From Vallitalea sp. (GTDB taxonomy: Bacteria > Bacillota > Clostridia > Lachnospirales > Vallitaleaceae): a stretch of 64,000 nucleotides of DNA. The DNA is taken from positions 1 through 64,000 of the forward strand of contig JAOASG010000016.1 in the NCBI GenBank assembly GCA_025210235.1, in the 5' to 3' direction. The translations under genes were made by a program, and so were the position numbers. The notes under the pieces were generated by a model that worked only from the letters and a program-made list of their open reading frames with translations, ran no database searches and had not been told where the DNA came from. Below, one piece after another: positions 1 to 64,000 of the stretch (position 1 is the stretch's first letter; every line of letters begins with the position of its first letter).

Positions 1-137
1 GGACGGAGCATGTTTGCTCAATCCTTTACAATATTATCTAAGAAGTGTTGGAATATAAGTTGTAGAGCCGTATACGAGACCCGTATGTACGGTTCAATGA
101 GAGGGAAGTAATACTAGCTATTATTTCTCTACTCTAT
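1..137 (+). mobile_element. Group II intron, 3' end (domains V and VI)
   Basis: The stretch 65-98 has the form of a group II intron domain V: a 34-nt hairpin opening with GAGCCGTA and closing with TACGGTTC. It is followed at about 100-137 by a longer domain VI-like hairpin (AGAGGGAAGTAAT pairing with ATTATTTCTCT) that ends in CTACTCTAT, typical of bacterial intron 3' ends. The rest of the ribozyme and any reverse transcriptase would lie upstream of the window, so it is unknown whether this is an intact intron or a tail fragment. The exact 3' splice point near 137 is inferred. Confidence 0.82.
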
Positions 138-160
138 TTTATAAAAAACTACCAAGGATA

Positions 161-169
161 TGGTATAAT
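161..169 (+). promoter_or_regulatory. Extended -10 promoter for rarA
   Basis: TGGTATAAT is an extended -10 box (TGnTATAAT) about 40 bp before the rarA start and just downstream of the intron end. No good -35 is seen, which fits the extended type. A GAGGAG ribosome site follows at about 196. Confidence 0.5.
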
Positions 170-207
170 TAAAAAAATTCATTAAGATATATAGTGAGGA
201 GATAGAT

Positions 208-1524
208 ATGGATTTGTTTGATATTATGAGAGAAAAAACTCTAGAAATAGAATCACCATTAGCTGCTAGGTTACGTCCTACATCTATTGAAGAAGTTGTT
301 GGACAAGAACATATAATAGGAAAAGGAAAATTATTGTATAGAGCAATAAAAGCAGATAAGTTAGGGTCTCTAATTTTTTATGGACCACCAGGGACAGGAA
401 AAACTACTCTTGCAAAAGTAATAGCAAATACAACTAAGTCGGAATTTGTTCAATTGAACGCAACTATTTCAGGTAAAAAAGATATTCAAAAAGTTATTGA
501 AGAAGCTAAATCAAGACTTGGGATGACTTTAGGTAAGACTATACTTTTTATAGATGAAATTCATAGATTTAACAAAGCACAACAAGATGCTCTTCTTCCT
601 TATGTAGAAGATGGTACGATTACGCTAATAGGAGCAACTACAGAAAATCCTTATTTTGAGGTTAATAATGCTCTTGTGTCAAGATCAAGAGTTTTTCAAC
701 TAAAACCATTAAGTAGTGAGGATATAAAGAAACTAATACTTAGAGCAATAGAAGATAAAGAAAAAGGCATGGGTAATTTCAATGCAACTATTGATAAAGA
801 GGCATTAGCTTTTTTAGCTGATATGGCTAACGGGGATGCAAGAGCAGCACTCAATGCTGTTGAACTTGGAGTACTTACAACAGAACCAGATGAGGAAGGA
901 GTTATTAGACTAACACTTGATGTTGCTTCAGAATGTATTCAAAAAAGAGTTATTAATTATGATAAAAATGGGGATAACCATTATGATACAGTTTCGGCAT
1001 TTATAAAAAGCATGAGAGGTTCTGACCCAAATGCTACTGTTTATTATTTAGCAAGAATGATATATGCTGGAGAAGATCCTAAATTTATAGCAAGAAGAAT
1101 TGTAATATGTGCTGCTGAAGATGTGGGAAATGCTGACCCTAAAGCAATTGAGGTAGCAATGGCAGCAGCTTCAGCTATTGATTTTATTGGTATGCCAGAA
1201 GGTAGGATAATACTTTCGCAAGCAGCTACTTATGTAGCTTGTGCACCAAAAAGTAATGCAGCATATTTAGCAATTGATGATGCACTTGAAGATGTTAAGA
1301 ACATACAGATTAATACTATTCCTACTTATTTAAAAGATAGTCATTATAGAGGAGCAAAAGATTTAGGTAATGGAACAGGGTATAAATATGCTCATGACTA
1401 TGATAATCATTATGTAGAACAACAATATCTTCCGGACGAATTAGTTAATAAAAAATATTATGTACCTACAGAACAAGGGTATGAAAAAACTATTAGAGAA
1501 TATTTAAGAGAATTAATGAAATAA
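208..1524 (+). CDS. rarA: Replication-associated recombination protein A (RarA/MgsA AAA ATPase)
   Basis: A 438-residue clamp-loader-like AAA+ ATPase of the RarA/MgsA/WRNIP1 family, which acts at stalled replication forks in the cytoplasm. The Walker A motif GPPGTGKTT is at residues 59-67 and the Walker B/DExH-like FIDEIHRF is around 114-121. A sensor-1-type GATTEN segment and the family's C-terminal oligomerisation region (SAIDFIGMPEGRI onward) follow. The length is normal for the family. The ATG has a GGAG ribosome site about 8 bp upstream. It is a single-gene unit between the intron tail and the cobalamin leader. Family assignment is firm; the physiological role comes from characterised homologues. 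Confidence 0.95.
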   Translation: MDLFDIMREKTLEIESPLAARLRPTSIEEVVGQEHIIGKGKLLYRAIKADKLGSLIFYGPPGTGKTTLAKVIANTTKSEFVQLNATISGKKDIQKVIEEAKSRLGMTLGKTILFIDEIHRFNKAQQDALLPYVEDGTITLIGATTENPYFEVNNALVSRSRVFQLKPLSSEDIKKLILRAIEDKEKGMGNFNATIDKEALAFLADMANGDARAALNAVELGVLTTEPDEEGVIRLTLDVASECIQKRVINYDKNGDNHYDTVSAFIKSMRGSDPNATVYYLARMIYAGEDPKFIARRIVICAAEDVGNADPKAIEVAMAAASAIDFIGMPEGRIILSQAATYVACAPKSNAAYLAIDDALEDVKNIQINTIPTYLKDSHYRGAKDLGNGTGYKYAHDYDNHYVEQQYLPDELVNKKYYVPTEQGYEKTIREYLRELMK

Positions 1525-1621
1525 AATAATGTATACAAGTAACTTATTAATTGGAGATAGTAAAAATATTTTTAGTTTATATAAATTTTACAATTAACTG
1601 CGAAAGTAAATATATGTATGC

Positions 1622-1649
1622 TTGACTTATTCTATATTCAGTATATAAT
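1622..1649 (+). promoter_or_regulatory. Probable sigma-A promoter of the btu operon
   Basis: TTGACT (1622-1627) and TATAAT (1644-1649) are separated by 16 bp and lie about 50 bp before the cobalamin riboswitch aptamer, where a promoter for the regulated transcript should be. Confidence 0.6.
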
Positions 1650-1868
1650 AAATGTATCTTATATGGTATATAAAATAAGATGTTAAAAATTAATAAAGTG
1701 AAAAGGTGCTTATCTATAAATCTATAATAAGTTAAAAGGGAAAGTGGTTAGATTCCACTGCAGCCCCCGCTACTGTAAATGGTGATGAAATCTAATTATG
1801 TCATTGGGAAACTGAGAAGACTAGATAGTAAAATGATCCATAAGCCAGGAGACCTGCCTTTTTATTTT

Positions 1869-1940
1869 CTTATAGGGAAGTTATACTAATTAAGTAAATG
1901 AGATACAAGTTATTCTTATTTACTATAAGGGAACTTTCCT
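1869..1940 (+). repeat. Hairpin module shared with the trp T-box leader (copy 1)
   Basis: The outer arms CTTATAG...CTATAAG enclose a segment containing ATTAAGTAAATGAGATA, and AACTTTCC follows the 3' arm. The same 17-mer and 8-mer occur in the same order and spacing around a hairpin at 15620-15688. The shorter hairpin GGAAAGTT...AGCTTTCC at about 2072-2098 may be a collapsed relative. Confidence 0.6.
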
Positions 1941-2036
1941 GATGGACAAATTTGCTATGCGAAACGATGCTTAGTCGCTTTGTTCGATGTTCAACTTTCG
2001 GTGGGAGAGTGTAGATACGTAGAATTATTGTAATCT

Positions 2037-2061
2037 AACTGTGCCTATGCGCAGTTTTTTT
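2037..2061 (+). terminator. Intrinsic terminator of the cobalamin riboswitch
   Basis: AACTGTGC pairs with GCGCAGTT across a 4-nt loop and is followed by a run of seven T. It lies downstream of the aptamer and upstream of btuF. Confidence 0.8.
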
Positions 2062-2226
2062 GTTTTATAGGAAAGTTAATTAAGGGAGCTTTCCTAGTTA
2101 GAAATTATTATTGCAAATAATATATCAGAATTACTTTTTACTAAACTAAGTAATTGTATTTTGTTGTCTACATATATTCAATAACTGAAAGAATCTAATG
2201 TTAAAAAATAGGAGGAAATTTAAGAA

Positions 2227-3276
2227 ATGAAAAAACTATGGAGATTGTTAATATCAACTATGTTGATAACAATGATTATTTTTAATTTAGGAGGGTGTGG
2301 TAAAAATACACCTACTAAAGACACTTATGAATCAGATAAACAAGTAGAATCTCAAAGTACAGATAAGGAAAGTAAAGATAGTGATAAAGTAGAAGAAAAG
2401 GATAATGATGATAAAGATAATAATAAACAAGAAACTGTTTGGATAGAAAAAACTACTTATCCATTAACAATTACAGATCAATATGGAGAAGAAGTAATAA
2501 TTGAAGAAGAACCTCAAACAATAATATCTATATCACCAGAGTTAACTGAAATAATTTTCCATTTAGAATCAGGGGATAAACTAATAGGAAGAACTGACTT
2601 CTGTGACTATCCAATCGAGGTTGAAAATATTGAATCTATTGGTAAGTTAACAGAACCAAACATAGAAAAAATAGTAGATTTAAATCCAGATATAGTATTT
2701 ACTTCAGCACATGTACCAGAAGAAGCTATAAAACAATTAAAAAATCAAGGTATTAATGTAGTAGCTCTATCTGCTGAAAAAAGTTTTGAGGGAACATATA
2801 GCTATATTAATACTATTGGGCAAGTGTTAAATAAAAACGGAAAAGCATATGTAACTGTAAAAGATATGAAAGATGAAGTTGCAACACTAACAAAAGCTGT
2901 AGAAGGAAAAGAAAAACCAACAGTATACTTTGTAGTTGGTTTCGGAGATTGGGGACATTCTACTGCAACAGGAGAAACTTTCCTAAGTGATATAATAGAA
3001 ATGGCTGGAGGAGAAAATGTTGCAAAAGATGGTACAGCTTGGAGCTATACAATGGAACAAATCGTAGACAAAGATCCACAGATAGTTATTTGTTCTAATA
3101 AATACGATATGAAAAAGAATATTTTAGCTGCAGATGGTTATAAAGATTTAACAGCAGTTAAAGAAGGTAGATTATATGAAACAGATGAAAATATATTTTA
3201 TAGACAAACACCAAGATTAGTTGAAGGATTAAAAAATTTAATTAAAATAATACATCCAGAAGTAGAAATTAATTAA
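2227..3276 (+). CDS. btuF: Cobalamin ABC transporter substrate-binding lipoprotein (BtuF-like)
   Basis: A 349-residue lipoprotein with signal peptide and lipobox LGGC (Cys24), then a Lys/Asp/Glu-rich linker to about residue 70. A helical-backbone type periplasmic-binding fold (PF01497) follows, with segments such as PQTIISISPELTEIIF and IVDLNPDIVFTS. It is the first gene after the B12 riboswitch and precedes FecCD-type permease and ATPase genes, which makes cobalamin or a related corrinoid the likely ligand; siderophore binding proteins share the fold. A GGAGG ribosome site precedes the ATG. A strong hairpin follows the stop codon, so it may be made in excess over the membrane subunits. Confidence 0.88.
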   Translation: MKKLWRLLISTMLITMIIFNLGGCGKNTPTKDTYESDKQVESQSTDKESKDSDKVEEKDNDDKDNNKQETVWIEKTTYPLTITDQYGEEVIIEEEPQTIISISPELTEIIFHLESGDKLIGRTDFCDYPIEVENIESIGKLTEPNIEKIVDLNPDIVFTSAHVPEEAIKQLKNQGINVVALSAEKSFEGTYSYINTIGQVLNKNGKAYVTVKDMKDEVATLTKAVEGKEKPTVYFVVGFGDWGHSTATGETFLSDIIEMAGGENVAKDGTAWSYTMEQIVDKDPQIVICSNKYDMKKNILAADGYKDLTAVKEGRLYETDENIFYRQTPRLVEGLKNLIKIIHPEVEIN

Positions 3277-3313
3277 TAATTAAAAAATAATTTATAAGAA
3301 GATAAATTACAAT

Positions 3314-3361
3314 AGTAAGTCTATGTGGATATAAGCATAGGCTTACTATATATTGTTTTTT
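3314..3361 (+). terminator. Intrinsic terminator or attenuator after btuF
   Basis: AGTAAGTCTATG (3314-3325) pairs with CATAGGCTTACT (3336-3347), followed by a T-rich tract ending at 3361. It probably reduces read-through from btuF into btuC. Confidence 0.75.
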
Positions 3362-3412
3362 AGTTATTGGAAACACTAGTAATTACTAACTATAATTAAA
3401 ATAATGAGCTTA

Positions 3413-3522
3413 GCGGATATGGTATAGGGTAATATGGAGCAGCGAGGCATGGACGGCGAGTTCAGCTGTTTAAACATGGACGTTTAATCTGCTGACGGAA
3501 TATTACCCTATACCATATCCGC
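3413..3522. repeat. 110-bp palindromic element between btuF and btuC
   Basis: The 23-nt arms 3413-3435 and 3500-3522 are perfect inverted repeats (outer end GCGGATATGG, inner end GGGTAATAT). The centre is noticeably less AT-rich than its surroundings and holds smaller nested hairpins (TTTAAAC/GTTTAA and CAGC/GCTG). No protein is encoded. It looks like a REP/BIME-like or MITE-like element lodged inside the operon; the family was not recognised. Confidence 0.8.
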
Positions 3523-3558
3523 AGAAACCTTAATAAAGAAAATAAAGTAGGTTATAAT

Positions 3559-4596
3559 ATGAAAATACTAAAAAAAACCAATATAATTATAAGTTTATTA
3601 ATACTAATTCTATGTGTAATAATAGCATGTGGATTTGGTTCTGTTAAAATTGATTTTATAGATAGCTGTAAGATTCTAATAAGTAGAATACCTTTTTTAA
3701 AAGAACTTGTAACTCTTGAAGGTATTAAAGATTCTCATATTAAAATAATTAGTAATCTAAGGCTACCTAGAATTCTTATTGCATTATGCACAGGTGGTGG
3801 ATTAGCTGTTGTTGGGTGTGCATTTCAAGGAGTATTTAAAAATCCTATGGCAGATCCGTTTGTACTAGGTATTTCTTCAGGAGCAGCTCTTGGTGCTACA
3901 ATAGGTCTTGTTTTTAATTTCAATTTTTTTGTATTTAGTTTTACAGGAGTTAGTATATTTGCATTTATTGGAGCAATCTTAACTGTTTTAATTGTTATGA
4001 GAATTTCAGTTATTGGTAAAAAACTTCCAACCACAACTTTATTATTAGCAGGAATTTCAATAAATTATTTATTTGCTTCTCTTATGTCGCTAATGATGTT
4101 ATTAAATAGAGATAAACTAGAAAAGGTATACTTATGGACACTAGGGAGCTTTAGTACATCTACTTGGGATGAAGTATACTTTATTGCTCCAGTTGTTATA
4201 ATATCTTCAATTATTTTGATGGTATATTCTAAGGAGTTAAATATTATGCTTCTTGGAGATGAAACAGCAGGAAGTCTTGGTATAAATGTAAATAAAACTA
4301 AAAAGATTATATTGGGAATTTCTTCACTAATGGTTGCTGTAGTAGTATCAGCTAGTGGAATTATAGGATTTGTAGGACTTATTATTCCACATATGGTAAG
4401 ATTAATTAATGGACCAGATCATAAAAGATTGATTCCATTATCTATGCTTGTAGGAGCTATTTTTATGATATTTTGTGATACTATTGCTAGAACGATTATA
4501 TCACCTGCAGAATTATCGGTTGGTGTTATTACATCTATTTTTGGCGTTCCATTTTTCTTATTTTTACTATACCAAAATAAAAAACAGTTAGTTTAA
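3559..4596 (+). CDS. btuC: Cobalamin ABC transporter permease (FecCD family)
   Basis: A 345-residue polytopic FecCD-family permease with about ten hydrophobic segments. Family hallmarks include the LRLPRI segment, GGGLAVVGCAFQGVFKNPMA, the ISSGAALGA stretch and the ATPase-coupling region VSASGIIGFVGLIIPHMVR. It forms the membrane channel of a type II ABC importer with the flanking btuF and btuD, and substrate assignment rests on the upstream riboswitch. The gap from btuF (282 bp) is unusually large because it holds a terminator-like hairpin and a palindromic element. Confidence 0.88.
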   Translation: MKILKKTNIIISLLILILCVIIACGFGSVKIDFIDSCKILISRIPFLKELVTLEGIKDSHIKIISNLRLPRILIALCTGGGLAVVGCAFQGVFKNPMADPFVLGISSGAALGATIGLVFNFNFFVFSFTGVSIFAFIGAILTVLIVMRISVIGKKLPTTTLLLAGISINYLFASLMSLMMLLNRDKLEKVYLWTLGSFSTSTWDEVYFIAPVVIISSIILMVYSKELNIMLLGDETAGSLGINVNKTKKIILGISSLMVAVVVSASGIIGFVGLIIPHMVRLINGPDHKRLIPLSMLVGAIFMIFCDTIARTIISPAELSVGVITSIFGVPFFLFLLYQNKKQLV

Positions 4597-4621
4597 GATT
4601 TTTATAAAGGAATGAAATTAT

Positions 4622-5398
4622 ATGACCACTGGGATTATAACTAAAAAATTAAATTTTAAATATGGCGAAAACAATATATTAGATGATATCTCTATTACTA
4701 TAGAAAAAGGTTTATTCTATAGTATCATTGGGCCTAATGGATCAGGTAAGACTACATTATTAAAGTTACTAGCAAAGATGCTATCATCTACTAATGAAAC
4801 AATATATATAAATAATAACGATATTAATGGGATGAAACAAAAAGAAATAGCTAAACAATTATCAGTTGTTCCTCAAATAACTAATATACAATATGACTTT
4901 ACTGTATGGGATATAGTTATGATGGGAAGAACTCCTTATACATCTAGATTTGAGAAGTGTTCTAAACACGATATAAAAATTGTAAGTGATGCTATGAAAG
5001 AAACAGGAATAATAGCTTTAAAAGATAAAAAAATTACTAATCTAAGTGGAGGAGAATTACAGAGAGTAATAATAGCCAGAGCTATTGCACAAGAAACCGA
5101 TATTATGTTATTAGATGAACCTATTTCCCATTTAGATATTGGTTATCAATACGAAATAAGTGATCTAGTTCAAAATTTGTGTAAGAAAAAAGGTAAAACA
5201 GTAATTAATATTATTCATGATTTAAATATTGCTTTAAGATATAGTGATAAAATATTTATGTTAAAAGATGGTAAAATATATAGATATGGAAATCCAGAAG
5301 AAGTTATAACACAACAAACTATAAAAGAAGTATATAGTGTTGATGTAGAGCTAATTGATCATCCTAAGTTGGAGAATAAAAAGGTCATAATTAAGTAA
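4622..5398 (+). CDS. btuD: Cobalamin ABC transporter ATP-binding protein
   Basis: A 258-residue ABC ATPase of the FepC/BtuD type. Walker A GPNGSGKTT is at residues 37-45, the signature LSGGELQR at about 141-148, the Walker B with catalytic Glu in MLLDEP at about 160-166, and the switch His in NIIHD. It lies 25 bp after btuC with a weak AAAGGAATG ribosome site and completes the btuFCD set. The gene could have been named as a siderophore ATPase from sequence alone; the riboswitch decides. Confidence 0.88.
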   Translation: MTTGIITKKLNFKYGENNILDDISITIEKGLFYSIIGPNGSGKTTLLKLLAKMLSSTNETIYINNNDINGMKQKEIAKQLSVVPQITNIQYDFTVWDIVMMGRTPYTSRFEKCSKHDIKIVSDAMKETGIIALKDKKITNLSGGELQRVIIARAIAQETDIMLLDEPISHLDIGYQYEISDLVQNLCKKKGKTVINIIHDLNIALRYSDKIFMLKDGKIYRYGNPEEVITQQTIKEVYSVDVELIDHPKLENKKVIIK

Positions 5399-5652
5399 AA
5401 TCACATCTTTAATATCTTTTAATGAGATAATTCTAATAAAATAAGATTTGGAAATAATTAATAGTAAATATAGACATATAAAATTCTACAATACCAACAA
5501 TTATAAAAATATATATTAAGTAAGTTTGATAACAAGTTACGACATTTTTATCAAAGGACATGATATATAATGTTTTATATACAAGGATATTATTAACCAA
5601 AGTTAAAAATTGTGTTTTTTAAAATTAAATAATTTGGGAGGGATGAATACAT
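5399..5652. other. Intergenic gap before the oxidoreductase
   Basis: AT-rich, 254 bp. A possible -10 (TATAAT near 5570) and a GGGAGGG ribosome site at about 5636 are visible. No RNA element or coding sequence was recognised. Confidence 0.4.
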
Positions 5653-8340
5653 ATGGTTAATGAAAAAGTTCTTGATTTGGCAAATAAGTACGGTAGAAGA
5701 AAGCGTGGTTCAAAAAACGAAATAAAACCAGAAGATCCAGAATATAAAATTTTGGAGCCTATTGTAACGGATGAGATGGCAGATGTAGCTCTTTGCCTCG
5801 AACTTCGCAAACCAATGAGTGCTAAGGAGATTGCTCCTTTGTGTGGAAAATCTCTAGAAAGAACCAAAGAATTATTGTGGGAATTAGCAATGGTAGGTGC
5901 AGCTGCTTTTGTAAAAGTTGACTGTGTAGATAAGTACTATCATGACATATTTATTCCTGGGCATATGGAACTTATAGTAAATAGTAAAGAAAACATGAAA
6001 AAACATCCGGAGGTTGGAAGAGCTTTTGATTTATATGGAAAAGTAAGAGGACCTATGGCAGTCGGGAATGTCCCGGTTGGTTCTGGCTTAATGCGTGTTA
6101 TTCCTATAGAACAATCCATTCAAGGAGAAACTAGAAGAGCATCATATGAGGAAGTTTCAAAATATCTTAATGAAAGTACAGTTTTTTCTGTATCAGATTG
6201 TTCTTGTCGTACAGCAAGAGAATCCATGGGAGAAGGCTGTGGACACTTGAAAGAAGATATGTGTATTCAACTAGATAAAGGAGCAGAATTTTACATTCGT
6301 ACAGGGAGAGGTAGACAAATTACCAGGGAAGAAGCCTTTGAAATAATTAGAAGGGCAGAAAAAAATGGACTAATGCATCAGATACCTAATACGGATGGAC
6401 CAGGAAAAACACATGCTATCTGTAACTGTTGTGGATGTGGATGTTTTTCATTGAGAAATGCAAATATGTGGATGAATAATGATATGATTCGTTCTAACTA
6501 TGTATCACAAGTTGATAAAGATAAATGTGTTGCATGTGGTGAATGTGTGGAGACTTGTCCTACTAATGCATTAAAATTAGGTCAGAAATTATGTTCAACA
6601 ACACCTATACCTAAGAAGAAAAGAGAACTTCCTTATGATACAAAATGGACTGAAGATAAATGGAATGTAGATTATAGAATTAATAAAAAAGTTGTTGAGG
6701 ATACAGGCTCAAGTCCATGTAAAGCAGAATGTCCTGCTCATATTGGTATTCAAGGGTATATTAAGTTAGCTGCACAAGGAAAATATAGAGAGGCTCTTGA
6801 ACTTATTAAACATGAAAATCCATTTCCAGCAGTATGTGGTCGAGTATGTCCTAGATATTGTGAATCAGCTTGTACTAGAGGAGATATTGATGATCCTATT
6901 GCTATTGATGATATTAAGAAATTTATAGCAGAACAAGAACTTAATGATGAACATCGCTATATTCCAGAATTAAGACATGAATATGGTAATAAAATTGCTA
7001 TTATAGGATCAGGTCCAGCAGGCTTATCTTGCGCTTATTATCTTGCACTTGATGGATATAAAGTGACTGTATTTGAAAAAGAAAAAGTACTTGGCGGTAT
7101 GTTAACACTTGGAATACCAGCTTTTAGGCTTGAAAAAGAGGTAATAAATGCGGAAATAGATATTCTAAGAGAACTAGGTGTTGAATTCAAGATAGGTATA
7201 GAGGTTGGTAAAGATATAAGCCTTAATGAATTAAGAAGTAAAGGATATGAAGCATTTTATTTAGCAATAGGAGCATCAGAAGGAAAAAAACTTGGACTTG
7301 AAGGTGAAGATGCAAAAGGGGTTTGTACAGGAGTAGAGTTTTTACGCAAGGTAAATCTTTTAGAAGAATCAAAAATGGAAGGTAAAGTTGTTGTAATTGG
7401 TGGAGGTAATGTAGCTATTGATGTTGCAAGAACAGCTACACGTTTAGGTAGTTCTAGTGTAGATATGTATTGTCTAGAAAATAAAGAAGAAATGCCTGCT
7501 CTTGAAGAAGAAATCGATGATGCTTTGGGAGAAGATATTATAATTAATAACTCTTGGGGACCTAAACAATTAATTGTTGAAAATGGGCGTGTTACTGGAG
7601 TAGAATTTAAAAAATGTATTACTGTCTTTGATGAAAATAAAAGTTTTAATCCTAAGTATAATGAATGTGAAACAAAAATAGTTAAGGCTGATAATGTCAT
7701 AATTTCAGTAGGGCAGGGAATTGATTTGGGTAATTTGACTGAAGGAAGTAAAATAGAGTTAAATCATAATAAGACAATCAAAGCGGACTTCATTACCTTT
7801 CAAACTGGCGAGCCAGATGTATTTACTGGTGGAGATGTTTATACTGGTCCTAGATTTGCTATTGATGCTATTGCTATGGGAAAAGAAGGTGCAATCTCTC
7901 TTCATCGTTATGTTCACAAAGGTACTAGTTTAACTCTTGGTCGTATTAAAAGGGAATATATTTCATTTAATAAAGAAAATCTTAATCTTGATGGGTATGA
8001 TAGACTTCCAAGACAAAAAACTAGTCATCCAGATCCAAGTAAATCTAAAAAAAGCTTTAAAGATTTAAGAGGTACATTTACAGAAGAGGAGTTAAAGAAA
8101 GAAACTGAACGATGTTTAGGTTGTGGTGCTACAATAGTAGATGAATATCTTTGTGTAGGTTGTGGTTCTTGTACTACAAAATGTAAATTCGATGCAATTA
8201 AACTTGTTAAAAAATATGATTGCAAAACACCTCAATTTGAAGATCTTAAGCCAAACATAATTAAACATGCTTTAAAACGTAAGGTTAGAATTGTAGTTAA
8301 AAAGCCTGTAAAACAATTAAAATCTATGTTATCAAAATAA
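5653..8340 (+). CDS. Multidomain Fe-S/FAD NAD(P)H oxidoreductase (GltD-like fusion)
   Basis: An 895-residue cytoplasmic fusion. Residues 1-90 resemble a winged-helix segment (MSAKEIAPLCGKS...). Residues 90-285 include the Cys-rich motifs DCSCRTARE and CNCCGCGC. A 2[4Fe-4S]-type ferredoxin segment (CVACGECVETCP) is at about 290-310. From about 353 there is a glutamate-synthase small-subunit-like part with PCKAECPAH, VCGRVCPRYCESAC, the FAD motif IGSGPAGLSCAYYLA at about 450 and the NAD(P) motif IGGGNVAIDVART at about 580. A C-terminal ferredoxin (CLGCGA...CVGCGSCTTKC) lies at about 820-855. It probably passes electrons between NAD(P)H, FAD and ferredoxin; the real acceptor is unknown. There is no large GltB subunit nearby, so it is not an ordinary glutamate synthase. 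A strong terminator follows. Confidence 0.85.
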   Translation: MVNEKVLDLANKYGRRKRGSKNEIKPEDPEYKILEPIVTDEMADVALCLELRKPMSAKEIAPLCGKSLERTKELLWELAMVGAAAFVKVDCVDKYYHDIFIPGHMELIVNSKENMKKHPEVGRAFDLYGKVRGPMAVGNVPVGSGLMRVIPIEQSIQGETRRASYEEVSKYLNESTVFSVSDCSCRTARESMGEGCGHLKEDMCIQLDKGAEFYIRTGRGRQITREEAFEIIRRAEKNGLMHQIPNTDGPGKTHAICNCCGCGCFSLRNANMWMNNDMIRSNYVSQVDKDKCVACGECVETCPTNALKLGQKLCSTTPIPKKKRELPYDTKWTEDKWNVDYRINKKVVEDTGSSPCKAECPAHIGIQGYIKLAAQGKYREALELIKHENPFPAVCGRVCPRYCESACTRGDIDDPIAIDDIKKFIAEQELNDEHRYIPELRHEYGNKIAIIGSGPAGLSCAYYLALDGYKVTVFEKEKVLGGMLTLGIPAFRLEKEVINAEIDILRELGVEFKIGIEVGKDISLNELRSKGYEAFYLAIGASEGKKLGLEGEDAKGVCTGVEFLRKVNLLEESKMEGKVVVIGGGNVAIDVARTATRLGSSSVDMYCLENKEEMPALEEEIDDALGEDIIINNSWGPKQLIVENGRVTGVEFKKCITVFDENKSFNPKYNECETKIVKADNVIISVGQGIDLGNLTEGSKIELNHNKTIKADFITFQTGEPDVFTGGDVYTGPRFAIDAIAMGKEGAISLHRYVHKGTSLTLGRIKREYISFNKENLNLDGYDRLPRQKTSHPDPSKSKKSFKDLRGTFTEEELKKETERCLGCGATIVDEYLCVGCGSCTTKCKFDAIKLVKKYDCKTPQFEDLKPNIIKHALKRKVRIVVKKPVKQLKSMLSK

Positions 8341-8352
8341 ATCTAATTTTTT

Positions 8353-8395
8353 GTATAGATTGAGGGAAATTAAATACCTTCAATCTATACTTTTT
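8353..8395 (+). terminator. Intrinsic terminator after the oxidoreductase
   Basis: GTATAGATTGA (8353-8363) pairs with TCAATCTATAC (8380-8390), followed by five T. Confidence 0.85.
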
Positions 8396-8413
8396 CAAGT
8401 AGAGGTGATTTGT

Positions 8414-8754
8414 GTGCACGAACTAGGAGTAGTATTTGAAGTAATTAAAACAGTGGAAAAGTTCGCTATAGATAATGAATTAATAAGATTGATACTTTAG
8501 TATTACAAATAGGTGAATTATCATCAATGATTCCTAGATATATAGAAGAATGCTACCCTGCTGCAGTAGATGGTACTATGATGCAAGACACTAAATTAGA
8601 GATAGAAATATTACCAGGTAATGCTCTTTGCAAAGAATGTAATAAAGTTTTTAATTTGGTGAAAAATAGTGGGATATGTCCATGTTGCTTAAATAAGAAC
8701 TTTGATTTATTAAGTGGAAAAGAATTTTCGATAAAGGAAATAATAGCTTTTTGA
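8414..8754 (+). pseudogene. hypA: HypA/HybF nickel metallochaperone, frameshifted
   Basis: From GTG 8414, preceded by AGAGGTGATT, the frame reads MHELGVVFEVIKTVEKFAID, the classical HypA N-terminus with nickel-ligand His2, then stops at about 8500. The rest of HypA continues in another frame from about 8493: DTLVLQIGEL, then a zinc site of two CxxC pairs (CKEC and CPCC), ending at 8754. The two frames differ by a one-base loss near 8488-8492. HypA normally delivers nickel to [NiFe]-hydrogenase. No hydrogenase genes are in view. This is either a true disablement or a sequencing error; the downstream part alone lacks the nickel-binding end. Confidence 0.82.
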
Positions 8755-8797
8755 CAAAGCTATAGAGTTTTCCTATCTAAGAAAAAAGATTTAAAAC

Positions 8798-8840
8798 AAG
8801 CGGTTAATAACTTGTCAATGTGCCTAGTTATTAACCGCTT
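8798..8840. terminator. Hairpin after hypA
   Basis: AAGCGGTTAATAACT (8798-8812) and AGTTATTAACCGCTT (8826-8840) are perfect inverted repeats with a 13-nt loop. There is no strong T-run, so it may act as a weak terminator or a 3' stabiliser. Confidence 0.6.
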
Positions 8841-8943
8841 ACTATTATTTAATAAATCATTACATATTATTAAAAAGAAAAGTACTTGACATAATTGTTA
8901 ACCAGGTTTACTATAGTTATTAATAACTAATAAAATATTCTTA

Positions 8944-9062
8944 TAAGTAATTGCAAAGCTACATTAAGTTGATTCCTTAATACAATATGTTTAATTCCCC
9001 CAGTATAATAAGAACTACATATTTATGTAAAGAATAATAATCCATAGTTTTGCATTTACCTA
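8944..9062 (+). repeat. Miniature inverted-repeat element, copy A
   Basis: The left arm TAAGTAATTGCAAAGCTA (8944-8961) matches the complement of the right arm TAGTTTTGCATTTACCTA (9045-9062) at 15 of 18 positions. Left arm plus inner segment agree with a second copy at 59839-59928 (about 31 of 39 positions). No coding capacity is seen. It ends 31 bp before the marR start. Confidence 0.72.
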
Positions 9063-9093
9063 AGATGTTCTTAGAGAGAAAGGTGATATTATA

Positions 9094-9513
9094 ATGACAG
9101 AATTATTTATGAAAATACTAGATAAATCGGTTGAAAATGCGAAAATTCCCAAAGATTTTGGTACAGGAGAAACTTTGTATTCCACTGAAATACATACAAT
9201 ACACCATATAGGTGAACAGGATGCAATCAACATTACACAATTGTCTAAAGTGATGGGTATATCTAAAGCCGCAATATCAAAATTTGTTAATAAAATGGTC
9301 GCAAAAGGTTATGTGAGTAAAATATGTAATCAAGAGAATAAAAGAGAAGTGAAGCTATTCTTAACAGAAAAAGGTAGGATGGCATATGAAGGGCATAAAG
9401 TATATCATGAAAAAATATGTGATAAAATAGACGGATTATTTGAATCTTATAATGAAGAAGAAGTGATAATTATAAAGAGATTTGTAAAAGATTTTGAGAA
9501 AATATTAGATTGA
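9094..9513 (+). CDS. MarR-family transcriptional regulator
   Basis: A 139-residue winged-helix regulator. The recognition region INITQLSKVMGISKAAISKFVNKMVAKGYV and the wing NKREVKLFLTEKGR are typical of MarR. The start ATG has an AAAGGTG site. Its stop codon overlaps the reading frame of the following MATE transporter gene, suggesting co-transcription and that this protein controls the efflux pump in response to a small ligand, which is unknown. The repeat element 8944-9062 lies immediately upstream and would be part of its leader or promoter region. Confidence 0.88.
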   Translation: MTELFMKILDKSVENAKIPKDFGTGETLYSTEIHTIHHIGEQDAINITQLSKVMGISKAAISKFVNKMVAKGYVSKICNQENKREVKLFLTEKGRMAYEGHKVYHEKICDKIDGLFESYNEEEVIIIKRFVKDFEKILD

Positions 9514-9542
9514 AATTAAATTGTATAAAGGAGATGATTATT

Positions 9543-10904
9543 TTGAAAAGTAGGTTGAAGATGATGGAACAGGAAAAGGTTTCAGTTGTTTTATTAAAAT
9601 TTGGAGTACCTTCAATTATAGGGTTTACTATTACAGCAATTTATAATTTTGTAGACGCTATTTTTATTGGTGGATTAGGGACAAATGCTATAGGTGCAAT
9701 GGCAGTGGTTTTCCCAATATCGTTTATTATGATTGGTATAGGACTGCTATTTGGTAGTGGGGCTGCATCATATATTTCAAGATTATTAGGGGAAAAACAT
9801 TTTGAAAAAGCCAGTAATCTTGCAATGATAACAATTATTTTAAGTGTGATAGTTGGTACATTTGTTATAATATTATCGTTAATTTTTATAAAACCATACT
9901 TATACTTTTTAGGTGCAACAGATAAGATAATGCCATATGCTATAGATTATGGTTATATTTTTATTGTTGGTTCGATATTTTCTATACTAAATATTACCTT
10001 GAATCATATTATTCGAGCTGAGGGTGCAATGAATTTCAGTATGATATGTTTAATATTAGGTGCAGTTGTAAATATTTTATTAGATCCTATTCTTATTTAT
10101 TCTTTAAATCTGGGAATAAAGGGTGCAGCCATCGCGACTCTTATATCCCAAGCTTTAAGTACAATACTCTTATTTTTATTTTTGAAGAGTAACAAGAGTT
10201 CAATTAATGTAAATATAAAAGATGCCAAGTTTGTGGGTAAAGATTGCATTGAAATGATTAAAGTTGGAATACCATATTGTCTAGCTCAAATATTAGCAGG
10301 TATTTCTATGGGACTAATAAATAGTGGTGCTGCTACATATGGAGAAGTAGCTGTTGCATCTGCTGGAATAGCAAATAGGATATATTCTGTTGGTATTTAT
10401 GCAATGATTGGATTTTCAAAAGGTTATCAGCCAATAGCAGGATTTAATTATGGGGCTAAAAATATAAGAAGAGTAAGGGATTTAACAAAATATGCTGTAT
10501 TATATTCTACTTGCTTTTGTGTTTTGCTAGCATTAGTCCAAATAGTATTTTCAGAAGCAATAGTCTCAATATTTACAAGAGATCAAAATGTAATAGATTT
10601 AGGAGGAAGATTTCTAAAATCATGTAGCTATGCTTTGCCATTATTTGGTGTTCAAATAATATATAGCACTTTATTTTTGTCAATAGGTAAAGCGTTTAAA
10701 GGATTTATACTTAGCTTGGGAAGACAAGGGTATTTCCTAATCCCTACTATAATGATATTACCTAATTTTTGGGGTATTAAAGGTGTCATAGTGGCTCAAC
10801 CAATTGCAGATTATTTTACAGCTATATTAACTATTGTATTTTGTTTTGGCTTAAATTCTGTTTTGAGTAATAAAGAATTAGAAGTAGAACGAAAAGTAGC
10901 GTAG
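9543..10904 (+). CDS. MATE family efflux transporter
   Basis: A multidrug/toxin extrusion antiporter of about 453 residues with roughly twelve hydrophobic segments and MATE-like features (KFGVPSIIGFTITAIYNFVDAIFIG near the N-terminus; a second repeat half beginning near IKVGIPYCLAQILAG). It probably exports organic cations or drugs using a Na+ or H+ gradient. The frame is open from 9510, but the AAAGGAG site at 9527-9533 favours TTG 9543; an ATG at 9534 lies too close to that site. It follows and overlaps the marR unit. Confidence 0.88.
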   Translation: MKSRLKMMEQEKVSVVLLKFGVPSIIGFTITAIYNFVDAIFIGGLGTNAIGAMAVVFPISFIMIGIGLLFGSGAASYISRLLGEKHFEKASNLAMITIILSVIVGTFVIILSLIFIKPYLYFLGATDKIMPYAIDYGYIFIVGSIFSILNITLNHIIRAEGAMNFSMICLILGAVVNILLDPILIYSLNLGIKGAAIATLISQALSTILLFLFLKSNKSSINVNIKDAKFVGKDCIEMIKVGIPYCLAQILAGISMGLINSGAATYGEVAVASAGIANRIYSVGIYAMIGFSKGYQPIAGFNYGAKNIRRVRDLTKYAVLYSTCFCVLLALVQIVFSEAIVSIFTRDQNVIDLGGRFLKSCSYALPLFGVQIIYSTLFLSIGKAFKGFILSLGRQGYFLIPTIMILPNFWGIKGVIVAQPIADYFTAILTIVFCFGLNSVLSNKELEVERKVA

Positions 10905-10924
10905 AATGGGTCATAAGCAAAAAA

Positions 10925-11069
10925 GAAATGGCTTAAGTCTTTCAAGAGGATTATAATGAAACAAGGAGGATATATTGCTGTGGAATATGAAAAAGGAAAA
11001 GGTTCAACATTTAATATCTTTCTGCCTAAAAATAATTCTATTATAGGTGAAGAAAAAGAAAGGGTGTAG
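10925..11069 (+). pseudogene. Relic of a sensor histidine kinase C-terminus
   Basis: The stretch 10956-11069 encodes MKQGGYIAVEYEKGKGSTFN followed by IFLPKN, the typical G2-box end of a PAS/hybrid histidine kinase ATPase domain. Just upstream, in another frame, 10925-10950 reads NGLSLSRGL, the preceding G1-box part (GLGLS-like). The two pieces are separated by a frameshift and nothing of the rest of the kinase remains, so this is a decayed fragment. It lies directly behind the MATE gene. Confidence 0.7.
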
Positions 11070-11145
11070 ATATATACAACTTAAATATTATTTATTATTT
11101 ATTGTATAGGTTACACCTTCTATTTCACTTAAATATAATATGTTG

Positions 11146-11343
11146 TTAGTACTTCTTTTTTTTTCGTTTAAATATAAAAATAATAGAGTACACCAGAACT
11201 ATTATTATTGCGATAATTTTATCTGGAATAAAATCAATTAAAAAAATATCTATTATCTTAAAAATTAAATAAAAAATAAAAGATATAATAACTCCCAAGA
11301 AAGCACCATATATTGCGTATAATATTATAGTTATTTTTTTCAT
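11146..11343 (-). CDS. Small two-helix membrane protein
   Basis: A 65-residue protein with two hydrophobic segments (about residues 4-30 and 40-57) and a strongly basic tail (FKRKKKKY). On the minus strand, an AAAAGGTGATT ribosome site lies just before the ATG, which supports a real gene. No family was recognised. It is arranged in tandem with the next minus-strand gene, which has a similar layout, so the two may form an operon. Confidence 0.6.
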   Translation of the reverse strand: MKKITIILYAIYGAFLGVIISFIFYLIFKIIDIFLIDFIPDKIIAIIIVLVYSIIFIFKRKKKKY

Positions 11344-11411
11344 TTATAATCACCTTTTGTATAAGTTTTAATGTCGAATTTTAGGTGGTGTATATAAATC
11401 AGATTTGATTT

Positions 11412-11597
11412 TCATTTTTTAAATATCTTAATCAATATACCTATAAAAACTGATATAACACATATAGATGCAATACATAAAACAATAATTTCTGGACTGT
11501 TTTTACCTTGTTTAATAGAAAAATAAAAAGCTATTCCATAAAGTGATAATAATAAAATAATTACTGCAAAAATAAGTATTCTTTTAAAAGTTGTCAT
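11412..11597 (-). CDS. Small two-helix membrane protein
   Basis: A 61-residue protein with two hydrophobic helices (about residues 8-27 and 37-57), a short KQGKNSPE loop and a basic C-terminus. A GAGGTGAAC ribosome site lies 5 bp before the ATG on the minus strand. No family was recognised. It sits upstream of, and on the same strand as, the other small membrane gene and is divergent from the tandem subtilase. Confidence 0.6.
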   Translation of the reverse strand: MTTFKRILIFAVIILLLSLYGIAFYFSIKQGKNSPEIIVLCIASICVISVFIGILIKIFKK

Positions 11598-11719
11598 ATG
11601 TTCACCTCATAAATTAATAATAAGATAAGTATATTTGAAAAGAAAAAGCATGTCAAATAATAAAATCCCTATATAACACATAAAATAAATTGAAGAGTAT
11701 ATAGGGGGGCATATGGCAT

Positions 11720-14700
11720 ATGGATAATAATCAAAAAGTTGATGATAGGTTAAATTTAGCAGTAGATTTAACTAGTGAAGAAAGACAATATACAACGGAT
11801 TTAAATGTTGGTTATGATAAAGAATTAGATACATGGGAACTTATTATTAAATACAATGGACAAATAAAAGATATTTCTGAAATTGTTTCATTAACTGAGG
11901 ATATAGAAATTCTCACCAGTAACTATGCGATAGTTACTATAAAACAAGAGAATATAGATGAATTTGCATCTTATTCACAAATTGAATACATAGAAAAACC
12001 TAGTAGTTTATACTTTGGATTAGATAAAAGTCTTAGAGCAGCATGTATATCCCAAGTACAAAATGATTTTCCAGGGTTACAAGGAGAAGGAGTTATACTT
12101 GGAATAATTGATTCTGGTATTGATTATTCACATCCTGACTTTAGAAATGAAGATGGTACAACTAGGATTATAAGTATTTGGGATCAATCTATAGAGGGAA
12201 ATCCACCAAATGGATTTAGTGAAGGGACAGAATATACAGCTAAAGAGATAAATGAAGCACTAACAAAAAATAATAAATTTGAAATGCTTGAAATAGTCCC
12301 ATCAGATGATTCGTTAGGACACGGAACTCATGTGGCAGGTATTGCGGGAGGGAATGGTAGGGCAAGTAATGGAAAATATAAAGGGGTCGCACCAAAAGCA
12401 GAATTTATCATTGTTAAATTAGGTCGTAGAGGCAGTGAATCTTTTCCTAGTACGACAGAAATAATGAGAGCACTTGTTTATGTAATAAATAAAGCGGAGG
12501 AACTTGGTAAGCCAGTAGCAATTAATTTAAGCTTTGGAAATAACTATGGTTCACATGATGGTAAATCATTATTTGAAACGTTTATTGATAGTATGTCTAA
12601 TGAATGGAAAAATGTAATATCAGTAGGTTCAGGAAATGAAGGTGCAACAGCATTACATACTAGTGGAGTTATAAACGAAGAGGAAGAAGAGGTTATAGAA
12701 ATTGCTGTATTCACTGGAGAAGATAATATTACAATTCAATTATGGAAAGCATATACTGATACAATTAATATATCCATTCAAGCCCCAAGTGGTTCATCAT
12801 CAGGATTTATAACACCTACTCTTGGAAAACAGCAGTTTAATCTGGATGGAACAACAGTTTTAGTATATTATGGAGAACCTTCTCCTTTTAATCTGGATCA
12901 GCAAATATATATTGAGTTAATTCCTAATAGAGGTAGATATATAGCTGAGGGGGTATGGAAAATAACATTACAAGGAGAAGAAATCGTATCAGGGAATTAT
13001 GATATGTGGTTGCCGGGTTCTGTTAGTAAAGATACAAAATTTCTTCAGCCAAATGTAGATACTACTTTAACTATGCCATCAACTGCAACAAAGGTTATAA
13101 CAGTTGGAGCATATGATGCGGTAACTAATAGTTTGGCACCATTTTCGGGTAGAGGTTATACTAGAACTTCTAATACAGTAACAGTAAAACCAGATTTAGT
13201 CGCACCGGGAGTAGACATTATTTCTACAATACCTGGTGGAGGTTATGATGCACTAAGTGGAACTAGTATGGCAACTCCATTTGTAACAGGATCAGCGGCA
13301 TTATTAATGGAATGGGGCATTGTTCGGGGAAATGATCCTTATTTATATGGCGAAAAAGTAAAATCATATTTACAAAAGTCAGCAAACAGAGATGAAACTC
13401 TATTTGAATATCCTAATAATGCTTGGGGATATGGGAGACTTTGTTTAGCTAATGTTTTTGAAGATTTAGGTGGTGTAGAAGTATTAGAGGCTAATAGTTA
13501 TAACTTGAAAAATACTCGACTTGATGATGAAAGTAATTTAGAGATGTGTAAAAAAGCGGTTGTTTCTGATGAGTATCTTGATTTACTTGTAGAGTATGAA
13601 GAGAAAGAAGATATTTATGAGAGATATGATTCAGAGTGTATACAAATAATAAATGACCAATTTGCCATAGTTCATATATATTTTGGAAAAGAATGTAAAG
13701 ATATTATATCAAAAGTTAATTTAAGTGATATACCACATCTATTTGGTCCATATGATACAAGTGCATTAGATGATGCTGGTATATTAACATTTCATAATCA
13801 GCCTTATGTACCTCTTAGAGGAAATGGAGTTCTTATAGGAATTATAGATTCAGGAATAGATTATACGAATGATGTGTTTAAATATGAAGATAATACTACA
13901 AAAATATTAAGTATATGGGATCAAACTATAGAAGAAGGTCCATCACCTGAAGGGTTTATATTTGGGACGGAGTATACAGAAGATAAAATTAATGAAGCAA
14001 TAAATGCTGAAGATCCTATTACAATTGTACCATCTATAGATGAAACAGGGCATGGAACTTTTCTTGCAGGGATAGCTGCAGGGCGAGAAAATGAAATAGA
14101 AAATTTTGTTGGAGCTGCACCAGATGCTTCGGTTATGGTAGTTAAACTAAAAAAAGCAAAAAAATGTTTGAGAGATTTTTATTTAATAGAAGATGATGTT
14201 GAAAGTGTTTATCAAAATACTGATGTTATATTAGCAGCAAAATATATTAGAGAAAAATCAGCCCAGTTGCAAATGCCTCTTGTTCTTATAATAGGGCTTG
14301 GAAGTAATCAAGGCGCACATGATGGAACATCTATTACAGAAAATTATTTGCAAACTATTGCTACTAGAACAGGAAATGTAGTAACTGTAGCAGCTGGAAA
14401 TGAGGCTAATCAAGCACATCATTTTAAAGGACAGTTCAATGAAAATGATGAATATAAAAATATTGAAATAAAAGTTGCGCCTAATGAAGCCGGTTTTAGT
14501 TTTAATATATGGAGCAATGCACCAGATAAAATATCTATATCTGTTACATCACCAACGGGAGAAGTTGTTGATCGTATACCTGCCACTTTAACCCAAAAAG
14601 AAGAAATTAAGCTTATTCTTGAAAATACAGTTATTTATATTGAATATCAACTATCAGAAGCTAGAACAGGAGATCAAGCTATATTTGTAAGAATGCAGGA

Positions 14701-15241
14701 TCCAACAGAAGGTATTTGGACATTTACTATTTATGGAGATTTAATAGTAAATGGAAGATTTGATGTTTGGTTGCCAAGAAAAGATTGGGTTAATGAAGAA
14801 ACGCAATTTTTACAACCTGATCCATTTACTACGTTAACAGACCCATCTTCTAGTATTGGCTTAATTACAACTGGAGCGTATAATCACAAAACAGGAAGTC
14901 TATACCTAGCTTCTGGAAGAGGGTTAACAAGAGATGATGCACTAAAGCCTGACTTAGTTGCACCTGGGGTTGGCATTATAGGACCAAAATCAAGAAATAG
15001 ATTTGGAACTATGACTGGTACTAGTATAAGTGCTGCAATTACAGGAGGAGCTTCTGCACTATTATTAGAATGGGGGGTTATTAATGGTAATGACCCTTCT
15101 ATGGATACAGGTAAAGTAAGAAATTATCTTATAAGAGGTGCTACAAGAAAAAGAGAAATTAACTATCCTAATAGTGAATGGGGATATGGAGAACTTAATT
15201 TACTAGGGGCTTTTGAGGCTATTAGAGGAAGTAAAGGGTAA
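11720..15241 (+). CDS. Tandem S8 subtilase (two complete catalytic modules, Csp-like)
   Basis: A 1173-residue protein built of two Csp-like subtilisin (S8) modules. Module 1 has Asp131 (GIIDSGID), His201 (GHGTHVAG), oxyanion Asn306 (GSGNEG) and Ser516 (GTSMATP). Module 2 has Asp710 (GIIDSGID), His778 (GHGTFLAG), Asn893 (AAGNEA) and Ser1102 (GTSISAA). Each module is preceded by about 100 residues that may act as a prodomain, and each has a long jelly-roll-like insert between Asn and Ser. There is no signal peptide. Clostridial Csp proteases process spore-cortex hydrolase or sense germinants, and in C. difficile CspBA the second module is catalytically dead; here both look active. Whether this enzyme works in germination is not shown by its neighbours. 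A GGGGGG site precedes the ATG. Confidence 0.88.
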   Translation: MDNNQKVDDRLNLAVDLTSEERQYTTDLNVGYDKELDTWELIIKYNGQIKDISEIVSLTEDIEILTSNYAIVTIKQENIDEFASYSQIEYIEKPSSLYFGLDKSLRAACISQVQNDFPGLQGEGVILGIIDSGIDYSHPDFRNEDGTTRIISIWDQSIEGNPPNGFSEGTEYTAKEINEALTKNNKFEMLEIVPSDDSLGHGTHVAGIAGGNGRASNGKYKGVAPKAEFIIVKLGRRGSESFPSTTEIMRALVYVINKAEELGKPVAINLSFGNNYGSHDGKSLFETFIDSMSNEWKNVISVGSGNEGATALHTSGVINEEEEEVIEIAVFTGEDNITIQLWKAYTDTINISIQAPSGSSSGFITPTLGKQQFNLDGTTVLVYYGEPSPFNLDQQIYIELIPNRGRYIAEGVWKITLQGEEIVSGNYDMWLPGSVSKDTKFLQPNVDTTLTMPSTATKVITVGAYDAVTNSLAPFSGRGYTRTSNTVTVKPDLVAPGVDIISTIPGGGYDALSGTSMATPFVTGSAALLMEWGIVRGNDPYLYGEKVKSYLQKSANRDETLFEYPNNAWGYGRLCLANVFEDLGGVEVLEANSYNLKNTRLDDESNLEMCKKAVVSDEYLDLLVEYEEKEDIYERYDSECIQIINDQFAIVHIYFGKECKDIISKVNLSDIPHLFGPYDTSALDDAGILTFHNQPYVPLRGNGVLIGIIDSGIDYTNDVFKYEDNTTKILSIWDQTIEEGPSPEGFIFGTEYTEDKINEAINAEDPITIVPSIDETGHGTFLAGIAAGRENEIENFVGAAPDASVMVVKLKKAKKCLRDFYLIEDDVESVYQNTDVILAAKYIREKSAQLQMPLVLIIGLGSNQGAHDGTSITENYLQTIATRTGNVVTVAAGNEANQAHHFKGQFNENDEYKNIEIKVAPNEAGFSFNIWSNAPDKISISVTSPTGEVVDRIPATLTQKEEIKLILENTVIYIEYQLSEARTGDQAIFVRMQDPTEGIWTFTIYGDLIVNGRFDVWLPRKDWVNEETQFLQPDPFTTLTDPSSSIGLITTGAYNHKTGSLYLASGRGLTRDDALKPDLVAPGVGIIGPKSRNRFGTMTGTSISAAITGGASALLLEWGVINGNDPSMDTGKVRNYLIRGATRKREINYPNSEWGYGELNLLGAFEAIRGSKG

Positions 15242-15299
15242 ATTTTTTATTTGACATTTTTAGCATTTTTTAACAGTTAATAAAATAAATGGAAAATGC

Positions 15300-15328
15300 T
15301 TTACAATTAAATAAATATATGCTAACAT
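15300..15328 (+). promoter_or_regulatory. Probable promoter of the trp operon
   Basis: TTTACA (15300-15305) and TAACAT (15323-15328) have a 17-bp spacer and lie about 50 bp before the T-box stem I. An imperfect hairpin (AGCATTTT...AAAATGCT, 15262-15300) lies just before and may end the protease transcript. Confidence 0.5.
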
Positions 15329-15619
15329 ATAGATAATTTAATAATAAATTCATAAAATCTATGATTGAAAATAGTACTTTTTGGAAACTGTTTAAGCGAG
15401 TCGGCGTTTGGTGTGAGGTCCGATACAGGGAACAAATAGGAATGGGTTCATGAGATGTTTAGTGAAAGCAATTGGCAAGTAGCTTAAATCGGGATTCTCC
15501 CGTTATAGAGATAGGATATCGAATATATCATTTCCGTATCTGAAAAAGAATGTAGGATTTAAGTGGCATTGGAATACAAGGTATTTCGTCTTAATATTGG
15601 CGAAGTATCTTTTTTTATT

Positions 15620-15688
15620 ACCTTAGACAAAAGTCTGATTAAGTAAATGAGATAGAAAGATTCTCATCTATGCTAAGGAAACTTTCCA
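15620..15688 (+). repeat. Hairpin module shared with the cobalamin leader (copy 2)
   Basis: The outer arms CCTTAG...CTAAGG enclose ATTAAGTAAATGAGATA, an inner ATGAGA/TCTCAT stem, and then AACTTTCC. The stem letters differ from the 1869-1940 copy, yet pairing is retained in both. Confidence 0.6.
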
Positions 15689-15746
15689 ATAAACACTATA
15701 AGTTAACGTTATTTATAATCTTACAAAAGTTGAGTGGTACCACGTA

Positions 15747-15787
15747 AACCATAACGTCTCAATAATTGAGATAGTTATGGTTTTTTT
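15747..15787 (+). terminator. T-box regulated terminator
   Basis: AACCATAAC pairs with GTTATGGTT around an inner TCTCAA/TTGAGA stem, followed by seven T. It begins three bases after the T-box sequence, as expected for the competing antiterminator/terminator switch. Confidence 0.88.
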
Positions 15788-15844
15788 GATTTTTAAATAA
15801 TTAATTAGATGTAGTTTTAGATAAAAATGGGAGGAGACGTAAAA

Positions 15845-17245
15845 GTGAAAAAAATCAAATTAATACCTTATGTAAAACAATTATCAGGAGATATGGAAAC
15901 ACCAATAACTTTATATCAAAAATATGTTGGAGAAAGTATAGGTATATTACTAGAAAGTAATGAACAACCAAAAGGAAGATACTCGTTTATTGCAAAAGAT
16001 CCATTTGCAATTATAAAAACAAAAGGGAGTATGGCAGTGATAGAAACAAAAGGGAAAATACAAATAAAAGAAGGTAAAGCACTAGATATCGTAAAAGAGT
16101 ATTTACAACAATATGACGTAAAAAATAATACTTCAATACCTTTTATAGGTGGAGCAGTTGGGACAGTTAGTTATGACGTTATTAGGCAATATGAAAATTT
16201 ACCAGATGAAAATGAAGATGTACTTCAATTACCAGATGTACATCAAATGTTTATTAAAGAATTAATTGCTTTTGATCATATGTATCAAAAAATAAATTTA
16301 ATTATATTAGAAGAAGATAATGAAAAAGGTAAAAAAGAAGCAGAGATAAAACTAGCTAAGATGCAAAAACAATTATCGACTAATGAATTTAAAATAGATA
16401 ACTACAATGAATCAAATGAAAAAGAAGAAAAATGTATCAGGAGTAATATGGATAAAAAAACATATATGGATATAGTAGAAAAAGCAAAAAAATATATTTA
16501 TGAAGGAGATATATTTCAAGTTGTTTTATCACAAAGATGGAAAGTAAAAACTAATGAAAAACCATTTAAGTTATATAGAAAGTTAAGACAAGTAAATCCA
16601 TCAGCTTATCTATTTTATTTAAACTATGGAGATTATCAAGTTGCAGGAAGTTCTCCTGAGATGTTAGTGGAACTTAGAAAAGATAAAATATATACTTGCC
16701 CAATAGCAGGGACTAGAAAAAGAGGGTCTAATGAAGAAGAAGATAAAGTATTAACACAAGATTTATTAAATGATGAAAAGGAACAGTCAGAGCATGTTAT
16801 GTTAGTAGATTTAGGACGTAACGATATGGGAAGAGTTGCTAATATTGGAACTGTAAATGTATCAAAAATGATGGAAGTAAGATACTATTCACACGTTATG
16901 CATCTGGTTTCATTAGTAGAAGGTCAAAAAACTGAACAAGAAGATAGTTTTTCAGTATTATCAACATTTTTACCAGCGGGGACATTATCAGGAGCACCTA
17001 AAATTAGAGCTATGGAGATCATAGAAGAATTAGAGCCATCAAAAAGGGGTATCTATGGTGGTGCTGTAGGATATTTTGGATTTGATGGAGATATGGATAT
17101 GTGTATAGCAATAAGAACAATGGTTATAAATGATGAAAGTGTTTACGTTCAAGCAGGAGCTGGTATAGTAGCTGATTCAAACCCAGAAAAAGAATACGAA
17201 GAGACCCTTAATAAGGCAAAAGCATTACTTAGGGCAATTCAATAA
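15845..17245 (+). CDS. trpE: Anthranilate synthase component I
   Basis: A chorismate-utilising enzyme of 466 residues that makes anthranilate from chorismate together with TrpG. The C-terminal domain has the family signatures DIFQVVLSQRW, GSSPEMLV, PIAGTRKRG, LVDLGRNDMGRV, PAGTLSGAPKIRAMEIIEELE and IRTM. The frame is open from 15827, but GTG 15845 is preceded by GGGAGGAG (15829-15836) at correct spacing and is the better start. It is the first gene of the T-box controlled operon. Feedback inhibition by tryptophan is likely for the family but is not visible here. Confidence 0.95.
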   Translation: MKKIKLIPYVKQLSGDMETPITLYQKYVGESIGILLESNEQPKGRYSFIAKDPFAIIKTKGSMAVIETKGKIQIKEGKALDIVKEYLQQYDVKNNTSIPFIGGAVGTVSYDVIRQYENLPDENEDVLQLPDVHQMFIKELIAFDHMYQKINLIILEEDNEKGKKEAEIKLAKMQKQLSTNEFKIDNYNESNEKEEKCIRSNMDKKTYMDIVEKAKKYIYEGDIFQVVLSQRWKVKTNEKPFKLYRKLRQVNPSAYLFYLNYGDYQVAGSSPEMLVELRKDKIYTCPIAGTRKRGSNEEEDKVLTQDLLNDEKEQSEHVMLVDLGRNDMGRVANIGTVNVSKMMEVRYYSHVMHLVSLVEGQKTEQEDSFSVLSTFLPAGTLSGAPKIRAMEIIEELEPSKRGIYGGAVGYFGFDGDMDMCIAIRTMVINDESVYVQAGAGIVADSNPEKEYEETLNKAKALLRAIQ

Positions 17246-17306
17246 AAATAATCTACTAAAAGTAATTTAATTAATGTTTAATATAAACGTTTATAGGAGG
17301 TTAATT

Positions 17307-17873
17307 ATGATTTTATTAATAGATAACTATGATTCATTTACTTATAATCTATATCAATATATAGGGCAGTTTGAAAAAGATATAAAAGTAGTAAGAAATG
17401 ATGAGATAACAATAGAAGAAATAGAAGAATTAAACCCACAAAAAATAATTATTTCTCCAGGGCCCAAATGCCCTGATGATGCAGGCATTTGCGTAGAAGT
17501 TATAAGATATTTTTGGGAGAAAAAACCTATTTTAGGTATTTGTTTAGGACATCAATGTATTGGAAAAGCATTTGGAGCAGTTATAACATATGCGAAAGAA
17601 TTATATCATGGTAAGTATTCAATGATAACGCATACGGGAGTAAGTATATTTGATGGACTATCAAAAACATTTCAAGGAGCTAGATATCATTCACTAGTAA
17701 TTAAATTAAATACAATACCAGATGAACTAGAAATAATTGCATCAACTGAAGATGGAGAAGTTATGGGAGTTCAGCATAATAAATATCCAGTTATTGGACT
17801 TCAGTTTCATCCTGAATCAATCTATACACCTGATGGTATAAAAATAATAGAGAACTTTTTGAAAGGAGTATAA
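17307..17873 (+). CDS. trpG: Anthranilate synthase component II (glutamine amidotransferase)
   Basis: A 188-residue class I amidotransferase that supplies ammonia to TrpE. It has the LIDNYDSFTYNLYQY start, the nucleophile Cys in GICLGHQCIG, and the His-Glu pair in LQFHPESI. The ATG at 17307 has an AGGAGG site 7-8 bp upstream; the longer in-frame extension to 17274 lacks one. In some organisms this subunit is shared with folate synthesis (PabA), but here it lies in the trp operon. Confidence 0.94.
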   Translation: MILLIDNYDSFTYNLYQYIGQFEKDIKVVRNDEITIEEIEELNPQKIIISPGPKCPDDAGICVEVIRYFWEKKPILGICLGHQCIGKAFGAVITYAKELYHGKYSMITHTGVSIFDGLSKTFQGARYHSLVIKLNTIPDELEIIASTEDGEVMGVQHNKYPVIGLQFHPESIYTPDGIKIIENFLKGV

Positions 17874-17876
17874 ATA

Positions 17877-18887
17877 GTGAGAAAATATTTATTGAAATTA
17901 ATGAATGGACAAGATTTAACAGAGTCTGAAATGATTGAAGTAATGGATAATATAATGAGTGGGAATGTAACAGAAGCTCAAATTGCCAGTTTTCTTACAG
18001 CGTTAAAAATTAAAGGTGAAGTAGTTACTGAAATTGTTGCAGGAGCAAAAATCCTTAGAGAAAAGGCTGAAAAAGTAGATTTATCTGAGTACTATACAGT
18101 TGATACATGTGGAACAGGTGGGGATAAGTCAGGTACATATAATATATCAACAGCAGTAGCTATTGTAGTTGCCACCGCAGGATTAAAAGTGGTTAAACAT
18201 GGTAATCGTTCAGTATCAAGTAAATGTGGAAGTGCCGATGTACTAGAAACATTAGGGATTAAAATAGATTTACAACCAGAAAAAGTTAAAAAGTGCGTTG
18301 AAGAAGTGGGGATAGGGTTTTTCTTTGCACCAGTTTTTCATAAATCTATGAGATTTGTAGGTAAAACAAGAAAAGAAATGGGAGTAAGTACAATATTTAA
18401 TATATTAGGGCCTTTAGCTAATCCAGCAAATGCTAATGCTCAAGTATTAGGTGTATTTGATGAAAAGCTAACAGAAATAATGGCTGAAGTTTTAAAAAAT
18501 CTTGGTGTAAAACGTGCATTAGTTGTTCATGGTAAAGATGGCTTAGATGAATTTTCTATAACAGGAGAAACAAAAGTAACAGAATTAAAAGATAATCAAT
18601 TAAAAAGTTACATAGTAAGGCCAGAAGATTTTGGTATTAAATCAGCAGATATAAAAGAAATAATAGGTGGTGATTCAAAAGAAAACGCAAATATTATAAG
18701 AGATATCTTTAATGGTAAAAAAGGACCTAAGAGAGACATATTATTGTTAAATGCAGGAGCTTCTTTATATGTAGGAGAAAAAGTGGATTCTATCGCTGAT
18801 GGTATTAAGTTAGCTAGTAAGTTAATTGATGAAGGTAAAGTTATTAGAAAATTAGAAGAATTTATATATTATTCAAATAAGGTGTAG
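17877..18887 (+). CDS. trpD: Anthranilate phosphoribosyltransferase
   Basis: A 336-residue enzyme transferring phosphoribose from PRPP to anthranilate. The PRPP-binding Gly-rich motif DTCGTGGDKSGTYNIST, the KHGNRSVSSKCGSADVLE motif and the FFFAPVFHKSMR segment are intact. It starts with GTG three bases after the trpG stop, with AAAGGAG inside the end of trpG, so the two are translationally coupled. Confidence 0.95.
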   Translation: MRKYLLKLMNGQDLTESEMIEVMDNIMSGNVTEAQIASFLTALKIKGEVVTEIVAGAKILREKAEKVDLSEYYTVDTCGTGGDKSGTYNISTAVAIVVATAGLKVVKHGNRSVSSKCGSADVLETLGIKIDLQPEKVKKCVEEVGIGFFFAPVFHKSMRFVGKTRKEMGVSTIFNILGPLANPANANAQVLGVFDEKLTEIMAEVLKNLGVKRALVVHGKDGLDEFSITGETKVTELKDNQLKSYIVRPEDFGIKSADIKEIIGGDSKENANIIRDIFNGKKGPKRDILLLNAGASLYVGEKVDSIADGIKLASKLIDEGKVIRKLEEFIYYSNKV

Positions 18888-18894
18888 AGATTTA

Positions 18895-18927
18895 ATAATT
18901 AAATTATAGTAGTTTTGCAATTACTTA
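18895..18927 (+). repeat. Inverted-repeat family arm, copy B (single arm)
   Basis: TAGTTTTGCAATTACTTA at 18910-18927 matches the right arm of the element at 8944-9062. No clear left arm is present because trpD ends just upstream. It ends 31 bp before the trpC ATG, the same distance as copy A from marR. Confidence 0.55.
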
Positions 18928-18958
18928 TTATAAGTTTCTGTGGAGCAGGAGGAGTAAA

Positions 18959-19750
18959 ATGTCAGTACCAAGTATATTAATAAATATCATTAATATGAAA
19001 CAACAAAAACTAAATGAATTGAAGAAAGAAATTAGTGAGAGAGATTTAAGATATAAGATAAAAAGTATACCCCAAAGACCTTCTTTTTATGAAGCTATTA
19101 AAAAAGATGGCTTATCTATTATAGGAGAAGTAAAGAAAGCTTCACCTTCAAAAGGAATTATTAAAACAGAATTTGAACCAATAAAAATAGCTAAACAATA
19201 TGAAAAAGTAGTTGATGCAATATCAGTTTTGACAGAAGAAGCTTATTTTAAAGGTCATGCAAAATATTTACAAGATATTAGTAAACAAGTAAATATACCA
19301 CTACTACGAAAAGATTTTATAATTGATTCTATTCAAATATATGAAGCCAAATTATTAGGGGCTAGTGCAGTTCTTTTAATTGCAGCAATATTAGATGAGA
19401 AAAAACTACAAAACTTTCTTGCGATAGCAAAATCATTGGCAATGGATGCATTAGTTGAAGTTCATAATGAAAAGGAATTAGAAATGGTTTTAAAAACTGA
19501 TGCTGTAATTATTGGTATAAACAATAGAAATCTTCATACTTTTGAAGTTAATATTGATACAACAATTAAACTTAGAAAAATGATACCAGATGATATGTTG
19601 GTTATTAGTGAAAGTGGTATTTTTACAGGTGATGATATTAAAAGATTATGTCAAGTTAAGATTGACGGTATACTAGTTGGAGAAAGTTTTATGCGTTCAA
19701 AAAGTATACCATTAAAAGCAGAGGAGTTTAGAAATGCATATTCAAACTAA
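18959..19750 (+). CDS. trpC: Indole-3-glycerol phosphate synthase
   Basis: A 263-residue TIM-barrel enzyme. The catalytic signatures IIGEVKKASPSKGII, LLRKDFIID, IGINNRNLHTFEV and VISESGI are all present. A strong GGAGGAG site lies 5-6 bp before the ATG. Its 3' end overlaps trpF by 17 bp. The gap from trpD holds the TAGTTTTGCAATTACTTA arm. Confidence 0.95.
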   Translation: MSVPSILINIINMKQQKLNELKKEISERDLRYKIKSIPQRPSFYEAIKKDGLSIIGEVKKASPSKGIIKTEFEPIKIAKQYEKVVDAISVLTEEAYFKGHAKYLQDISKQVNIPLLRKDFIIDSIQIYEAKLLGASAVLLIAAILDEKKLQNFLAIAKSLAMDALVEVHNEKELEMVLKTDAVIIGINNRNLHTFEVNIDTTIKLRKMIPDDMLVISESGIFTGDDIKRLCQVKIDGILVGESFMRSKSIPLKAEEFRNAYSN

Positions 19751-20360
19751 AGTTAAAATATGTGGAATTACAACAAAAAAAGAAATAAGTTTAATAAACA
19801 AATATGATATTGACTATATCGGCTTTGTATTTGCACAAAGTAAAAGGCAAGTAACAGTAGAACAAGTAATACAACTAAGAAAAAGTTTAAGAGAATACAT
19901 AAAAACAGTAGGTGTTTTTGTAAATCATCCTATTAAAGAAGTAAATGACATAGCTAGAAAATGTGGATTAGATGTTTGTCAACTACATGGAGAAGAAAAG
20001 CAATGGGAGTGTTTAGAAGTAAATACAGAAGTATGGAAAAGTATTTCCATAAAAGATGAAAAGAGCATAATAGAATTAGATAAGTTTAAGAAAGTAAATG
20101 CGTTAGTATTAGATACCTATGTTAAAGGTGAAAAAGGTGGGACAGGGAAAAATTTTAATTGGGAATTAGCTAAGGGTTTATCAACAAAGTATAAAATTGC
20201 ACTAGCAGGTGGGCTTAATCCTACTAACGTAGAAGATGCGATTGAAATTGTTAGACCACAAATAATAGATGTTAGTTCTGGTGTAGAGACAAACGGTAAA
20301 AAAGATGAATCTAAAATAAAAACATTTGTTAGGAGAGTGAAAAGATATGGATTTAGCTAG
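19734..20360 (+). CDS. trpF: Phosphoribosylanthranilate isomerase
   Basis: A 208-residue TIM-barrel isomerase acting between TrpD and TrpC. Key segments are [11 protein letters not shown] (general-base Cys), [35 protein letters not shown] and [16 protein letters not shown] inside trpC serves as the ribosome site. It overlaps trpC upstream and trpB downstream (14 bp), so it is tightly coupled. Confidence 0.95.
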
Positions 20361-21519
20361 AAAATTTGGTGAATTTGGTGGTCAATATGTACCAGAAACA
20401 TTGATGAAACCATTAAGGGAATTAGAAGATGAATTTAAAAAGTGTATAGAAGATCCTTCGTTTAAGGAAGAGTATATGTATTATTTAAAACAATATGTAG
20501 GAAGGCCATCACCACTATATTATGCAGAAAGATTAACTGAAAAATTAAATGGAGCAAAGATTTATTTAAAAAGAGAAGATTTAAATCATACTGGTGCTCA
20601 CAAAATCAACAATGTTATAGGACAAATGTTATTAGCCAAAAGAATGGGGAAGAAAAAAATAATTGCAGAAACAGGTGCAGGACAACATGGCGTTGCTACA
20701 GCAACAGGAGCAGCATTGTTTGATATGGAATGTACAGTATTTATGGGTGAAGAAGATATAGAAAGACAGAAATTAAATGTATTTAAAATGGAATTACTTG
20801 GAGCTAAAGTAGTGCCATGTACATCTGGAACTAAAACGCTAAAAGATGCCACAAATGAAGCTATTAGAGAATGGGTACGTTCAGTAGAGGATACTTTTTA
20901 TGTTATTGGCTCAGTAGTAGGTCCTCATCCATACCCAACAATGGTAAGACATTTTCAAAAAATCATTGGAGAAGAAACAAAAGCACAGATATTAGAGCAA
21001 GAAGGTAAATTACCAGATGCCATAATAGCATGTGTGGGTGGAGGAAGTAATGCAGCAGGTATATTCTATCCATTTATAGAAGATAAAAATGTTAAGTTAA
21101 TCGGTGTAGAGGCAGCGGGTAAAGGAATAGATACACAAGAACACGCAGCAACATTTGCAAAAGGTAAAGTTGGTGTATTACATGGCATGAAAACTTATTT
21201 AATACAAGACGTTGAAGGCAATATTTTTCCCGTGTACTCAATATCAGCAGGACTAGATTATCCAGGAGTAGGCCCAGAGCATTCACATTTATATAAAACA
21301 AATAGAGCAACATATGAATCTATTACTGATAGGGAAGCCATAGATGCTTTTTATGAATTATCAAGAATGGAAGGAATTATACCAGCACTAGAAAGTTCGC
21401 ATGCTATTGCACATGCCATGAAAATTGCTCCTAAAATGTCAAAAGATCAAGTAATAGTAATTAACTTATCAGGTAGAGGAGATAAAGATGTTCATACAAT
21501 ATTAGGATTAAAAGAATAG
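20347..21519 (+). CDS. trpB: Tryptophan synthase beta chain
   Basis: A 390-residue PLP enzyme condensing indole with serine. It has the [11 protein letters not shown] start, the PLP-lysine motif [14 protein letters not shown], the [16 protein letters not shown] indole region and the phosphate-binding GGGSNAAG. It is a standard-length TrpB1-type that works with TrpA, and it overlaps the end of trpF. Confidence 0.96.
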
Positions 21520-21566
21520 ATACTATTAATGCATAACAATAATATTTGAGAGTGAGGGAACTAATT

Positions 21567-22346
21567 GTGAATAGAATAGAAGAAAAATTTAATGAGTTAA
21601 GAAAACAACAAAAAACTGCTTACATTACATATATAACAGCAGGAGATCCATCAATAGAGCAAACGGAAAAGTTAGTTTATGCTATGGAAGATGCAGGATC
21701 AGATATTATAGAAATAGGAATCCCTTTTTCTGATCCATTGGCAGATGGACCTGTTATTCAAGATGCAGCTTTAAGAGCATTAACAAATGGAGTAACAATT
21801 AGTAAAATAATGAACTGTGTTGTAAATATTAGAAAGAACACTAATATACCTCTTTTGTATTTAGTATATTTTAATACTATTTTAAATTATGGTGTTAAAG
21901 AGTTTGTTTTAAAATGTGTGGAAGTTGGTATAGATGGTTTAATAATACCTGATTTACCATTAGAAGAAAGAGATGAAATCATTGAATATATTAATGAATA
22001 TAATATTGCTTTGATTCCATTGGTAGCTCCAACATCAAAAGAAAGGATAAAAGATGTTATTAATGGATGTAGTGGTTTTGTTTATTGCGTATCTTCTTTA
22101 GGGGTAACTGGTACAAGACATGATTTTTATAGTGGAATTGAAGAATATTTAGAAGATGTAAAAAAACAAAGTAATTTACCTATTGCGATAGGATTCGGTA
22201 TTTCAGATAAAAGTAAAGTTGAACGTTTTAGTAAAATTGTTGATGGTGTTATAGTTGGGTCAGCTATTGTTAGAGTAGTAGAAAAGACTAATGGAGATGT
22301 TGAAGCTGTTAAGGATAAGATTAGAGATATCTTTGGCATTGGATAA
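21567..22346 (+). CDS. trpA: Tryptophan synthase alpha chain
   Basis: A 259-residue TIM-barrel subunit cleaving indole-3-glycerol phosphate. The signatures YITAGDPS, DIIEIGIPFSDPLADGPVIQ (catalytic Glu and Asp) and VSSLGVTGTR are present. GTG 21567 is preceded by GTGAGGGA; the frame is open to 21546, but that start lacks a site. It is the last gene of the trp operon, with a terminator hairpin at 22419. Confidence 0.95.
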   Translation: MNRIEEKFNELRKQQKTAYITYITAGDPSIEQTEKLVYAMEDAGSDIIEIGIPFSDPLADGPVIQDAALRALTNGVTISKIMNCVVNIRKNTNIPLLYLVYFNTILNYGVKEFVLKCVEVGIDGLIIPDLPLEERDEIIEYINEYNIALIPLVAPTSKERIKDVINGCSGFVYCVSSLGVTGTRHDFYSGIEEYLEDVKKQSNLPIAIGFGISDKSKVERFSKIVDGVIVGSAIVRVVEKTNGDVEAVKDKIRDIFGIG

Positions 22347-22418
22347 ATTTTAAACTTGATGGTTACCTGAAAAATGCATATAATAATTTTATAAATAGTT
22401 TGGGTATATACTATAATT

Positions 22419-22444
22419 AAAGTCTATCTTATAAGGTAGGCTTT
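22419..22444 (+). terminator. Terminator-like hairpin after trpA (repeat unit 1)
   Basis: AAAGTCTATC pairs with GGTAGGCTTT around a short loop. The 42-bp block 22410-22451 is almost duplicated at 23666-23708 (37 of 42 identical, pairing kept). Confidence 0.68.
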
Positions 22445-22468
22445 AGTATTAATGAGAAAGGATAATTA

Positions 22469-23596
22469 ATGAAAAAAATACAGATTATTAGACTATCATT
22501 TCAATTATTATGTGTATTGTTAAGCGTTATAGGATTTTTTCAAAGCTTTCAGGTGACTATGATAATCATTATGCTGGTGGGTATTGTTGGAGGAGCTTAT
22601 TATTGTGGTTGGATATGTCCATATGGTACTCTGCAAGAAATTTTTGGTAAGTTGGGTAATAAGATTGGAATAAAGAAGAGAAAAATGCCAGCACCTGTGC
22701 AGAAGTACTTACAATATTTAAGATACATTATATACATATGTTTTGCTCTAATTACTTTTGACATATTCTTTACATTATTTAGTTATGATCCTCGGAGTAA
22801 CTTTCTAATGCTTCTTTCTGGAAATATACCTTCTGTGGCTATATTGATTATTATCATATCTTTTGTGGTGCTTGGAATGTTCTTTGAAAGACCATTTTGT
22901 AATTATTTATGTTTTGAAGGCGTAAAATATGGAGCAATGTCATTGTTAAGGGTGTTTACAATAAAGAGAAATACAAACAGTTGTATAAACTGTAAAAGAT
23001 GTGACAAGGTATGTCCAATGAATATTCAGGTTTCTAAAGCTGAACAGTTACGTTCACCTCAATGTATCAACTGCTTTGAATGTGTATCAGCTTGTCCTGT
23101 TAAAGGAACTTTGACCTACGGTAAAGTGATTTTTACTCAAAAATTAAAACGCTTTTATTTTGTAGGAATTGGGTTAGCTATTTTAGTAGTAGCTTTTACA
23201 ATATTTGAACATCATCATGTTGATATAGATGGTGGTAGTGAAAAGGTTTTTGATGATGATGGAAATGTGAATATTAATAATCAAAATAAAACAGCAACGG
23301 TTATAGACAGTAGCGAAGTACATACTGATGGATATATGGACGGGACGTATACTGGTACAGCCAAAGGACACAACGGAGATATGACAGTGGAAGTAACTAT
23401 TGCATCTGGTCAGATTACGAAAGTTCAAGTTGCAGATCATATAGATGATGCAAAGTGGTTTAACAGAGCTAATGATGTTATTCCTCATGAGATTATAAGC
23501 TCTCAATCAACAGATGTGGATGCGGTCAGTGGGGCAACATTCTCATCACAAGGTATTATTGATGCTGTCAAAAATGCATTGGAATCAGCCAAGTAA
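22469..23596 (+). CDS. Membrane polyferredoxin with C-terminal FMN-binding domain (NapH/RnfG-like)
   Basis: A 375-residue membrane protein. The N-terminal two thirds resemble NapH/NosR/YccM electron-transfer proteins: several transmembrane helices, YCGWICPYGTLQE, then two [4Fe-4S] motifs (CINCKRCDKVCP and CINCFECVSACP). After another helix, an extracytoplasmic FMN-binding domain (about 285-375) ends with DAVSGATFSS, matching the ApbE flavinylation pattern with Thr357 as probable FMN attachment. It would carry electrons across or along the membrane; donor and acceptor are unknown. It is a single-gene unit bracketed by two nearly identical hairpins. Confidence 0.85.
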   Translation: MKKIQIIRLSFQLLCVLLSVIGFFQSFQVTMIIIMLVGIVGGAYYCGWICPYGTLQEIFGKLGNKIGIKKRKMPAPVQKYLQYLRYIIYICFALITFDIFFTLFSYDPRSNFLMLLSGNIPSVAILIIIISFVVLGMFFERPFCNYLCFEGVKYGAMSLLRVFTIKRNTNSCINCKRCDKVCPMNIQVSKAEQLRSPQCINCFECVSACPVKGTLTYGKVIFTQKLKRFYFVGIGLAILVVAFTIFEHHHVDIDGGSEKVFDDDGNVNINNQNKTATVIDSSEVHTDGYMDGTYTGTAKGHNGDMTVEVTIASGQITKVQVADHIDDAKWFNRANDVIPHEIISSQSTDVDAVSGATFSSQGIIDAVKNALESAK

Positions 23597-23674
23597 TAAT
23601 AATTGTTTATACATAAGAATTAGATGAAACTAAATTTGTAATATAGATGGATATATACTGGACACACTATAATT

Positions 23675-23700
23675 AAAGTCTACTTCATAAAGTAGGCTTT
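23675..23700 (+). terminator. Terminator-like hairpin (repeat unit 2)
   Basis: AAAGTCTACTT pairs with AAGTAGGCTTT. It is the second copy of the 42-bp block found after trpA, here after the FMN/Fe-S gene. Confidence 0.68.
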
Positions 23701-23759
23701 AGTGTTATTAAGGGTAATGTAGAATAACCAGAATAGTCGATTTTCTTAAGTGGATATGC

Positions 23760-23765
23760 TATAAT
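23760..23765 (+). promoter_or_regulatory. Extended -10 promoter for the TPR lipoprotein
   Basis: TATGCTATAAT forms an extended -10 about 45 bp before the start codon. Confidence 0.5.
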
Positions 23766-23809
23766 ATGAAAATGTAGCATAATTAACAAATAGAACGGAG
23801 TATTAAGAA

Positions 23810-25063
23810 ATGAAAAAAGTATTAATTTTGATGGTATTAGTAACAATAATAATTACAGGGTGTAGTTCAAGTAGTGAAATAATTAATATTAACAAAGAAG
23901 GATATACACTTTTTACAGAAGGAAAATATCAAGAAGCACTTGAAAAATATAATGAGGCAATTGAAAAAGACGATAAGTTTTCTACGTCATATGCTAATAG
24001 AGGAATGATTTATTTTGAACTTGGAAATTATGAAAAAGCTTTAGAAGATATAAATAAAGCTATTAATCTTAATGATAAAGATGCAGTTGCATATAGCAAT
24101 AGAGGATATCTATACCTTTCAAAAGGAGAAATATTAGAAGCTATAGAGGATTTAAACAAAGCTATACAATTAAAAAAATATTTTAAAGAAAAAGAATTAT
24201 TAGCTTTAACATATGCTACTAGGGGCAGTGCTTATAGATTAATAGGAGATTTTGAAGAGAGCATTAAATCATTTGATAATGCTTTGAAGATTAACAAAAA
24301 TGACAAAACTATTTATAATGCAAAGGGTATTCTTTACAAAGATTGGGGAAAATATGATGAGGCTTTAGAAAGTTATGAAAAAGCGATATCTATAGATCAA
24401 TCATATGCATATGCTTATGCAAATAGAGCTTTTGTATATTATTTGAAAAAAGAATTGAATATAGCTTTAGCTGATATTAATACTGCTATTGATATTCAAC
24501 CTTTAATTCCACAGGCACATAACACAAGAGCGCTTATTTATATAGAAAAAGGAGAAAATGATAAAGCTATTGAAATATATGATTTTATAATTGAAAAATG
24601 GCAAAACTATGCTGATGCATATATAGGTAGAGGAAATGAATATTTAAAAAAAGAAAACTATAGTAAAGCCATAGTGGACTTTTCTACTGCGGCAGAATAT
24701 GGAAGTATGGAAGGGCTATTGCATAAAGGATATTTACATGCATATTTAGAACAAAATGAAGAAGCAATTAAATCATTAAAAAAATATCTAGAAACTAACC
24801 AAAATGATTATAAAGTAATTATTAATTTAGGTGACTTATATCAACAGATAGAAAAATATGATGAATCTATAAAATACTATGAACAAGCTATAAAGATAAA
24901 TCCAGATTCATATTATGCTTATTTTAACAAAGGATTGTCTTTAGAATATCAAGGAAAATATGAGGAGGCGCTTAAAATGTTTAATAAAACATTAGAAATT
25001 AAACAAGATTTTGAGGAAGCTAAAAAGGAAATTAAATTTATTGAAGAGAAACTAAAAAGATAG
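23810..25063 (+). CDS. TPR-repeat lipoprotein
   Basis: A 417-residue lipoprotein with lipobox ITGC (Cys18) followed by about ten consecutive tetratricopeptide repeats, e.g. AYANRGMIYFELGNYEKALEDI-like units of 34 residues. TPR arrays are protein-protein interaction scaffolds. It is anchored outside the membrane; its partner is unknown. The repeats run almost to the C-terminus, and no other domain is seen. Confidence 0.85.
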   Translation: MKKVLILMVLVTIIITGCSSSSEIININKEGYTLFTEGKYQEALEKYNEAIEKDDKFSTSYANRGMIYFELGNYEKALEDINKAINLNDKDAVAYSNRGYLYLSKGEILEAIEDLNKAIQLKKYFKEKELLALTYATRGSAYRLIGDFEESIKSFDNALKINKNDKTIYNAKGILYKDWGKYDEALESYEKAISIDQSYAYAYANRAFVYYLKKELNIALADINTAIDIQPLIPQAHNTRALIYIEKGENDKAIEIYDFIIEKWQNYADAYIGRGNEYLKKENYSKAIVDFSTAAEYGSMEGLLHKGYLHAYLEQNEEAIKSLKKYLETNQNDYKVIINLGDLYQQIEKYDESIKYYEQAIKINPDSYYAYFNKGLSLEYQGKYEEALKMFNKTLEIKQDFEEAKKEIKFIEEKLKR

Positions 25064-25105
25064 ATAAATTACCCTATCATATAGTTTCCATAGGAGGAAA
25101 TTTTT

Positions 25106-26383
25106 ATGGAAAAACATTTTGAAATAGAAAAAAATGATGTTGAAAGAGTAATACTTGTGGGTATTGCAAACAGAGATAATGAATCTTACATTATTGATTC
25201 AATTAATGAATTAGAAGAATTAGCTACTACTGCTGGAGCTATAACAGTAGAAAAAGTTATCCAAAATAGAGAAAATGTTCACCCAGGAACTTATTTGGGA
25301 AAAGGAAAAATAGAAGAAGTAAAAGAGTTAATAGAAGAGTTGAACGCAACAGGAATAATCTGTGATGATGAACTATCACCTGCACAGTTGAAAAATTTGG
25401 AAGAACTACTTGAATGCAAAATAATGGATAGAACAATGGTAATTCTAGATATATTTGCAAATAGAGCACATACTAGAGAAGGTATTATTCAAGTTGAATT
25501 AGCACAGCTTCAATATAGATTATCAAGATTATCAGGTATAGGTATTTCATTATCAAGACTTGGTGGTGGAATAGGTACTAGAGGTCCAGGAGAGAAAAAA
25601 CTTGAAACAGATAGAAGACATATAAGAAAAGCTATTTCTCAACTTAAAAAAGAACTAGAAGAAGTTAAGAAACATCGTAATTTGATTAGGGAAAAACGAA
25701 AAAAACAAGGGAAAATGAAAATTGCTATAGTAGGATATACCAATGCAGGAAAGTCAACTTTATTAAATAAATTAACTGATGCACAGGTTCTTTCAGAAGA
25801 TAAATTATTTGCTACGTTAGACCCAACAACAAGGCAATTAGTACTTCCTAATGGAACGGAAGTTTTCTTGACTGATACTGTAGGATTTATAAGAAAGTTA
25901 CCTCATCAACTTATTAAAGCTTTCCATTCAACACTTGAAGAAGCTGTTGTTGCAGATATGTTAATACATGTTGTGGATAGTTCAAGTGATCAAGTTGAAA
26001 GTCATATGAAAGTAGTATATGAAACTTTAGAACAGTTAGGGGCAACAGGAAAAACAGTTATAACTGTTTTTAACAAAAGTGATAAAGAAGAAAGTGATAA
26101 ATATCTTCAAGATAATAATGCGTTTAAAACCCTAAGATTATCTGCTATTGATGGATATGGAATAGAGCAATTACTAGATATAATTGAGAAAAAAATACAA
26201 GAAGATAAGATATTTATAAAAGAAATTATTCCTTATGATAACGGTAGTATATTAAACCAAATTCGAACAAATGGACAAATTATTAATGAGGAATATAGAA
26301 ATGAAGGTACTTATATTGAAGCCTTTGTAGATATTAAAACTTTTGGAGAATTAAATAAGTTGAAAGAGAAGAGTTTAATATAA
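25106..26383 (+). CDS. hflX: Ribosome-associated GTPase HflX
   Basis: A 425-residue HflX GTPase that splits stalled or hibernating ribosomes. The N-terminal glycine-rich segment GTYLGKGKIEEV and RAHTREGIIQVELAQLQY are typical, as is GIGTRGPGEKKLETDRR. The G domain has G1 GYTNAGKSTLLN, G3 DTVGFIRKLP and G4 NKSD. A strong GGAGGAAA site precedes the ATG. It follows the TPR gene with a 42-bp gap. Confidence 0.95.
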   Translation: MEKHFEIEKNDVERVILVGIANRDNESYIIDSINELEELATTAGAITVEKVIQNRENVHPGTYLGKGKIEEVKELIEELNATGIICDDELSPAQLKNLEELLECKIMDRTMVILDIFANRAHTREGIIQVELAQLQYRLSRLSGIGISLSRLGGGIGTRGPGEKKLETDRRHIRKAISQLKKELEEVKKHRNLIREKRKKQGKMKIAIVGYTNAGKSTLLNKLTDAQVLSEDKLFATLDPTTRQLVLPNGTEVFLTDTVGFIRKLPHQLIKAFHSTLEEAVVADMLIHVVDSSSDQVESHMKVVYETLEQLGATGKTVITVFNKSDKEESDKYLQDNNAFKTLRLSAIDGYGIEQLLDIIEKKIQEDKIFIKEIIPYDNGSILNQIRTNGQIINEEYRNEGTYIEAFVDIKTFGELNKLKEKSLI

Positions 26384-26439
26384 TAGATATTATAGTATTA
26401 ATTTAAAAAATTATTTGGTTCTTTAATAGATATTTAAAC

Positions 26440-26470
26440 AATCAACTTAATGTAGTTTTGCAATTACTTA
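26440..26470 (+). repeat. Inverted-repeat family arm, copy C
   Basis: AATCAACTTAATG followed by TAGTTTTGCAATTACTTA (26453-26470) matches the complement of the left arm of copy A over about 30 bases. A degenerate left half (GGTTCTTTAATA near 26418) may be present. The arm ends 32 bp before the next start codon. Confidence 0.62.
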
Positions 26471-26502
26471 GATAAACTAATACTAAGAAAGGTTGTGTAT
26501 TC

Positions 26503-26910
26503 ATGATAAAATATGTTAATTCTGTAAAGGGTATCAATATTGATAACTTAAGTGGATTTTTTGTAGATTGGCCTAATCCTCCATCTACTAGAAAACATTT
26601 AGAGTTACTTAAAAGTAGTGCGTATGTTTGGTTAGCATTAGATGATGAAACAAATGATGTAGTTGGTTTTATTACTGCAATAACAGATAATATATTAAGT
26701 GCTTATATTCCATTGTTAGAAGTATTACCAAAATACCAAGGAAAAGGGATTGGAAAACAATTAGTGGAAATGATGTTAAGAACATTAAGTGATTATTATA
26801 TGGTGGATTTGTGTTGTGATGAAAGTTTAACAAAATTTTATAAAAAGTTTAGTATGAACCAAAGTCAGGGAATGATTATACGTAATTATACTAAACAAAA
26901 TGGAAGATAA
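26503..26910 (+). CDS. GNAT family N-acetyltransferase
   Basis: A 135-residue GNAT-fold enzyme. The acetyl-CoA-binding region LEVLPKYQGKGIGKQLVEMML fits motif A (Q/RxxGxG/A), preceded by the AYIPLLEVLP beta strand. The C-terminal FYKKFSM segment fits motif B. The substrate is unknown. It is shorter than typical but complete. It has its own terminator, and the repeat arm C lies directly upstream. Confidence 0.82.
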   Translation: MIKYVNSVKGINIDNLSGFFVDWPNPPSTRKHLELLKSSAYVWLALDDETNDVVGFITAITDNILSAYIPLLEVLPKYQGKGIGKQLVEMMLRTLSDYYMVDLCCDESLTKFYKKFSMNQSQGMIIRNYTKQNGR

Positions 26911-26982
26911 GTTTTATAAAGTGAATAATGGCTAACTGTCAGACTTCAGCTAATATTAAGGGATGTATCGGAAGTCACGTTA

Positions 26983-27016
26983 AACAAGCTCTCCAATATA
27001 ATGGAGAGCTTGTTTT
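26983..27016 (+). terminator. Intrinsic terminator after the GNAT gene
   Basis: AACAAGCTCTCC (26983-26994) pairs perfectly with GGAGAGCTTGTT (27003-27014), followed by further T. Confidence 0.88.
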
Positions 27017-27149
27017 CTGATAAAAGAATAATCATTATTGGAAGTAAAAAATAATCATTGTAAAAGGAAATGGATTTAGATAAAATAGAATAAATGGAAG
27101 TGACTCAAAGAAGAATCAGTACATACAGACTAATATTTAGGAGGACTTT

Positions 27150-27617
27150 ATGATTAAAATAAGAAATAGTATAAAAGCAATTATAATAGAAAACAGTAAA
27201 ATATTGTTTAATGAAATGAAATCAAAAAGTACAGGTGAATTATTTTATATTTTACCAGGTGGTGGTCAAGAAGGTGGAGAAACCTTTATTGAGACACTAA
27301 AGAGAGAATGTTTGGAAGAATTGGGCGCAAAAGTGGAAGTTGGAGAAATTGTATTAATACGTGAGTATATTGGTAAAAACCATGAGTTTTCACAAGAACA
27401 TTCACATGTACATCAGATTGAATATATGTTCAAATGTAAATTAGATGAACCTATTAATAAATCAAATATTACTAATTTAGATTTTCAACAAATTGGTCAC
27501 AAGTGGATAGATTTGAAAGATATAAAGAATAATAACATATATCCAAAAGTAATTAAAGAAGTAATTGATACACAAGGAAATATTATATCACCTCTTTATT
27601 TAGGGGATATAAATTAG
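27150..27617 (+). CDS. NUDIX hydrolase
   Basis: A 155-residue NUDIX-fold pyrophosphohydrolase. The NUDIX box GGQEGGETFIETLKRECLEE followed by LGA fits GX5EX7REUXEEXGU. The substrate (nucleotide, sugar nucleotide or similar) cannot be told. A GGAGG site precedes the ATG. It starts a cluster of small accessory genes on the same strand (27150-29095). Confidence 0.88.
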   Translation: MIKIRNSIKAIIIENSKILFNEMKSKSTGELFYILPGGGQEGGETFIETLKRECLEELGAKVEVGEIVLIREYIGKNHEFSQEHSHVHQIEYMFKCKLDEPINKSNITNLDFQQIGHKWIDLKDIKNNNIYPKVIKEVIDTQGNIISPLYLGDIN

Positions 27618-27660
27618 AACTACGAAACATAAGAAAACGACTAATAAAGAGGAGAAAACA

Positions 27661-28302
27661 ATGGAGAAAGTCAAAGATAAAAGTACTATATGGAAGAGTA
27701 AAATAATAAGTATACTATTAATTTTCATATTTTTAGTTGGTTGTAGTGCGGATAAAAGTTCAGAGGAAATTAAAGCAGTAGTGTGTTTGGAAAAAAATAA
27801 CCATAAGCTATGGAATTTTGATATTACATACGATGAATATAAGGAAAATATTAAAGGTATATTAGATGAAAGTAGCATAAACAAAGATGAAGAAGTAGTT
27901 TTTGGATATAATGATAAAAAGTATTATGGTAAAGATTTAATAGGTGTAGATATGGATGCTATGAAAAAGTATAAAGAAGATTTTTTTACTAGGTTTAAGT
28001 TATTTGATTTAAGTACTCTAAAGGTAGAGATAAAAATAACAGATGTTTATAATAACGAACAAACTAATGACAAAGAAGTATTTACTGTAGTAAAACAAAC
28101 AGCTAATACAATAAACGATATATTTACTACATATATAATCTCTAAATATTCATTTGAAAAAATTGATGGAGATTGGCTAATATATAAAGTCGAAAAAATA
28201 AATTATGATAATGATAAAATGATAGAGATATATAATGCGGACTGTTTTAATTATGATAATATTGATGTTGAATTTATCAAGAAGATTAACCCATTAAATT
28301 AG
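27661..28302 (+). CDS. Uncharacterised lipoprotein
   Basis: A 213-residue protein with a basic N-terminus, one hydrophobic segment and lipobox LVGC (Cys28). The mature part is rich in Lys, Asp and aromatic residues, with a central YNDKKYYGKDLIGVDMDAMKKY-like region. The pattern (small alpha/beta domain ending in GDWLIYKVEKINYDN) is reminiscent of NTF2-like or DUF-type extracytoplasmic domains, but no family is recognised with confidence. GAGGAG precedes the ATG. Confidence 0.7.
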   Translation: MEKVKDKSTIWKSKIISILLIFIFLVGCSADKSSEEIKAVVCLEKNNHKLWNFDITYDEYKENIKGILDESSINKDEEVVFGYNDKKYYGKDLIGVDMDAMKKYKEDFFTRFKLFDLSTLKVEIKITDVYNNEQTNDKEVFTVVKQTANTINDIFTTYIISKYSFEKIDGDWLIYKVEKINYDNDKMIEIYNADCFNYDNIDVEFIKKINPLN

Positions 28303-28320
28303 TGGTAAGGAGACAGGCTA

Positions 28321-28794
28321 ATGATTACAATTAAAAAAGCAGAAATAAACGATGCAGAGGAAATATTAGATGTTAAGATTAGAGCGTTTAAAGAAGAAGT
28401 AGATTTATATGGAGTATGTCCTCCTAAATATGATTCGTTAGAAAATTTGATTAACTCAATAAGTAAATGCAATTATTATAAGATAGTAGATGACGAAAAA
28501 ATAATTGGAGGAATGAGTGTTCAAAACAAAGGAAATGGGCACTATTGGCTTGGTTCAATATATATAGATTCTTCATATCAAAATAAAGGTGTTGGTTCAT
28601 TAGCAATGGACTACATTAATAAAGAATATCCTAATGCAACTAAATGGACATTGGAAACACCACATAAAAGTTTTAGGAATCATCATTTTTATGAAAAGTT
28701 AGGATTTGTAAAAATAGGTGAGATAAAGCCTTATGAAGATCACACTGATTTTTACTTATTTCAGTATGAAAAGCTAATAACCACAAATAACTAG
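28321..28794 (+). CDS. GNAT family N-acetyltransferase
   Basis: A 157-residue GNAT. It begins ITIKKAEINDAEEILDVKIRAFK, and the acetyl-CoA site is IYIDSSYQNKGVGSLAMDYI (Q/RxxGxG). The NHHFYEKLGFVKIGE segment is the usual motif B. The substrate is unknown. A weak AAGGAGACAGG site precedes the ATG, 19 bp after the lipoprotein gene. Confidence 0.88.
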   Translation: MITIKKAEINDAEEILDVKIRAFKEEVDLYGVCPPKYDSLENLINSISKCNYYKIVDDEKIIGGMSVQNKGNGHYWLGSIYIDSSYQNKGVGSLAMDYINKEYPNATKWTLETPHKSFRNHHFYEKLGFVKIGEIKPYEDHTDFYLFQYEKLITTNN

Positions 28795-28849
28795 TGTGAT
28801 AATATCTTGTTAAATATTATGGAGGGTTGGAAATTGAATAAATTTAAAA

Positions 28850-29095
28850 TTGAATATTTCCATGTATATTAGTGGCTGTATAACAATTATTTTGGGATTA
28901 ATATATATTCTATCTAATTATATGATTCATAGAAGTGAAAGCGCAACTTCAATGGGTAATATTGGAGATGTTGATGGACCAACAGCAGTCTTTGTTACAA
29001 CTCATACAGGATGGTTATCTTTAGAAATATTATTTGTATTTTTTGTATTACTTACTATAATATTTTACTTATTAAAAAATCTGCTAACAAGGTAG
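28850..29095 (+). CDS. Small membrane protein with decarboxylase-beta-like SMGxIGxxDGPTAxFV motif
   Basis: An 81-residue protein with a hydrophobic helix at each end (about 6-24 and 58-78). Between them lies SMGNIGDVDGPTAVFV, closely matching the GIIGGADGPTAIFV motif of Na+-translocating decarboxylase beta subunits (OadB/GcdB), where the Asp belongs to the ion site. The rest of OadB is absent. The start is doubtful: TTG 28850 is 24 bp from the GGAGGG site. TTG 28834 is better spaced but stops unless one A of the AAAA run before 28850 is skipped. It may therefore carry a start-proximal frameshift. Confidence 0.65.
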   Translation: MNISMYISGCITIILGLIYILSNYMIHRSESATSMGNIGDVDGPTAVFVTTHTGWLSLEILFVFFVLLTIIFYLLKNLLTR

Positions 29096-29215
29096 ATAGT
29101 TAATGATTGCTACTAGAATATGATGTATATATATTATTATAAATTGGGAGAAATATCCCATATAGAAAATGTTGTATGAAATACATTAGTATACAATTTA
29201 TCTATAAAAGCTAAG

Positions 29216-29282
29216 AAGTATATCTATGAGTAAACTAAACTTATTCAAGACAGTTTGGTTAACTATAGATGTACTTTTTTAT
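29216..29282 (+). terminator. Intrinsic terminator
   Basis: AGTATATCTAT pairs with ATAGATGTACT with further pairing inside (GTTTGGTTAACT side), followed by about eight T. Confidence 0.8.
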
Positions 29283-29335
29283 TTCATAAATACAATAAAT
29301 TTTGAGAAATGATTATTAAAAATAATATTATTTGA

Positions 29336-29364
29336 TTGACTTACATAATATACCATGCTATACT
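29336..29364 (+). promoter_or_regulatory. Sigma-A promoter of the purine-salvage operon
   Basis: TTGACT (29336-29341) and TATACT (29359-29364) have an exact 17-bp spacer. The PurR-like boxes begin 5 bp downstream. Confidence 0.8.
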
Positions 29365-29369
29365 ATGAG

Positions 29370-29403
29370 CGAACATTTTAACGAAAAATACAAAAAATGT
29401 TCG
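29370..29403 (+). promoter_or_regulatory. Paired PurR-box-like inverted repeat
   Basis: CGAACATTTT (29370-29379) and AAAATGTTCG (29394-29403) are perfect inverted repeats 14 bp apart. Their CGAAC core resembles the B. subtilis PurR PurBox (AWWWCCGAACWWT, inverted pairs). The position just downstream of the -10 suits repression relieved by PRPP. The downstream purine deaminase genes support this reading. Confidence 0.72.
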
Positions 29404-29565
29404 AAACAAATATTTTGTATGTAAGAGTAATGTAATATATGGATAAACTGTCATATATATAGAAAACTTTCTTATGTTTATTGTTTCATCACATGAATAG
29501 AAGAAGATGAAGTTATACATACTTCTATTAAAGGTAATTGACTTAATTTAATAAAGGAGAATTTT

Positions 29566-30393
29566 ATGAAAAAAAGGTGGCTATACACATTACTAATTCC
29601 TGGATTAATAATAATAATTGCATTTTTATTTATTCCTTTAATTTATACCATAGGGACAACGTTTAAAGGAGAAACAGGATTTACTTTCGAGAGATATGTT
29701 AACTTTTTTAAAGATGGATATTTTGTAAAGATATTTAATAGAACATTAAGAATAGCATTAATAACTGCAATTATTTCTATGATTTTGGGTATGCCTGTAG
29801 CTTATTACATATCTAGAACCAAAAAAAGTGTAAGAGGTATTTTTATAGCATGTACAGTTTTCCCTTTACTAACTAACTCAGTAGTTAGGTCTTTTGCTTG
29901 GATGACTATTCTAGGAAAAAATGGAGTAATTAATAAATTATTACTCAATTTAAATATTATAGAGAAACCACTAAAATTATTATATACTGAATCAGCAATT
30001 ATAATAGGTACTGTTTATTTGTTTTTACCACTTATGGTTGTATCTTTAGTTGGTGTTATGGAAAATATAGAAGGTGATTTAATTGAAGCAGCTGAAAGCT
30101 TGGGGGCTAGTAAAATTAAAGCATTTTTTAAAGTGATTTTTCCACTTAGCGTTCCAGGACTTATAGTTGGAAGTGTTCTTGTTTTTACAGGTGCTTTTAC
30201 AGCTTATACAACACCTCAACTTTTAGGAGGAAATAAAAATATAGTTCTTTCAACACTTGTATATCAAAGAGCTATGACATTAGGAGATTGGACAGGAGCA
30301 TCTGTTGTAGCGACTGTCATGATTATAACTACATTAACTGTAATAGCAATAATCAATAAATTAGCAAGTAGACTTAATGAAAGGGGGATGTAA
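29566..30393 (+). CDS. ABC transporter permease (PotB-like)
   Basis: A 275-residue permease with about six transmembrane helices. Its EAA loop EAAESLGASKIKAFFKVIFPLSVPG couples to the ATPase. It is similar to PotB of spermidine/putrescine importers. It is first in a permease-permease-ATPase-binding protein set followed by adenine deaminase and an amidohydrolase. With PurR-like boxes upstream, the substrate may be a purine or nucleoside rather than a polyamine. AAAGGAG precedes the ATG. Confidence 0.85.
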   Translation: MKKRWLYTLLIPGLIIIIAFLFIPLIYTIGTTFKGETGFTFERYVNFFKDGYFVKIFNRTLRIALITAIISMILGMPVAYYISRTKKSVRGIFIACTVFPLLTNSVVRSFAWMTILGKNGVINKLLLNLNIIEKPLKLLYTESAIIIGTVYLFLPLMVVSLVGVMENIEGDLIEAAESLGASKIKAFFKVIFPLSVPGLIVGSVLVFTGAFTAYTTPQLLGGNKNIVLSTLVYQRAMTLGDWTGASVVATVMIITTLTVIAIINKLASRLNERGM

Positions 30394-30394
30394 T

Positions 30395-31177
30395 ATGAAG
30401 CACAATAAGTTCTTAACAATTTTTACTGTATGTGTGTATATATTTTTATTTGCCCCAGTGGTTATTATTATTATGACTGCTTTTGGACCTGATGAAGTTA
30501 TTGCGTTTCCACCCAATGGATTTAGCACTAAATGGTTCTATAATATTTTTACATCAGATATGTTTATGAAAACTTTTAAGATTAGTATTCAAATATCTGT
30601 TTTGGCAACTATTATTGCATTGATATTAGGTATTCCTGCTGCTTATTCAATGAGCAGATTTGATTTTAAAGGAAAAAATATTATTAAAAATATATTCTTT
30701 TCTTCAGTTATAGTTCCAGGAATAGTATTTGGTTTTTCACTTTTTAATTTTATTATAATTAAATGGAGATTACCTATTTACTCAAGTTTGCTAATAGGAC
30801 ATACTATAGTAATATTACCATATATTATTAGAGTTATTGCTTCTAGTTTAGAAGGGTTTGATTATTCAATAGAGGAAGCAGCAGTAAGTTTGGGGGCAAG
30901 TAGACCTAAAACTTTCTTCCTAGTTGTATTTCCTAATATAACTTCAGGAGTTATTGCCGCTTTTATGTTAGCTTTTATTAATTCTTTTAACAATGTACCT
31001 ATATCTATTTTCTTAACAGGTCCAGGAGTGAGTACATTACCTATCAAGATGATGAGTTATGTTGAATACTACTATGACCCTACTATTTCAGCATTATCTG
31101 TTACCTTAATGATAATGACGATTGGAATTATGTTTATCGTTGAAAGAACCTTGGGACTTAGTTATTTTTCTAAATAA
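30395..31177 (+). CDS. ABC transporter permease (PotC-like)
   Basis: A 260-residue permease with six predicted helices and the EAA loop EEAAVSLGASRPKTFFLVVFPN. It pairs with the preceding PotB-like protein. The frame is open from 30377, but ATG 30395 has AAAGGGGG at correct spacing and begins MKHNKFLTIF. It starts 1 bp after the previous stop codon, so the two are coupled. Confidence 0.86.
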   Translation: MKHNKFLTIFTVCVYIFLFAPVVIIIMTAFGPDEVIAFPPNGFSTKWFYNIFTSDMFMKTFKISIQISVLATIIALILGIPAAYSMSRFDFKGKNIIKNIFFSSVIVPGIVFGFSLFNFIIIKWRLPIYSSLLIGHTIVILPYIIRVIASSLEGFDYSIEEAAVSLGASRPKTFFLVVFPNITSGVIAAFMLAFINSFNNVPISIFLTGPGVSTLPIKMMSYVEYYYDPTISALSVTLMIMTIGIMFIVERTLGLSYFSK

Positions 31178-31246
31178 GTAATATATAGAGTAGTTTAACA
31201 TTATAGATAGGTTTGCAGAATAAAAAATAATATATGGAGGTATTAT

Positions 31247-32296
31247 ATGTCAATAATAAATTTACAAGATATTACCGTTTCATATGATGGTAAAATAGAT
31301 ATATTAAAAAAACTCAATATTGATATAGAAAAAGGAAAGTTAGTTTCATTGTTAGGGCCTAGCGGATGTGGAAAAACAACGACGCTTCGAGTAATAGCTG
31401 GATTTATACAACCTAATAGTGGGCAATTTATTTTTGATGGAGATGATTATACCAATATTCCGGTTCATAAGAGGAATTTTGGATTGGTTTTTCAAAGCTA
31501 TGCCTTATTTCCACATTTAACTGTATTTGATAATGTGGCATTTGGATTAAAAATGAAAAAAATGGACAAAAAAGAAATAAAAAAATCTGTAGAAAAAATA
31601 TTAGAAATTGTGGATTTACATGGTTTTGGGTCACGTTATCCAAAAGAATTATCAGGTGGTCAAAGACAAAGAGTAGCTTTAGCAAGAGCTCTAGTTGTTA
31701 AACCTAAGTTATTATTACTAGATGAACCACTTAGTAATTTAGATGCTAAATTAAGATTGAAAATGAGAGCTGAAATTAGAAAGTTACAACAAAAATTAGG
31801 TATTACTACAGTTTTTGTAACACATGATCAAGAAGAATGTTTTTCAATTTCTGATAAAGTTGCTGTAATGAATAGCGGTATTATTGAACAATACGATACT
31901 CCAGAAAATATATATACAAATCCTGCTAGTGAATTTGTAGCACGTTTTGTAGGATTTGAAAATTTCATAGAGTTAAGTAAAAAAGATAGTAATATATATG
32001 AGACTAAAACAGGTGCCAAATTTGAAACTGAAATAGATACAAAATCAAAGAGTAAGGAAAAAGTAGTGGGTACTATTAGACCTGATCATATTCAAATAAT
32101 GGATGATAATTCAAATTTAGGGAATAATATGATACAGGGTACAATTGATATTAGGACTTATTTAGGAAAAGAATATCAATATTCTGTTAACACTGAGGTT
32201 GGTACTATACTTACTAATGCTAGTAACGATAAGAAATACCACGAAGGTGATAAAGTAACATTATACCTACCGTCTAATAAATTGATTTTAGTTTAA
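31247..32296 (+). CDS. ABC transporter ATP-binding protein (PotA-like)
   Basis: A 349-residue ATPase with Walker A GPSGCGKTT (37-45), signature LSGGQRQRVALARAL, Walker B LLLLDEPLSNLD, and a C-terminal TOBE regulatory domain (about 260-349, GTIRPDHIQIMDD). This domain order is typical of PotA/FbpC/MalK-type importers. GGAGG precedes the ATG. It powers the preceding permease pair. Confidence 0.9.
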   Translation: MSIINLQDITVSYDGKIDILKKLNIDIEKGKLVSLLGPSGCGKTTTLRVIAGFIQPNSGQFIFDGDDYTNIPVHKRNFGLVFQSYALFPHLTVFDNVAFGLKMKKMDKKEIKKSVEKILEIVDLHGFGSRYPKELSGGQRQRVALARALVVKPKLLLLDEPLSNLDAKLRLKMRAEIRKLQQKLGITTVFVTHDQEECFSISDKVAVMNSGIIEQYDTPENIYTNPASEFVARFVGFENFIELSKKDSNIYETKTGAKFETEIDTKSKSKEKVVGTIRPDHIQIMDDNSNLGNNMIQGTIDIRTYLGKEYQYSVNTEVGTILTNASNDKKYHEGDKVTLYLPSNKLILV

Positions 32297-32410
32297 GCAT
32301 TATTAGAGTTAATTCTAATACTTAGAGGTTGTGTAATTTTCCAATGAGAAAATTAAATGTTTCTAAAGTATTATTTAAAAAGTAAAATATAAAACTTGGA
32401 GGGATACAAC

Positions 32411-33514
32411 ATGAAAAAGATATCAATTATTTTAACGTTAATGTTAGTAATACTAACTGCTGTAGGATGTAAGACAGATAAGGTAGACGAGGATGTCTAT
32501 GAACCAGCAAAAGAACAAGAAAAAGATAATGACCAAGCAAAAAAAGAGGCTCCAACTGAGTTAGTCATTTCTACATGGGGGTATAGTGAAGATTTATTAT
32601 GGGAAAAGGTTTTTACTCCTTTTGAAGAAGAAAATAATGTAAAAATAGTTTTGGAAACAGGTAATAATTCAGAGCGATTGACTAAATTAAAAAGTAATCC
32701 AGATAGTAATATAGATATAATATATTTGGCAGAATCTTTTGCTCAAGAAGGAATAGAAGCTGGTTTATTTGAAAAAATAGATTATACTAAAGTTCCAAAT
32801 GCAGATAAAGTTGATGAAAAGGCAAAATATCTTATAGATAAAGAGTATGGACCAGCTTACACTTTAAATCGTGCAGCTATAGCATATGATCCTAATAAAG
32901 TTGGATTTGAAATAAAATCTTGGAAGGATTTATGGAATCCTGATTTGAAAGAAAAAATTTCTATTCCAGAAATAACTACAACTTTTGGACCATCTACTAT
33001 GTATATTGCATCTAATTATAAAGGTGTGGATATTACTACAGATAATGGAGATGCAGCTTTTGCAGCTTTAGAAGAATTAAAACCTAATTTGGTTAAAACA
33101 TATACAAAATCATCTGATTTAGCAAATATGTTTGCTAATGACGAAATAGCAGTAGCAATAACAGCTGATTTCGCTTATGGTAGAGTTAAAGGTGGAGCAC
33201 CTGATGTAGTTTTTGTTAACCCAGAAGAAGGTGCATATATTAACTTTAATACAATTAATATTGTAAAAGCTTCAAAAAATAAAGAATTAGCTTTAAAATT
33301 TATTAATTATGCACTAAGTACAGAAGTTCAAACAAGAACAGCTAAAGCTTTAGGAGAATCACCAGTTAATGCTGAGGTACAACTAACAGATGAAGAAGCC
33401 TCCAATTTAACTTATGGTGATATTGTAGAAAAATCAAACACTGTTGATCATGGATTTGTTAACTCAATGAAAACTAAATGGATCGATATGTGGAATAGAA
33501 CTTTAAATCAATAA
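32411..33514 (+). CDS. ABC transporter substrate-binding lipoprotein (PotD-like)
   Basis: A 367-residue lipoprotein (lipobox TAVGC, Cys20). The acidic linker is followed by a PotD/SBP_8-type domain: VISTWGYSEDLLWEKVFTPF, KLKSNPDSNIDIIYLAE and KSWKDLWNPDLKEKISIPE. ATG 32411 with GGAGGG is the preferred start. In true PotD proteins a set of acidic and aromatic residues binds polyamine; equivalence could not be judged by eye. It is the fourth gene of the transporter set and is followed by a stable hairpin and adenine deaminase. Confidence 0.86.
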   Translation: MKKISIILTLMLVILTAVGCKTDKVDEDVYEPAKEQEKDNDQAKKEAPTELVISTWGYSEDLLWEKVFTPFEEENNVKIVLETGNNSERLTKLKSNPDSNIDIIYLAESFAQEGIEAGLFEKIDYTKVPNADKVDEKAKYLIDKEYGPAYTLNRAAIAYDPNKVGFEIKSWKDLWNPDLKEKISIPEITTTFGPSTMYIASNYKGVDITTDNGDAAFAALEELKPNLVKTYTKSSDLANMFANDEIAVAITADFAYGRVKGGAPDVVFVNPEEGAYINFNTINIVKASKNKELALKFINYALSTEVQTRTAKALGESPVNAEVQLTDEEASNLTYGDIVEKSNTVDHGFVNSMKTKWIDMWNRTLNQ

Positions 33515-33549
33515 ATTAAACAAAGTTAGATTAATAGTTTAAGATAAAT

Positions 33550-33591
33550 AGCGCAATATATATATCTACAATAGATGTATATTATTGCGCT
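33550..33591 (+). terminator. Strong hairpin between binding-protein gene and ade
   Basis: AGCGCAATA (33550-33558) pairs with TATTGCGCT (33583-33591), and the interior (TATATCTA/TAGATGTATA) pairs further. There is no T-run, so it is more likely a 3' stabiliser or partial terminator than a full stop. Confidence 0.65.
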
Positions 33592-33616
33592 GTTAATATA
33601 TATGGAAAGAAGTGTT

Positions 33617-35338
33617 ATGATGAAAGTAGATTTAATAATAAATAATGTAAAAGTTTTTAATAGTTATATTAAAAGGTTTATTGATGCTGATGTTGCTATA
33701 TTGGATAAAAAATTTTTGTATATTGATGAACATAGTAAAGCTATAAGAAATGAATTAAATGCAAAAGAGGTAATTGATGGTAAGGGGAAATATATGATTC
33801 CTGGATTAATAGATATTCATATGCATATAGAAAGTTCTATGACAATACCTTATCAGTTTTCACAAGCTGTTATTCCACATGGAGTTACAACAGTTGTTGC
33901 TGATCCTCATGAAATGGCTAATGTTTTTGGTATTAAAGGAATAACAGCAATGATTAATAGTACAAAAGAAAATGATTTAGACATTTTTTATGGCATCCCT
34001 AGCTCAGTTCCATCTACAACATCACTACTTGAAACTACAGGAGGAACTATAGATGTAGAAGATATAACAAATCTTCTTAAAGAAGATAAAATATGTTGTC
34101 TAGGGGAAGTTATGAATTTTAAAGATTTAATTAATGATAAGGAATCATTAATTAATAAGATAATTGGTAAAATAAAAAAACAAAGCCCTCATCTGAAAAT
34201 AGAAGGACATTGCCCTAAAATAACAGGACTTGATTTAGCTAAATTTATATATCAGGGAGTAGATGCAGATCATACACAACAAACTGTAGCTTCCTTAGAC
34301 GAAAAAATAAAAAGTGGTATGTTTATGGAAATTCAACATAAATCAATGACTAATGAAAATATTAATTACTTAGTAGAGAATAATCTATATGAACATTTTT
34401 GTTTTGTTACTGATGATGTTATGGCACATAAATTAGTAGAAGGTCATCTTAACAATTTAGTAAAAAAAGCAATAAAAATGGGTATGCCAAAAGAGATGGC
34501 CATATATGCTAGTACTTATACTCCAGCAAAAAGAATGTTATTAGATGATAGAGGAAGTATTGCTCCAGGTAAAATTGCTGATTTTGTATTGCTTAATAAT
34601 GTAGATGATTTTAATATACACAGAGTATATAAAAATGGAAAAATAGTCTTTGATGGTAAAGTTAGATATAAAGAATCTTTTGATAATTTTCCAAAAGAAT
34701 TCTATAAAAGTATTAAATTAGATGATGTATCTAATGAAAATTTTGAAGTTAGTTCTCCTATAAAAAATGGCAAAGTTAGTTGTAGAATAATGAAAGTAAC
34801 GAAAAATACTACTTTTACAATGCAGGAAATAGATAAATTAGATGTAATTGATGGAATTTTGCAATGGGAGTCTTCTAATTATTGTTTAATTTCTGTATTG
34901 GAGAGATATGGGAAAAATAACAATCAATCATTTGGACTAGTATCTGGAAGTATTATAAAAGAAGGGGCGATTGCAACTACTTATGCACATGACCATCATA
35001 ATTTAATGGTAATGGGAAAAAGTACAAAAGATATGGTAATAGCTACAAATTGGATTATTAGACATGGTGGCGGATATTGTGTTGTAAAAGATGGAAAAAT
35101 TATTGCAAGTTTAGAACTTCCTATAGGTGGTATAATATCTGAAGAAAGAATAGATAAATTAGCTAAAAAAGTAAAAGATATAAATATTAGTATGGCAGAA
35201 TTAGGATATGAACATGATAATAAAATTATGTCTTTTAGTACATTGTCTCTACCAGTAAGTCCTAGTCTGAAAATAACTGATAAAGGCTTAATAGATGTTG
35301 AAAAACAAGAAATAGTGAGTTTATATAAGGAGAATTAA
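33617..35338 (+). CDS. ade: Adenine deaminase
   Basis: A 573-residue amidohydrolase converting adenine to hypoxanthine and ammonia. The metal motif PGLIDIHMHIESS, VADPHEMANVFG, the GEVMNF segment and the C-terminal half AYAHDHHNLMVMG followed by GGGYCVV are those of AdeC/COG1001. ATG 33617 (GGAAAGAAG upstream) is preferred over a longer frame reaching back into the hairpin. It is in one transcription direction with the PotABCD-like importer and 1 bp from the next amidohydrolase gene. Confidence 0.92.
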   Translation: MMKVDLIINNVKVFNSYIKRFIDADVAILDKKFLYIDEHSKAIRNELNAKEVIDGKGKYMIPGLIDIHMHIESSMTIPYQFSQAVIPHGVTTVVADPHEMANVFGIKGITAMINSTKENDLDIFYGIPSSVPSTTSLLETTGGTIDVEDITNLLKEDKICCLGEVMNFKDLINDKESLINKIIGKIKKQSPHLKIEGHCPKITGLDLAKFIYQGVDADHTQQTVASLDEKIKSGMFMEIQHKSMTNENINYLVENNLYEHFCFVTDDVMAHKLVEGHLNNLVKKAIKMGMPKEMAIYASTYTPAKRMLLDDRGSIAPGKIADFVLLNNVDDFNIHRVYKNGKIVFDGKVRYKESFDNFPKEFYKSIKLDDVSNENFEVSSPIKNGKVSCRIMKVTKNTTFTMQEIDKLDVIDGILQWESSNYCLISVLERYGKNNNQSFGLVSGSIIKEGAIATTYAHDHHNLMVMGKSTKDMVIATNWIIRHGGGYCVVKDGKIIASLELPIGGIISEERIDKLAKKVKDINISMAELGYEHDNKIMSFSTLSLPVSPSLKITDKGLIDVEKQEIVSLYKEN

Positions 35339-35339
35339 T

Positions 35340-36659
35340 ATGCCAACAATGATTATAAAAAATGTAAATATTCTTACTATGAACAAAAATAAAGATATAG
35401 TTGAAAATGGTGTTATAGTAATAGAAAATAACATTATAAAAGATATTGGCAATGAAGAATTACTAAATAAATATTCATGTGGTAATATTATAGATGGGAA
35501 AAATGGAATACTAATACCTGGAATGATTAATACACATACACATGCCTCAATGGTAGTATTTAGGAGTCTTGGAGATGATGTACCTAATAGGCTAAAGAGA
35601 TATTTATTTCCATTAGAGAAAATGTTAGTAAATAAAGAACTTGTATATATAGGTGCTAAATATGGAATATTAGAAATGCTTTTAGGTGGTGTTACTACAT
35701 TTGCTGATATGTATTACTTTGAAGATGAAGTTGCTAAAGCCGCGAAAGTACTAGGGATTAGAGGAATATTAGGAGAGACAATTGTTGATTTTCCATCTCC
35801 TGATTCTGAAAAACCTTATGGAGGACTTGAATATAGTAAATCGTTTATCGAAAATTATAAAGATGATGAGTTAATAATACCAGCGGTAGCCCCTCATGCA
35901 ATTTATACTAATGACAAAGAACATTTGAAAAGGGCTTATGATATAGCTAATAGATATAAAGTTCCCATGATGATGCATGTGGCAGAAATGGATTATGAAT
36001 ATAATAATTGTATTAAAGAATATAATATGACGCCTATCCAGTATTTAGATAGTATAGGAATTTTAGATGAAAGATTCATATCTGCCCATTCAATATTAGT
36101 TTCTGACAAAGATATTGAGATATTAGATAAGAAAAATGTTGGTATATCACATAATGTAGGAGCCAATAGTAAAGGGGCAAAAGGGGTTGCTCCAATTATT
36201 AAAATGCATGAAAAAGGCATGAAAATTGGTCTAGGAACAGATGGACCAATGAGTGGCAATACATTAGATATTGTTACACAAATGCCATTGGTAGGGAAAA
36301 TTCATAAGCTCGCTAACAATGATAGAAGTATCTTCCCATCAAGTGAAATTCTAGAAATGGCTACTATTGGAGGAGCTAAAGCATTAAACTTAGATGATGA
36401 AATAGGTTCAATTGAAATAGGTAAAAAAGCTGATTTAGTATTATTTGAAACAGATTCGGTTAATATGCAACCTATATATGATTATTATTCTGTTTTAGTT
36501 TATTCGGCTAATCCAAGTAATGTTGACATGGTTATTGTAAATGGTAAGATTATTGTTAAAAACAAAATATTAGTTGGAGATAATAATACTCAAAAAGAAC
36601 TAATAAACCAACTACAGATAATGAAAAAGAAAATATTAGATATTGCAAATAAACTATAA
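35340..36659 (+). CDS. Amidohydrolase (MTA/SAH deaminase-like, nucleoside or purine deaminase)
   Basis: A 439-residue COG0402-type amidohydrolase. Metal motifs are GMINTHTHASM (HxH), the His in MMHVAEMD, SAHSIL, and the Asp in GLGTDGPMSGNTLD. The family includes 5'-methylthioadenosine/S-adenosylhomocysteine deaminase, guanine deaminase and SsnA. Some usual positions differ (HNVGANSKGAKGVAPI in place of HNPxSNxKLASG), so the exact substrate is open. It overlaps the operon of adenine deaminase, which suggests purine nucleoside or base breakdown. Confidence 0.82.
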   Translation: MPTMIIKNVNILTMNKNKDIVENGVIVIENNIIKDIGNEELLNKYSCGNIIDGKNGILIPGMINTHTHASMVVFRSLGDDVPNRLKRYLFPLEKMLVNKELVYIGAKYGILEMLLGGVTTFADMYYFEDEVAKAAKVLGIRGILGETIVDFPSPDSEKPYGGLEYSKSFIENYKDDELIIPAVAPHAIYTNDKEHLKRAYDIANRYKVPMMMHVAEMDYEYNNCIKEYNMTPIQYLDSIGILDERFISAHSILVSDKDIEILDKKNVGISHNVGANSKGAKGVAPIIKMHEKGMKIGLGTDGPMSGNTLDIVTQMPLVGKIHKLANNDRSIFPSSEILEMATIGGAKALNLDDEIGSIEIGKKADLVLFETDSVNMQPIYDYYSVLVYSANPSNVDMVIVNGKIIVKNKILVGDNNTQKELINQLQIMKKKILDIANKL

Positions 36660-36742
36660 GTAGATAGTTAAGAGGCTTATTAAATAAGAGCTTTTGGGGT
36701 AATTATATAGTTAAATAGGATTAAAGTACTATTACACGGTAA

Positions 36743-36790
36743 ACACTATATATAGTGTTCTTGGTAAAAAAAGCACACATTATGTAGTAT
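36743..36790 (+). promoter_or_regulatory. Tandem NrdR boxes
   Basis: ACACTATATATAGTGT (36743-36758) is a perfect palindrome matching the NrdR-box consensus. The weaker ACACATTATGTAGTAT (36775-36790) lies exactly 32 bp further, about three helical turns, as is usual for paired NrdR sites. They precede the nrdD promoter. Confidence 0.85.
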
Positions 36791-36798
36791 ATATATTA

Positions 36799-36827
36799 TT
36801 GACGGCTATGGGTAAATATGGTATAGT
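36799..36827 (+). promoter_or_regulatory. Probable nrdD promoter
   Basis: TTGACG (36799-36804) and TATAGT (36822-36827) have a 17-bp spacer and lie just downstream of the NrdR boxes. Confidence 0.6.
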
Positions 36828-36839
36828 ATTATTAATTCG

Positions 36840-36930
36840 TTAGGTAATTGAAATACTCATTAATTTAATATTTTTAAGACGGAGATAACAAGGCATAGCC
36901 TTTTTTCTTTGTCTTATAGCAATTACTTAA
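36840..36930 (+). repeat. Inverted-repeat family member, divergent copy E
   Basis: The left end TTAGGTAATTG and right end GCAATTACTTAA are inverted repeats of the same sequence type as copies A-D. The interior carries its own hairpin (AAGGCATAGCCTTTT) that could act as a terminator-like leader. It ends 27 bp before the nrdD start. Confidence 0.45.
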
Positions 36931-36956
36931 TTAATCCCAGAAGGAGGATTCTATAA

Positions 36957-39350
36957 ATGTTTGAAGTTATAAAGAGAGATGGGAAAGTAAGTAAATTTGA
37001 TTTAGTAAAGATTAAAGAAGCAATTACAAAAGCTTTTATTGCAACTGACAAAAAATATACAGATGAAATACTAGATATTTTAGTCTTGAGAGTTACGTCT
37101 GATTTTCAAAAGAAGATTGAAAATGGAAAAATTACTGTAGAAGATATACAAGATAGTGTTGAGACAGTATTAGAGCATACAGGGTATACAGATGTGGCAA
37201 AAGCTTATATTTTATATAGAAAACAAAGAGAAAAAATAAGAAATATGAAATCAACTATACTTGATTATAAAGATATTGTTAATAGTTATGTAAAAGAAGA
37301 AGACTGGAGAGTAAAAGAAAATTCTACAGTTACTTATTCAGTAGGAGGATTAATACTACATAATTCAGGAGCTATAACAGCAAATTATTGGTTATCAGAA
37401 ATATATGATGAAGAGATAGCTAATTTACATAGAAATGGTGATATTCATATTCATGATTTATCAATGCTAACTGGTTATTGTGCAGGATGGTCTTTAAAAC
37501 AATTAATACAAGAAGGACTTGGTGGTATACCTGGAAAAATCACATCGGCACCTGCAAGTCATTTATCTACTTTATGTAATCAAATGGTTAATTTTCTTGG
37601 TATAATGCAAAATGAATGGGCTGGAGCACAAGCATTTTCTTCATTTGATACATATTTAGCACCATTTGTTAAGGTTGATAACCTTACATATAAAGCAACA
37701 AAACAATGTATTCAATCATTTATATTTGGGGTTAATACTCCAAGCAGATGGGGGACTCAATCACCATTTTCTAATATTACATTAGATTGGACAGTTCCTA
37801 ATGACTTAGCAGAGTTACCAGCAATTGTTGGTGGTAAAGAACAAGATTTCAAATATAAAGATTGTAAAAAAGAGATGGATATGATAAACAAAGCATTTAT
37901 AGAAATTATGATTGAAGGAGATGCTAATGGTAGAGGTTTCCAATATCCTATACCTACATATTCAATTACTAAAGATTTTAATTGGGAAGAAACAGAAAAT
38001 AATAAATTATTATTTGAAATGACAGCAAAATACGGAACACCATATTTTTCCAATTATGTTAATAGCGATATGGAACCTAGTGATATAAGAAGTATGTGTT
38101 GTAGATTAAGACTTGATCTTAGAGAACTTAGAAAGAAACAAGGAGGATTTTTTGGTTCTGGAGAAAGTACAGGATCAGTAGGAGTTGTAACTATTAATTT
38201 GCCTAGAATTGTATATTTGTCAAACAATGAAGAAGAATTTTTTGGAAAACTTAATAGATTATTGGATATATCAGCACGTTCGTTAAAAATCAAAAGAGAT
38301 GTTACATCCAAATTATTAGAGGAAGGACTATATCCATATACAAAGAGATACTTAGGAGACTTTAACAATCATTTTTCAACAATTGGATTATTAGGTATGA
38401 ATGAAGCTACGCTTAATGCATCATGGATTAAAAAAGACTTATCTTATGATGAAGCTCAGGAATTTGGACTTAAAGTATTAGATCATATAAGAGAAAGACT
38501 ATCTGATTATCAAGAAATTTATGGAGATTTATATAATTTAGAAGCAACACCTGCTGAATCAACAAGTTTTAGATTAGCAAAATATGATAAGAAAAAATAT
38601 AAAGATATTATTACAGCAGGTAAAGAAGAAGATACACCTTTTTACACTAATAGTACTCATCTACCAGTTGATTATACAGTAGATGTTTTTGATGCACTAG
38701 ATATTCAAGATGCATTCCAAGTTAAGTATACTTCAGGAACAGTGTTCCATGCATTTTTAGGAGAAAAACTGCCAGACTGGAAAGCAGCTGCAAATTTAGT
38801 TAGAACAATAGCAGAAAATTATGAACTACCATGTTATACAATGTCACCTACATATTCAATTTGTAAGAAACATGGTTATTTGGTAGGAGAGCAATATACA
38901 TGTCCAGAATGTGGAGAAACAACGGAGGTTTATAGTAGAATTACAGGATATTATAGACCGGTACAACATTGGAATGATGGAAAAGCACAAGAATTTAAGA
39001 ATAGAAAAGAATATGAAATAGATAATTCTAATTATAAGAATAATAAATCCAAAGAAGAAAAAGTTAATACGCATGAAGTGCAAGAAAAAATTTCAGATAA
39101 AACAAAGGCAATAAGCAAATTATTATTTACTACAAAAACATGTCCTAATTGCCATATTGCTAAAGAATATTTATGTGAACATGATAATCTAAAGGTTCTT
39201 GATGCAGAAGAAAATATAGAATTAGTTCAAAAATATAATGTTAGAACAGCACCAACATTATTAGTAGTAGATGATAAAAACATTAATTTGTATACTGGGT
39301 TATCGAATATTAAAAAGTTTGCAGATGAATCTAAAAGTTTAGATGCGTAA
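36957..39350 (+). CDS. nrdD: Anaerobic (class III) ribonucleotide reductase with fused C-terminal redoxin domain
   Basis: A 797-residue enzyme. Residues 1-90 form an ATP-cone. The catalytic glycyl-radical core includes HLSTLCNQMVNFLG, NEWAGAQAFSSFDTY and RSMCCRLRLD. A Cys4-type zinc site (YSICKKHGYL, CPECG) precedes the radical loop RITGYYRP with Gly664. After about residue 715 there is an added domain with TTKTCPNCHIAKEYL (Cys729/Cys732) and RTAPTLLVVD, a glutaredoxin/NrdH-like fold. This suggests reduction by a dithiol relay rather than formate. The activase gene nrdG is not next to it. NrdR boxes lie upstream. Confidence 0.93.
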   Translation: MFEVIKRDGKVSKFDLVKIKEAITKAFIATDKKYTDEILDILVLRVTSDFQKKIENGKITVEDIQDSVETVLEHTGYTDVAKAYILYRKQREKIRNMKSTILDYKDIVNSYVKEEDWRVKENSTVTYSVGGLILHNSGAITANYWLSEIYDEEIANLHRNGDIHIHDLSMLTGYCAGWSLKQLIQEGLGGIPGKITSAPASHLSTLCNQMVNFLGIMQNEWAGAQAFSSFDTYLAPFVKVDNLTYKATKQCIQSFIFGVNTPSRWGTQSPFSNITLDWTVPNDLAELPAIVGGKEQDFKYKDCKKEMDMINKAFIEIMIEGDANGRGFQYPIPTYSITKDFNWEETENNKLLFEMTAKYGTPYFSNYVNSDMEPSDIRSMCCRLRLDLRELRKKQGGFFGSGESTGSVGVVTINLPRIVYLSNNEEEFFGKLNRLLDISARSLKIKRDVTSKLLEEGLYPYTKRYLGDFNNHFSTIGLLGMNEATLNASWIKKDLSYDEAQEFGLKVLDHIRERLSDYQEIYGDLYNLEATPAESTSFRLAKYDKKKYKDIITAGKEEDTPFYTNSTHLPVDYTVDVFDALDIQDAFQVKYTSGTVFHAFLGEKLPDWKAAANLVRTIAENYELPCYTMSPTYSICKKHGYLVGEQYTCPECGETTEVYSRITGYYRPVQHWNDGKAQEFKNRKEYEIDNSNYKNNKSKEEKVNTHEVQEKISDKTKAISKLLFTTKTCPNCHIAKEYLCEHDNLKVLDAEENIELVQKYNVRTAPTLLVVDDKNINLYTGLSNIKKFADESKSLDA

Positions 39351-39372
39351 ATTTATAATTTATTATATATTG

Positions 39373-39402
39373 AAAAAACAGTGGTGAAATCGCTGTTTTT
39401 TT
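39373..39402 (+). terminator. Intrinsic terminator after nrdD
   Basis: AAAAACAGTG pairs with CGCTGTTTTT (one G-U) around a short loop, followed by TTTTTTT. Confidence 0.85.
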
Positions 39403-39524
39403 GTGCGTATAAGTTGAATTATTTAGTAAATATCACCATGAGAAAATAAAATAATTATGTTTGTTTTTTTAAATATGACTTTATTTACTGAGAAAGATTA
39501 AAAAGTACTGAAAAACGATAAATA

Positions 39525-39553
39525 TTGACTACAAAAACAAACAATGTTATAAT
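39525..39553 (+). promoter_or_regulatory. Sigma-A promoter of the DUF5692 gene
   Basis: TTGACT and TATAAT with an exact 17-bp spacer, about 105 bp before the start codon. Confidence 0.8.
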
Positions 39554-39659
39554 ATTAACAAAGGTCATGTATACAATATTTATATAGAAAAGTATATAAT
39601 GACATTGATATACCATATTTTTTATAAATATGGAAAAAATAAAAAGGAGACGACATAAA

Positions 39660-40640
39660 ATGTTCACATTTAATTATGATGGCGGCGCATCCGCTATTTC
39701 TGTATGGCTAGTATGGCTAGTAGTATTTGCTCTATTGTTTGGTTTGAACGAAGTGGCAAGAAGGTATAAAATGGTAGGATTTTTCTTTTTCTTTATTGTA
39801 CCAATTATACTTTCTGTAGTTTGGTTTACAGCATTAAGGGATACTACATATACAGATTGGTTCCATCTTGTTAAGGTTTATTCATGTACAGCAGGATGTA
39901 TTGGTTTTTGGTGTATAAGATTTTTACATGGGACAAACAAAAAAACTGGGAAAGAGTGGAGACTTTCTGATAACAAAATTGCACTTTGTTTCCCACCATT
40001 AATTCTAGCAATTAATATTTGTGAAGCAGTGGCTCGTGATATTGAAATAGGTATTAGCTTTGCTAACGGCGGAATTCTTGAACAAGAAGGAATGTATGTA
40101 CTTGGCGGATCATGGAATTTTATAAATGCAGCAGCTGGTATTTTAAATATTATTGCTATTACTGGTTGGTTTGGAATATGCATTAGAAAAGTAACTAAAA
40201 AGGATAAAAGTAGAGATATGTTATGGCCTGATATGATGTGGTTCTGGATTATAGCATATGATTTTTGGAATTTTTCTTATACATATAATTGTTTACCTGG
40301 ACATGCATGGTATTGTGGTTTTGCATTATTATTACCTCCAACAATATGTGCGTTTACTATTGGTAAAGGAGCTTGGTTACAACATCGTGCTCAAACATTA
40401 TCTTTATGGTGTATGTTTGCACAGACATTTCCTGCATTTATTGACAAAGGAAAATTTGCAGTTTCATCTACATATAACTCAACTTATTACAATATAGCAG
40501 CTGTTGCAGCATTAATAGTTAATGCTACTGTACTTATATTTATGATATATAAAATTGTTAAAACTAAGAGAAACCCATATAAAGGAGAACTTTATGTAGA
40601 TATGAAGGGTTATCAAAAAATTAAAGCTTTAGCTGAATAA
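39660..40640 (+). CDS. DUF5692-like integral membrane protein
   Basis: A 326-residue protein with about eight to nine hydrophobic helices and many Trp, Phe and Cys residues. Notable segments are WLVWLVVFALLFGLNEVARR, DWFHLVKVYS and YNCLPGHAWYCG. It resembles the uncharacterised DUF5692 family; no function is known. The ATG at 39660 with AAAGGAGACG is preferred over an upstream ATG at 39630 lacking a site. It has a strong promoter of its own and shares a two-way terminator with the convergent AraC gene. Confidence 0.75.
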   Translation: MFTFNYDGGASAISVWLVWLVVFALLFGLNEVARRYKMVGFFFFFIVPIILSVVWFTALRDTTYTDWFHLVKVYSCTAGCIGFWCIRFLHGTNKKTGKEWRLSDNKIALCFPPLILAINICEAVARDIEIGISFANGGILEQEGMYVLGGSWNFINAAAGILNIIAITGWFGICIRKVTKKDKSRDMLWPDMMWFWIIAYDFWNFSYTYNCLPGHAWYCGFALLLPPTICAFTIGKGAWLQHRAQTLSLWCMFAQTFPAFIDKGKFAVSSTYNSTYYNIAAVAALIVNATVLIFMIYKIVKTKRNPYKGELYVDMKGYQKIKALAE

Positions 40641-40649
40641 AAATATAAT

Positions 40650-41519
40650 CTAACGCCTTCTATAATAGGAAGGCGTTACTTTATCTATTTTTTTAAATGC
40701 ACGACTAAATGAATGAATACTAGAAAAACCAAATATTTCAGATATTTGTGTTATAGGATAATCAGTAAATTGAATCATCTCTTTTGCTTTTTCAATTCTA
40801 ATAAATTGATGAAAATGAATAGGCGTCATTCCATATGCGTCTTTAAAAAGGCGTATTATATGATATCTACTTATAGAGAATTCTTGTTCTATTTCGGCTA
40901 ATGCTAAGTCTTTATGAATGTTTAATCCAATATAATCTTTTATCTCAGATAATCTATTTAATGTTGAAGATATATGAGGATTATTATTATAAAATATTTC
41001 CCGAATTAAGTAAGTATATAGTTGAATAAACATTCCTTTCATTTGAATTTCATAAAATGGAAGTTTTGATTGCTGTTGATTAATAATATCAAAAAGCATT
41101 TTTTCAAAATATTGTGTGTTTTTTAACTTAATATAATTAGGTATTTTAAAGGGCAAATTATTAGTTATATCTTTACGAAATAGTTTATATGATGATTCAT
41201 CTAATTCTTCTAATTTCTGAAAACATACTTTTATATCAGGGCTGTTTTCTTCATAATTAAAATCAAAATGTAAATGAGGTTGGTGAAAAATTTCTGAACC
41301 ATATACTTCTAAAATATGTTTTTCTTTCGGTTTTAGTAAAAAAATATCTCCCGGCTTACCTTTATATACTTGGTCATTTATTGTTATAATAACATGTCCA
41401 TCTTTTACATATAATAGTTCATAATCAAAAATAACTCTTTCAAGTTTATATGGGGGAGTTATTTTACTGTCCATAGCTACTCTAATATATGGAGAAATAG
41501 TGTTTAAATAATTATTCAT
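40650..41519 (-). CDS. AraC-family transcriptional regulator with cupin sensor
   Basis: A 289-residue regulator. The N-terminal part (about 15-90) looks like a cupin (DGHVIITINDQVYKGKPGDIFLLKPKEKHIL), which binds a small ligand. The C-terminal 100 residues hold the two AraC helix-turn-helix motifs (ALAEIEQEFSISRYHIIRLF and ITQISEIFGFSSIHSFSRAF). It is divergent from the GH172 gene with a shared 295-bp upstream region, so it probably controls that gene. Its last codons form one arm of the terminator at 40651-40678. Confidence 0.88.
   Translation of the reverse strand: MNNYLNTISPYIRVAMDSKITPPYKLERVIFDYELLYVKDGHVIITINDQVYKGKPGDIFLLKPKEKHILEVYGSEIFHQPHLHFDFNYEENSPDIKVCFQKLEELDESSYKLFRKDITNNLPFKIPNYIKLKNTQYFEKMLFDIINQQQSKLPFYEIQMKGMFIQLYTYLIREIFYNNNPHISSTLNRLSEIKDYIGLNIHKDLALAEIEQEFSISRYHIIRLFKDAYGMTPIHFHQFIRIEKAKEMIQFTDYPITQISEIFGFSSIHSFSRAFKKIDKVTPSYYRRR
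40651..40678. terminator. Two-way terminator overlapping the araC-type coding end
   Basis: TAACGCCTTC (40651-40660) and GAAGGCGTTA (40669-40678) are perfect inverted repeats. On the minus strand they encode the last residues (TPSYYRRR) and stop of the AraC protein. On the plus strand the hairpin follows the DUF5692 gene and a T-rich tract. Confidence 0.72.
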
Positions 41520-41814
41520 AGTATCACCTATTTTAATATATAGATTTTTATTTATTTGTAAATGACAATATCATAAAAAAGTTATTTCAATAAATCAAAA
41601 TAATATACTAGATAATTATATATTATAATAAAAAATATATCAATTATTGTTAAAAAAAAATCCATTACTGCTAAATACAAATTACTATTATCTTGTTATT
41701 ATATATAAAACAAATATTTTTTAAACAATATTTGTAATCAATAATGGTTAAATAATATAACTAGACAAAATATGTTGTTAAATTAAAATAAATTTAAGAT
41801 AAGGAGAATTTAAA
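41520..41814. other. Divergent regulatory region between araC-type gene and GH172
   Basis: 295 bp, extremely AT-rich. It must hold promoters in both directions and the AraC operator, but no confident -35/-10 pair or repeat was found. An AAGGAG ribosome site precedes the GH172 gene. Confidence 0.5.
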
Positions 41815-42930
41815 ATGGCTAATTTTAATGGTTTAGGTATGAATTTAGGAAATTTATCTTTATTATCAAATGCACAATCACGTTCTATTAGTCCAGAAAA
41901 TTTTACAGGAGAAAAAGGTGAGGGTGGTAAAGCTACTGAAGGAACGGGAGCAAATTGTGCAAGAGAATTAGGAAGAGGTTGGAAAATTTCTCCTAGTGTT
42001 GAAATCGAACCAGATCAAGAATTTGTACTAGCAGATATTAAAGGTTCAGGAGCAATTCAAAGTATGTGGTTTGCAGGTTATGTAGGAAGAGATTTTATTC
42101 TTAGAATATATTGGGATGACCAAGAAATACCATCTGTGGAATGCCCATTAACTGATTTTTTTGCATATGGTTGGGTGGATAACAGTAGAGATAATACTGC
42201 ACAAAATGAAAAAACAAAATTTACACAATTAAATTCAATACCAGTAGTAGTAAATCCCAATAATGGACTAAATTGCTTTTGGGAAATGCCTTTCAGAAAA
42301 CACGCAAAAGTAACACTTGAAAATAAAAGTCAAGAAAATAAAGTAATTTATTATCAAATAAATTATACATTAACTGATGTGCCAGAAAATGCAGCATACT
42401 TTCATGCACAATTTCGTCGTATAAACCCATTAAAATACAAAGATGATTATACAATTATTGATAATATAAAAGGAAAAGGACATTACGTTGGAACAGCTTT
42501 GCTTGTTGGACTAAATGGAGCAGGTAAATGGTGGGGAGAAGGAGAAATAAAGTTCTTTATAGATGGAGATAAAGAATTTCCTACAATATGTGGTACTGGT
42601 ACTGAAGATTATTTTGGAGGAGCCTATAACTGGGATGTAAAGGGTGAATATACAACTTATTCAACACCATTTATGGGAATGTATCAAGTAATACAACCAG
42701 ATGGACTATATGTATCACAACAAAGATTTGCTATGTATAGATGGCATATTATGGACCCTATTAGATTTGAAGAAGATTTAAAAATTACAATTCAGGATCT
42801 AGGATGGAGAAGTGAACAACGATATCTTGCTAGAGAAGATGATATGGCTTCTGTAGCATACTGGTATCAAACATTACCAACCAATCCATTTCCAGAATTA
42901 CCAAGTAGAAATGAAATGGAAATAATATAG
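41815..42930 (+). CDS. GH172 (DUF2961) glycoside hydrolase
   Basis: A 371-residue DUF2961/GH172 enzyme. The family motif CGTGTEDYFGGAYNWD contains Glu264, the likely catalytic acid. ENFTGEKGEGGKA near the N-terminus and SMWFAG are also typical. GH172 members act on alpha-D-fructofuranosides, difructose anhydride or D-arabinofuranosides. There is no signal peptide, so it is cytoplasmic and acts on an imported oligosaccharide, probably brought in by the ABC importer at 46679-49878. It sits between the AraC regulator and the two-component system. Confidence 0.88.
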   Translation: MANFNGLGMNLGNLSLLSNAQSRSISPENFTGEKGEGGKATEGTGANCARELGRGWKISPSVEIEPDQEFVLADIKGSGAIQSMWFAGYVGRDFILRIYWDDQEIPSVECPLTDFFAYGWVDNSRDNTAQNEKTKFTQLNSIPVVVNPNNGLNCFWEMPFRKHAKVTLENKSQENKVIYYQINYTLTDVPENAAYFHAQFRRINPLKYKDDYTIIDNIKGKGHYVGTALLVGLNGAGKWWGEGEIKFFIDGDKEFPTICGTGTEDYFGGAYNWDVKGEYTTYSTPFMGMYQVIQPDGLYVSQQRFAMYRWHIMDPIRFEEDLKITIQDLGWRSEQRYLAREDDMASVAYWYQTLPTNPFPELPSRNEMEII

Positions 42931-42972
42931 ATTTATAGTAAGATTTTATAGTTAAATACTAATGTAGTTTAA

Positions 42973-43017
42973 AAAAGCAAGCAAATTATTTTATTAAAGT
43001 AATTAGCTTGCTTTTTA
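42973..43017 (+). terminator. Intrinsic terminator after GH172
   Basis: AAAAGCAAGC pairs with GCTTGCTTTT, extended inside by AATTA pairing, followed by a T-tract. Confidence 0.82.
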
Positions 43018-43217
43018 TTTCTTTATATTAAAGATCTACTTATATATATTTAAACCTTGTTTTGTCACCTATACTAAATATTGGATTGAGTTTAATAATT
43101 TATATTTATATGATAATAGTGTATAATAATATTCTGCTTTAAATTAAAAGAATATACTAAACAACAAAAATACTTCATTACTATTTGTGTTTTGCAACGA
43201 AAGGAATGTTGATTAAT

Positions 43218-45008
43218 ATGAAAATACATAAAATATATACAGAAAATAAATTATTTATAAAAACGTGTATTACATTTTGCCTGATATTGGTATTTAGCAT
43301 ATCAATTACAGTTTATTTTATTAATTATGATATGACAAAAGATTTAATTGAAACCCAGGTTAAATATGAAAAAGAAGTATTATTACAAGTTAAAAACCAT
43401 ACAGAAGATGTATATGATGAAATAAATAAAATTGTTAATGGGCTATATATTAATAGTAGTTATAATAGTGTCACTAATTTAATTAGTCCTTATAAAACTG
43501 TAAATAAATCGCAAAACGAAAAAAACGAGATTGTACTTAGTACACTGCAAAATATTTGTGACTCTAATAATAATATTCTTGATATACTTGTTTTTGATAA
43601 GATACAGCAAAAAACTTTTTATTATTCTAATAAACGTAGAGATTTATCCATTTACTACGATTTTTTTAATGAAAAGGATTCTTTAGTTAGTAGAGCTACA
43701 AATGATATTAAAATTATTCCTAATCATATTCCAGATTATATTATAAAAAATCAATATAACAATTATGATACCTCAAAACTATCAGTAATTACTTTTTATA
43801 TTAATTTATATGATTTATCATATGTTAGCGAAGATAAAAAAATTGGGGTCGTTGCTATTAATATTAATTCAGATATATTATTTCACCCATATATAGATGA
43901 GGCAGGAAAAAAAGAAAGAAATTTATTTATTCTAGAAGGAGATAAATTAATACTGAGTTCCTCTAATAAAACATTAAAAGATTTTAAATATCTACAAAAA
44001 AAAGAAAAAGAACAATATATTAATAAAGTATATTCCGAAAGGACAGGATTAACTTTTATTAAGTTTATTGATAGAAATAAAATTAATAAATCAGTTAAAA
44101 AAAATAGTCAGAAAGCAATTAATATAATAATTATTACTATAGCAATAGGAATTATAATTAGTATTATGTTTTCAAGGGCATTTATAAAAAGAATTAAGGA
44201 ATTAGTTGAGCATATTAAAAAAATTGAAAAAGGTGGGTTTAATAGAGAAATTGTAGTATATGATAATGACGAGATAGGTTATTTAGAAAAGAGCTTTAGT
44301 AATATGTGTGAAAAACTATCAGAATATGTTGATACAGTTTTTGTATCAAATATAAAAAGAAAAACAGCAGAAATACAAGCACTTCAAGCTCAAATTAACC
44401 CACATTATATGTTTAATACTTTAGAATCGATTAGAATTACTGCACTTATAAATAAGGATTATGAAGCTGCTAACATGATTACTATTCTAGGCAATATGTT
44501 TAGATGGAATATGAGAATGAAAGATTTAGTTGTTAACATACAAGATGAAATAGATTATATACAATCATATATAGAACTTCAAAAAATTCGATATGAAAAT
44601 GGATTTTTAATTATATGGGATATAGACGAAGATATAATGGAATATGCAGTACCAAAACAAATATTACAACCTATTATTGAAAATGCTCTTTATCATGGCA
44701 ATACTAGTAATGAAGTATTAGAAATAGTTATTAGTGTTAAATCTATATATAAAGATATACAATTTAAAATAAATGATAATGGTAATGGTATTAAAAAAGA
44801 AATGCTTGAGCATATAAGAAAAGGAATTAATTCTAAGGAGATAATAGATAATGTTTATTCAATTGGGTTAAAAAATGTTGCACAAAGAATCAAACTTCTT
44901 TTCGGAGAAGAATATGGTTTAGAAATTGATAGTACAATTGGAAAAGGAACAGAAGTTATTATTAAAATTCCTAAATTATCAAAAGAGGAGATGGACAAAA
45001 GTGTATAG
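43218..45008 (+). CDS. Sensor histidine kinase (YesM-like)
   Basis: A 596-residue membrane kinase. There is a transmembrane helix at about 15-35, a large extracytoplasmic sensor (about 36-295), a second helix at about 300-320, a HAMP domain, and the His_kinase (LytS/YesM) segment QINPHYMFNTLE with His396. The ATPase N and G boxes are PIIENALYHG and NDNGNGI, with GLKNVAQRI. ATG 43218 is chosen (GAAAGGA upstream). It senses an extracellular or binding-protein-bound sugar and phosphorylates the next gene's product. Confidence 0.9.
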   Translation: MKIHKIYTENKLFIKTCITFCLILVFSISITVYFINYDMTKDLIETQVKYEKEVLLQVKNHTEDVYDEINKIVNGLYINSSYNSVTNLISPYKTVNKSQNEKNEIVLSTLQNICDSNNNILDILVFDKIQQKTFYYSNKRRDLSIYYDFFNEKDSLVSRATNDIKIIPNHIPDYIIKNQYNNYDTSKLSVITFYINLYDLSYVSEDKKIGVVAININSDILFHPYIDEAGKKERNLFILEGDKLILSSSNKTLKDFKYLQKKEKEQYINKVYSERTGLTFIKFIDRNKINKSVKKNSQKAINIIIITIAIGIIISIMFSRAFIKRIKELVEHIKKIEKGGFNREIVVYDNDEIGYLEKSFSNMCEKLSEYVDTVFVSNIKRKTAEIQALQAQINPHYMFNTLESIRITALINKDYEAANMITILGNMFRWNMRMKDLVVNIQDEIDYIQSYIELQKIRYENGFLIIWDIDEDIMEYAVPKQILQPIIENALYHGNTSNEVLEIVISVKSIYKDIQFKINDNGNGIKKEMLEHIRKGINSKEIIDNVYSIGLKNVAQRIKLLFGEEYGLEIDSTIGKGTEVIIKIPKLSKEEMDKSV

Positions 45009-46551
45009 GGTGATGATTGTTGATGATGAGCAACTAATTAGACGAGGATTAAGAGAGACGATAGACTGGGATTTATTGGGTCTAGAAGTTGCGGCAGAGG
45101 CTTCTAATGGGGAAGAAGCTTTAGAGTTAATAAAAAAAATAAAACCTCAAATAATTATAACAGATGTTAAGATGCCTATAATGGATGGAATCCAGTTAAT
45201 TAAAGAAGTAGATAGATTAGAAATTAAAACTAAGATAATTATTTTAAGTGGTTATAATGAGTACGAATATCTTAAGGAGGCTATTAAATATAATGTTGAA
45301 AGTTATCTACTAAAACCAATCAACCAAGAAGAATTGATATCTATTATAAAAAGTACGATTATAAATATTGAAAAAGAAATAAATATAGATTTACAAAATA
45401 GACAAGGTATTCAAGCAATTAGAAATAATACTCTTAATAGATTAATAACAAATAATATATCAATTAGTGAATTTAAAGAAAAAAGTAGGATGTTCAACAC
45501 TACTGTGAAAAATTGTAAATATCACGTTTTAGTGGGTATTATTAATCCTTATGATACAGAGGAAACAAAAATATGGAAACAGGATAATTATTTGAAATTA
45601 TATGGTGTAATGAATATATGTGAAGAGATTTTAGAAAAAGATAATAGTATTGTTTTTACAGATAACAACGGACAAGTTGTCATTCTATTAGAAAATAGAG
45701 ATAAAGAAGAGTTAGAGAAACTTATCAAAGAAATCCTGCATAAAATACATAAATATCTTAGTATATCGCTTGTAATAGGGGTGGGGAGTGCTACTACTTT
45801 AAATGACTTACACTATTCATATAATAAAGTATTAAATAGTTTAGAATATGGAATTATTACAGGGAATGAAAATATTATTTATGCAAGGGATAATGATGAT
45901 GTAGAGACAAGTGAGGACTTAAATATTGATTATAATAATATGAAAAATTTAATTGTTTCTAGAGATAGTCATCAATTGACTAAATATATAGAGGAGTATT
46001 TAACTAGTTTGTCAATTAAAAAAATAAACATTGATGGGATAAGAGAACGAGTTATTGAAATTGTAATATATATTACAAAAATTATGGATGATATACTAGA
46101 AAACAAAGCTAAACTAAATAGATTAAAAGTAGAATACACTAAGTTATTAAAAATTAATCGATTAGATACAATGATACAATGGTTATCATCTTATTGTAAT
46201 AATGTTATAGATAATATTAATAAATCAATGAATAATAAAGGGAATAAATTAATTAATAATGTAATCGAATATATACAAGAAAATTATTTTAAAAATATTA
46301 CGTTAAAAAGTCTTTCGGAAATATTCGATATTAATACATCTTATTTAGGACAGCTATTCAAAAAACAAGTAGGAATTTCATATGCAGAATACGTTAATCA
46401 ATATAGAGTAAAAAAGGCTATTGAATATCTAAAAGATACTAATCTTAAAGTTTATGAAATATGTGAAGAAGTTGGATTTACAAATTATCAATATTTTATA
46501 AAAATCTTTAAAAAATATACAGGATATACACCTTCTGATTATAAAAAATAA
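45001..46551 (+). CDS. Response regulator with AraC output (YesN-like)
   Basis: A 516-residue regulator. The receiver domain (1-120) has the acid pocket VDDEQ and phosphoryl Asp55 (IIITDVKMP), then SGYNEY and LLKPI. A middle linker is followed by a C-terminal double helix-turn-helix of the AraC type (ITLKSLSEIFDINTSYLGQLFKKQ; KVYEICEEVGFTNYQYFIKIFKKYTGYTPSDYK). GTG 45001 is preferred (AGAGGAG at 44984-44990). It overlaps the end of the kinase gene by 8 bp. Confidence 0.9.
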   Translation: MYRVMIVDDEQLIRRGLRETIDWDLLGLEVAAEASNGEEALELIKKIKPQIIITDVKMPIMDGIQLIKEVDRLEIKTKIIILSGYNEYEYLKEAIKYNVESYLLKPINQEELISIIKSTIINIEKEINIDLQNRQGIQAIRNNTLNRLITNNISISEFKEKSRMFNTTVKNCKYHVLVGIINPYDTEETKIWKQDNYLKLYGVMNICEEILEKDNSIVFTDNNGQVVILLENRDKEELEKLIKEILHKIHKYLSISLVIGVGSATTLNDLHYSYNKVLNSLEYGIITGNENIIYARDNDDVETSEDLNIDYNNMKNLIVSRDSHQLTKYIEEYLTSLSIKKINIDGIRERVIEIVIYITKIMDDILENKAKLNRLKVEYTKLLKINRLDTMIQWLSSYCNNVIDNINKSMNNKGNKLINNVIEYIQENYFKNITLKSLSEIFDINTSYLGQLFKKQVGISYAEYVNQYRVKKAIEYLKDTNLKVYEICEEVGFTNYQYFIKIFKKYTGYTPSDYKK

Positions 46552-46678
46552 AAAATGTAGAATAATTATTATGAAATTAAGAATTAGTTATATTGTGAAA
46601 TTAAATAATTTAATCTATAATTTATCAAGTAAGAAGAACAAAAAATAAGTTTTGGATAATAAAAGGAGGAGACTTTTA

Positions 46679-48010
46679 ATGAAAAAATTTATCAGTCTAG
46701 TATTGGCTTTAACAGTAATGGCAGTGATGTTTACTGGGTGTGGGGAACAAAAAACAGCAAACAAAGATGAAGACAAAAAAGTTGTTGAATCAAAAGATAA
46801 GGAAGAAGGTAAGAAAGAAGATAATAAGGAAGAAAAAATAAAATTAGTATTTGCAACAAATGAAACACCAATACTTACAAAAGAGTTTTGGAAAATTCCA
46901 TCAGAAAAATTTATGAAGGAAAATCCAAATATTACTATTGAGAATATTGCACAACCATCATCAAATATTATGATGAGAGATTTCTTAAAAACACAACTTG
47001 CGACAGGTGAGTTTCCTGATGTTATGGTAATGGGATCACCTAAAGATTTTGTAGTTGCAGATGCTTTGCTTGAATTTAATGAAAGCGATTTAGATTATAC
47101 TAATAATCCAACTGTTGGAAAAATAGATGGAAAAAGTTATACTGTACCTTATAAAAAAATGGTTGGAGGTATTTGGTATAACAAAAATATGTTTAAAGAA
47201 CAAGGTTTAACTGAACCAAAAACTTATGAAGAATTTGTGAATTTATGTAAAAAACTTGAAGGTAAAGATATTACACCTATATCAATGGGGTTAAAAGATG
47301 GATGGCCTCAATTAGTATTTGCTTCATGTATTTTATCAGCAGATTTATTAACTGAAAATCCAGCTTGGGGACTTCAAAGAAATAAAGGAGAAACAGATTT
47401 TTCTTCACCTGAATTTAAAAAATCAATTGAAAAATATGCTGATTTAGTTAGAAACTATACAAACGAAGATATGGCTAGTGTAAGTTATGCTCAAATGCTT
47501 GAGTTATTCTTCTCACAAAAAGCAGCTATGATTCCAATGGGTTCATGGTTAATTGGAGAAGAGCAAAGAGTAAAACCTGATTTTGAAGTAGGATTTTTCC
47601 CAATACCAAGTGATGATAATGCAGATTCAGTAGCAGTTTGGGTTAATGAAGGTTTAGCAATTAATAAAAACACAAAACATCCTGAAGAAGCAAAACAATT
47701 TGTTAAATTTTTCATGACAGATAAAGAGTGGTATGGAGAGTTCTTAAAGACAGAAATGTTATTCCCAACAACAAAAGAAGATGTACCTTATGAAATGAGC
47801 CCACTTAGAAAAGAAATCGGAAATAGAATTGGAAACTGGAACGAAGTTGAACATTGGTATGATATGACTGGAGACGCAGCTTTATTACCAGGGCTACAAA
47901 CTTACTTTAATAAGATGACTCAAAATATAGCGATGGGCGCAGATATTGATAAAGAGTTAGAATTATTTAATCAAGAATGGAAAATGGCAAATGATAATTT
48001 AAATCAATAA
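46679..48010 (+). CDS. Sugar ABC transporter substrate-binding lipoprotein (family 1)
   Basis: A 443-residue lipoprotein (lipobox FTGC, Cys21) with a Lys/Glu-rich linker and an SBP_1-type sugar-binding domain (KLVFATNETP, QLATGEFPDVMVMG, GGIWYNKNMFKEQGLTEPKTYEEF, AAMIPMGSWLIGE). ATG 46679 has AAAGGAGGAG. It is first of the importer genes and is followed by a hairpin. The substrate is presumed to be the oligosaccharide acted on by GH172. Confidence 0.9.
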   Translation: MKKFISLVLALTVMAVMFTGCGEQKTANKDEDKKVVESKDKEEGKKEDNKEEKIKLVFATNETPILTKEFWKIPSEKFMKENPNITIENIAQPSSNIMMRDFLKTQLATGEFPDVMVMGSPKDFVVADALLEFNESDLDYTNNPTVGKIDGKSYTVPYKKMVGGIWYNKNMFKEQGLTEPKTYEEFVNLCKKLEGKDITPISMGLKDGWPQLVFASCILSADLLTENPAWGLQRNKGETDFSSPEFKKSIEKYADLVRNYTNEDMASVSYAQMLELFFSQKAAMIPMGSWLIGEEQRVKPDFEVGFFPIPSDDNADSVAVWVNEGLAINKNTKHPEEAKQFVKFFMTDKEWYGEFLKTEMLFPTTKEDVPYEMSPLRKEIGNRIGNWNEVEHWYDMTGDAALLPGLQTYFNKMTQNIAMGADIDKELELFNQEWKMANDNLNQ

Positions 48011-48034
48011 TTTAGCTTATTAATGTAAGCACTA

Positions 48035-48064
48035 TATATAGAGGTAGGAGACTACCTCTATATT
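48035..48064 (+). terminator. Hairpin between binding-protein and permease genes
   Basis: TATAGAGGTAG (48037-48047) pairs with CTACCTCTATA (48052-48062), without a T-run. It probably stabilises the upstream mRNA part or limits read-through. Confidence 0.65.
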
Positions 48065-48173
48065 ACAAAATAGAACAAGAGAAGTAGAGATTAAACAAAT
48101 GTAACAGTAGGATTATAATTTGAACTAGGAAACTATAAAATAATAGAAACTATTTTGGAAAGAGATGATTACA

Positions 48174-49049
48174 TTGAAAAAAAACAGGTATAAAAAGAAA
48201 CAAAATATAAGTGATTTAGTTTTTATGACACCTGGATTACTAATATATTTAATATTTATGATTATACCAATCATACTAACATTTTATTATAGCTTTACGA
48301 ATTGGAATGGTATCAACGCAACTTATAAATTTGTTGGTTTTAAAAACTTTTCATACTTATTGTCTGATAGAAGTTTTATTGAGGCTGTGAAGACAACATT
48401 AATAATAACAGTTTTTACAGCTTTTTTTCTAAATGTTTTAGCAATTATAATGGCTGTAATATTAGACGGAGTAGGAAGAGTGTTTAAAATTGGGAAAGTT
48501 GGAATTTTTATTCCTGCAATTTTGAGTAGTGTAGTTGTTTCATTTTTATGGTCCTATATGACACAAACAAATGGTGGAATTATTAGTTATATTTTAAGTA
48601 TGTTTAATATTCCTGCTTTTGATTTTTATAAAACTACTTCAAGGACAACGTATCTAGTTGCTGGAGTTATTACTTGGGCTGCATTAGGATTTTATACTAC
48701 TGTATATGATGCTACATTAAAAACAATTCCAGATGAGCTATATGAGGCATCAAGAGTAGATGGAGCTAATGCACTTCAAAAATTCTTTCGTATAACTCTA
48801 CCTCTATTAACACCAGGAATAACAATTAATAGTATAATGGCAGTAACTTGGGGACTTAAACAATATGACTTTGTGAAAATAATGACTCCAGGAAGTATAC
48901 AAACAATAGCAGTAAATGCAGTTGAAAGAGCATTTGATTATAATAGATTTGCTTATGCTTCTGCTATAGTACTTGTATTATTCTTAGCAATGGTTCTTAT
49001 TTCTTTCCTACAGATATACGTAACTAAGAAAGTGGAGGTTGAATATTAA
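48174..49049 (+). CDS. Sugar ABC transporter permease (MalF/UgpA-like)
   Basis: A 291-residue permease with six helices and the EAA loop YEASRVDGANALQKFFRITLPLLTPG. It is typical of carbohydrate uptake 1-type importers. TTG 48174 is favoured by GGAAAGAG at correct spacing; ATG 48165 is too close. No dedicated ATPase gene is in the cluster, so a shared MsmK/UgpC-type ATPase elsewhere is expected. Confidence 0.88.
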   Translation: MKKNRYKKKQNISDLVFMTPGLLIYLIFMIIPIILTFYYSFTNWNGINATYKFVGFKNFSYLLSDRSFIEAVKTTLIITVFTAFFLNVLAIIMAVILDGVGRVFKIGKVGIFIPAILSSVVVSFLWSYMTQTNGGIISYILSMFNIPAFDFYKTTSRTTYLVAGVITWAALGFYTTVYDATLKTIPDELYEASRVDGANALQKFFRITLPLLTPGITINSIMAVTWGLKQYDFVKIMTPGSIQTIAVNAVERAFDYNRFAYASAIVLVLFLAMVLISFLQIYVTKKVEVEY

Positions 49050-49050
49050 T

Positions 49051-49878
49051 ATGAATAAAGAAAAAAGATTAAATCTCATCAGAAAATTATTTATTATAAT
49101 TTTTCTTATTATATATTTAATTCCATTATATGTTGCCGCAGTTAATGTATTTAAGCCTTATGAAGATATTGTGAAAAATCCTCTGGGATTACCTAAATCA
49201 CTAAATCTTGATAATTTTAAATTAGCAATTCAAAAAACTAATGTGTTTCAGTTATATGCTAATAGTGCTGTTATTACAATAGGATCATTATTAATATTAG
49301 TTTTTACGTCATCATTGCTGGCATATGTTATTGCACGAAGAAAAGGTAAAGCTTATAAGTTTATATTTATGTTTGTTCTTGCAGGAATGATGGTACCACA
49401 GCAAATGGTTCTTATTCCAAGTATTAAAACATTAAGAACTTTAAATTTATTACATACGCTACCAGGAATGTTATTATTTTATGGTGGAACGTATATAAGT
49501 TTGGGATTTTTCTTATATGTTCAATTTATAAAGACAATACCAATTAGTTTAGAAGAGGCAGCAACTATAGATGGTGCAAGCCAGTATCAAATATTTTGGA
49601 AGATTATCTTCCCATTATTGAAATCATGTACAGCTACAGTTATTATTTTCTTAGGAATGTGGATATGGAATGATTTCCTACCACCAATGTACATTTTAGG
49701 ATCTGATAATGGAAGGACAATTACAACAGGTATATATAGTGCTATTGGAAGATTTACAACTGATTGGAACATTGTATTTGCGTTTGTAATACTAGCTTCA
49801 TTGCCTATTATAATTGTGTATTTATGTATGCAAAAGCAGTTTTTAAGAGGAATGACAGCAGGTTCTGTAAAAGGATAA
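49051..49878 (+). CDS. Sugar ABC transporter permease (MalG/UgpE-like)
   Basis: A 275-residue permease with six helices and the EAA loop LEEAATIDGASQYQIFWKIIFPLLKS. ATG 49051 comes right after the stop of the previous gene, with GGAGG at proper distance. It completes the channel with the MalF-like subunit. A terminator follows at 49939. Confidence 0.9.
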   Translation: MNKEKRLNLIRKLFIIIFLIIYLIPLYVAAVNVFKPYEDIVKNPLGLPKSLNLDNFKLAIQKTNVFQLYANSAVITIGSLLILVFTSSLLAYVIARRKGKAYKFIFMFVLAGMMVPQQMVLIPSIKTLRTLNLLHTLPGMLLFYGGTYISLGFFLYVQFIKTIPISLEEAATIDGASQYQIFWKIIFPLLKSCTATVIIFLGMWIWNDFLPPMYILGSDNGRTITTGIYSAIGRFTTDWNIVFAFVILASLPIIIVYLCMQKQFLRGMTAGSVKG

Positions 49879-49938
49879 TAATTACCTAATTTAACAGGAA
49901 TATGAAGGTAAATAAAAGTGAATAGATTAATATAAAAT

Positions 49939-49974
49939 AACCTTATGTACATATGTGTATTTAAGGTTGTTTTT
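49939..49974 (+). terminator. Intrinsic terminator of the sugar importer operon
   Basis: AACCTTA pairs with TAAGGTT, with a partly paired middle, then GTTTTT. Confidence 0.75.
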
Positions 49975-49982
49975 GTGTTGAA

Positions 49983-50039
49983 AATGTATCAGGGCAAACG
50001 CATGAAAAGATTTTCATGCGTTTGCCCTGAAGAATGTAT
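49983..50039. repeat. Perfect palindrome with possible 7-bp target duplication
   Basis: Two 20-nt arms (49989-50008 and 50011-50030; outer TCAGGGCAAACGCATG) are perfect inverted repeats with a 2-nt gap. AATGTAT occurs at 49983-49989 and again at 50033-50039. A degenerate relative of one arm (TTTTCATGCGATTACCCTG) is at 59749-59767. This suggests a REP/MITE-like family. Confidence 0.8.
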
Positions 50040-50115
50040 AATATCTTATGGACAACATATTTTATTTCAGGTAAAATAGATAACGTTAATTATTAAATTT
50101 AAGGGGAGGATTATA

Positions 50116-50946
50116 ATGAGTAAAGCAGATAAGATTTTTATAGATATGTGTAGAGATATACTTGATAATGGATTTAGTTCAGAAGGACAAGAAGTTAGAC
50201 CACGTTGGGAAGATGGTACTTATGCTCACACAATAAAAAGATTTAGTGTTGTTAATAGATATAATCTTGCAGAGGAATTCCCAATTCTTACATTAAGACC
50301 TACATATTTGAAATCAGCAGTAGGTGAAATTCTATGGATATGGCAAAAAAAATCAAATAATATAAATGATTTAAATAGTAAAATTTGGGATAGTTGGGCT
50401 GATGATAAGGGTTCAATTGGTAAAGCTTATGGTTATCAGTTAGGTATAAAACATAAATATATAGAAGGAGAGTTTGATCAAGTAGATCGTGTTCTTTATG
50501 ATCTGAGAAATAATCCTTATAGTAGAAGAATTATGACAAATATATATAATCATCAAGATTTACATGAAATGAATCTATACCCTTGTGCATATAGTGTTAC
50601 TTTTAATGTAACAGGAAATAAGCTTAATGCAATATTAAATCAACGATCTAATGATATATTAGTAGCTAATAATTGGAATGTTGTTCAATATTCAGTTCTT
50701 GTTCATATGTTAGCTCAGGTATCAGGTTTAGAAGTTGGGGAATTTGTTCATGTAATTGCAGATGCACATATTTATGATAGACATGTCCCAATTGTTGAAG
50801 AATTAATTACAAGGAAAAGTTATGAAGCACCTAAATTAATTATAAATAAAAATGTAAAAGATTTCTATGATTTTACTGTTGATGATTTTAAATTAGAAAA
50901 TTATCAAAAAGGTGAACAGATAAGAAATATACCTGTAGCGGTATAA
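50116..50946 (+). CDS. thyA: Thymidylate synthase
   Basis: A 276-residue ThyA-type enzyme making dTMP from dUMP with methylene-tetrahydrofolate. The nucleophile is Cys157 in LYPCAYS. The substrate-contacting QRSND, NWNVVQY and DAHIY segments match E. coli QRSCD, FNIASY and THLY. The usual His after the catalytic Cys is Ala here, and part of the LGLPFN loop is changed, so it is a divergent member. GGGGAGG precedes the ATG. It forms an operon with folA. Confidence 0.9.
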   Translation: MSKADKIFIDMCRDILDNGFSSEGQEVRPRWEDGTYAHTIKRFSVVNRYNLAEEFPILTLRPTYLKSAVGEILWIWQKKSNNINDLNSKIWDSWADDKGSIGKAYGYQLGIKHKYIEGEFDQVDRVLYDLRNNPYSRRIMTNIYNHQDLHEMNLYPCAYSVTFNVTGNKLNAILNQRSNDILVANNWNVVQYSVLVHMLAQVSGLEVGEFVHVIADAHIYDRHVPIVEELITRKSYEAPKLIINKNVKDFYDFTVDDFKLENYQKGEQIRNIPVAV

Positions 50947-50996
50947 CAGAAAATGTAATTTTATTATACGACTACTTATAGATAGGATGATTGAAA

Positions 50997-51491
50997 ATGA
51001 ATTTAATTGTTGCTGTGGATAATAATTGGGCAGTAGGATATAATGGTGGATTGCTTACTTACTTGCCAGGAGATTTACCTTATTTTAAAGAAAAAACAAT
51101 GGATAAAATTATAGTTATGGGAAGAAAAACATTAGAGTCTTTACCGAATGGAAAACCTTTAAAAGGAAGAAAAAATATTATTTTAACTAGAGACAAAGAC
51201 TTTGTGTGTGAAAATGCAGTGATTTGTTATAGTAAAGATGAAGTATTAGAATACATAAAGCAGTTTAATACAGAAGATGTATTTATTATTGGTGGATCAG
51301 AAATCTATAATCTATTTATGAATGAATGTAATAAAGCTTACATAACCAAAATATATGAAATATTAAAAGCAGACAAATTCATTAATAATATGGATAAGCT
51401 TAACAATTGGGAAATAACATGGAAAAGTGATATGCAAGAGCATCAAGGAATTAATTATCAATGGACATTATATGAAAATAAATGTATATAG
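50997..51491 (+). CDS. folA: Dihydrofolate reductase
   Basis: A 164-residue DHFR that regenerates tetrahydrofolate used up by ThyA. The segments LIVAVDNNWAVGYNGGL, VMGRKTLESLP, RKNIILTRD and VFIIGGSEIYNLFM are characteristic. ATG 50997 is chosen; TTG two codons before is less likely. It lies 50 bp after thyA, with its terminator at 51514. Confidence 0.93.
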   Translation: MNLIVAVDNNWAVGYNGGLLTYLPGDLPYFKEKTMDKIIVMGRKTLESLPNGKPLKGRKNIILTRDKDFVCENAVICYSKDEVLEYIKQFNTEDVFIIGGSEIYNLFMNECNKAYITKIYEILKADKFINNMDKLNNWEITWKSDMQEHQGINYQWTLYENKCI

Positions 51492-51513
51492 ATTATTTAA
51501 GAGTTATGTGATA

Positions 51514-51542
51514 AAAGCCTGTTATGATTTTTAACAGGCTTT
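51514..51542. terminator. Terminator after folA
   Basis: AAAGCCTGTTA (51514-51524) pairs perfectly with TAACAGGCTTT (51532-51542), with a T-tract shortly after. It could also serve the convergent MFS gene. Confidence 0.78.
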
Positions 51543-51620
51543 CATAATTTTTTTATTTATATGTTAGTATTAATGACCTGCATTTATAAATTAGAATTCA
51601 TTATTCTTATATCAAATTTA

Positions 51621-52880
51621 CTAATCAAGCAAATCTTTTTTTAACCTTATGTTTCTAATAAAGAAAGCTATACTACCACTTAAACGAAGTATGGCTACTA
51701 ATATTAATGTAAAATAAATAGATGTTAGATCTTTTAACCATACACTAACTAAAGGTGCTATTGTAGCTGAAATACTAATCATAATATTATAAATAGCAAT
51801 ATATATAGTTCTATTTTTCGTAGGAGTTACTTCTAATAAAAGATTAAAAAGTATTAATATTGTTCCAGCGACTGATACTCCAACAATTACATTAAATATT
51901 GCCAAATGAATAAGACTTTTTGAAAATACATATAGGATTGGCGTAATTGACATTCCTAAAGTAGCTAATGCTAATGCAAAACTATTTCCTTTTTTATCTG
52001 CGAATTTAGCCCATAATGTTGAACTAAAAATAGAACTAATACCTGATACTATTGTAATTATACTTAACCAAAATTCATCAGCATGTAGATATTTAATAGA
52101 ATAAATACTAAACAAAGGCCAACCCATTTGCCAACCAAAATGGAACATCAATGAGCAAATAATAAAAGAGATTAATTTTTTTTGCTTTGGTATATCTTTT
52201 ACAGTACTTACAAATACATTTAAATATTTTTCTTTATGTATCTCTTCCTTATCTTTCTTATTTTTGAATTTAAGAAGCGCAATAAATTCTATACAACCAA
52301 AAACAAATGCAAGAACAAAGAAAAGTTGATATAATTTAATAGTATCTTCTGGTGTTTTTGGAATTATAGAAAGAGCTTGACCTGCAAGCAATGAAAATAT
52401 TAATCTAAAGACATCTGAATATCTATTTCTTAAACTCATTGCTCTTCCAAGATTACTTGAGTTAAATATATCTCCGATTGAAGATTGATAACCCATAATC
52501 GCTATTGATCCAGGAAAATTCATTAAACCAATTAAAAGTACAAATAGAAAAGGTTTGTTCACATTACCCAAAAAAGGAATGATTGCAATTAATAAATATA
52601 TTAATTTTTGAGATATTAGAAATTTACTAGTAACTTTTGTTTTGCTTTTTGCAGATTCAATTAATATTGCCCCAGGTAAAAAGGCAAATACACTTAATAA
52701 TGCCGGTAAAGAATTAAGTAGAGCAAAATAATAATCATTACCACCTAATCTTTCTAGAAATTTAGCGAAATACGGTTTTACCAAGTTTAAGGATATAGCA
52801 AAAGCTATTCCGTTTACTATATTAATTTTAATGTTGTAGTCTGTTATATCTTTAGTGCTATTTTTTTTGCTAAACATCAT
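51621..52880 (-). CDS. MFS transporter
   Basis: A 419-residue permease with about twelve hydrophobic segments. It belongs to the major facilitator group; loops such as GRAMSLRNRYSDVFR and WAKFADKKGNSFALA (motif A-like) are visible. The substrate is unknown. It has little conservation of efflux-type motifs and may be a divergent MFS_1 member. It is transcribed alone, opposite to its neighbours. Confidence 0.82.
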   Translation of the reverse strand: MMFSKKNSTKDITDYNIKINIVNGIAFAISLNLVKPYFAKFLERLGGNDYYFALLNSLPALLSVFAFLPGAILIESAKSKTKVTSKFLISQKLIYLLIAIIPFLGNVNKPFLFVLLIGLMNFPGSIAIMGYQSSIGDIFNSSNLGRAMSLRNRYSDVFRLIFSLLAGQALSIIPKTPEDTIKLYQLFFVLAFVFGCIEFIALLKFKNKKDKEEIHKEKYLNVFVSTVKDIPKQKKLISFIICSLMFHFGWQMGWPLFSIYSIKYLHADEFWLSIITIVSGISSIFSSTLWAKFADKKGNSFALALATLGMSITPILYVFSKSLIHLAIFNVIVGVSVAGTILILFNLLLEVTPTKNRTIYIAIYNIMISISATIAPLVSVWLKDLTSIYFTLILVAILRLSGSIAFFIRNIRLKKDLLD

Positions 52881-53155
52881 AAAATACTTCCTTTAATTAA
52901 TACAATTCAAACTTTAATATTTTAAATATACTTAACAAAAGACTAAAGTCAAATTATAATTATATGTCACCTATAAAAGTTTCAAATTTGATTTTAAAAC
53001 TTTTATAATGAAAAGTCAATACTTTAATTTTATTCATTTTATTCATTAAGAAGTGATTTAATTCATTTTTAGAAGATTATAATTTATTAGTAAATTTTTG
53101 AATTAAAAAGTTATTAATTACAAACAATATATAAAAAATAATTGAGGTGTTATTA

Positions 53156-53677
53156 ATGACTAAGAAAGTATTTTATTGGGAATTCTATGGATTAATAGGA
53201 GTGGTAATATTGTGGGCAATTCTACATTATTCATATAAGTTTACAGGACTCTCGTTATTTTCTGCAGTTAATGGAAGTATTTGGGAACATGTTAAAATCG
53301 CTTTCTTTTCTTTATTTACATTATATATTGTAGAGTCTTTTTATATTGCAAAATATTGCAAAAACTTTTGGTATGGAAAAATGGTAGGATTAATGGTTCT
53401 TATAGTTACTACATTAATATTATTTTATATATTTAATAATATAGGACTATCTATCATCATAACAGATGTAATTGCAGGTATAATAGGATTTTTATTTGCG
53501 CAGTTATTAAGCTATAGAATATTAATATCGGAAGTTAATCATTCAAAATATCAAAGAGTATATATCTCTATGATAATTATATTAATGGTTCCATTCTTTG
53601 TATTTACTTACTATCCAATAAAAAATGATCTATTTAAGGATTTAACAACTAATGCTTATGGAATCTTTGATAAATAA
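53156..53677 (+). CDS. DUF6512-like membrane protein
   Basis: A 173-residue protein with about five hydrophobic helices. The conserved-looking piece FSAVNGSIWEHVKIAFFSLF lies between the first two. It resembles the uncharacterised DUF6512 family, with moderate confidence. ATG 53156 with TGAGGTG is preferred over an upstream GTG. It lies just before the pilus-like module but 130 bp away, so it may not belong to it. Confidence 0.65.
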   Translation: MTKKVFYWEFYGLIGVVILWAILHYSYKFTGLSLFSAVNGSIWEHVKIAFFSLFTLYIVESFYIAKYCKNFWYGKMVGLMVLIVTTLILFYIFNNIGLSIIITDVIAGIIGFLFAQLLSYRILISEVNHSKYQRVYISMIIILMVPFFVFTYYPIKNDLFKDLTTNAYGIFDK

Positions 53678-53807
53678 AAAAAATAAACTATATTGTAGAC
53701 AAATAATATGTTTTAATTTATAATAATTATTAATACGGAAAATTGTCAGTATAAACTATATATTTCTAAAATTATGAGATTGAATTTCGTTGATGTGGGG
53801 GGGTTAT

Positions 53808-56800
53808 ATGAAGAAGAATAGAGAAGGCTCAATAACGGTTTTCCTTTGTTCTATATTATTAATAGTTATAATACTAACATGTACAGTTATTGATACTACT
53901 CGAATAAAGGTTGCTAAAGTTCAATCAAGGAGGGCGCTTAGAGACTCTACTAATTCTATTTTAGCAAATTATGACTCAGATATATGTAACGAATATGGAA
54001 TTTTTGCTATTGAACAAAAAGAAGATTTAATTGTTAAAGATAATATTGAAGATTATGCAAATGCTTCATTAAATCCCAAAACAAATTTTCCTAAAACAAA
54101 TAATATTTATGAATATTTATATCCTAATAACACTGATAAAACCTTTAACTTATATAATTATAAATTAAAGGTTTTAAATGTTAATCCTACAAATTATATT
54201 GTGCAAGATACAGATTATATTAAATTACAGATACTAGAATATATGAAATATCGTACCCCATTATTATTAATAGAACCTTTTATAGATAAAATTAAAATTG
54301 TAAAAAAATCATCAAAAACTACAACTTATGTAAATAGAAAAATAAATATCACTGAAAAAGTATCAAAGATAGATGAACACTATAGAGAACTTGAAAAGTT
54401 AATTGATGGTATTGAAGTAAGTAATAAAGGTAACATTCAATATGAAAAAATTTTTGTAAAAGGTTTATTAACTAACAAAGAAATAAATAAATCAGCTTGT
54501 TTAAGTGAGATTCCCAATAATTCTATACGGAACAATTTACAAAACAATATTTATGATGTAAATGAGGATATTTCTAACTTATTATATTATCTAGATAACT
54601 TTAATAGTAGTAAAAAAATAATGATTAATACATATAAACAATTATATTATATAAGGAAAGAAATAAATTATTTAGAAAAAGATGAAGTATTAGATAATGC
54701 AACTATAGAGGAACTTATGATCAAATATAAAGAAGAAAAAGAACTAAAAAATCTATTTTTTAATCAAGTAGAAAATGTAAAATATTATATAAATAATATA
54801 AATCAAAGTGTAAATAACATATCGAATTTAAGGATATATTTGGATAAGAATAAGAAAGCTATTGAGGTAATAAAAAAAATTGAAGCAGAAGGTAATAAGG
54901 TTAAAGGTTCTATAGAAAAATTTCAAAATGATATTAAACTTAGTAGTGGCGAGTTAATAGAATCAACTGCTAATATATTATCTAATGATATGGAAAAATT
55001 AAAGCACAAGTTAGCAATAGTTGATAATGAAGATAAATCATATTTACTTGTTAATAATTTATACGCTATACAGGAAGAGTTACAAAATAATATTGAAATT
55101 ATAACAAATAAATTACCGTATATAGATGATTTAATTAATCAAAATAATAATTTAATAAATCATATGTTAGACGGCGAGTTTAATTTAAATATAGAAGAGG
55201 AGATATTATATGATTTCATAAAAGAAACAGATAAATCGGGAATAAAAATCTTTTTATATAACGATAATTATTTGCAAGGTAATAATAATTTAACAGCTTT
55301 ATTTAATGACATACTTAATAATATTAAAGTAAACTTAGAAGATTATTCAACTAAAACAATGATATTTAATTATGGCAATATGGAAACGTTATCAGAAGAG
55401 GAGAAGGATAAACTAGATCCTAGAGATGATGTAAAGGAAAGTACGAAAAATATTACATTCAATAAAGAAGAACAGGATTTAACCCAAAATGTTAATAAGG
55501 ATATTATTCCGTCTATAGCTTATTCAGAAAATGAATCTATAGAAAAGATTAATCAGGAAGTAGATTTTTATAATGAAAAAGAAAATAGTTTTTCTAAACA
55601 ATCGTTAAATGTTTTTGATAATATAGCGTCTAAGTTAGAAAAGAATTCTATTGATTTTAGAAATGACTTATACATTAATGAATACATAATTGGAAATTTT
55701 AAATCAGCTACCGACAATCTACAAGAAGCTACCCCTGTAACACTAAGTGGATATTCGAAGGATAAGCATTTTTTTAATAATGAAGTTGAATATATATTAA
55801 GAGGTAGCTTTGATGAAAATATTAACTTGAAATATGTAACTAATAGAATATTAGGTATTAGATTTGTAATGAATTATCTTCATATTATTACGAATAGCGA
55901 GAAACGTAGTATGGTTATGAGTATATCAACCTCTATAGGAGGGTGGTGGACGTTTGGATTGGGAACATATTTATTATCAGGACTTATTATGACAGCATGG
56001 AGCTATGCAGAGTCATGTGTTGATGTAAGGTATTTATTACAGGGGAAAAAAGTTGCATTTTTAAAAACAAGTGGTGACTGGTATACAAGCTTAAGTGGTA
56101 TTGCAGAGGGAATTATTGATAATACTGCACAATACACGACAAATAAAACAATAAAAATAATAGATTCAGTATCTACTAATGTACAAAACAAAGTTTCTTT
56201 TATTAGTAAAAGATTTAATAGTGATGTTTCGGATTTTGCGGAAGAAAAAATAGGTGAAGTAATAAGCGATGCTAGTAGGGCTTTAGAGTATACATTAGAT
56301 GAGATAGATAATACGATACAATTGACAATTAATGATACTATTAATGATATTAGGCAAGGAAATAATAATCAAATTCTATCTAGGAATTATCCATATAAAG
56401 GAGATAATAAACTTATAAAAAAAATAATTAATACAATCTATAATGAATATGAGGAAAAAATAATTAATGCAACATATTCAGAAATTATTATAATAAAGAA
56501 AGAAATACTAGAGAAATTTCAAGATGAAATTGATGAAATCAAAGGAAATGTAATTAATGATTTATCAAAGGAAATAGATGATATTACAAGTAGGTTTGAA
56601 TCAGAGGTTAATGGATTAATAAAAAAAACATCAAGTAGATATAAAGATATTACTAAAAATCAAATTAATAATATTGCACAGAGAGTTAAAAACTCTACTA
56701 ATAGAAAAATAGATACAAGTATAAATAATATTATTCAGTATGAAAATAATGATTCAAAAGTATCATCGTTAATGCCGTGTTTTTCATATAATGATTATCT

Positions 56801-57050
56801 TCGCTTAATGCTATTAGTAGGAATTAGCGAATCAACTAAGCTATACCGAGTTTTAGACTTAATACAGTTAAATTTACAAAAAAATAGAAAAGATGAGACA
56901 GAACTAAGTAAGTTTTTATCAGGATATTGTACTACAGCGGAAGTATCTATAAACTATTTATTTTTTGGATTACCTTTTATGCCTGAAAGAGCAAAAGAAC
57001 TGGACAAAAAAAGATTTGATTTCAAACTAAGTACATCAATGACTTATTAA
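53808..57050 (+). CDS. Large DUF5702/TadG-like surface protein
   Basis: A 1080-residue protein. The N-terminus MKKNREGSITVFLCSILLIV looks like a pseudopilin segment: GS then ITVF and a hydrophobic helix, followed by DTTRIKVAKVQSRRALRDSTNSILANYD. Its +5 residue is Phe, not the usual Glu. The middle (about 160-620) is Asn/Ile/Lys-rich and mostly coiled-coil-like. A second hydrophobic pair (about 705-740) precedes another coiled-coil stretch (about 780-1000). ATG 53808 after a G-run is preferred to ATG 53790. It leads an operon of TadE-like genes and a prepilin peptidase; its function is unknown. Confidence 0.8.
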   Translation: MKKNREGSITVFLCSILLIVIILTCTVIDTTRIKVAKVQSRRALRDSTNSILANYDSDICNEYGIFAIEQKEDLIVKDNIEDYANASLNPKTNFPKTNNIYEYLYPNNTDKTFNLYNYKLKVLNVNPTNYIVQDTDYIKLQILEYMKYRTPLLLIEPFIDKIKIVKKSSKTTTYVNRKINITEKVSKIDEHYRELEKLIDGIEVSNKGNIQYEKIFVKGLLTNKEINKSACLSEIPNNSIRNNLQNNIYDVNEDISNLLYYLDNFNSSKKIMINTYKQLYYIRKEINYLEKDEVLDNATIEELMIKYKEEKELKNLFFNQVENVKYYINNINQSVNNISNLRIYLDKNKKAIEVIKKIEAEGNKVKGSIEKFQNDIKLSSGELIESTANILSNDMEKLKHKLAIVDNEDKSYLLVNNLYAIQEELQNNIEIITNKLPYIDDLINQNNNLINHMLDGEFNLNIEEEILYDFIKETDKSGIKIFLYNDNYLQGNNNLTALFNDILNNIKVNLEDYSTKTMIFNYGNMETLSEEEKDKLDPRDDVKESTKNITFNKEEQDLTQNVNKDIIPSIAYSENESIEKINQEVDFYNEKENSFSKQSLNVFDNIASKLEKNSIDFRNDLYINEYIIGNFKSATDNLQEATPVTLSGYSKDKHFFNNEVEYILRGSFDENINLKYVTNRILGIRFVMNYLHIITNSEKRSMVMSISTSIGGWWTFGLGTYLLSGLIMTAWSYAESCVDVRYLLQGKKVAFLKTSGDWYTSLSGIAEGIIDNTAQYTTNKTIKIIDSVSTNVQNKVSFISKRFNSDVSDFAEEKIGEVISDASRALEYTLDEIDNTIQLTINDTINDIRQGNNNQILSRNYPYKGDNKLIKKIINTIYNEYEEKIINATYSEIIIIKKEILEKFQDEIDEIKGNVINDLSKEIDDITSRFESEVNGLIKKTSSRYKDITKNQINNIAQRVKNSTNRKIDTSINNIIQYENNDSKVSSLMPCFSYNDYLRLMLLVGISESTKLYRVLDLIQLNLQKNRKDETELSKFLSGYCTTAEVSINYLFFGLPFMPERAKELDKKRFDFKLSTSMTY

Positions 57051-57112
57051 GTTACTATATAAGTAATTGATAATTACCTATAATTTGCTATAAGGAATGA
57101 GGTATATCAAAT

Positions 57113-58297
57113 ATGAAGAAATTAAAAGGTTCTTTAACAGTAGAAGCAGCTATGGTCTTACCTATTTTTTTAATGGCTATACTATCTATTATTTATATAA
57201 TAAAAATAATTTATATACAAGAGAACGTACAATATAGTTTATCAGAAACGGCTAATGAGATGTCTACATATGCTTATGTATTAGAAAAAAGTAAAATATT
57301 ATCTACTCAACAACAAATTTATTCTAACGCAATTAAAGAAAATAATGAACAAAGTATAATTAATAATTCATATTATTTATATGAAATTATAGAAAATGCA
57401 AGTTCTTATACAAGTCGCAATACATCATATGAAGATATAGTATTTGAAGATATATCAAATACCAATAATTTAAATGTTTTTATTAGTAATTATACTAATA
57501 CGATAAAAGAGATTAAAAATAAAATTATTAATAATACGGAAATAGCTTTTGCAAGTTTAAATATAATAATGGATTCTATTGATTCTATGCTAAAAGGAGT
57601 ACAAGGATTATTAATTAATGAATGTTTACAAGAAGGATTTGAAGTCATTAATAATTATGTAGGTTCTAAAATTGCTGAAGATATATTGAGTAATTATATT
57701 ACTGATGAAGAATATAAAAAATGGTATATAGTAAATGGTAAAGATGGAATGGATTTTAAAAACTCAAAATTTATGCTAGAAGATGAAGATATTGATTTAA
57801 TTGTAAATTATAAAATTGCTATTCCTATACCTTTTCCAGGTATAAAAGACATTAATATGATGCAAAGGGTAAAAGTAAGAGGGTTTACAGGTAATAGAAA
57901 GTATTATAATTTTGCAGAAGAAAATGAAGATAATAATGAAGTTGAGCAGGGTGATGAAGGAGATTATGATAGCGAAGATGAAATTATTGTATATAGTGTA
58001 AATGATAAAATATATCATTTATATATTACTTGCTTAAACAATACTACAATCGAAGAAGTATATGATAGAAGTAAACACAAGGCAAAATTATGTGAAAGAT
58101 GTTCCAAACATATTGATGATAATGAGATAAAAATAGTTTATCATACTCCTAATGGAGCAAAATACCATGTTAATAAATTTTGTACACAAATATATTCAGA
58201 AGATATAAAAGAGCTTACTTTAAAAGAAGCGAAGAAATTAGGAATGAAATTATGTAAAAATTGTAAGAGGAAAAAGCAAAGGATTGAAATTAAATGA
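57113..58297 (+). CDS. TadE-like pseudopilin with tandem HxnC...CxxC modules
   Basis: A 394-residue protein. It begins MKKLKGSLTVEAAMVLPIF, with a prepilin-type G/SLTVE cleavage site (Glu at +5) and a hydrophobic helix. An acidic linker at about 270-290 precedes two repeats of a metal-ligand-like pattern: KIYHLYITC...LCERC and AKYHVNKFC...LCKNC. The pattern resembles the KYH...C...PCxxC domain found at the ends of some secreted proteins. It would be processed by the adjacent peptidase and displayed outside. Confidence 0.82.
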   Translation: MKKLKGSLTVEAAMVLPIFLMAILSIIYIIKIIYIQENVQYSLSETANEMSTYAYVLEKSKILSTQQQIYSNAIKENNEQSIINNSYYLYEIIENASSYTSRNTSYEDIVFEDISNTNNLNVFISNYTNTIKEIKNKIINNTEIAFASLNIIMDSIDSMLKGVQGLLINECLQEGFEVINNYVGSKIAEDILSNYITDEEYKKWYIVNGKDGMDFKNSKFMLEDEDIDLIVNYKIAIPIPFPGIKDINMMQRVKVRGFTGNRKYYNFAEENEDNNEVEQGDEGDYDSEDEIIVYSVNDKIYHLYITCLNNTTIEEVYDRSKHKAKLCERCSKHIDDNEIKIVYHTPNGAKYHVNKFCTQIYSEDIKELTLKEAKKLGMKLCKNCKRKKQRIEIK

Positions 58298-58890
58298 AAA
58301 TAATGGTTATTCTATTAGGAGTAAAATTAGGATTTTTAACATCTAATTATTCATTGGATCTAGGGTTTAAGAATCATAATAAAAAGACTTTGATTTTATC
58401 AGCTATAGTTATTAGTTTGTTTACCTTTTTTACATATTATTTATATTATATATATGGATTCACAAATTATTTTATTTCCTTGGAAATAACAACATGGTTT
58501 TTATTATTAATTAGTATATATGATATTAAATATAAGCAAGTGCCTATGGATGTAGTGATGTTAACAGTATTATTAGGAGTAGTATTATTATATTTTAACC
58601 CTAATGTTACATTGATAGAATCTCTTGTTGGAGTAGGAATTGGTGGAGTATTAGTACTAGTATCTTATTTTACAAAGGGGGCTATAGGTATGGGGGATGC
58701 ATTTGTAATAGGTACAATTGGTATATTGTTAGGGTATAAAATTGCTTTAGCGGTATTATTATATACACTAGTATTATGTGGGTTAACAGGTATTTTTCTA
58801 ATGACCTTTAAAAAAGCAAATAGAAAGACTAAAATACCTATGGTTCCATTTATGTTTATTGCTTTGTTAGGGATTGTTTTAATAGGATAG
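58294..58890 (+). CDS. Prepilin peptidase (TadV/CpaA-type A24 aspartic protease)
   Basis: A 198-residue membrane protein with six to seven helices. It has the A24 catalytic Asp motifs: YDIKYKQVP and GMGD. It lacks the N-terminal methylase domain of PilD, like TadV/CpaA. It overlaps the TadE-like gene by 4 bp and lies between the two pseudopilin genes it presumably processes. There is no Flp major pilin or TadA/B/C gene nearby. Confidence 0.85.
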   Translation: MKIMVILLGVKLGFLTSNYSLDLGFKNHNKKTLILSAIVISLFTFFTYYLYYIYGFTNYFISLEITTWFLLLISIYDIKYKQVPMDVVMLTVLLGVVLLYFNPNVTLIESLVGVGIGGVLVLVSYFTKGAIGMGDAFVIGTIGILLGYKIALAVLLYTLVLCGLTGIFLMTFKKANRKTKIPMVPFMFIALLGIVLIG

Positions 58891-58995
58891 TGATAGGATT
58901 ATGTTATAGAATATACTATTTTAGAATATTTTAAAAATTGCTTAGTGAAATTTTAATTTATATTATGCTTGTGCTGAGTAAAAGGGGGGACAAGT

Positions 58996-59607
58996 TTGAC
59001 AAAAATTAATGGAAGTCTTACAGTTGAAGCATCTTTAGTTTTTCCAATAGTATTTTTTGCTGTTATTAGTCTTTTTTACATAAGTATTTATCTTCATGAT
59101 GTAACTTGTTTAAAGTCTATTGTTGATGAAACGGCTAGTCGTTATGAGCTAGCATTATCTAATAAAATTGATTTTGAGACTGGAAATAATATTTCTAATA
59201 ATAGTAGATTAAACAGAGGGTTATATTGGAGATTAAATGATAATAATGAATATAATTCTAAAGTTGAAAGATATATTGCTAAACAAGTAAAAGATAAACT
59301 AATATTAGATTATGATTCTATAATTACTAATTCTTATATTACAAACTCAATTGGTAAAAAAAGCATTGATATTAAAGTAACTAAAAGTTTTCATACACCG
59401 ATAAATATAATAAATAAATTACTAAGTATGGATAAGGATGAATTAACAATGACTGTGAGGTGTAAAGCAGTTATTAATGATCAAGAGGAATTTGTTAGGA
59501 ATATAAATTTGCTAGATGATATTTCAGATTGTGTTGTACCTTTAAATAAAGCTAAACATGAATATGAAAATAAAGTAAAGAAAATTTTAGATTATTTTAA
59601 TAAATAA
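58996..59607 (+). CDS. TadE-like pseudopilin
   Basis: A 203-residue protein starting with TTG (AAAGGGGGG upstream). MTKINGSLTVEASLVFPIVF has the same G/SLTVE cleavage site and hydrophobic helix as the larger TadE-like protein. The rest is a short extracytoplasmic domain ending in a charged tail. It would be a minor pseudopilin. It is the last gene of the pilus-like operon. Confidence 0.8.
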   Translation: MTKINGSLTVEASLVFPIVFFAVISLFYISIYLHDVTCLKSIVDETASRYELALSNKIDFETGNNISNNSRLNRGLYWRLNDNNEYNSKVERYIAKQVKDKLILDYDSIITNSYITNSIGKKSIDIKVTKSFHTPINIINKLLSMDKDELTMTVRCKAVINDQEEFVRNINLLDDISDCVVPLNKAKHEYENKVKKILDYFNK

Positions 59608-59640
59608 TTTATAAAACGGTCACAGGTAGATAGATATTAT

Positions 59641-59770
59641 TTTACAGGTAGAGCAATACCTATAGCATCTTACCAAAACCAATAGCCATGAAAAAATATT
59701 AAAGAGATGGCATTTGCGGAAGAATGCCACAAATCATATCTATATAAATTTTCATGCGATTACCCTGTAT
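59641..59770. repeat. Degenerate palindromic repeat remnants
   Basis: TTTTCATGCGATTACCCTG (59749-59767) is a diverged copy of one arm of the palindrome at 49989-50030. A hairpin TGGCATT/AATGCCA lies at about 59708-59729. The region has no coding potential. Confidence 0.5.
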
Positions 59771-59838
59771 TATTTTATAAATATAATGGAAGTTAATAAA
59801 GCTTTTATGTTATAATTTTATAAATTAACTATGTTTAA

Positions 59839-59928
59839 TTAAGTAAGTGAAAGACTGGATTTAGTTGATTCTTTAATAAAATTGTTGTATGAAAAGAATT
59901 ATAGATTCTTAGTTTTGCAAATACCTAA
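59839..59928 (+). repeat. Miniature inverted-repeat element, copy D
   Basis: The left arm TTAAGTAAGTGAAAGACTGG and inner TTTAGTTGATTCTTTAAT match copy A. The right arm TAGTTTTGCAAATACCTA (59910-59927) also matches. It ends 27 bp before the recQ start and is about 30 bp shorter than copy A. Confidence 0.7.
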
Positions 59929-59954
59929 ATTATATAAAGGGATGAATAAATAAT

Positions 59955-62081
59955 ATGAGAGAAAAAGCAAAAGAGATATTAAAAAAATTATATGGATATA
60001 ATGAGTATAAAAAAGGACAGGAAGAGGCTATTAATAGTATACTTAATGGAAATGATACTGTAGTAATAATGCCTACAGGTGGGGGTAAATCTATATGTTA
60101 TCAAATACCAGCGCTTATTTTTGATGGGATTACAATGGTTATTTCTCCTTTAATATCATTAATGAAAGATCAAGTTGATAGTCTGAAAACAGTAGGGATA
60201 GATGCTACATATATTAATAGTACGTTATCTTATGAGGAAATAGAATATAGAACACAAGATATTAGTAACGGTACATATAAAATTGTTTATATTGCACCCG
60301 AAAGATTAGAGACAGAAAGCATTCGTAGGATAACTAGACAAAATAAAATATCTCTTATTGCTATAGATGAAGCTCACTGTATTTCTCAATGGGGTCATGA
60401 TTTCAGACCTAGTTATACATCAATTAATTCGTTTATTAATAGCTTAGAACATAGACCGATTATTACAGCTTTAACTGCCACTGCTACTAAAAAGGTTGAA
60501 GAAGATATTATTCATCAATTACAATTAAAAAATGAAATGGTTTTTAAGAATGGATATAATAGGGAAAATCTCACATTTACGGTATTAAAAGGTGTAAATC
60601 AAAACAAATTTATTGTTGATTATGCTATTAAACATAAAGGTGAAGCAGGTATTATTTATGTTGGTACAAGAAAGGATACAGAGAGTATATGTAGATTATT
60701 AAATAAAAATAATATTAATGCTTTGATGTATCATGGGGGAATGAATGCAGAGGAAAGAAAAGATAACCAAGAAAAATTTATATATGATGATATAGAAGTG
60801 ATGGTAGCTACTAATGCTTTTGGAATGGGTATTGATAAATCTAATGTTAGATATGTAATTCATTATAATATGCCTGAGAATATAGAAGCTTATTACCAAG
60901 AAGCGGGACGTGCTGGAAGAGATTCATTACCATCTCAGTGCATTTTACTTTTTAGTGCTAGAGATGTGCAATTAAGAAGATTTTTGATTGATCAATCGGA
61001 AGATTTAGATGAAATAAGAAAAAGACATAGATATGAGAAACTTCAACAGATGACACAATATTGTCATGTTACAACTTGCCTTAGAAAATACATATTGGAG
61101 TATTTTGGTGAAGAAAATATAATAGATAAATGTGATAATTGTAGTAATTGTAATGATGAAATTAAGAAAGAAGATATGACTATTGAAGCTCAAAAAATTA
61201 TATCTTGTGTAATAAGAATGAAAGAAAGATTTGGGACTAAGATTGTAGCAGAAGTACTAAAAGGTTCTAAAAATAAAAGAGTTCTTAGTTTAGGTTTCAA
61301 TGATTTATCTACATATGGTATTATGTCAGAATATACAATAGATAGTATAAAGGATATGATTAATCTTTTGATTGCAGAGGGTTATTTAAGAATGACTACC
61401 GATGAATTTCCTATTGTAAAAGTAAATAAAAAAGCAGTTGGTATTTTAAAAAATAATGAAAAAGTATATAGAAATGTTTATAAAACTGAAAAGGTCGAAG
61501 TAAAACAAGAGTTGTTTGAGGAGTTAAGAAGACTAAGAAGAAATATAGCTAAAGAGGAAAATTTACCACCATATGTAATTTTTAGTGATGTTACACTAAA
61601 AGAATTAAGTTCTAAGTATCCTACTACTAAATCTCAAATGTTAAATATTAAAGGGGTAGGAGAAAAGAAATATAAACAATACGGGGAACTTTTTATGGAT
61701 AAGATAAGAGAATATGTAAAAGAAAATGGTATTGAAGTTGATATAGAAAGAAGTTATATGAATGTAGTAAAAAAAGCTAGCAAAAATAACAAAGAAGCTT
61801 CATATGCAATATCAGCGAGATTATTTAATGAATTACATGATTTAAAGGAAGTAGCTAAAGAGAGAGAATTAAAACTTAGAACAATTGAGGATCATATTTT
61901 CGAAGCACATAAAAAAGGTATAGATGTTAATATTGATCAGTTTATTCCTAACGGATATGAAGATGATATTAGAAATGTAATTGAAGAGGTTGGGGTTGAA
62001 AGGCTAAAGCCTATTAAAGAATCTTTGCCAGATAATATTAGTTATAATGCTATTAGAGCTGTTATTGAGAAATGGTATTAG
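59955..62081 (+). CDS. recQ: ATP-dependent DNA helicase RecQ
   Basis: A 708-residue helicase. Walker A MPTGGGKS is at about 39-46; the DEAH box is IDEAHCISQWGHDFRPSY; motifs V/VI are ATNAFGMGIDKSNVR and EAGRAGRD. The zinc-binding Cys cluster (CLRKYIL...CDNCSNCND) is followed by an RQC winged helix, an HRDC domain (about 515-595) and a C-terminal HTH_40-type segment. It unwinds DNA 3'-5' in recombination and repair. The start ATG has AAAGGGATGA upstream, close to repeat copy D. Confidence 0.95.
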   Translation: MREKAKEILKKLYGYNEYKKGQEEAINSILNGNDTVVIMPTGGGKSICYQIPALIFDGITMVISPLISLMKDQVDSLKTVGIDATYINSTLSYEEIEYRTQDISNGTYKIVYIAPERLETESIRRITRQNKISLIAIDEAHCISQWGHDFRPSYTSINSFINSLEHRPIITALTATATKKVEEDIIHQLQLKNEMVFKNGYNRENLTFTVLKGVNQNKFIVDYAIKHKGEAGIIYVGTRKDTESICRLLNKNNINALMYHGGMNAEERKDNQEKFIYDDIEVMVATNAFGMGIDKSNVRYVIHYNMPENIEAYYQEAGRAGRDSLPSQCILLFSARDVQLRRFLIDQSEDLDEIRKRHRYEKLQQMTQYCHVTTCLRKYILEYFGEENIIDKCDNCSNCNDEIKKEDMTIEAQKIISCVIRMKERFGTKIVAEVLKGSKNKRVLSLGFNDLSTYGIMSEYTIDSIKDMINLLIAEGYLRMTTDEFPIVKVNKKAVGILKNNEKVYRNVYKTEKVEVKQELFEELRRLRRNIAKEENLPPYVIFSDVTLKELSSKYPTTKSQMLNIKGVGEKKYKQYGELFMDKIREYVKENGIEVDIERSYMNVVKKASKNNKEASYAISARLFNELHDLKEVAKERELKLRTIEDHIFEAHKKGIDVNIDQFIPNGYEDDIRNVIEEVGVERLKPIKESLPDNISYNAIRAVIEKWY

Positions 62082-62110
62082 ATAAAGAATTGAAAAGTGT
62101 TTTTTCTAAG

Positions 62111-62137
62111 ATACAAGAGTTTAACTCTTGTATTTTT
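62111..62137 (+). terminator. Intrinsic terminator after recQ
   Basis: ATACAAGAG and CTCTTGTAT flank a short loop and are followed by TTTTT. Confidence 0.83.
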
Positions 62138-62250
62138 AGTTAAGTCCTGCTTAAATGAGATAGGGGCATTTTTATTTACGCCTTTCCTAATCAGGAATAA
62201 CACGTAGTAGCTTATCTTAAATTTAAAAATGATTTTGTTTAAAATTATTA

Positions 62251-62281
62251 TTGACTCTGACGTTGCGTTATAGTGTATTCT
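62251..62281 (+). promoter_or_regulatory. MerR-type promoter with 19-bp spacer
   Basis: TTGACT (62251-62256) and TATTCT (62276-62281) are separated by exactly 19 bp, the overlong spacer seen at MerR-activated promoters. The spacer (CTGACGTTGCGTTATAGTG) has an imperfect dyad CTGACGTT/GCGTTATAG. A TipAL-like MerR gene is the second gene of the transcript, fitting autoregulation. Confidence 0.72.
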
Positions 62282-62323
62282 TATTTTGTGGTTGAAATAT
62301 ATAACTAAAGAGAGGTAAAGAAT

Positions 62324-63232
62324 ATGAATATAACAGCAATTAGATCAGATAAAATTTATCGAAAGATGATAAAATCAGATGTAGAAAAACGAAGTGATAT
62401 TTATCGCAATGAGCTTATGAAACCTTTTGAATTTAAGTGGAAGTGTATTGGTGTACCACTTATATCAGAGGAAGAGGGAGGATATGATGTAATATCTACA
62501 AGTACTATGAGTGGGGGGTATCATCCTAATCAAATAAATGAAAAGTGTATTATAGATGTTGAAAAAATCAGTGATGACCTTTTTTGGAAAGCATGTGAGA
62601 AAAGTATTTATAATTCATTAAAGGGTTTTGAAGATAACGGAATTAAACTACCAACTAAAGGATACATTTTTACTATTATGTTAAATAACCCACAAAATCC
62701 AATGTCAAAAATGACAGGTGATTATTGTGGTGATGGAGGCATTCCAGGATATATTATAGGTACAATAATACCTAATAATAAGTCGCTTGAAATGTTACCT
62801 GTTGCACTTGCTCATGAGACGAATCATAACGTAAGATGGCAGTTTATACAGTGGAGTCCGTTGGTCACTCTTGCAGATATGATTGTTAGTGAGGGACTTG
62901 CAGAAAATTTTGCTGCTCATATGTTTGGTGAGGATAAAATAGGAATGTGGGTAAAGAATACAGATAAGGAAACTCTTAATTCATTAATTAAGCCAACTAT
63001 AAAAGCAAATCTCTTTGAAAATGATTTTAATAAGCTTTCAAGTTATCTTTATGGAGATGAGATTATGGCAATACGTGGTATGAAACCTATAGGTATGCCA
63101 TATTGTGGAGGTTATGCTTGTGGATATTATTTAATAAAGCATTATTTAGAAAAAACTGGTAAAAATATTTTTGAGGCAACACTTATATCTACAGAGGAAA
63201 TATTGAAAGTAACGGAGGAATTTTGGGATTGA
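62324..63232 (+). CDS. DUF2268 zinc metalloprotease-like protein
   Basis: A 302-residue protein. The HETNH motif (His164, Glu165, His168) fits an HExxH zinc protease. The rest (LADMIVSEGLAENFAAHMFG, with a downstream Glu as likely third ligand, and PYCGGYACGYYLI near the end) matches the DUF2268 group of predicted proteases. There is no signal peptide. Its 3' end overlaps the MerR gene start, and both lie behind the MerR-type promoter. The natural substrate is not known. Confidence 0.8.
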   Translation: MNITAIRSDKIYRKMIKSDVEKRSDIYRNELMKPFEFKWKCIGVPLISEEEGGYDVISTSTMSGGYHPNQINEKCIIDVEKISDDLFWKACEKSIYNSLKGFEDNGIKLPTKGYIFTIMLNNPQNPMSKMTGDYCGDGGIPGYIIGTIIPNNKSLEMLPVALAHETNHNVRWQFIQWSPLVTLADMIVSEGLAENFAAHMFGEDKIGMWVKNTDKETLNSLIKPTIKANLFENDFNKLSSYLYGDEIMAIRGMKPIGMPYCGGYACGYYLIKHYLEKTGKNIFEATLISTEEILKVTEEFWD

Positions 63233-63963
63233 AAATAAAAGAAATAGCAGATTTAACTGGAGTAACGGTACGAACACTGCATTATTATGACGAGATAGGA
63301 TTACTTCACCCAAGCAAGATTACAGATGCAGGATATCGGATATATGATGAAACTGCACTTGAAGATTTGCATCAGATACTATTTTTTAGGGAGTTGGATT
63401 TTTCACTAAGTCAAATTAAGGCTATAATTTCAAATCCTTCTTTTGACAAAAAAGAGGCATTATCAAAACATAAGGAACTGCTAACAAAAAAGCGAGACCG
63501 TCTTAATGGATTAATTGAGCTTGTTAATAAAACAATAAAAGGAGATAAAACTATGAGTTTTAAAGAATTTGATACTACTGAAATAGAAAAATGTAAAAAT
63601 GAATATGAAGTTGAAGTAAAAGAGCGTTGGGGGAATTCTGATGCTTATGTTGAATTTGAGAAAAGAACAAAAAAATACAGTAAAGGGAATTGGCAACGGA
63701 TTTATAATGAAAGCAAGGATATTTTTAATTCATTTGCAAAGTATAGAAATGAAGAACATGACAGTAAAGAAGTACAGGCTTTAGTTAAGGAATGGCAAGA
63801 CTTCATTACTAATAATTATTATAATTGTTCAACAAAGATGCTTTCTTGTCTTGGCATGATGTATGTAAATGATGAAAGATTCAAAAATAATATAAATAAA
63901 AGTGGAGAAGGTATAGCTGAATTTATTTCAAAAGCAATAGAAATTTATTGTGCTAATCATTAA
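63229..63963 (+). CDS. MerR-family regulator with TipAS-like domain
   Basis: A 244-residue regulator. The MerR helix-turn-helix (KIKEIADLTGVTVRTLHYYDEIGLL) covers 1-70, a coiled-coil linker lies at about 75-110, and a TipAS-like C-terminal domain at about 125-244 that in TipAL binds thiopeptide-type ligands. TTG 63229 has GGAGG 10 bp upstream; TTG 63223 is possible. It overlaps the metalloprotease gene and probably activates their common promoter at 62251. Confidence 0.88.
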   Translation: MKIKEIADLTGVTVRTLHYYDEIGLLHPSKITDAGYRIYDETALEDLHQILFFRELDFSLSQIKAIISNPSFDKKEALSKHKELLTKKRDRLNGLIELVNKTIKGDKTMSFKEFDTTEIEKCKNEYEVEVKERWGNSDAYVEFEKRTKKYSKGNWQRIYNESKDIFNSFAKYRNEEHDSKEVQALVKEWQDFITNNYYNCSTKMLSCLGMMYVNDERFKNNINKSGEGIAEFISKAIEIYCANH

Positions 63964-64000
63964 AAATTATTTGTAGTAGTATAAAGAGATGAAGCCTATA

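Follow-up and report, generated by a model that had tools for sequence, protein, structure and literature searches.

BOX elements of Streptococcus pneumoniae, regarded as parasitic and non-autonomous, include a copy lodged between the two T-boxes of a trp leader; it is transcribed together with them, and the riboswitches still seem to regulate (PMC3049150). Class C group II introns choose sites behind terminator motifs and are able to draw on primers of the replication fork (PMC4424553), and IS608 and ISDra2 are described as acting on the lagging-strand template (PMC6006769). Dispersed palindromic units are also known from REP/BIME sequences with their RAYT partners and from the IS200/IS605-derived PATEs. 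A RAYT gene commonly has its own REPs on either side, and the bcr repeats of the Bacillus cereus group, a Firmicute clade, are dispersed and non-coding with a predicted RNA structure. Insertion of group IIC introns after intrinsic terminators has reportedly been described by Robart in 2007, and to our knowledge these introns make no target duplication.

The hairpin shared by the btuF and trpE leaders of the Vallitalea genome analysed here is very probably module A of a dispersed, non-coding mobile repeat that enters behind terminators and is non-autonomous. The BOX copy between the trp T-boxes is the nearest published case, and BOX resembles the element in being a small, modular, structured interspersed repeat; compared by description only, BOX differs in having terminal inverted repeats and making target duplications, in a leading-strand share of 60.8% (95% for the element in the congener G004) and in that no terminator targeting is reported for it in the available sections (PMC3049150). 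SPRITE of S. pneumoniae is, in the same sections, likewise AT-rich, with a terminator-like hairpin and T-tract, and enriched near gene 3' ends, but it consists of a single 18-bp duplex and a U-tract, whereas the element has two modules with three hairpins and lies behind a separate, gene-specific terminator. What distinguishes the element from BOX, RUP and SPRITE, as these are described in PMC3049150, is its target rule and how strong its orientation bias is. With group IIC introns it shares the target behind terminator motifs (PMC4424553), but those introns measure about 2 kb, whereas the element has 117 nt and no ribozyme, domain V or reverse transcriptase. The single-strand, strand-biased movement of IS200/IS605, as described in PMC6006769, is a mode that the element's orientation bias would fit; REP/RAYT systems, in contrast, have a Y1 partner, which is missing from six carriers of the element and from the surroundings of the copies at the loci examined. 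The bcr repeats, compared by description only, belong to a different clade. Structured interspersed repeats are a known kind, and with a length below 200 nt, many intergenic copies, a covarying fold and both filled and empty sites the element has the characters of a small one; its family is apparently undescribed, no publication on it or on Vallitalea repeats having been found in the literature, and its target rule is unusual.

The window, the whole stretch of 64,000 nt that was analysed, is rich in A (39.7%) and T (32.2%). As the sequence-only reading had stated, the 17-mer ATTAAGTAAATGAGATA occurs exactly at 1889-1905 in the btuF leader and at 15638-15654 in the trpE leader, with no further exact match in the window, and AACTTTCC follows downstream of it in both copies. 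The window holds seven same-strand repeats of at least 17 nt, compared with 0-4 in ten Markov-1 simulations, and the 17-mer by itself is weak evidence, nearly compatible with chance in such AT-rich DNA; chance as the source of the btuF/trpE likeness is ruled out by the genome-wide family and the held-out model matches given below. The riboswitch identities proposed earlier hold, the hosts being a genuine cobalamin aptamer and a T-box. A group II intron domain V (63-137; Rfam, 45 bits) lies at the very start of the contig (C1), upstream of an MgsA/RarA-type AAA ATPase gene (208-1524), the rest of the intron being off the contig. The btuF leader contains the following features:

1687..1875, + strand: cobalamin riboswitch aptamer, host of the insertion (Rfam RF00174, 125 bits)
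1868..1986, + strand: complete element (modules A and B) between the aptamer core and the predicted P13 (held-out model match)
1868..1940, + strand: module A, with outer stem (1875-1881/1933-1939), internal loop, 10-bp inner stem and apical loop (fold -21 kcal/mol, z -3.2; stems covary in relatives)
1941..1985, + strand: module B, two short hairpins, the second degenerate here, ending in CGCTTTGTTC (model alignment; closing GGACAAA/TTTGTTC stem in the fold)
1994..2010, + strand: predicted P13/L13 hairpin ACTTTCGGTGGGAGAGT (sequence comparison; kept in congeners; complementary to L5 CCCCC)
2038..2061, + strand: btuF riboswitch terminator, hairpin and T7 (sequence; conserved in congeners)
2063..2097, + strand: likely deletion derivative of module A, TATAGGAAAGTTAATTAAGGGAGCTTTCCTA, directly past the btuF terminator's T-run (23 bits, E 0.018, a weak match to the model; fold -10.5 kcal/mol)

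The extent of 1869-1940 given earlier for the btuF hairpin captures module A but is incomplete, the feature continuing through module B to 1986, and AACTTTCC, placed by the sequence-only reading just past the 3' arm, is in fact the 3' arm of the conserved outer stem. A cobalamin riboswitch precedes the btuF orthologue in 6/6 Vallitalea genomes (Rfam), and in all five congeners the element is absent and the aptamer runs straight into the conserved CTTTCGGTGGGAGAGTGTAGAT. The joint is exact: G002 reads CCTTTTTAT followed by GATGTTTCAGCTTTCGG, where the window reads CCTTTTTAT, then the element from TTTCTTATAGGG to CGCTTTGTTC, then GATGTTCAACTTTCGG. In corrinoid riboswitches, loop L5 pairs with L13 of hairpin P13 (PMC10653944), and by analogy we infer that ACTTTC-GGTGG-GAGAGT is P13/L13 and CCCCC is L5. 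With the repeat inserted between the aptamer and the predicted P13/L13, the aptamer core is no longer adjacent to the hairpin reading it. The 3' end of the aptamer, AAGCCAGG-AGA-CCTGCCTT with a T-run, was flagged by our script as a hairpin plus T-run at the DNA level, and this resemblance to a terminator would explain the aptamer as an insertion site. The shrunken A-like hairpin at 2063-2097 is a separate observation; the btuF leader was perhaps hit twice.

The trpE leader (15352-15787) has a single stem I and two successive antiterminator/terminator units, an arrangement found in 6/6 Vallitalea genomes:

15352..15519, + strand: T-box stem I to stem II region (Rfam RF00230, 78 bits, under the gathering score of 93)
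15580..15616, + strand: first terminator, GGTATTTCGTC/GGCGAAGTATC with T7, the insertion site (hairpin 15580-15609, T-run 15610-15616; sequence; present in 5/5 congeners)
15621..15690, + strand: module A copy, module B missing, directly past the T-run of the first terminator (held-out match, 43.8 bits)
15697..15787, + strand: second antiterminator (TGGTACC, 15697-15761) and terminator unit before trpE (weak second T-box match, E 0.029; conserved in congeners)

The earlier placement of both hairpins between aptamer and terminator needs correcting for trpE, where the copy sits past the first terminator and ahead of the second unit. Four of the five congeners lack the element in this leader, and in G001 this spot is occupied by a diverged copy (37 bits; L115:2998-3102, minus strand). 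In a single-gene TrpE tree rooted at the midpoint, the window's own genome (G000) clusters with G004, whose trpE leader has no copy, so that separate insertions in G000 and G001 would be the simpler reading; the G001 copy may represent a second insertion, made independently behind this first terminator.

When the window's own genome (71 contigs, 4.0 Mb) was searched with a single A module, at least 42 places emerged, of which about 30 had E<0.01; the copies include tandem, A-only, B-only and decayed forms. We trained a covariance model on 23 copies drawn from six genomes, leaving out the btuF and trpE copies. It recovered the btuF copy at full length (87.3 bits, E 3e-14; 1868-1986, model positions 1-117) and the trpE copy at 15621-15716 (E 5e-5). 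All five Vallitalea congeners carry the element; at E<=0.01 we counted at least 21 copies in the own genome, 21 in G001, 29 in G002, 5 in G003, 99 in G004 and 8 in G005, all lower bounds, as 150 candidates were scored per genome. At the level of the order, 19 of 246 genomes, from eight genera, carry it, and in a class-level sample of 391 genomes, containing few close relatives, only the window's own genome matched; in both searches the filters were strict and the candidates scored in each genome few, so that rare or diverged copies may have been missed. Plasmid, phage and viral contigs yielded no element matches. In related genera, three elements stand in tandem, repeating at intervals of about 114-119 nt (G019:C1:1844535-1844877 and G007:C128:15746-16100).

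The whole element spans about 117 nt and comprises a 5' module A (about 70 nt) and a module B (about 45 nt), with which most A copies continue. Module A is a long imperfect hairpin, running from TCTTATAGGAAAGTTCTA through the inner stem to TAAGGAAACTTTCCTAACG, with the conserved outer stem GGAAAGT/ACTTTCC, which is partly decayed in the trpE copy. Module B is formed by two 5-bp hairpins, the last of them terminator-like with a T-run (for example, GCGACGTAGTCGCTTTTCTTG). Terminal inverted repeats over the full element were not found, as the inverted repeat bounds only module A and leaves B outside. Four helices were supported by RNAalifold and by counts on the alignment: two-sided changes occurred in 18 of the 31 pairs tested (four of the 31 forming a candidate pseudoknot), and 92.7% of cells were paired in the real alignment, compared with 80.9% after shuffling and 44-50% in slid alignments. 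Single element sequences gave fold z-scores of -4.9 to -5.6. Within G004 alone, 20 of 27 pairs showed two-sided changes (73 matches), in an alignment fitted to the model and so biased towards it. The candidate pseudoknot (alignment A1, columns 15-18/37-40), with 73% of its cells paired and double changes in two pairs, would possibly join the internal loop to the apical loop of module A. The stem that had been singled out earlier as conserved pairing (CTTATAG/CTATAAG in btuF, CCTTAG/CTAAGG in trpE) did not covary above controls; selection on structure, suggested on the strength of that stem, is borne out by compensatory changes in other stems. The covariation shows that the fold matters, whether as RNA or as single-stranded DNA. 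The element gave no Rfam match above the gathering score, either in five element loci or in the window, and a domain V or ribozyme core was absent from the five loci in Rfam searches, the element being too short.

For two insertions in G005 (C53 and C23), the corresponding site in its near relative G003 is cleanly empty; one of the two G005 insertions lies exactly between GAAGTGCCTTTTTGT and ATGCA, directly behind the former. At a third place, G003 retains an element remnant. These empty orthologous sites show, as far as the compared genomes go, that the element was inserted. No target duplication is evident at the G005 C53/G003 and btuF/G002 joints, where 1-2 nt are possible, older insertions being too diverged for this comparison.

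The genomic setting was assessed on 83 score-chosen copies (66 from G004 and 17 from the own genome) with simple ORF calling. Confinement to riboswitch leaders, a question raised earlier together with a covariance-model search of the genome and its relatives, is not what was found: most copies lie elsewhere, 76/83 being intergenic. The sequence-only reading had named frequent occurrence outside leaders, combined with lack of covariation, as evidence against itself; the copies are frequent outside leaders, and covariation is present. A gene on the same strand lies upstream of 65 of the 83 copies, often with its stop codon 40-90 nt away. An intrinsic terminator abuts the 5' end of the element in 50/83 copies by a strict script, compared with 50/578 random intergenic spots (8.7%) and 92/693 spots located 45-75 nt behind genes (13%). 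This terminator is specific to the upstream gene, and among the 33 copies failing the test some visibly possess a terminator that the script missed. The T content preceding the element rises to 46-84%, confined to the final 8 nt, and the 45 nt before these fold with a mean of -10.6 kcal/mol, compared with -5.2 at shifted positions (p below 1e-8) and -4.6 downstream. Gene and terminator calls rest on simple scripts, and several genomes are drafts. Insertion behind intrinsic terminators, the rule that characterises group IIC introns, is therefore found for the element as well; closeness to terminators could partly reflect the survival of harmless insertions rather than targeting. In G004, 63 of 66 copies are co-directional with replication, compared with 473 of 592 genes (80%; p 6e-4), replication direction being taken from the GC skew of stretches selected for holding copies.

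These data bear directly on what the btuF and trpE hairpins have in common. That a single hairpin stands in both leaders, on the sense strand, could point to a shared riboswitch part, such as the folding aid, ribonuclease site or binding hairpin for a protein or small RNA that had been offered as options, but copies outside leaders are the majority and orthologous riboswitches do without the element (the cobalamin riboswitch in 5/5 and the T-box in 4/5 congeners), leaving this explanation extremely improbable. Of the earlier options, the mobile RNA hairpin was right in essence, the element being structured, dispersed and matched by empty sites in relatives. A module that spread by copying and now serves the cell, as a back-up terminator or in 3'-end or readthrough processing, would agree with the strong covariation, the terminator-like B hairpin, the position behind terminators and the tens of copies across a family. 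However, congeners do not conserve the sites, their copy number ranges from at least 5 to at least 99, the own genome holds many decayed or partial copies as well as tandem ones, insertions interrupt riboswitch platforms, and covariation would be equally expected if a mobilising enzyme reads folded DNA; we consider a host function unlikely.

The remaining readings concern the mobilising machinery. A REP/RAYT- or IS200/IS605-derived, PATE-like element moved by an HUH Y1 transposase would account for the sub-terminal hairpins, the orientation with the lagging-strand template, the lack of an evident target duplication and the target-like right end, and Y1 genes occur in 13 of the 19 carrier genomes. 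Against it, no Y1 (PF01797) transposase was found in six carriers, namely the own genome, G001, G016, G021, G035 and G220, several of which are drafts, and the surroundings of 30 Y1 loci, out to about 1.5 kb, contained no element match, so that RAYT/IS200 as the mobiliser is unsupported and this origin appears doubtful. In these searches no mobilising enzyme for the element came to light, nor was any copy caught in transit. Mobilisation by the machinery of group IIC introns, which target sites behind intrinsic terminators, would match the terminator target, and a group II intron domain V is present at 63-137 of the window; but this domain V is of group II with no class assignable from the contig, and the element shows neither a domain V nor a GUGYG start nor any further feature of an intron. 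Group II introns are not known to mobilise RNAs of such small size in trans, and we regard this route as improbable. Of the marks of a MITE of a DDE transposon, the element has neither an evident target-site duplication nor full-span terminal inverted repeats.

The preferred reading, a mobile repeat entering behind terminators, can be put into a working model. The non-autonomous element would transpose by entering single-stranded DNA 3' of a hairpin and T-run, helped by an enzyme acting in trans. The strand entered would be the sense strand, which for a gene on the leading strand serves as the lagging-strand template, and entry at the fork would accord with the orientation bias. The 3' end of the element, with its B hairpin and T-run, may recreate the target, and this likeness would explain the tandem copies. 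In trpE, insertion would have taken place behind the first terminator; in btuF, the element may have landed behind the aptamer 3' end, a lookalike of a hairpin and T-run at the DNA level. Because both leaders offered a terminator-like site, both would carry the element without a shared riboswitch part, and both riboswitches probably tolerate it, its fold being self-contained and placed in a linker. We advance only tentatively, as plausible but short of probable, the broader proposal of an undescribed class of minimal non-coding elements that home strand-specifically, via single-stranded fork DNA, to intrinsic-terminator hairpins, with a terminator-like 3' end that recreates the target and with the terminator of the upstream gene left in place.

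The btuF/trpE coincidence is in this way explained without a common riboswitch function, and an aptamer 3' end followed by T's, by mimicking a terminator, would provide mobile repeats with an entry route into structured leaders. The btuF copy constitutes a natural experiment, in which about 118 nt separate the aptamer core from the predicted kissing-loop hairpin and five relatives whose btuF leaders lack the element serve as controls. Terminator-directed insertion is already known for group IIC introns, and a tiny non-coding element with the same rule would make a defined enzyme search possible. Elsewhere in the window, a weak B-only model match at 36836-36910 (26.6 bits) with the terminator-like ACAAGGCATAGCCTTTTTTC is either a remnant of module B or an ordinary terminator.
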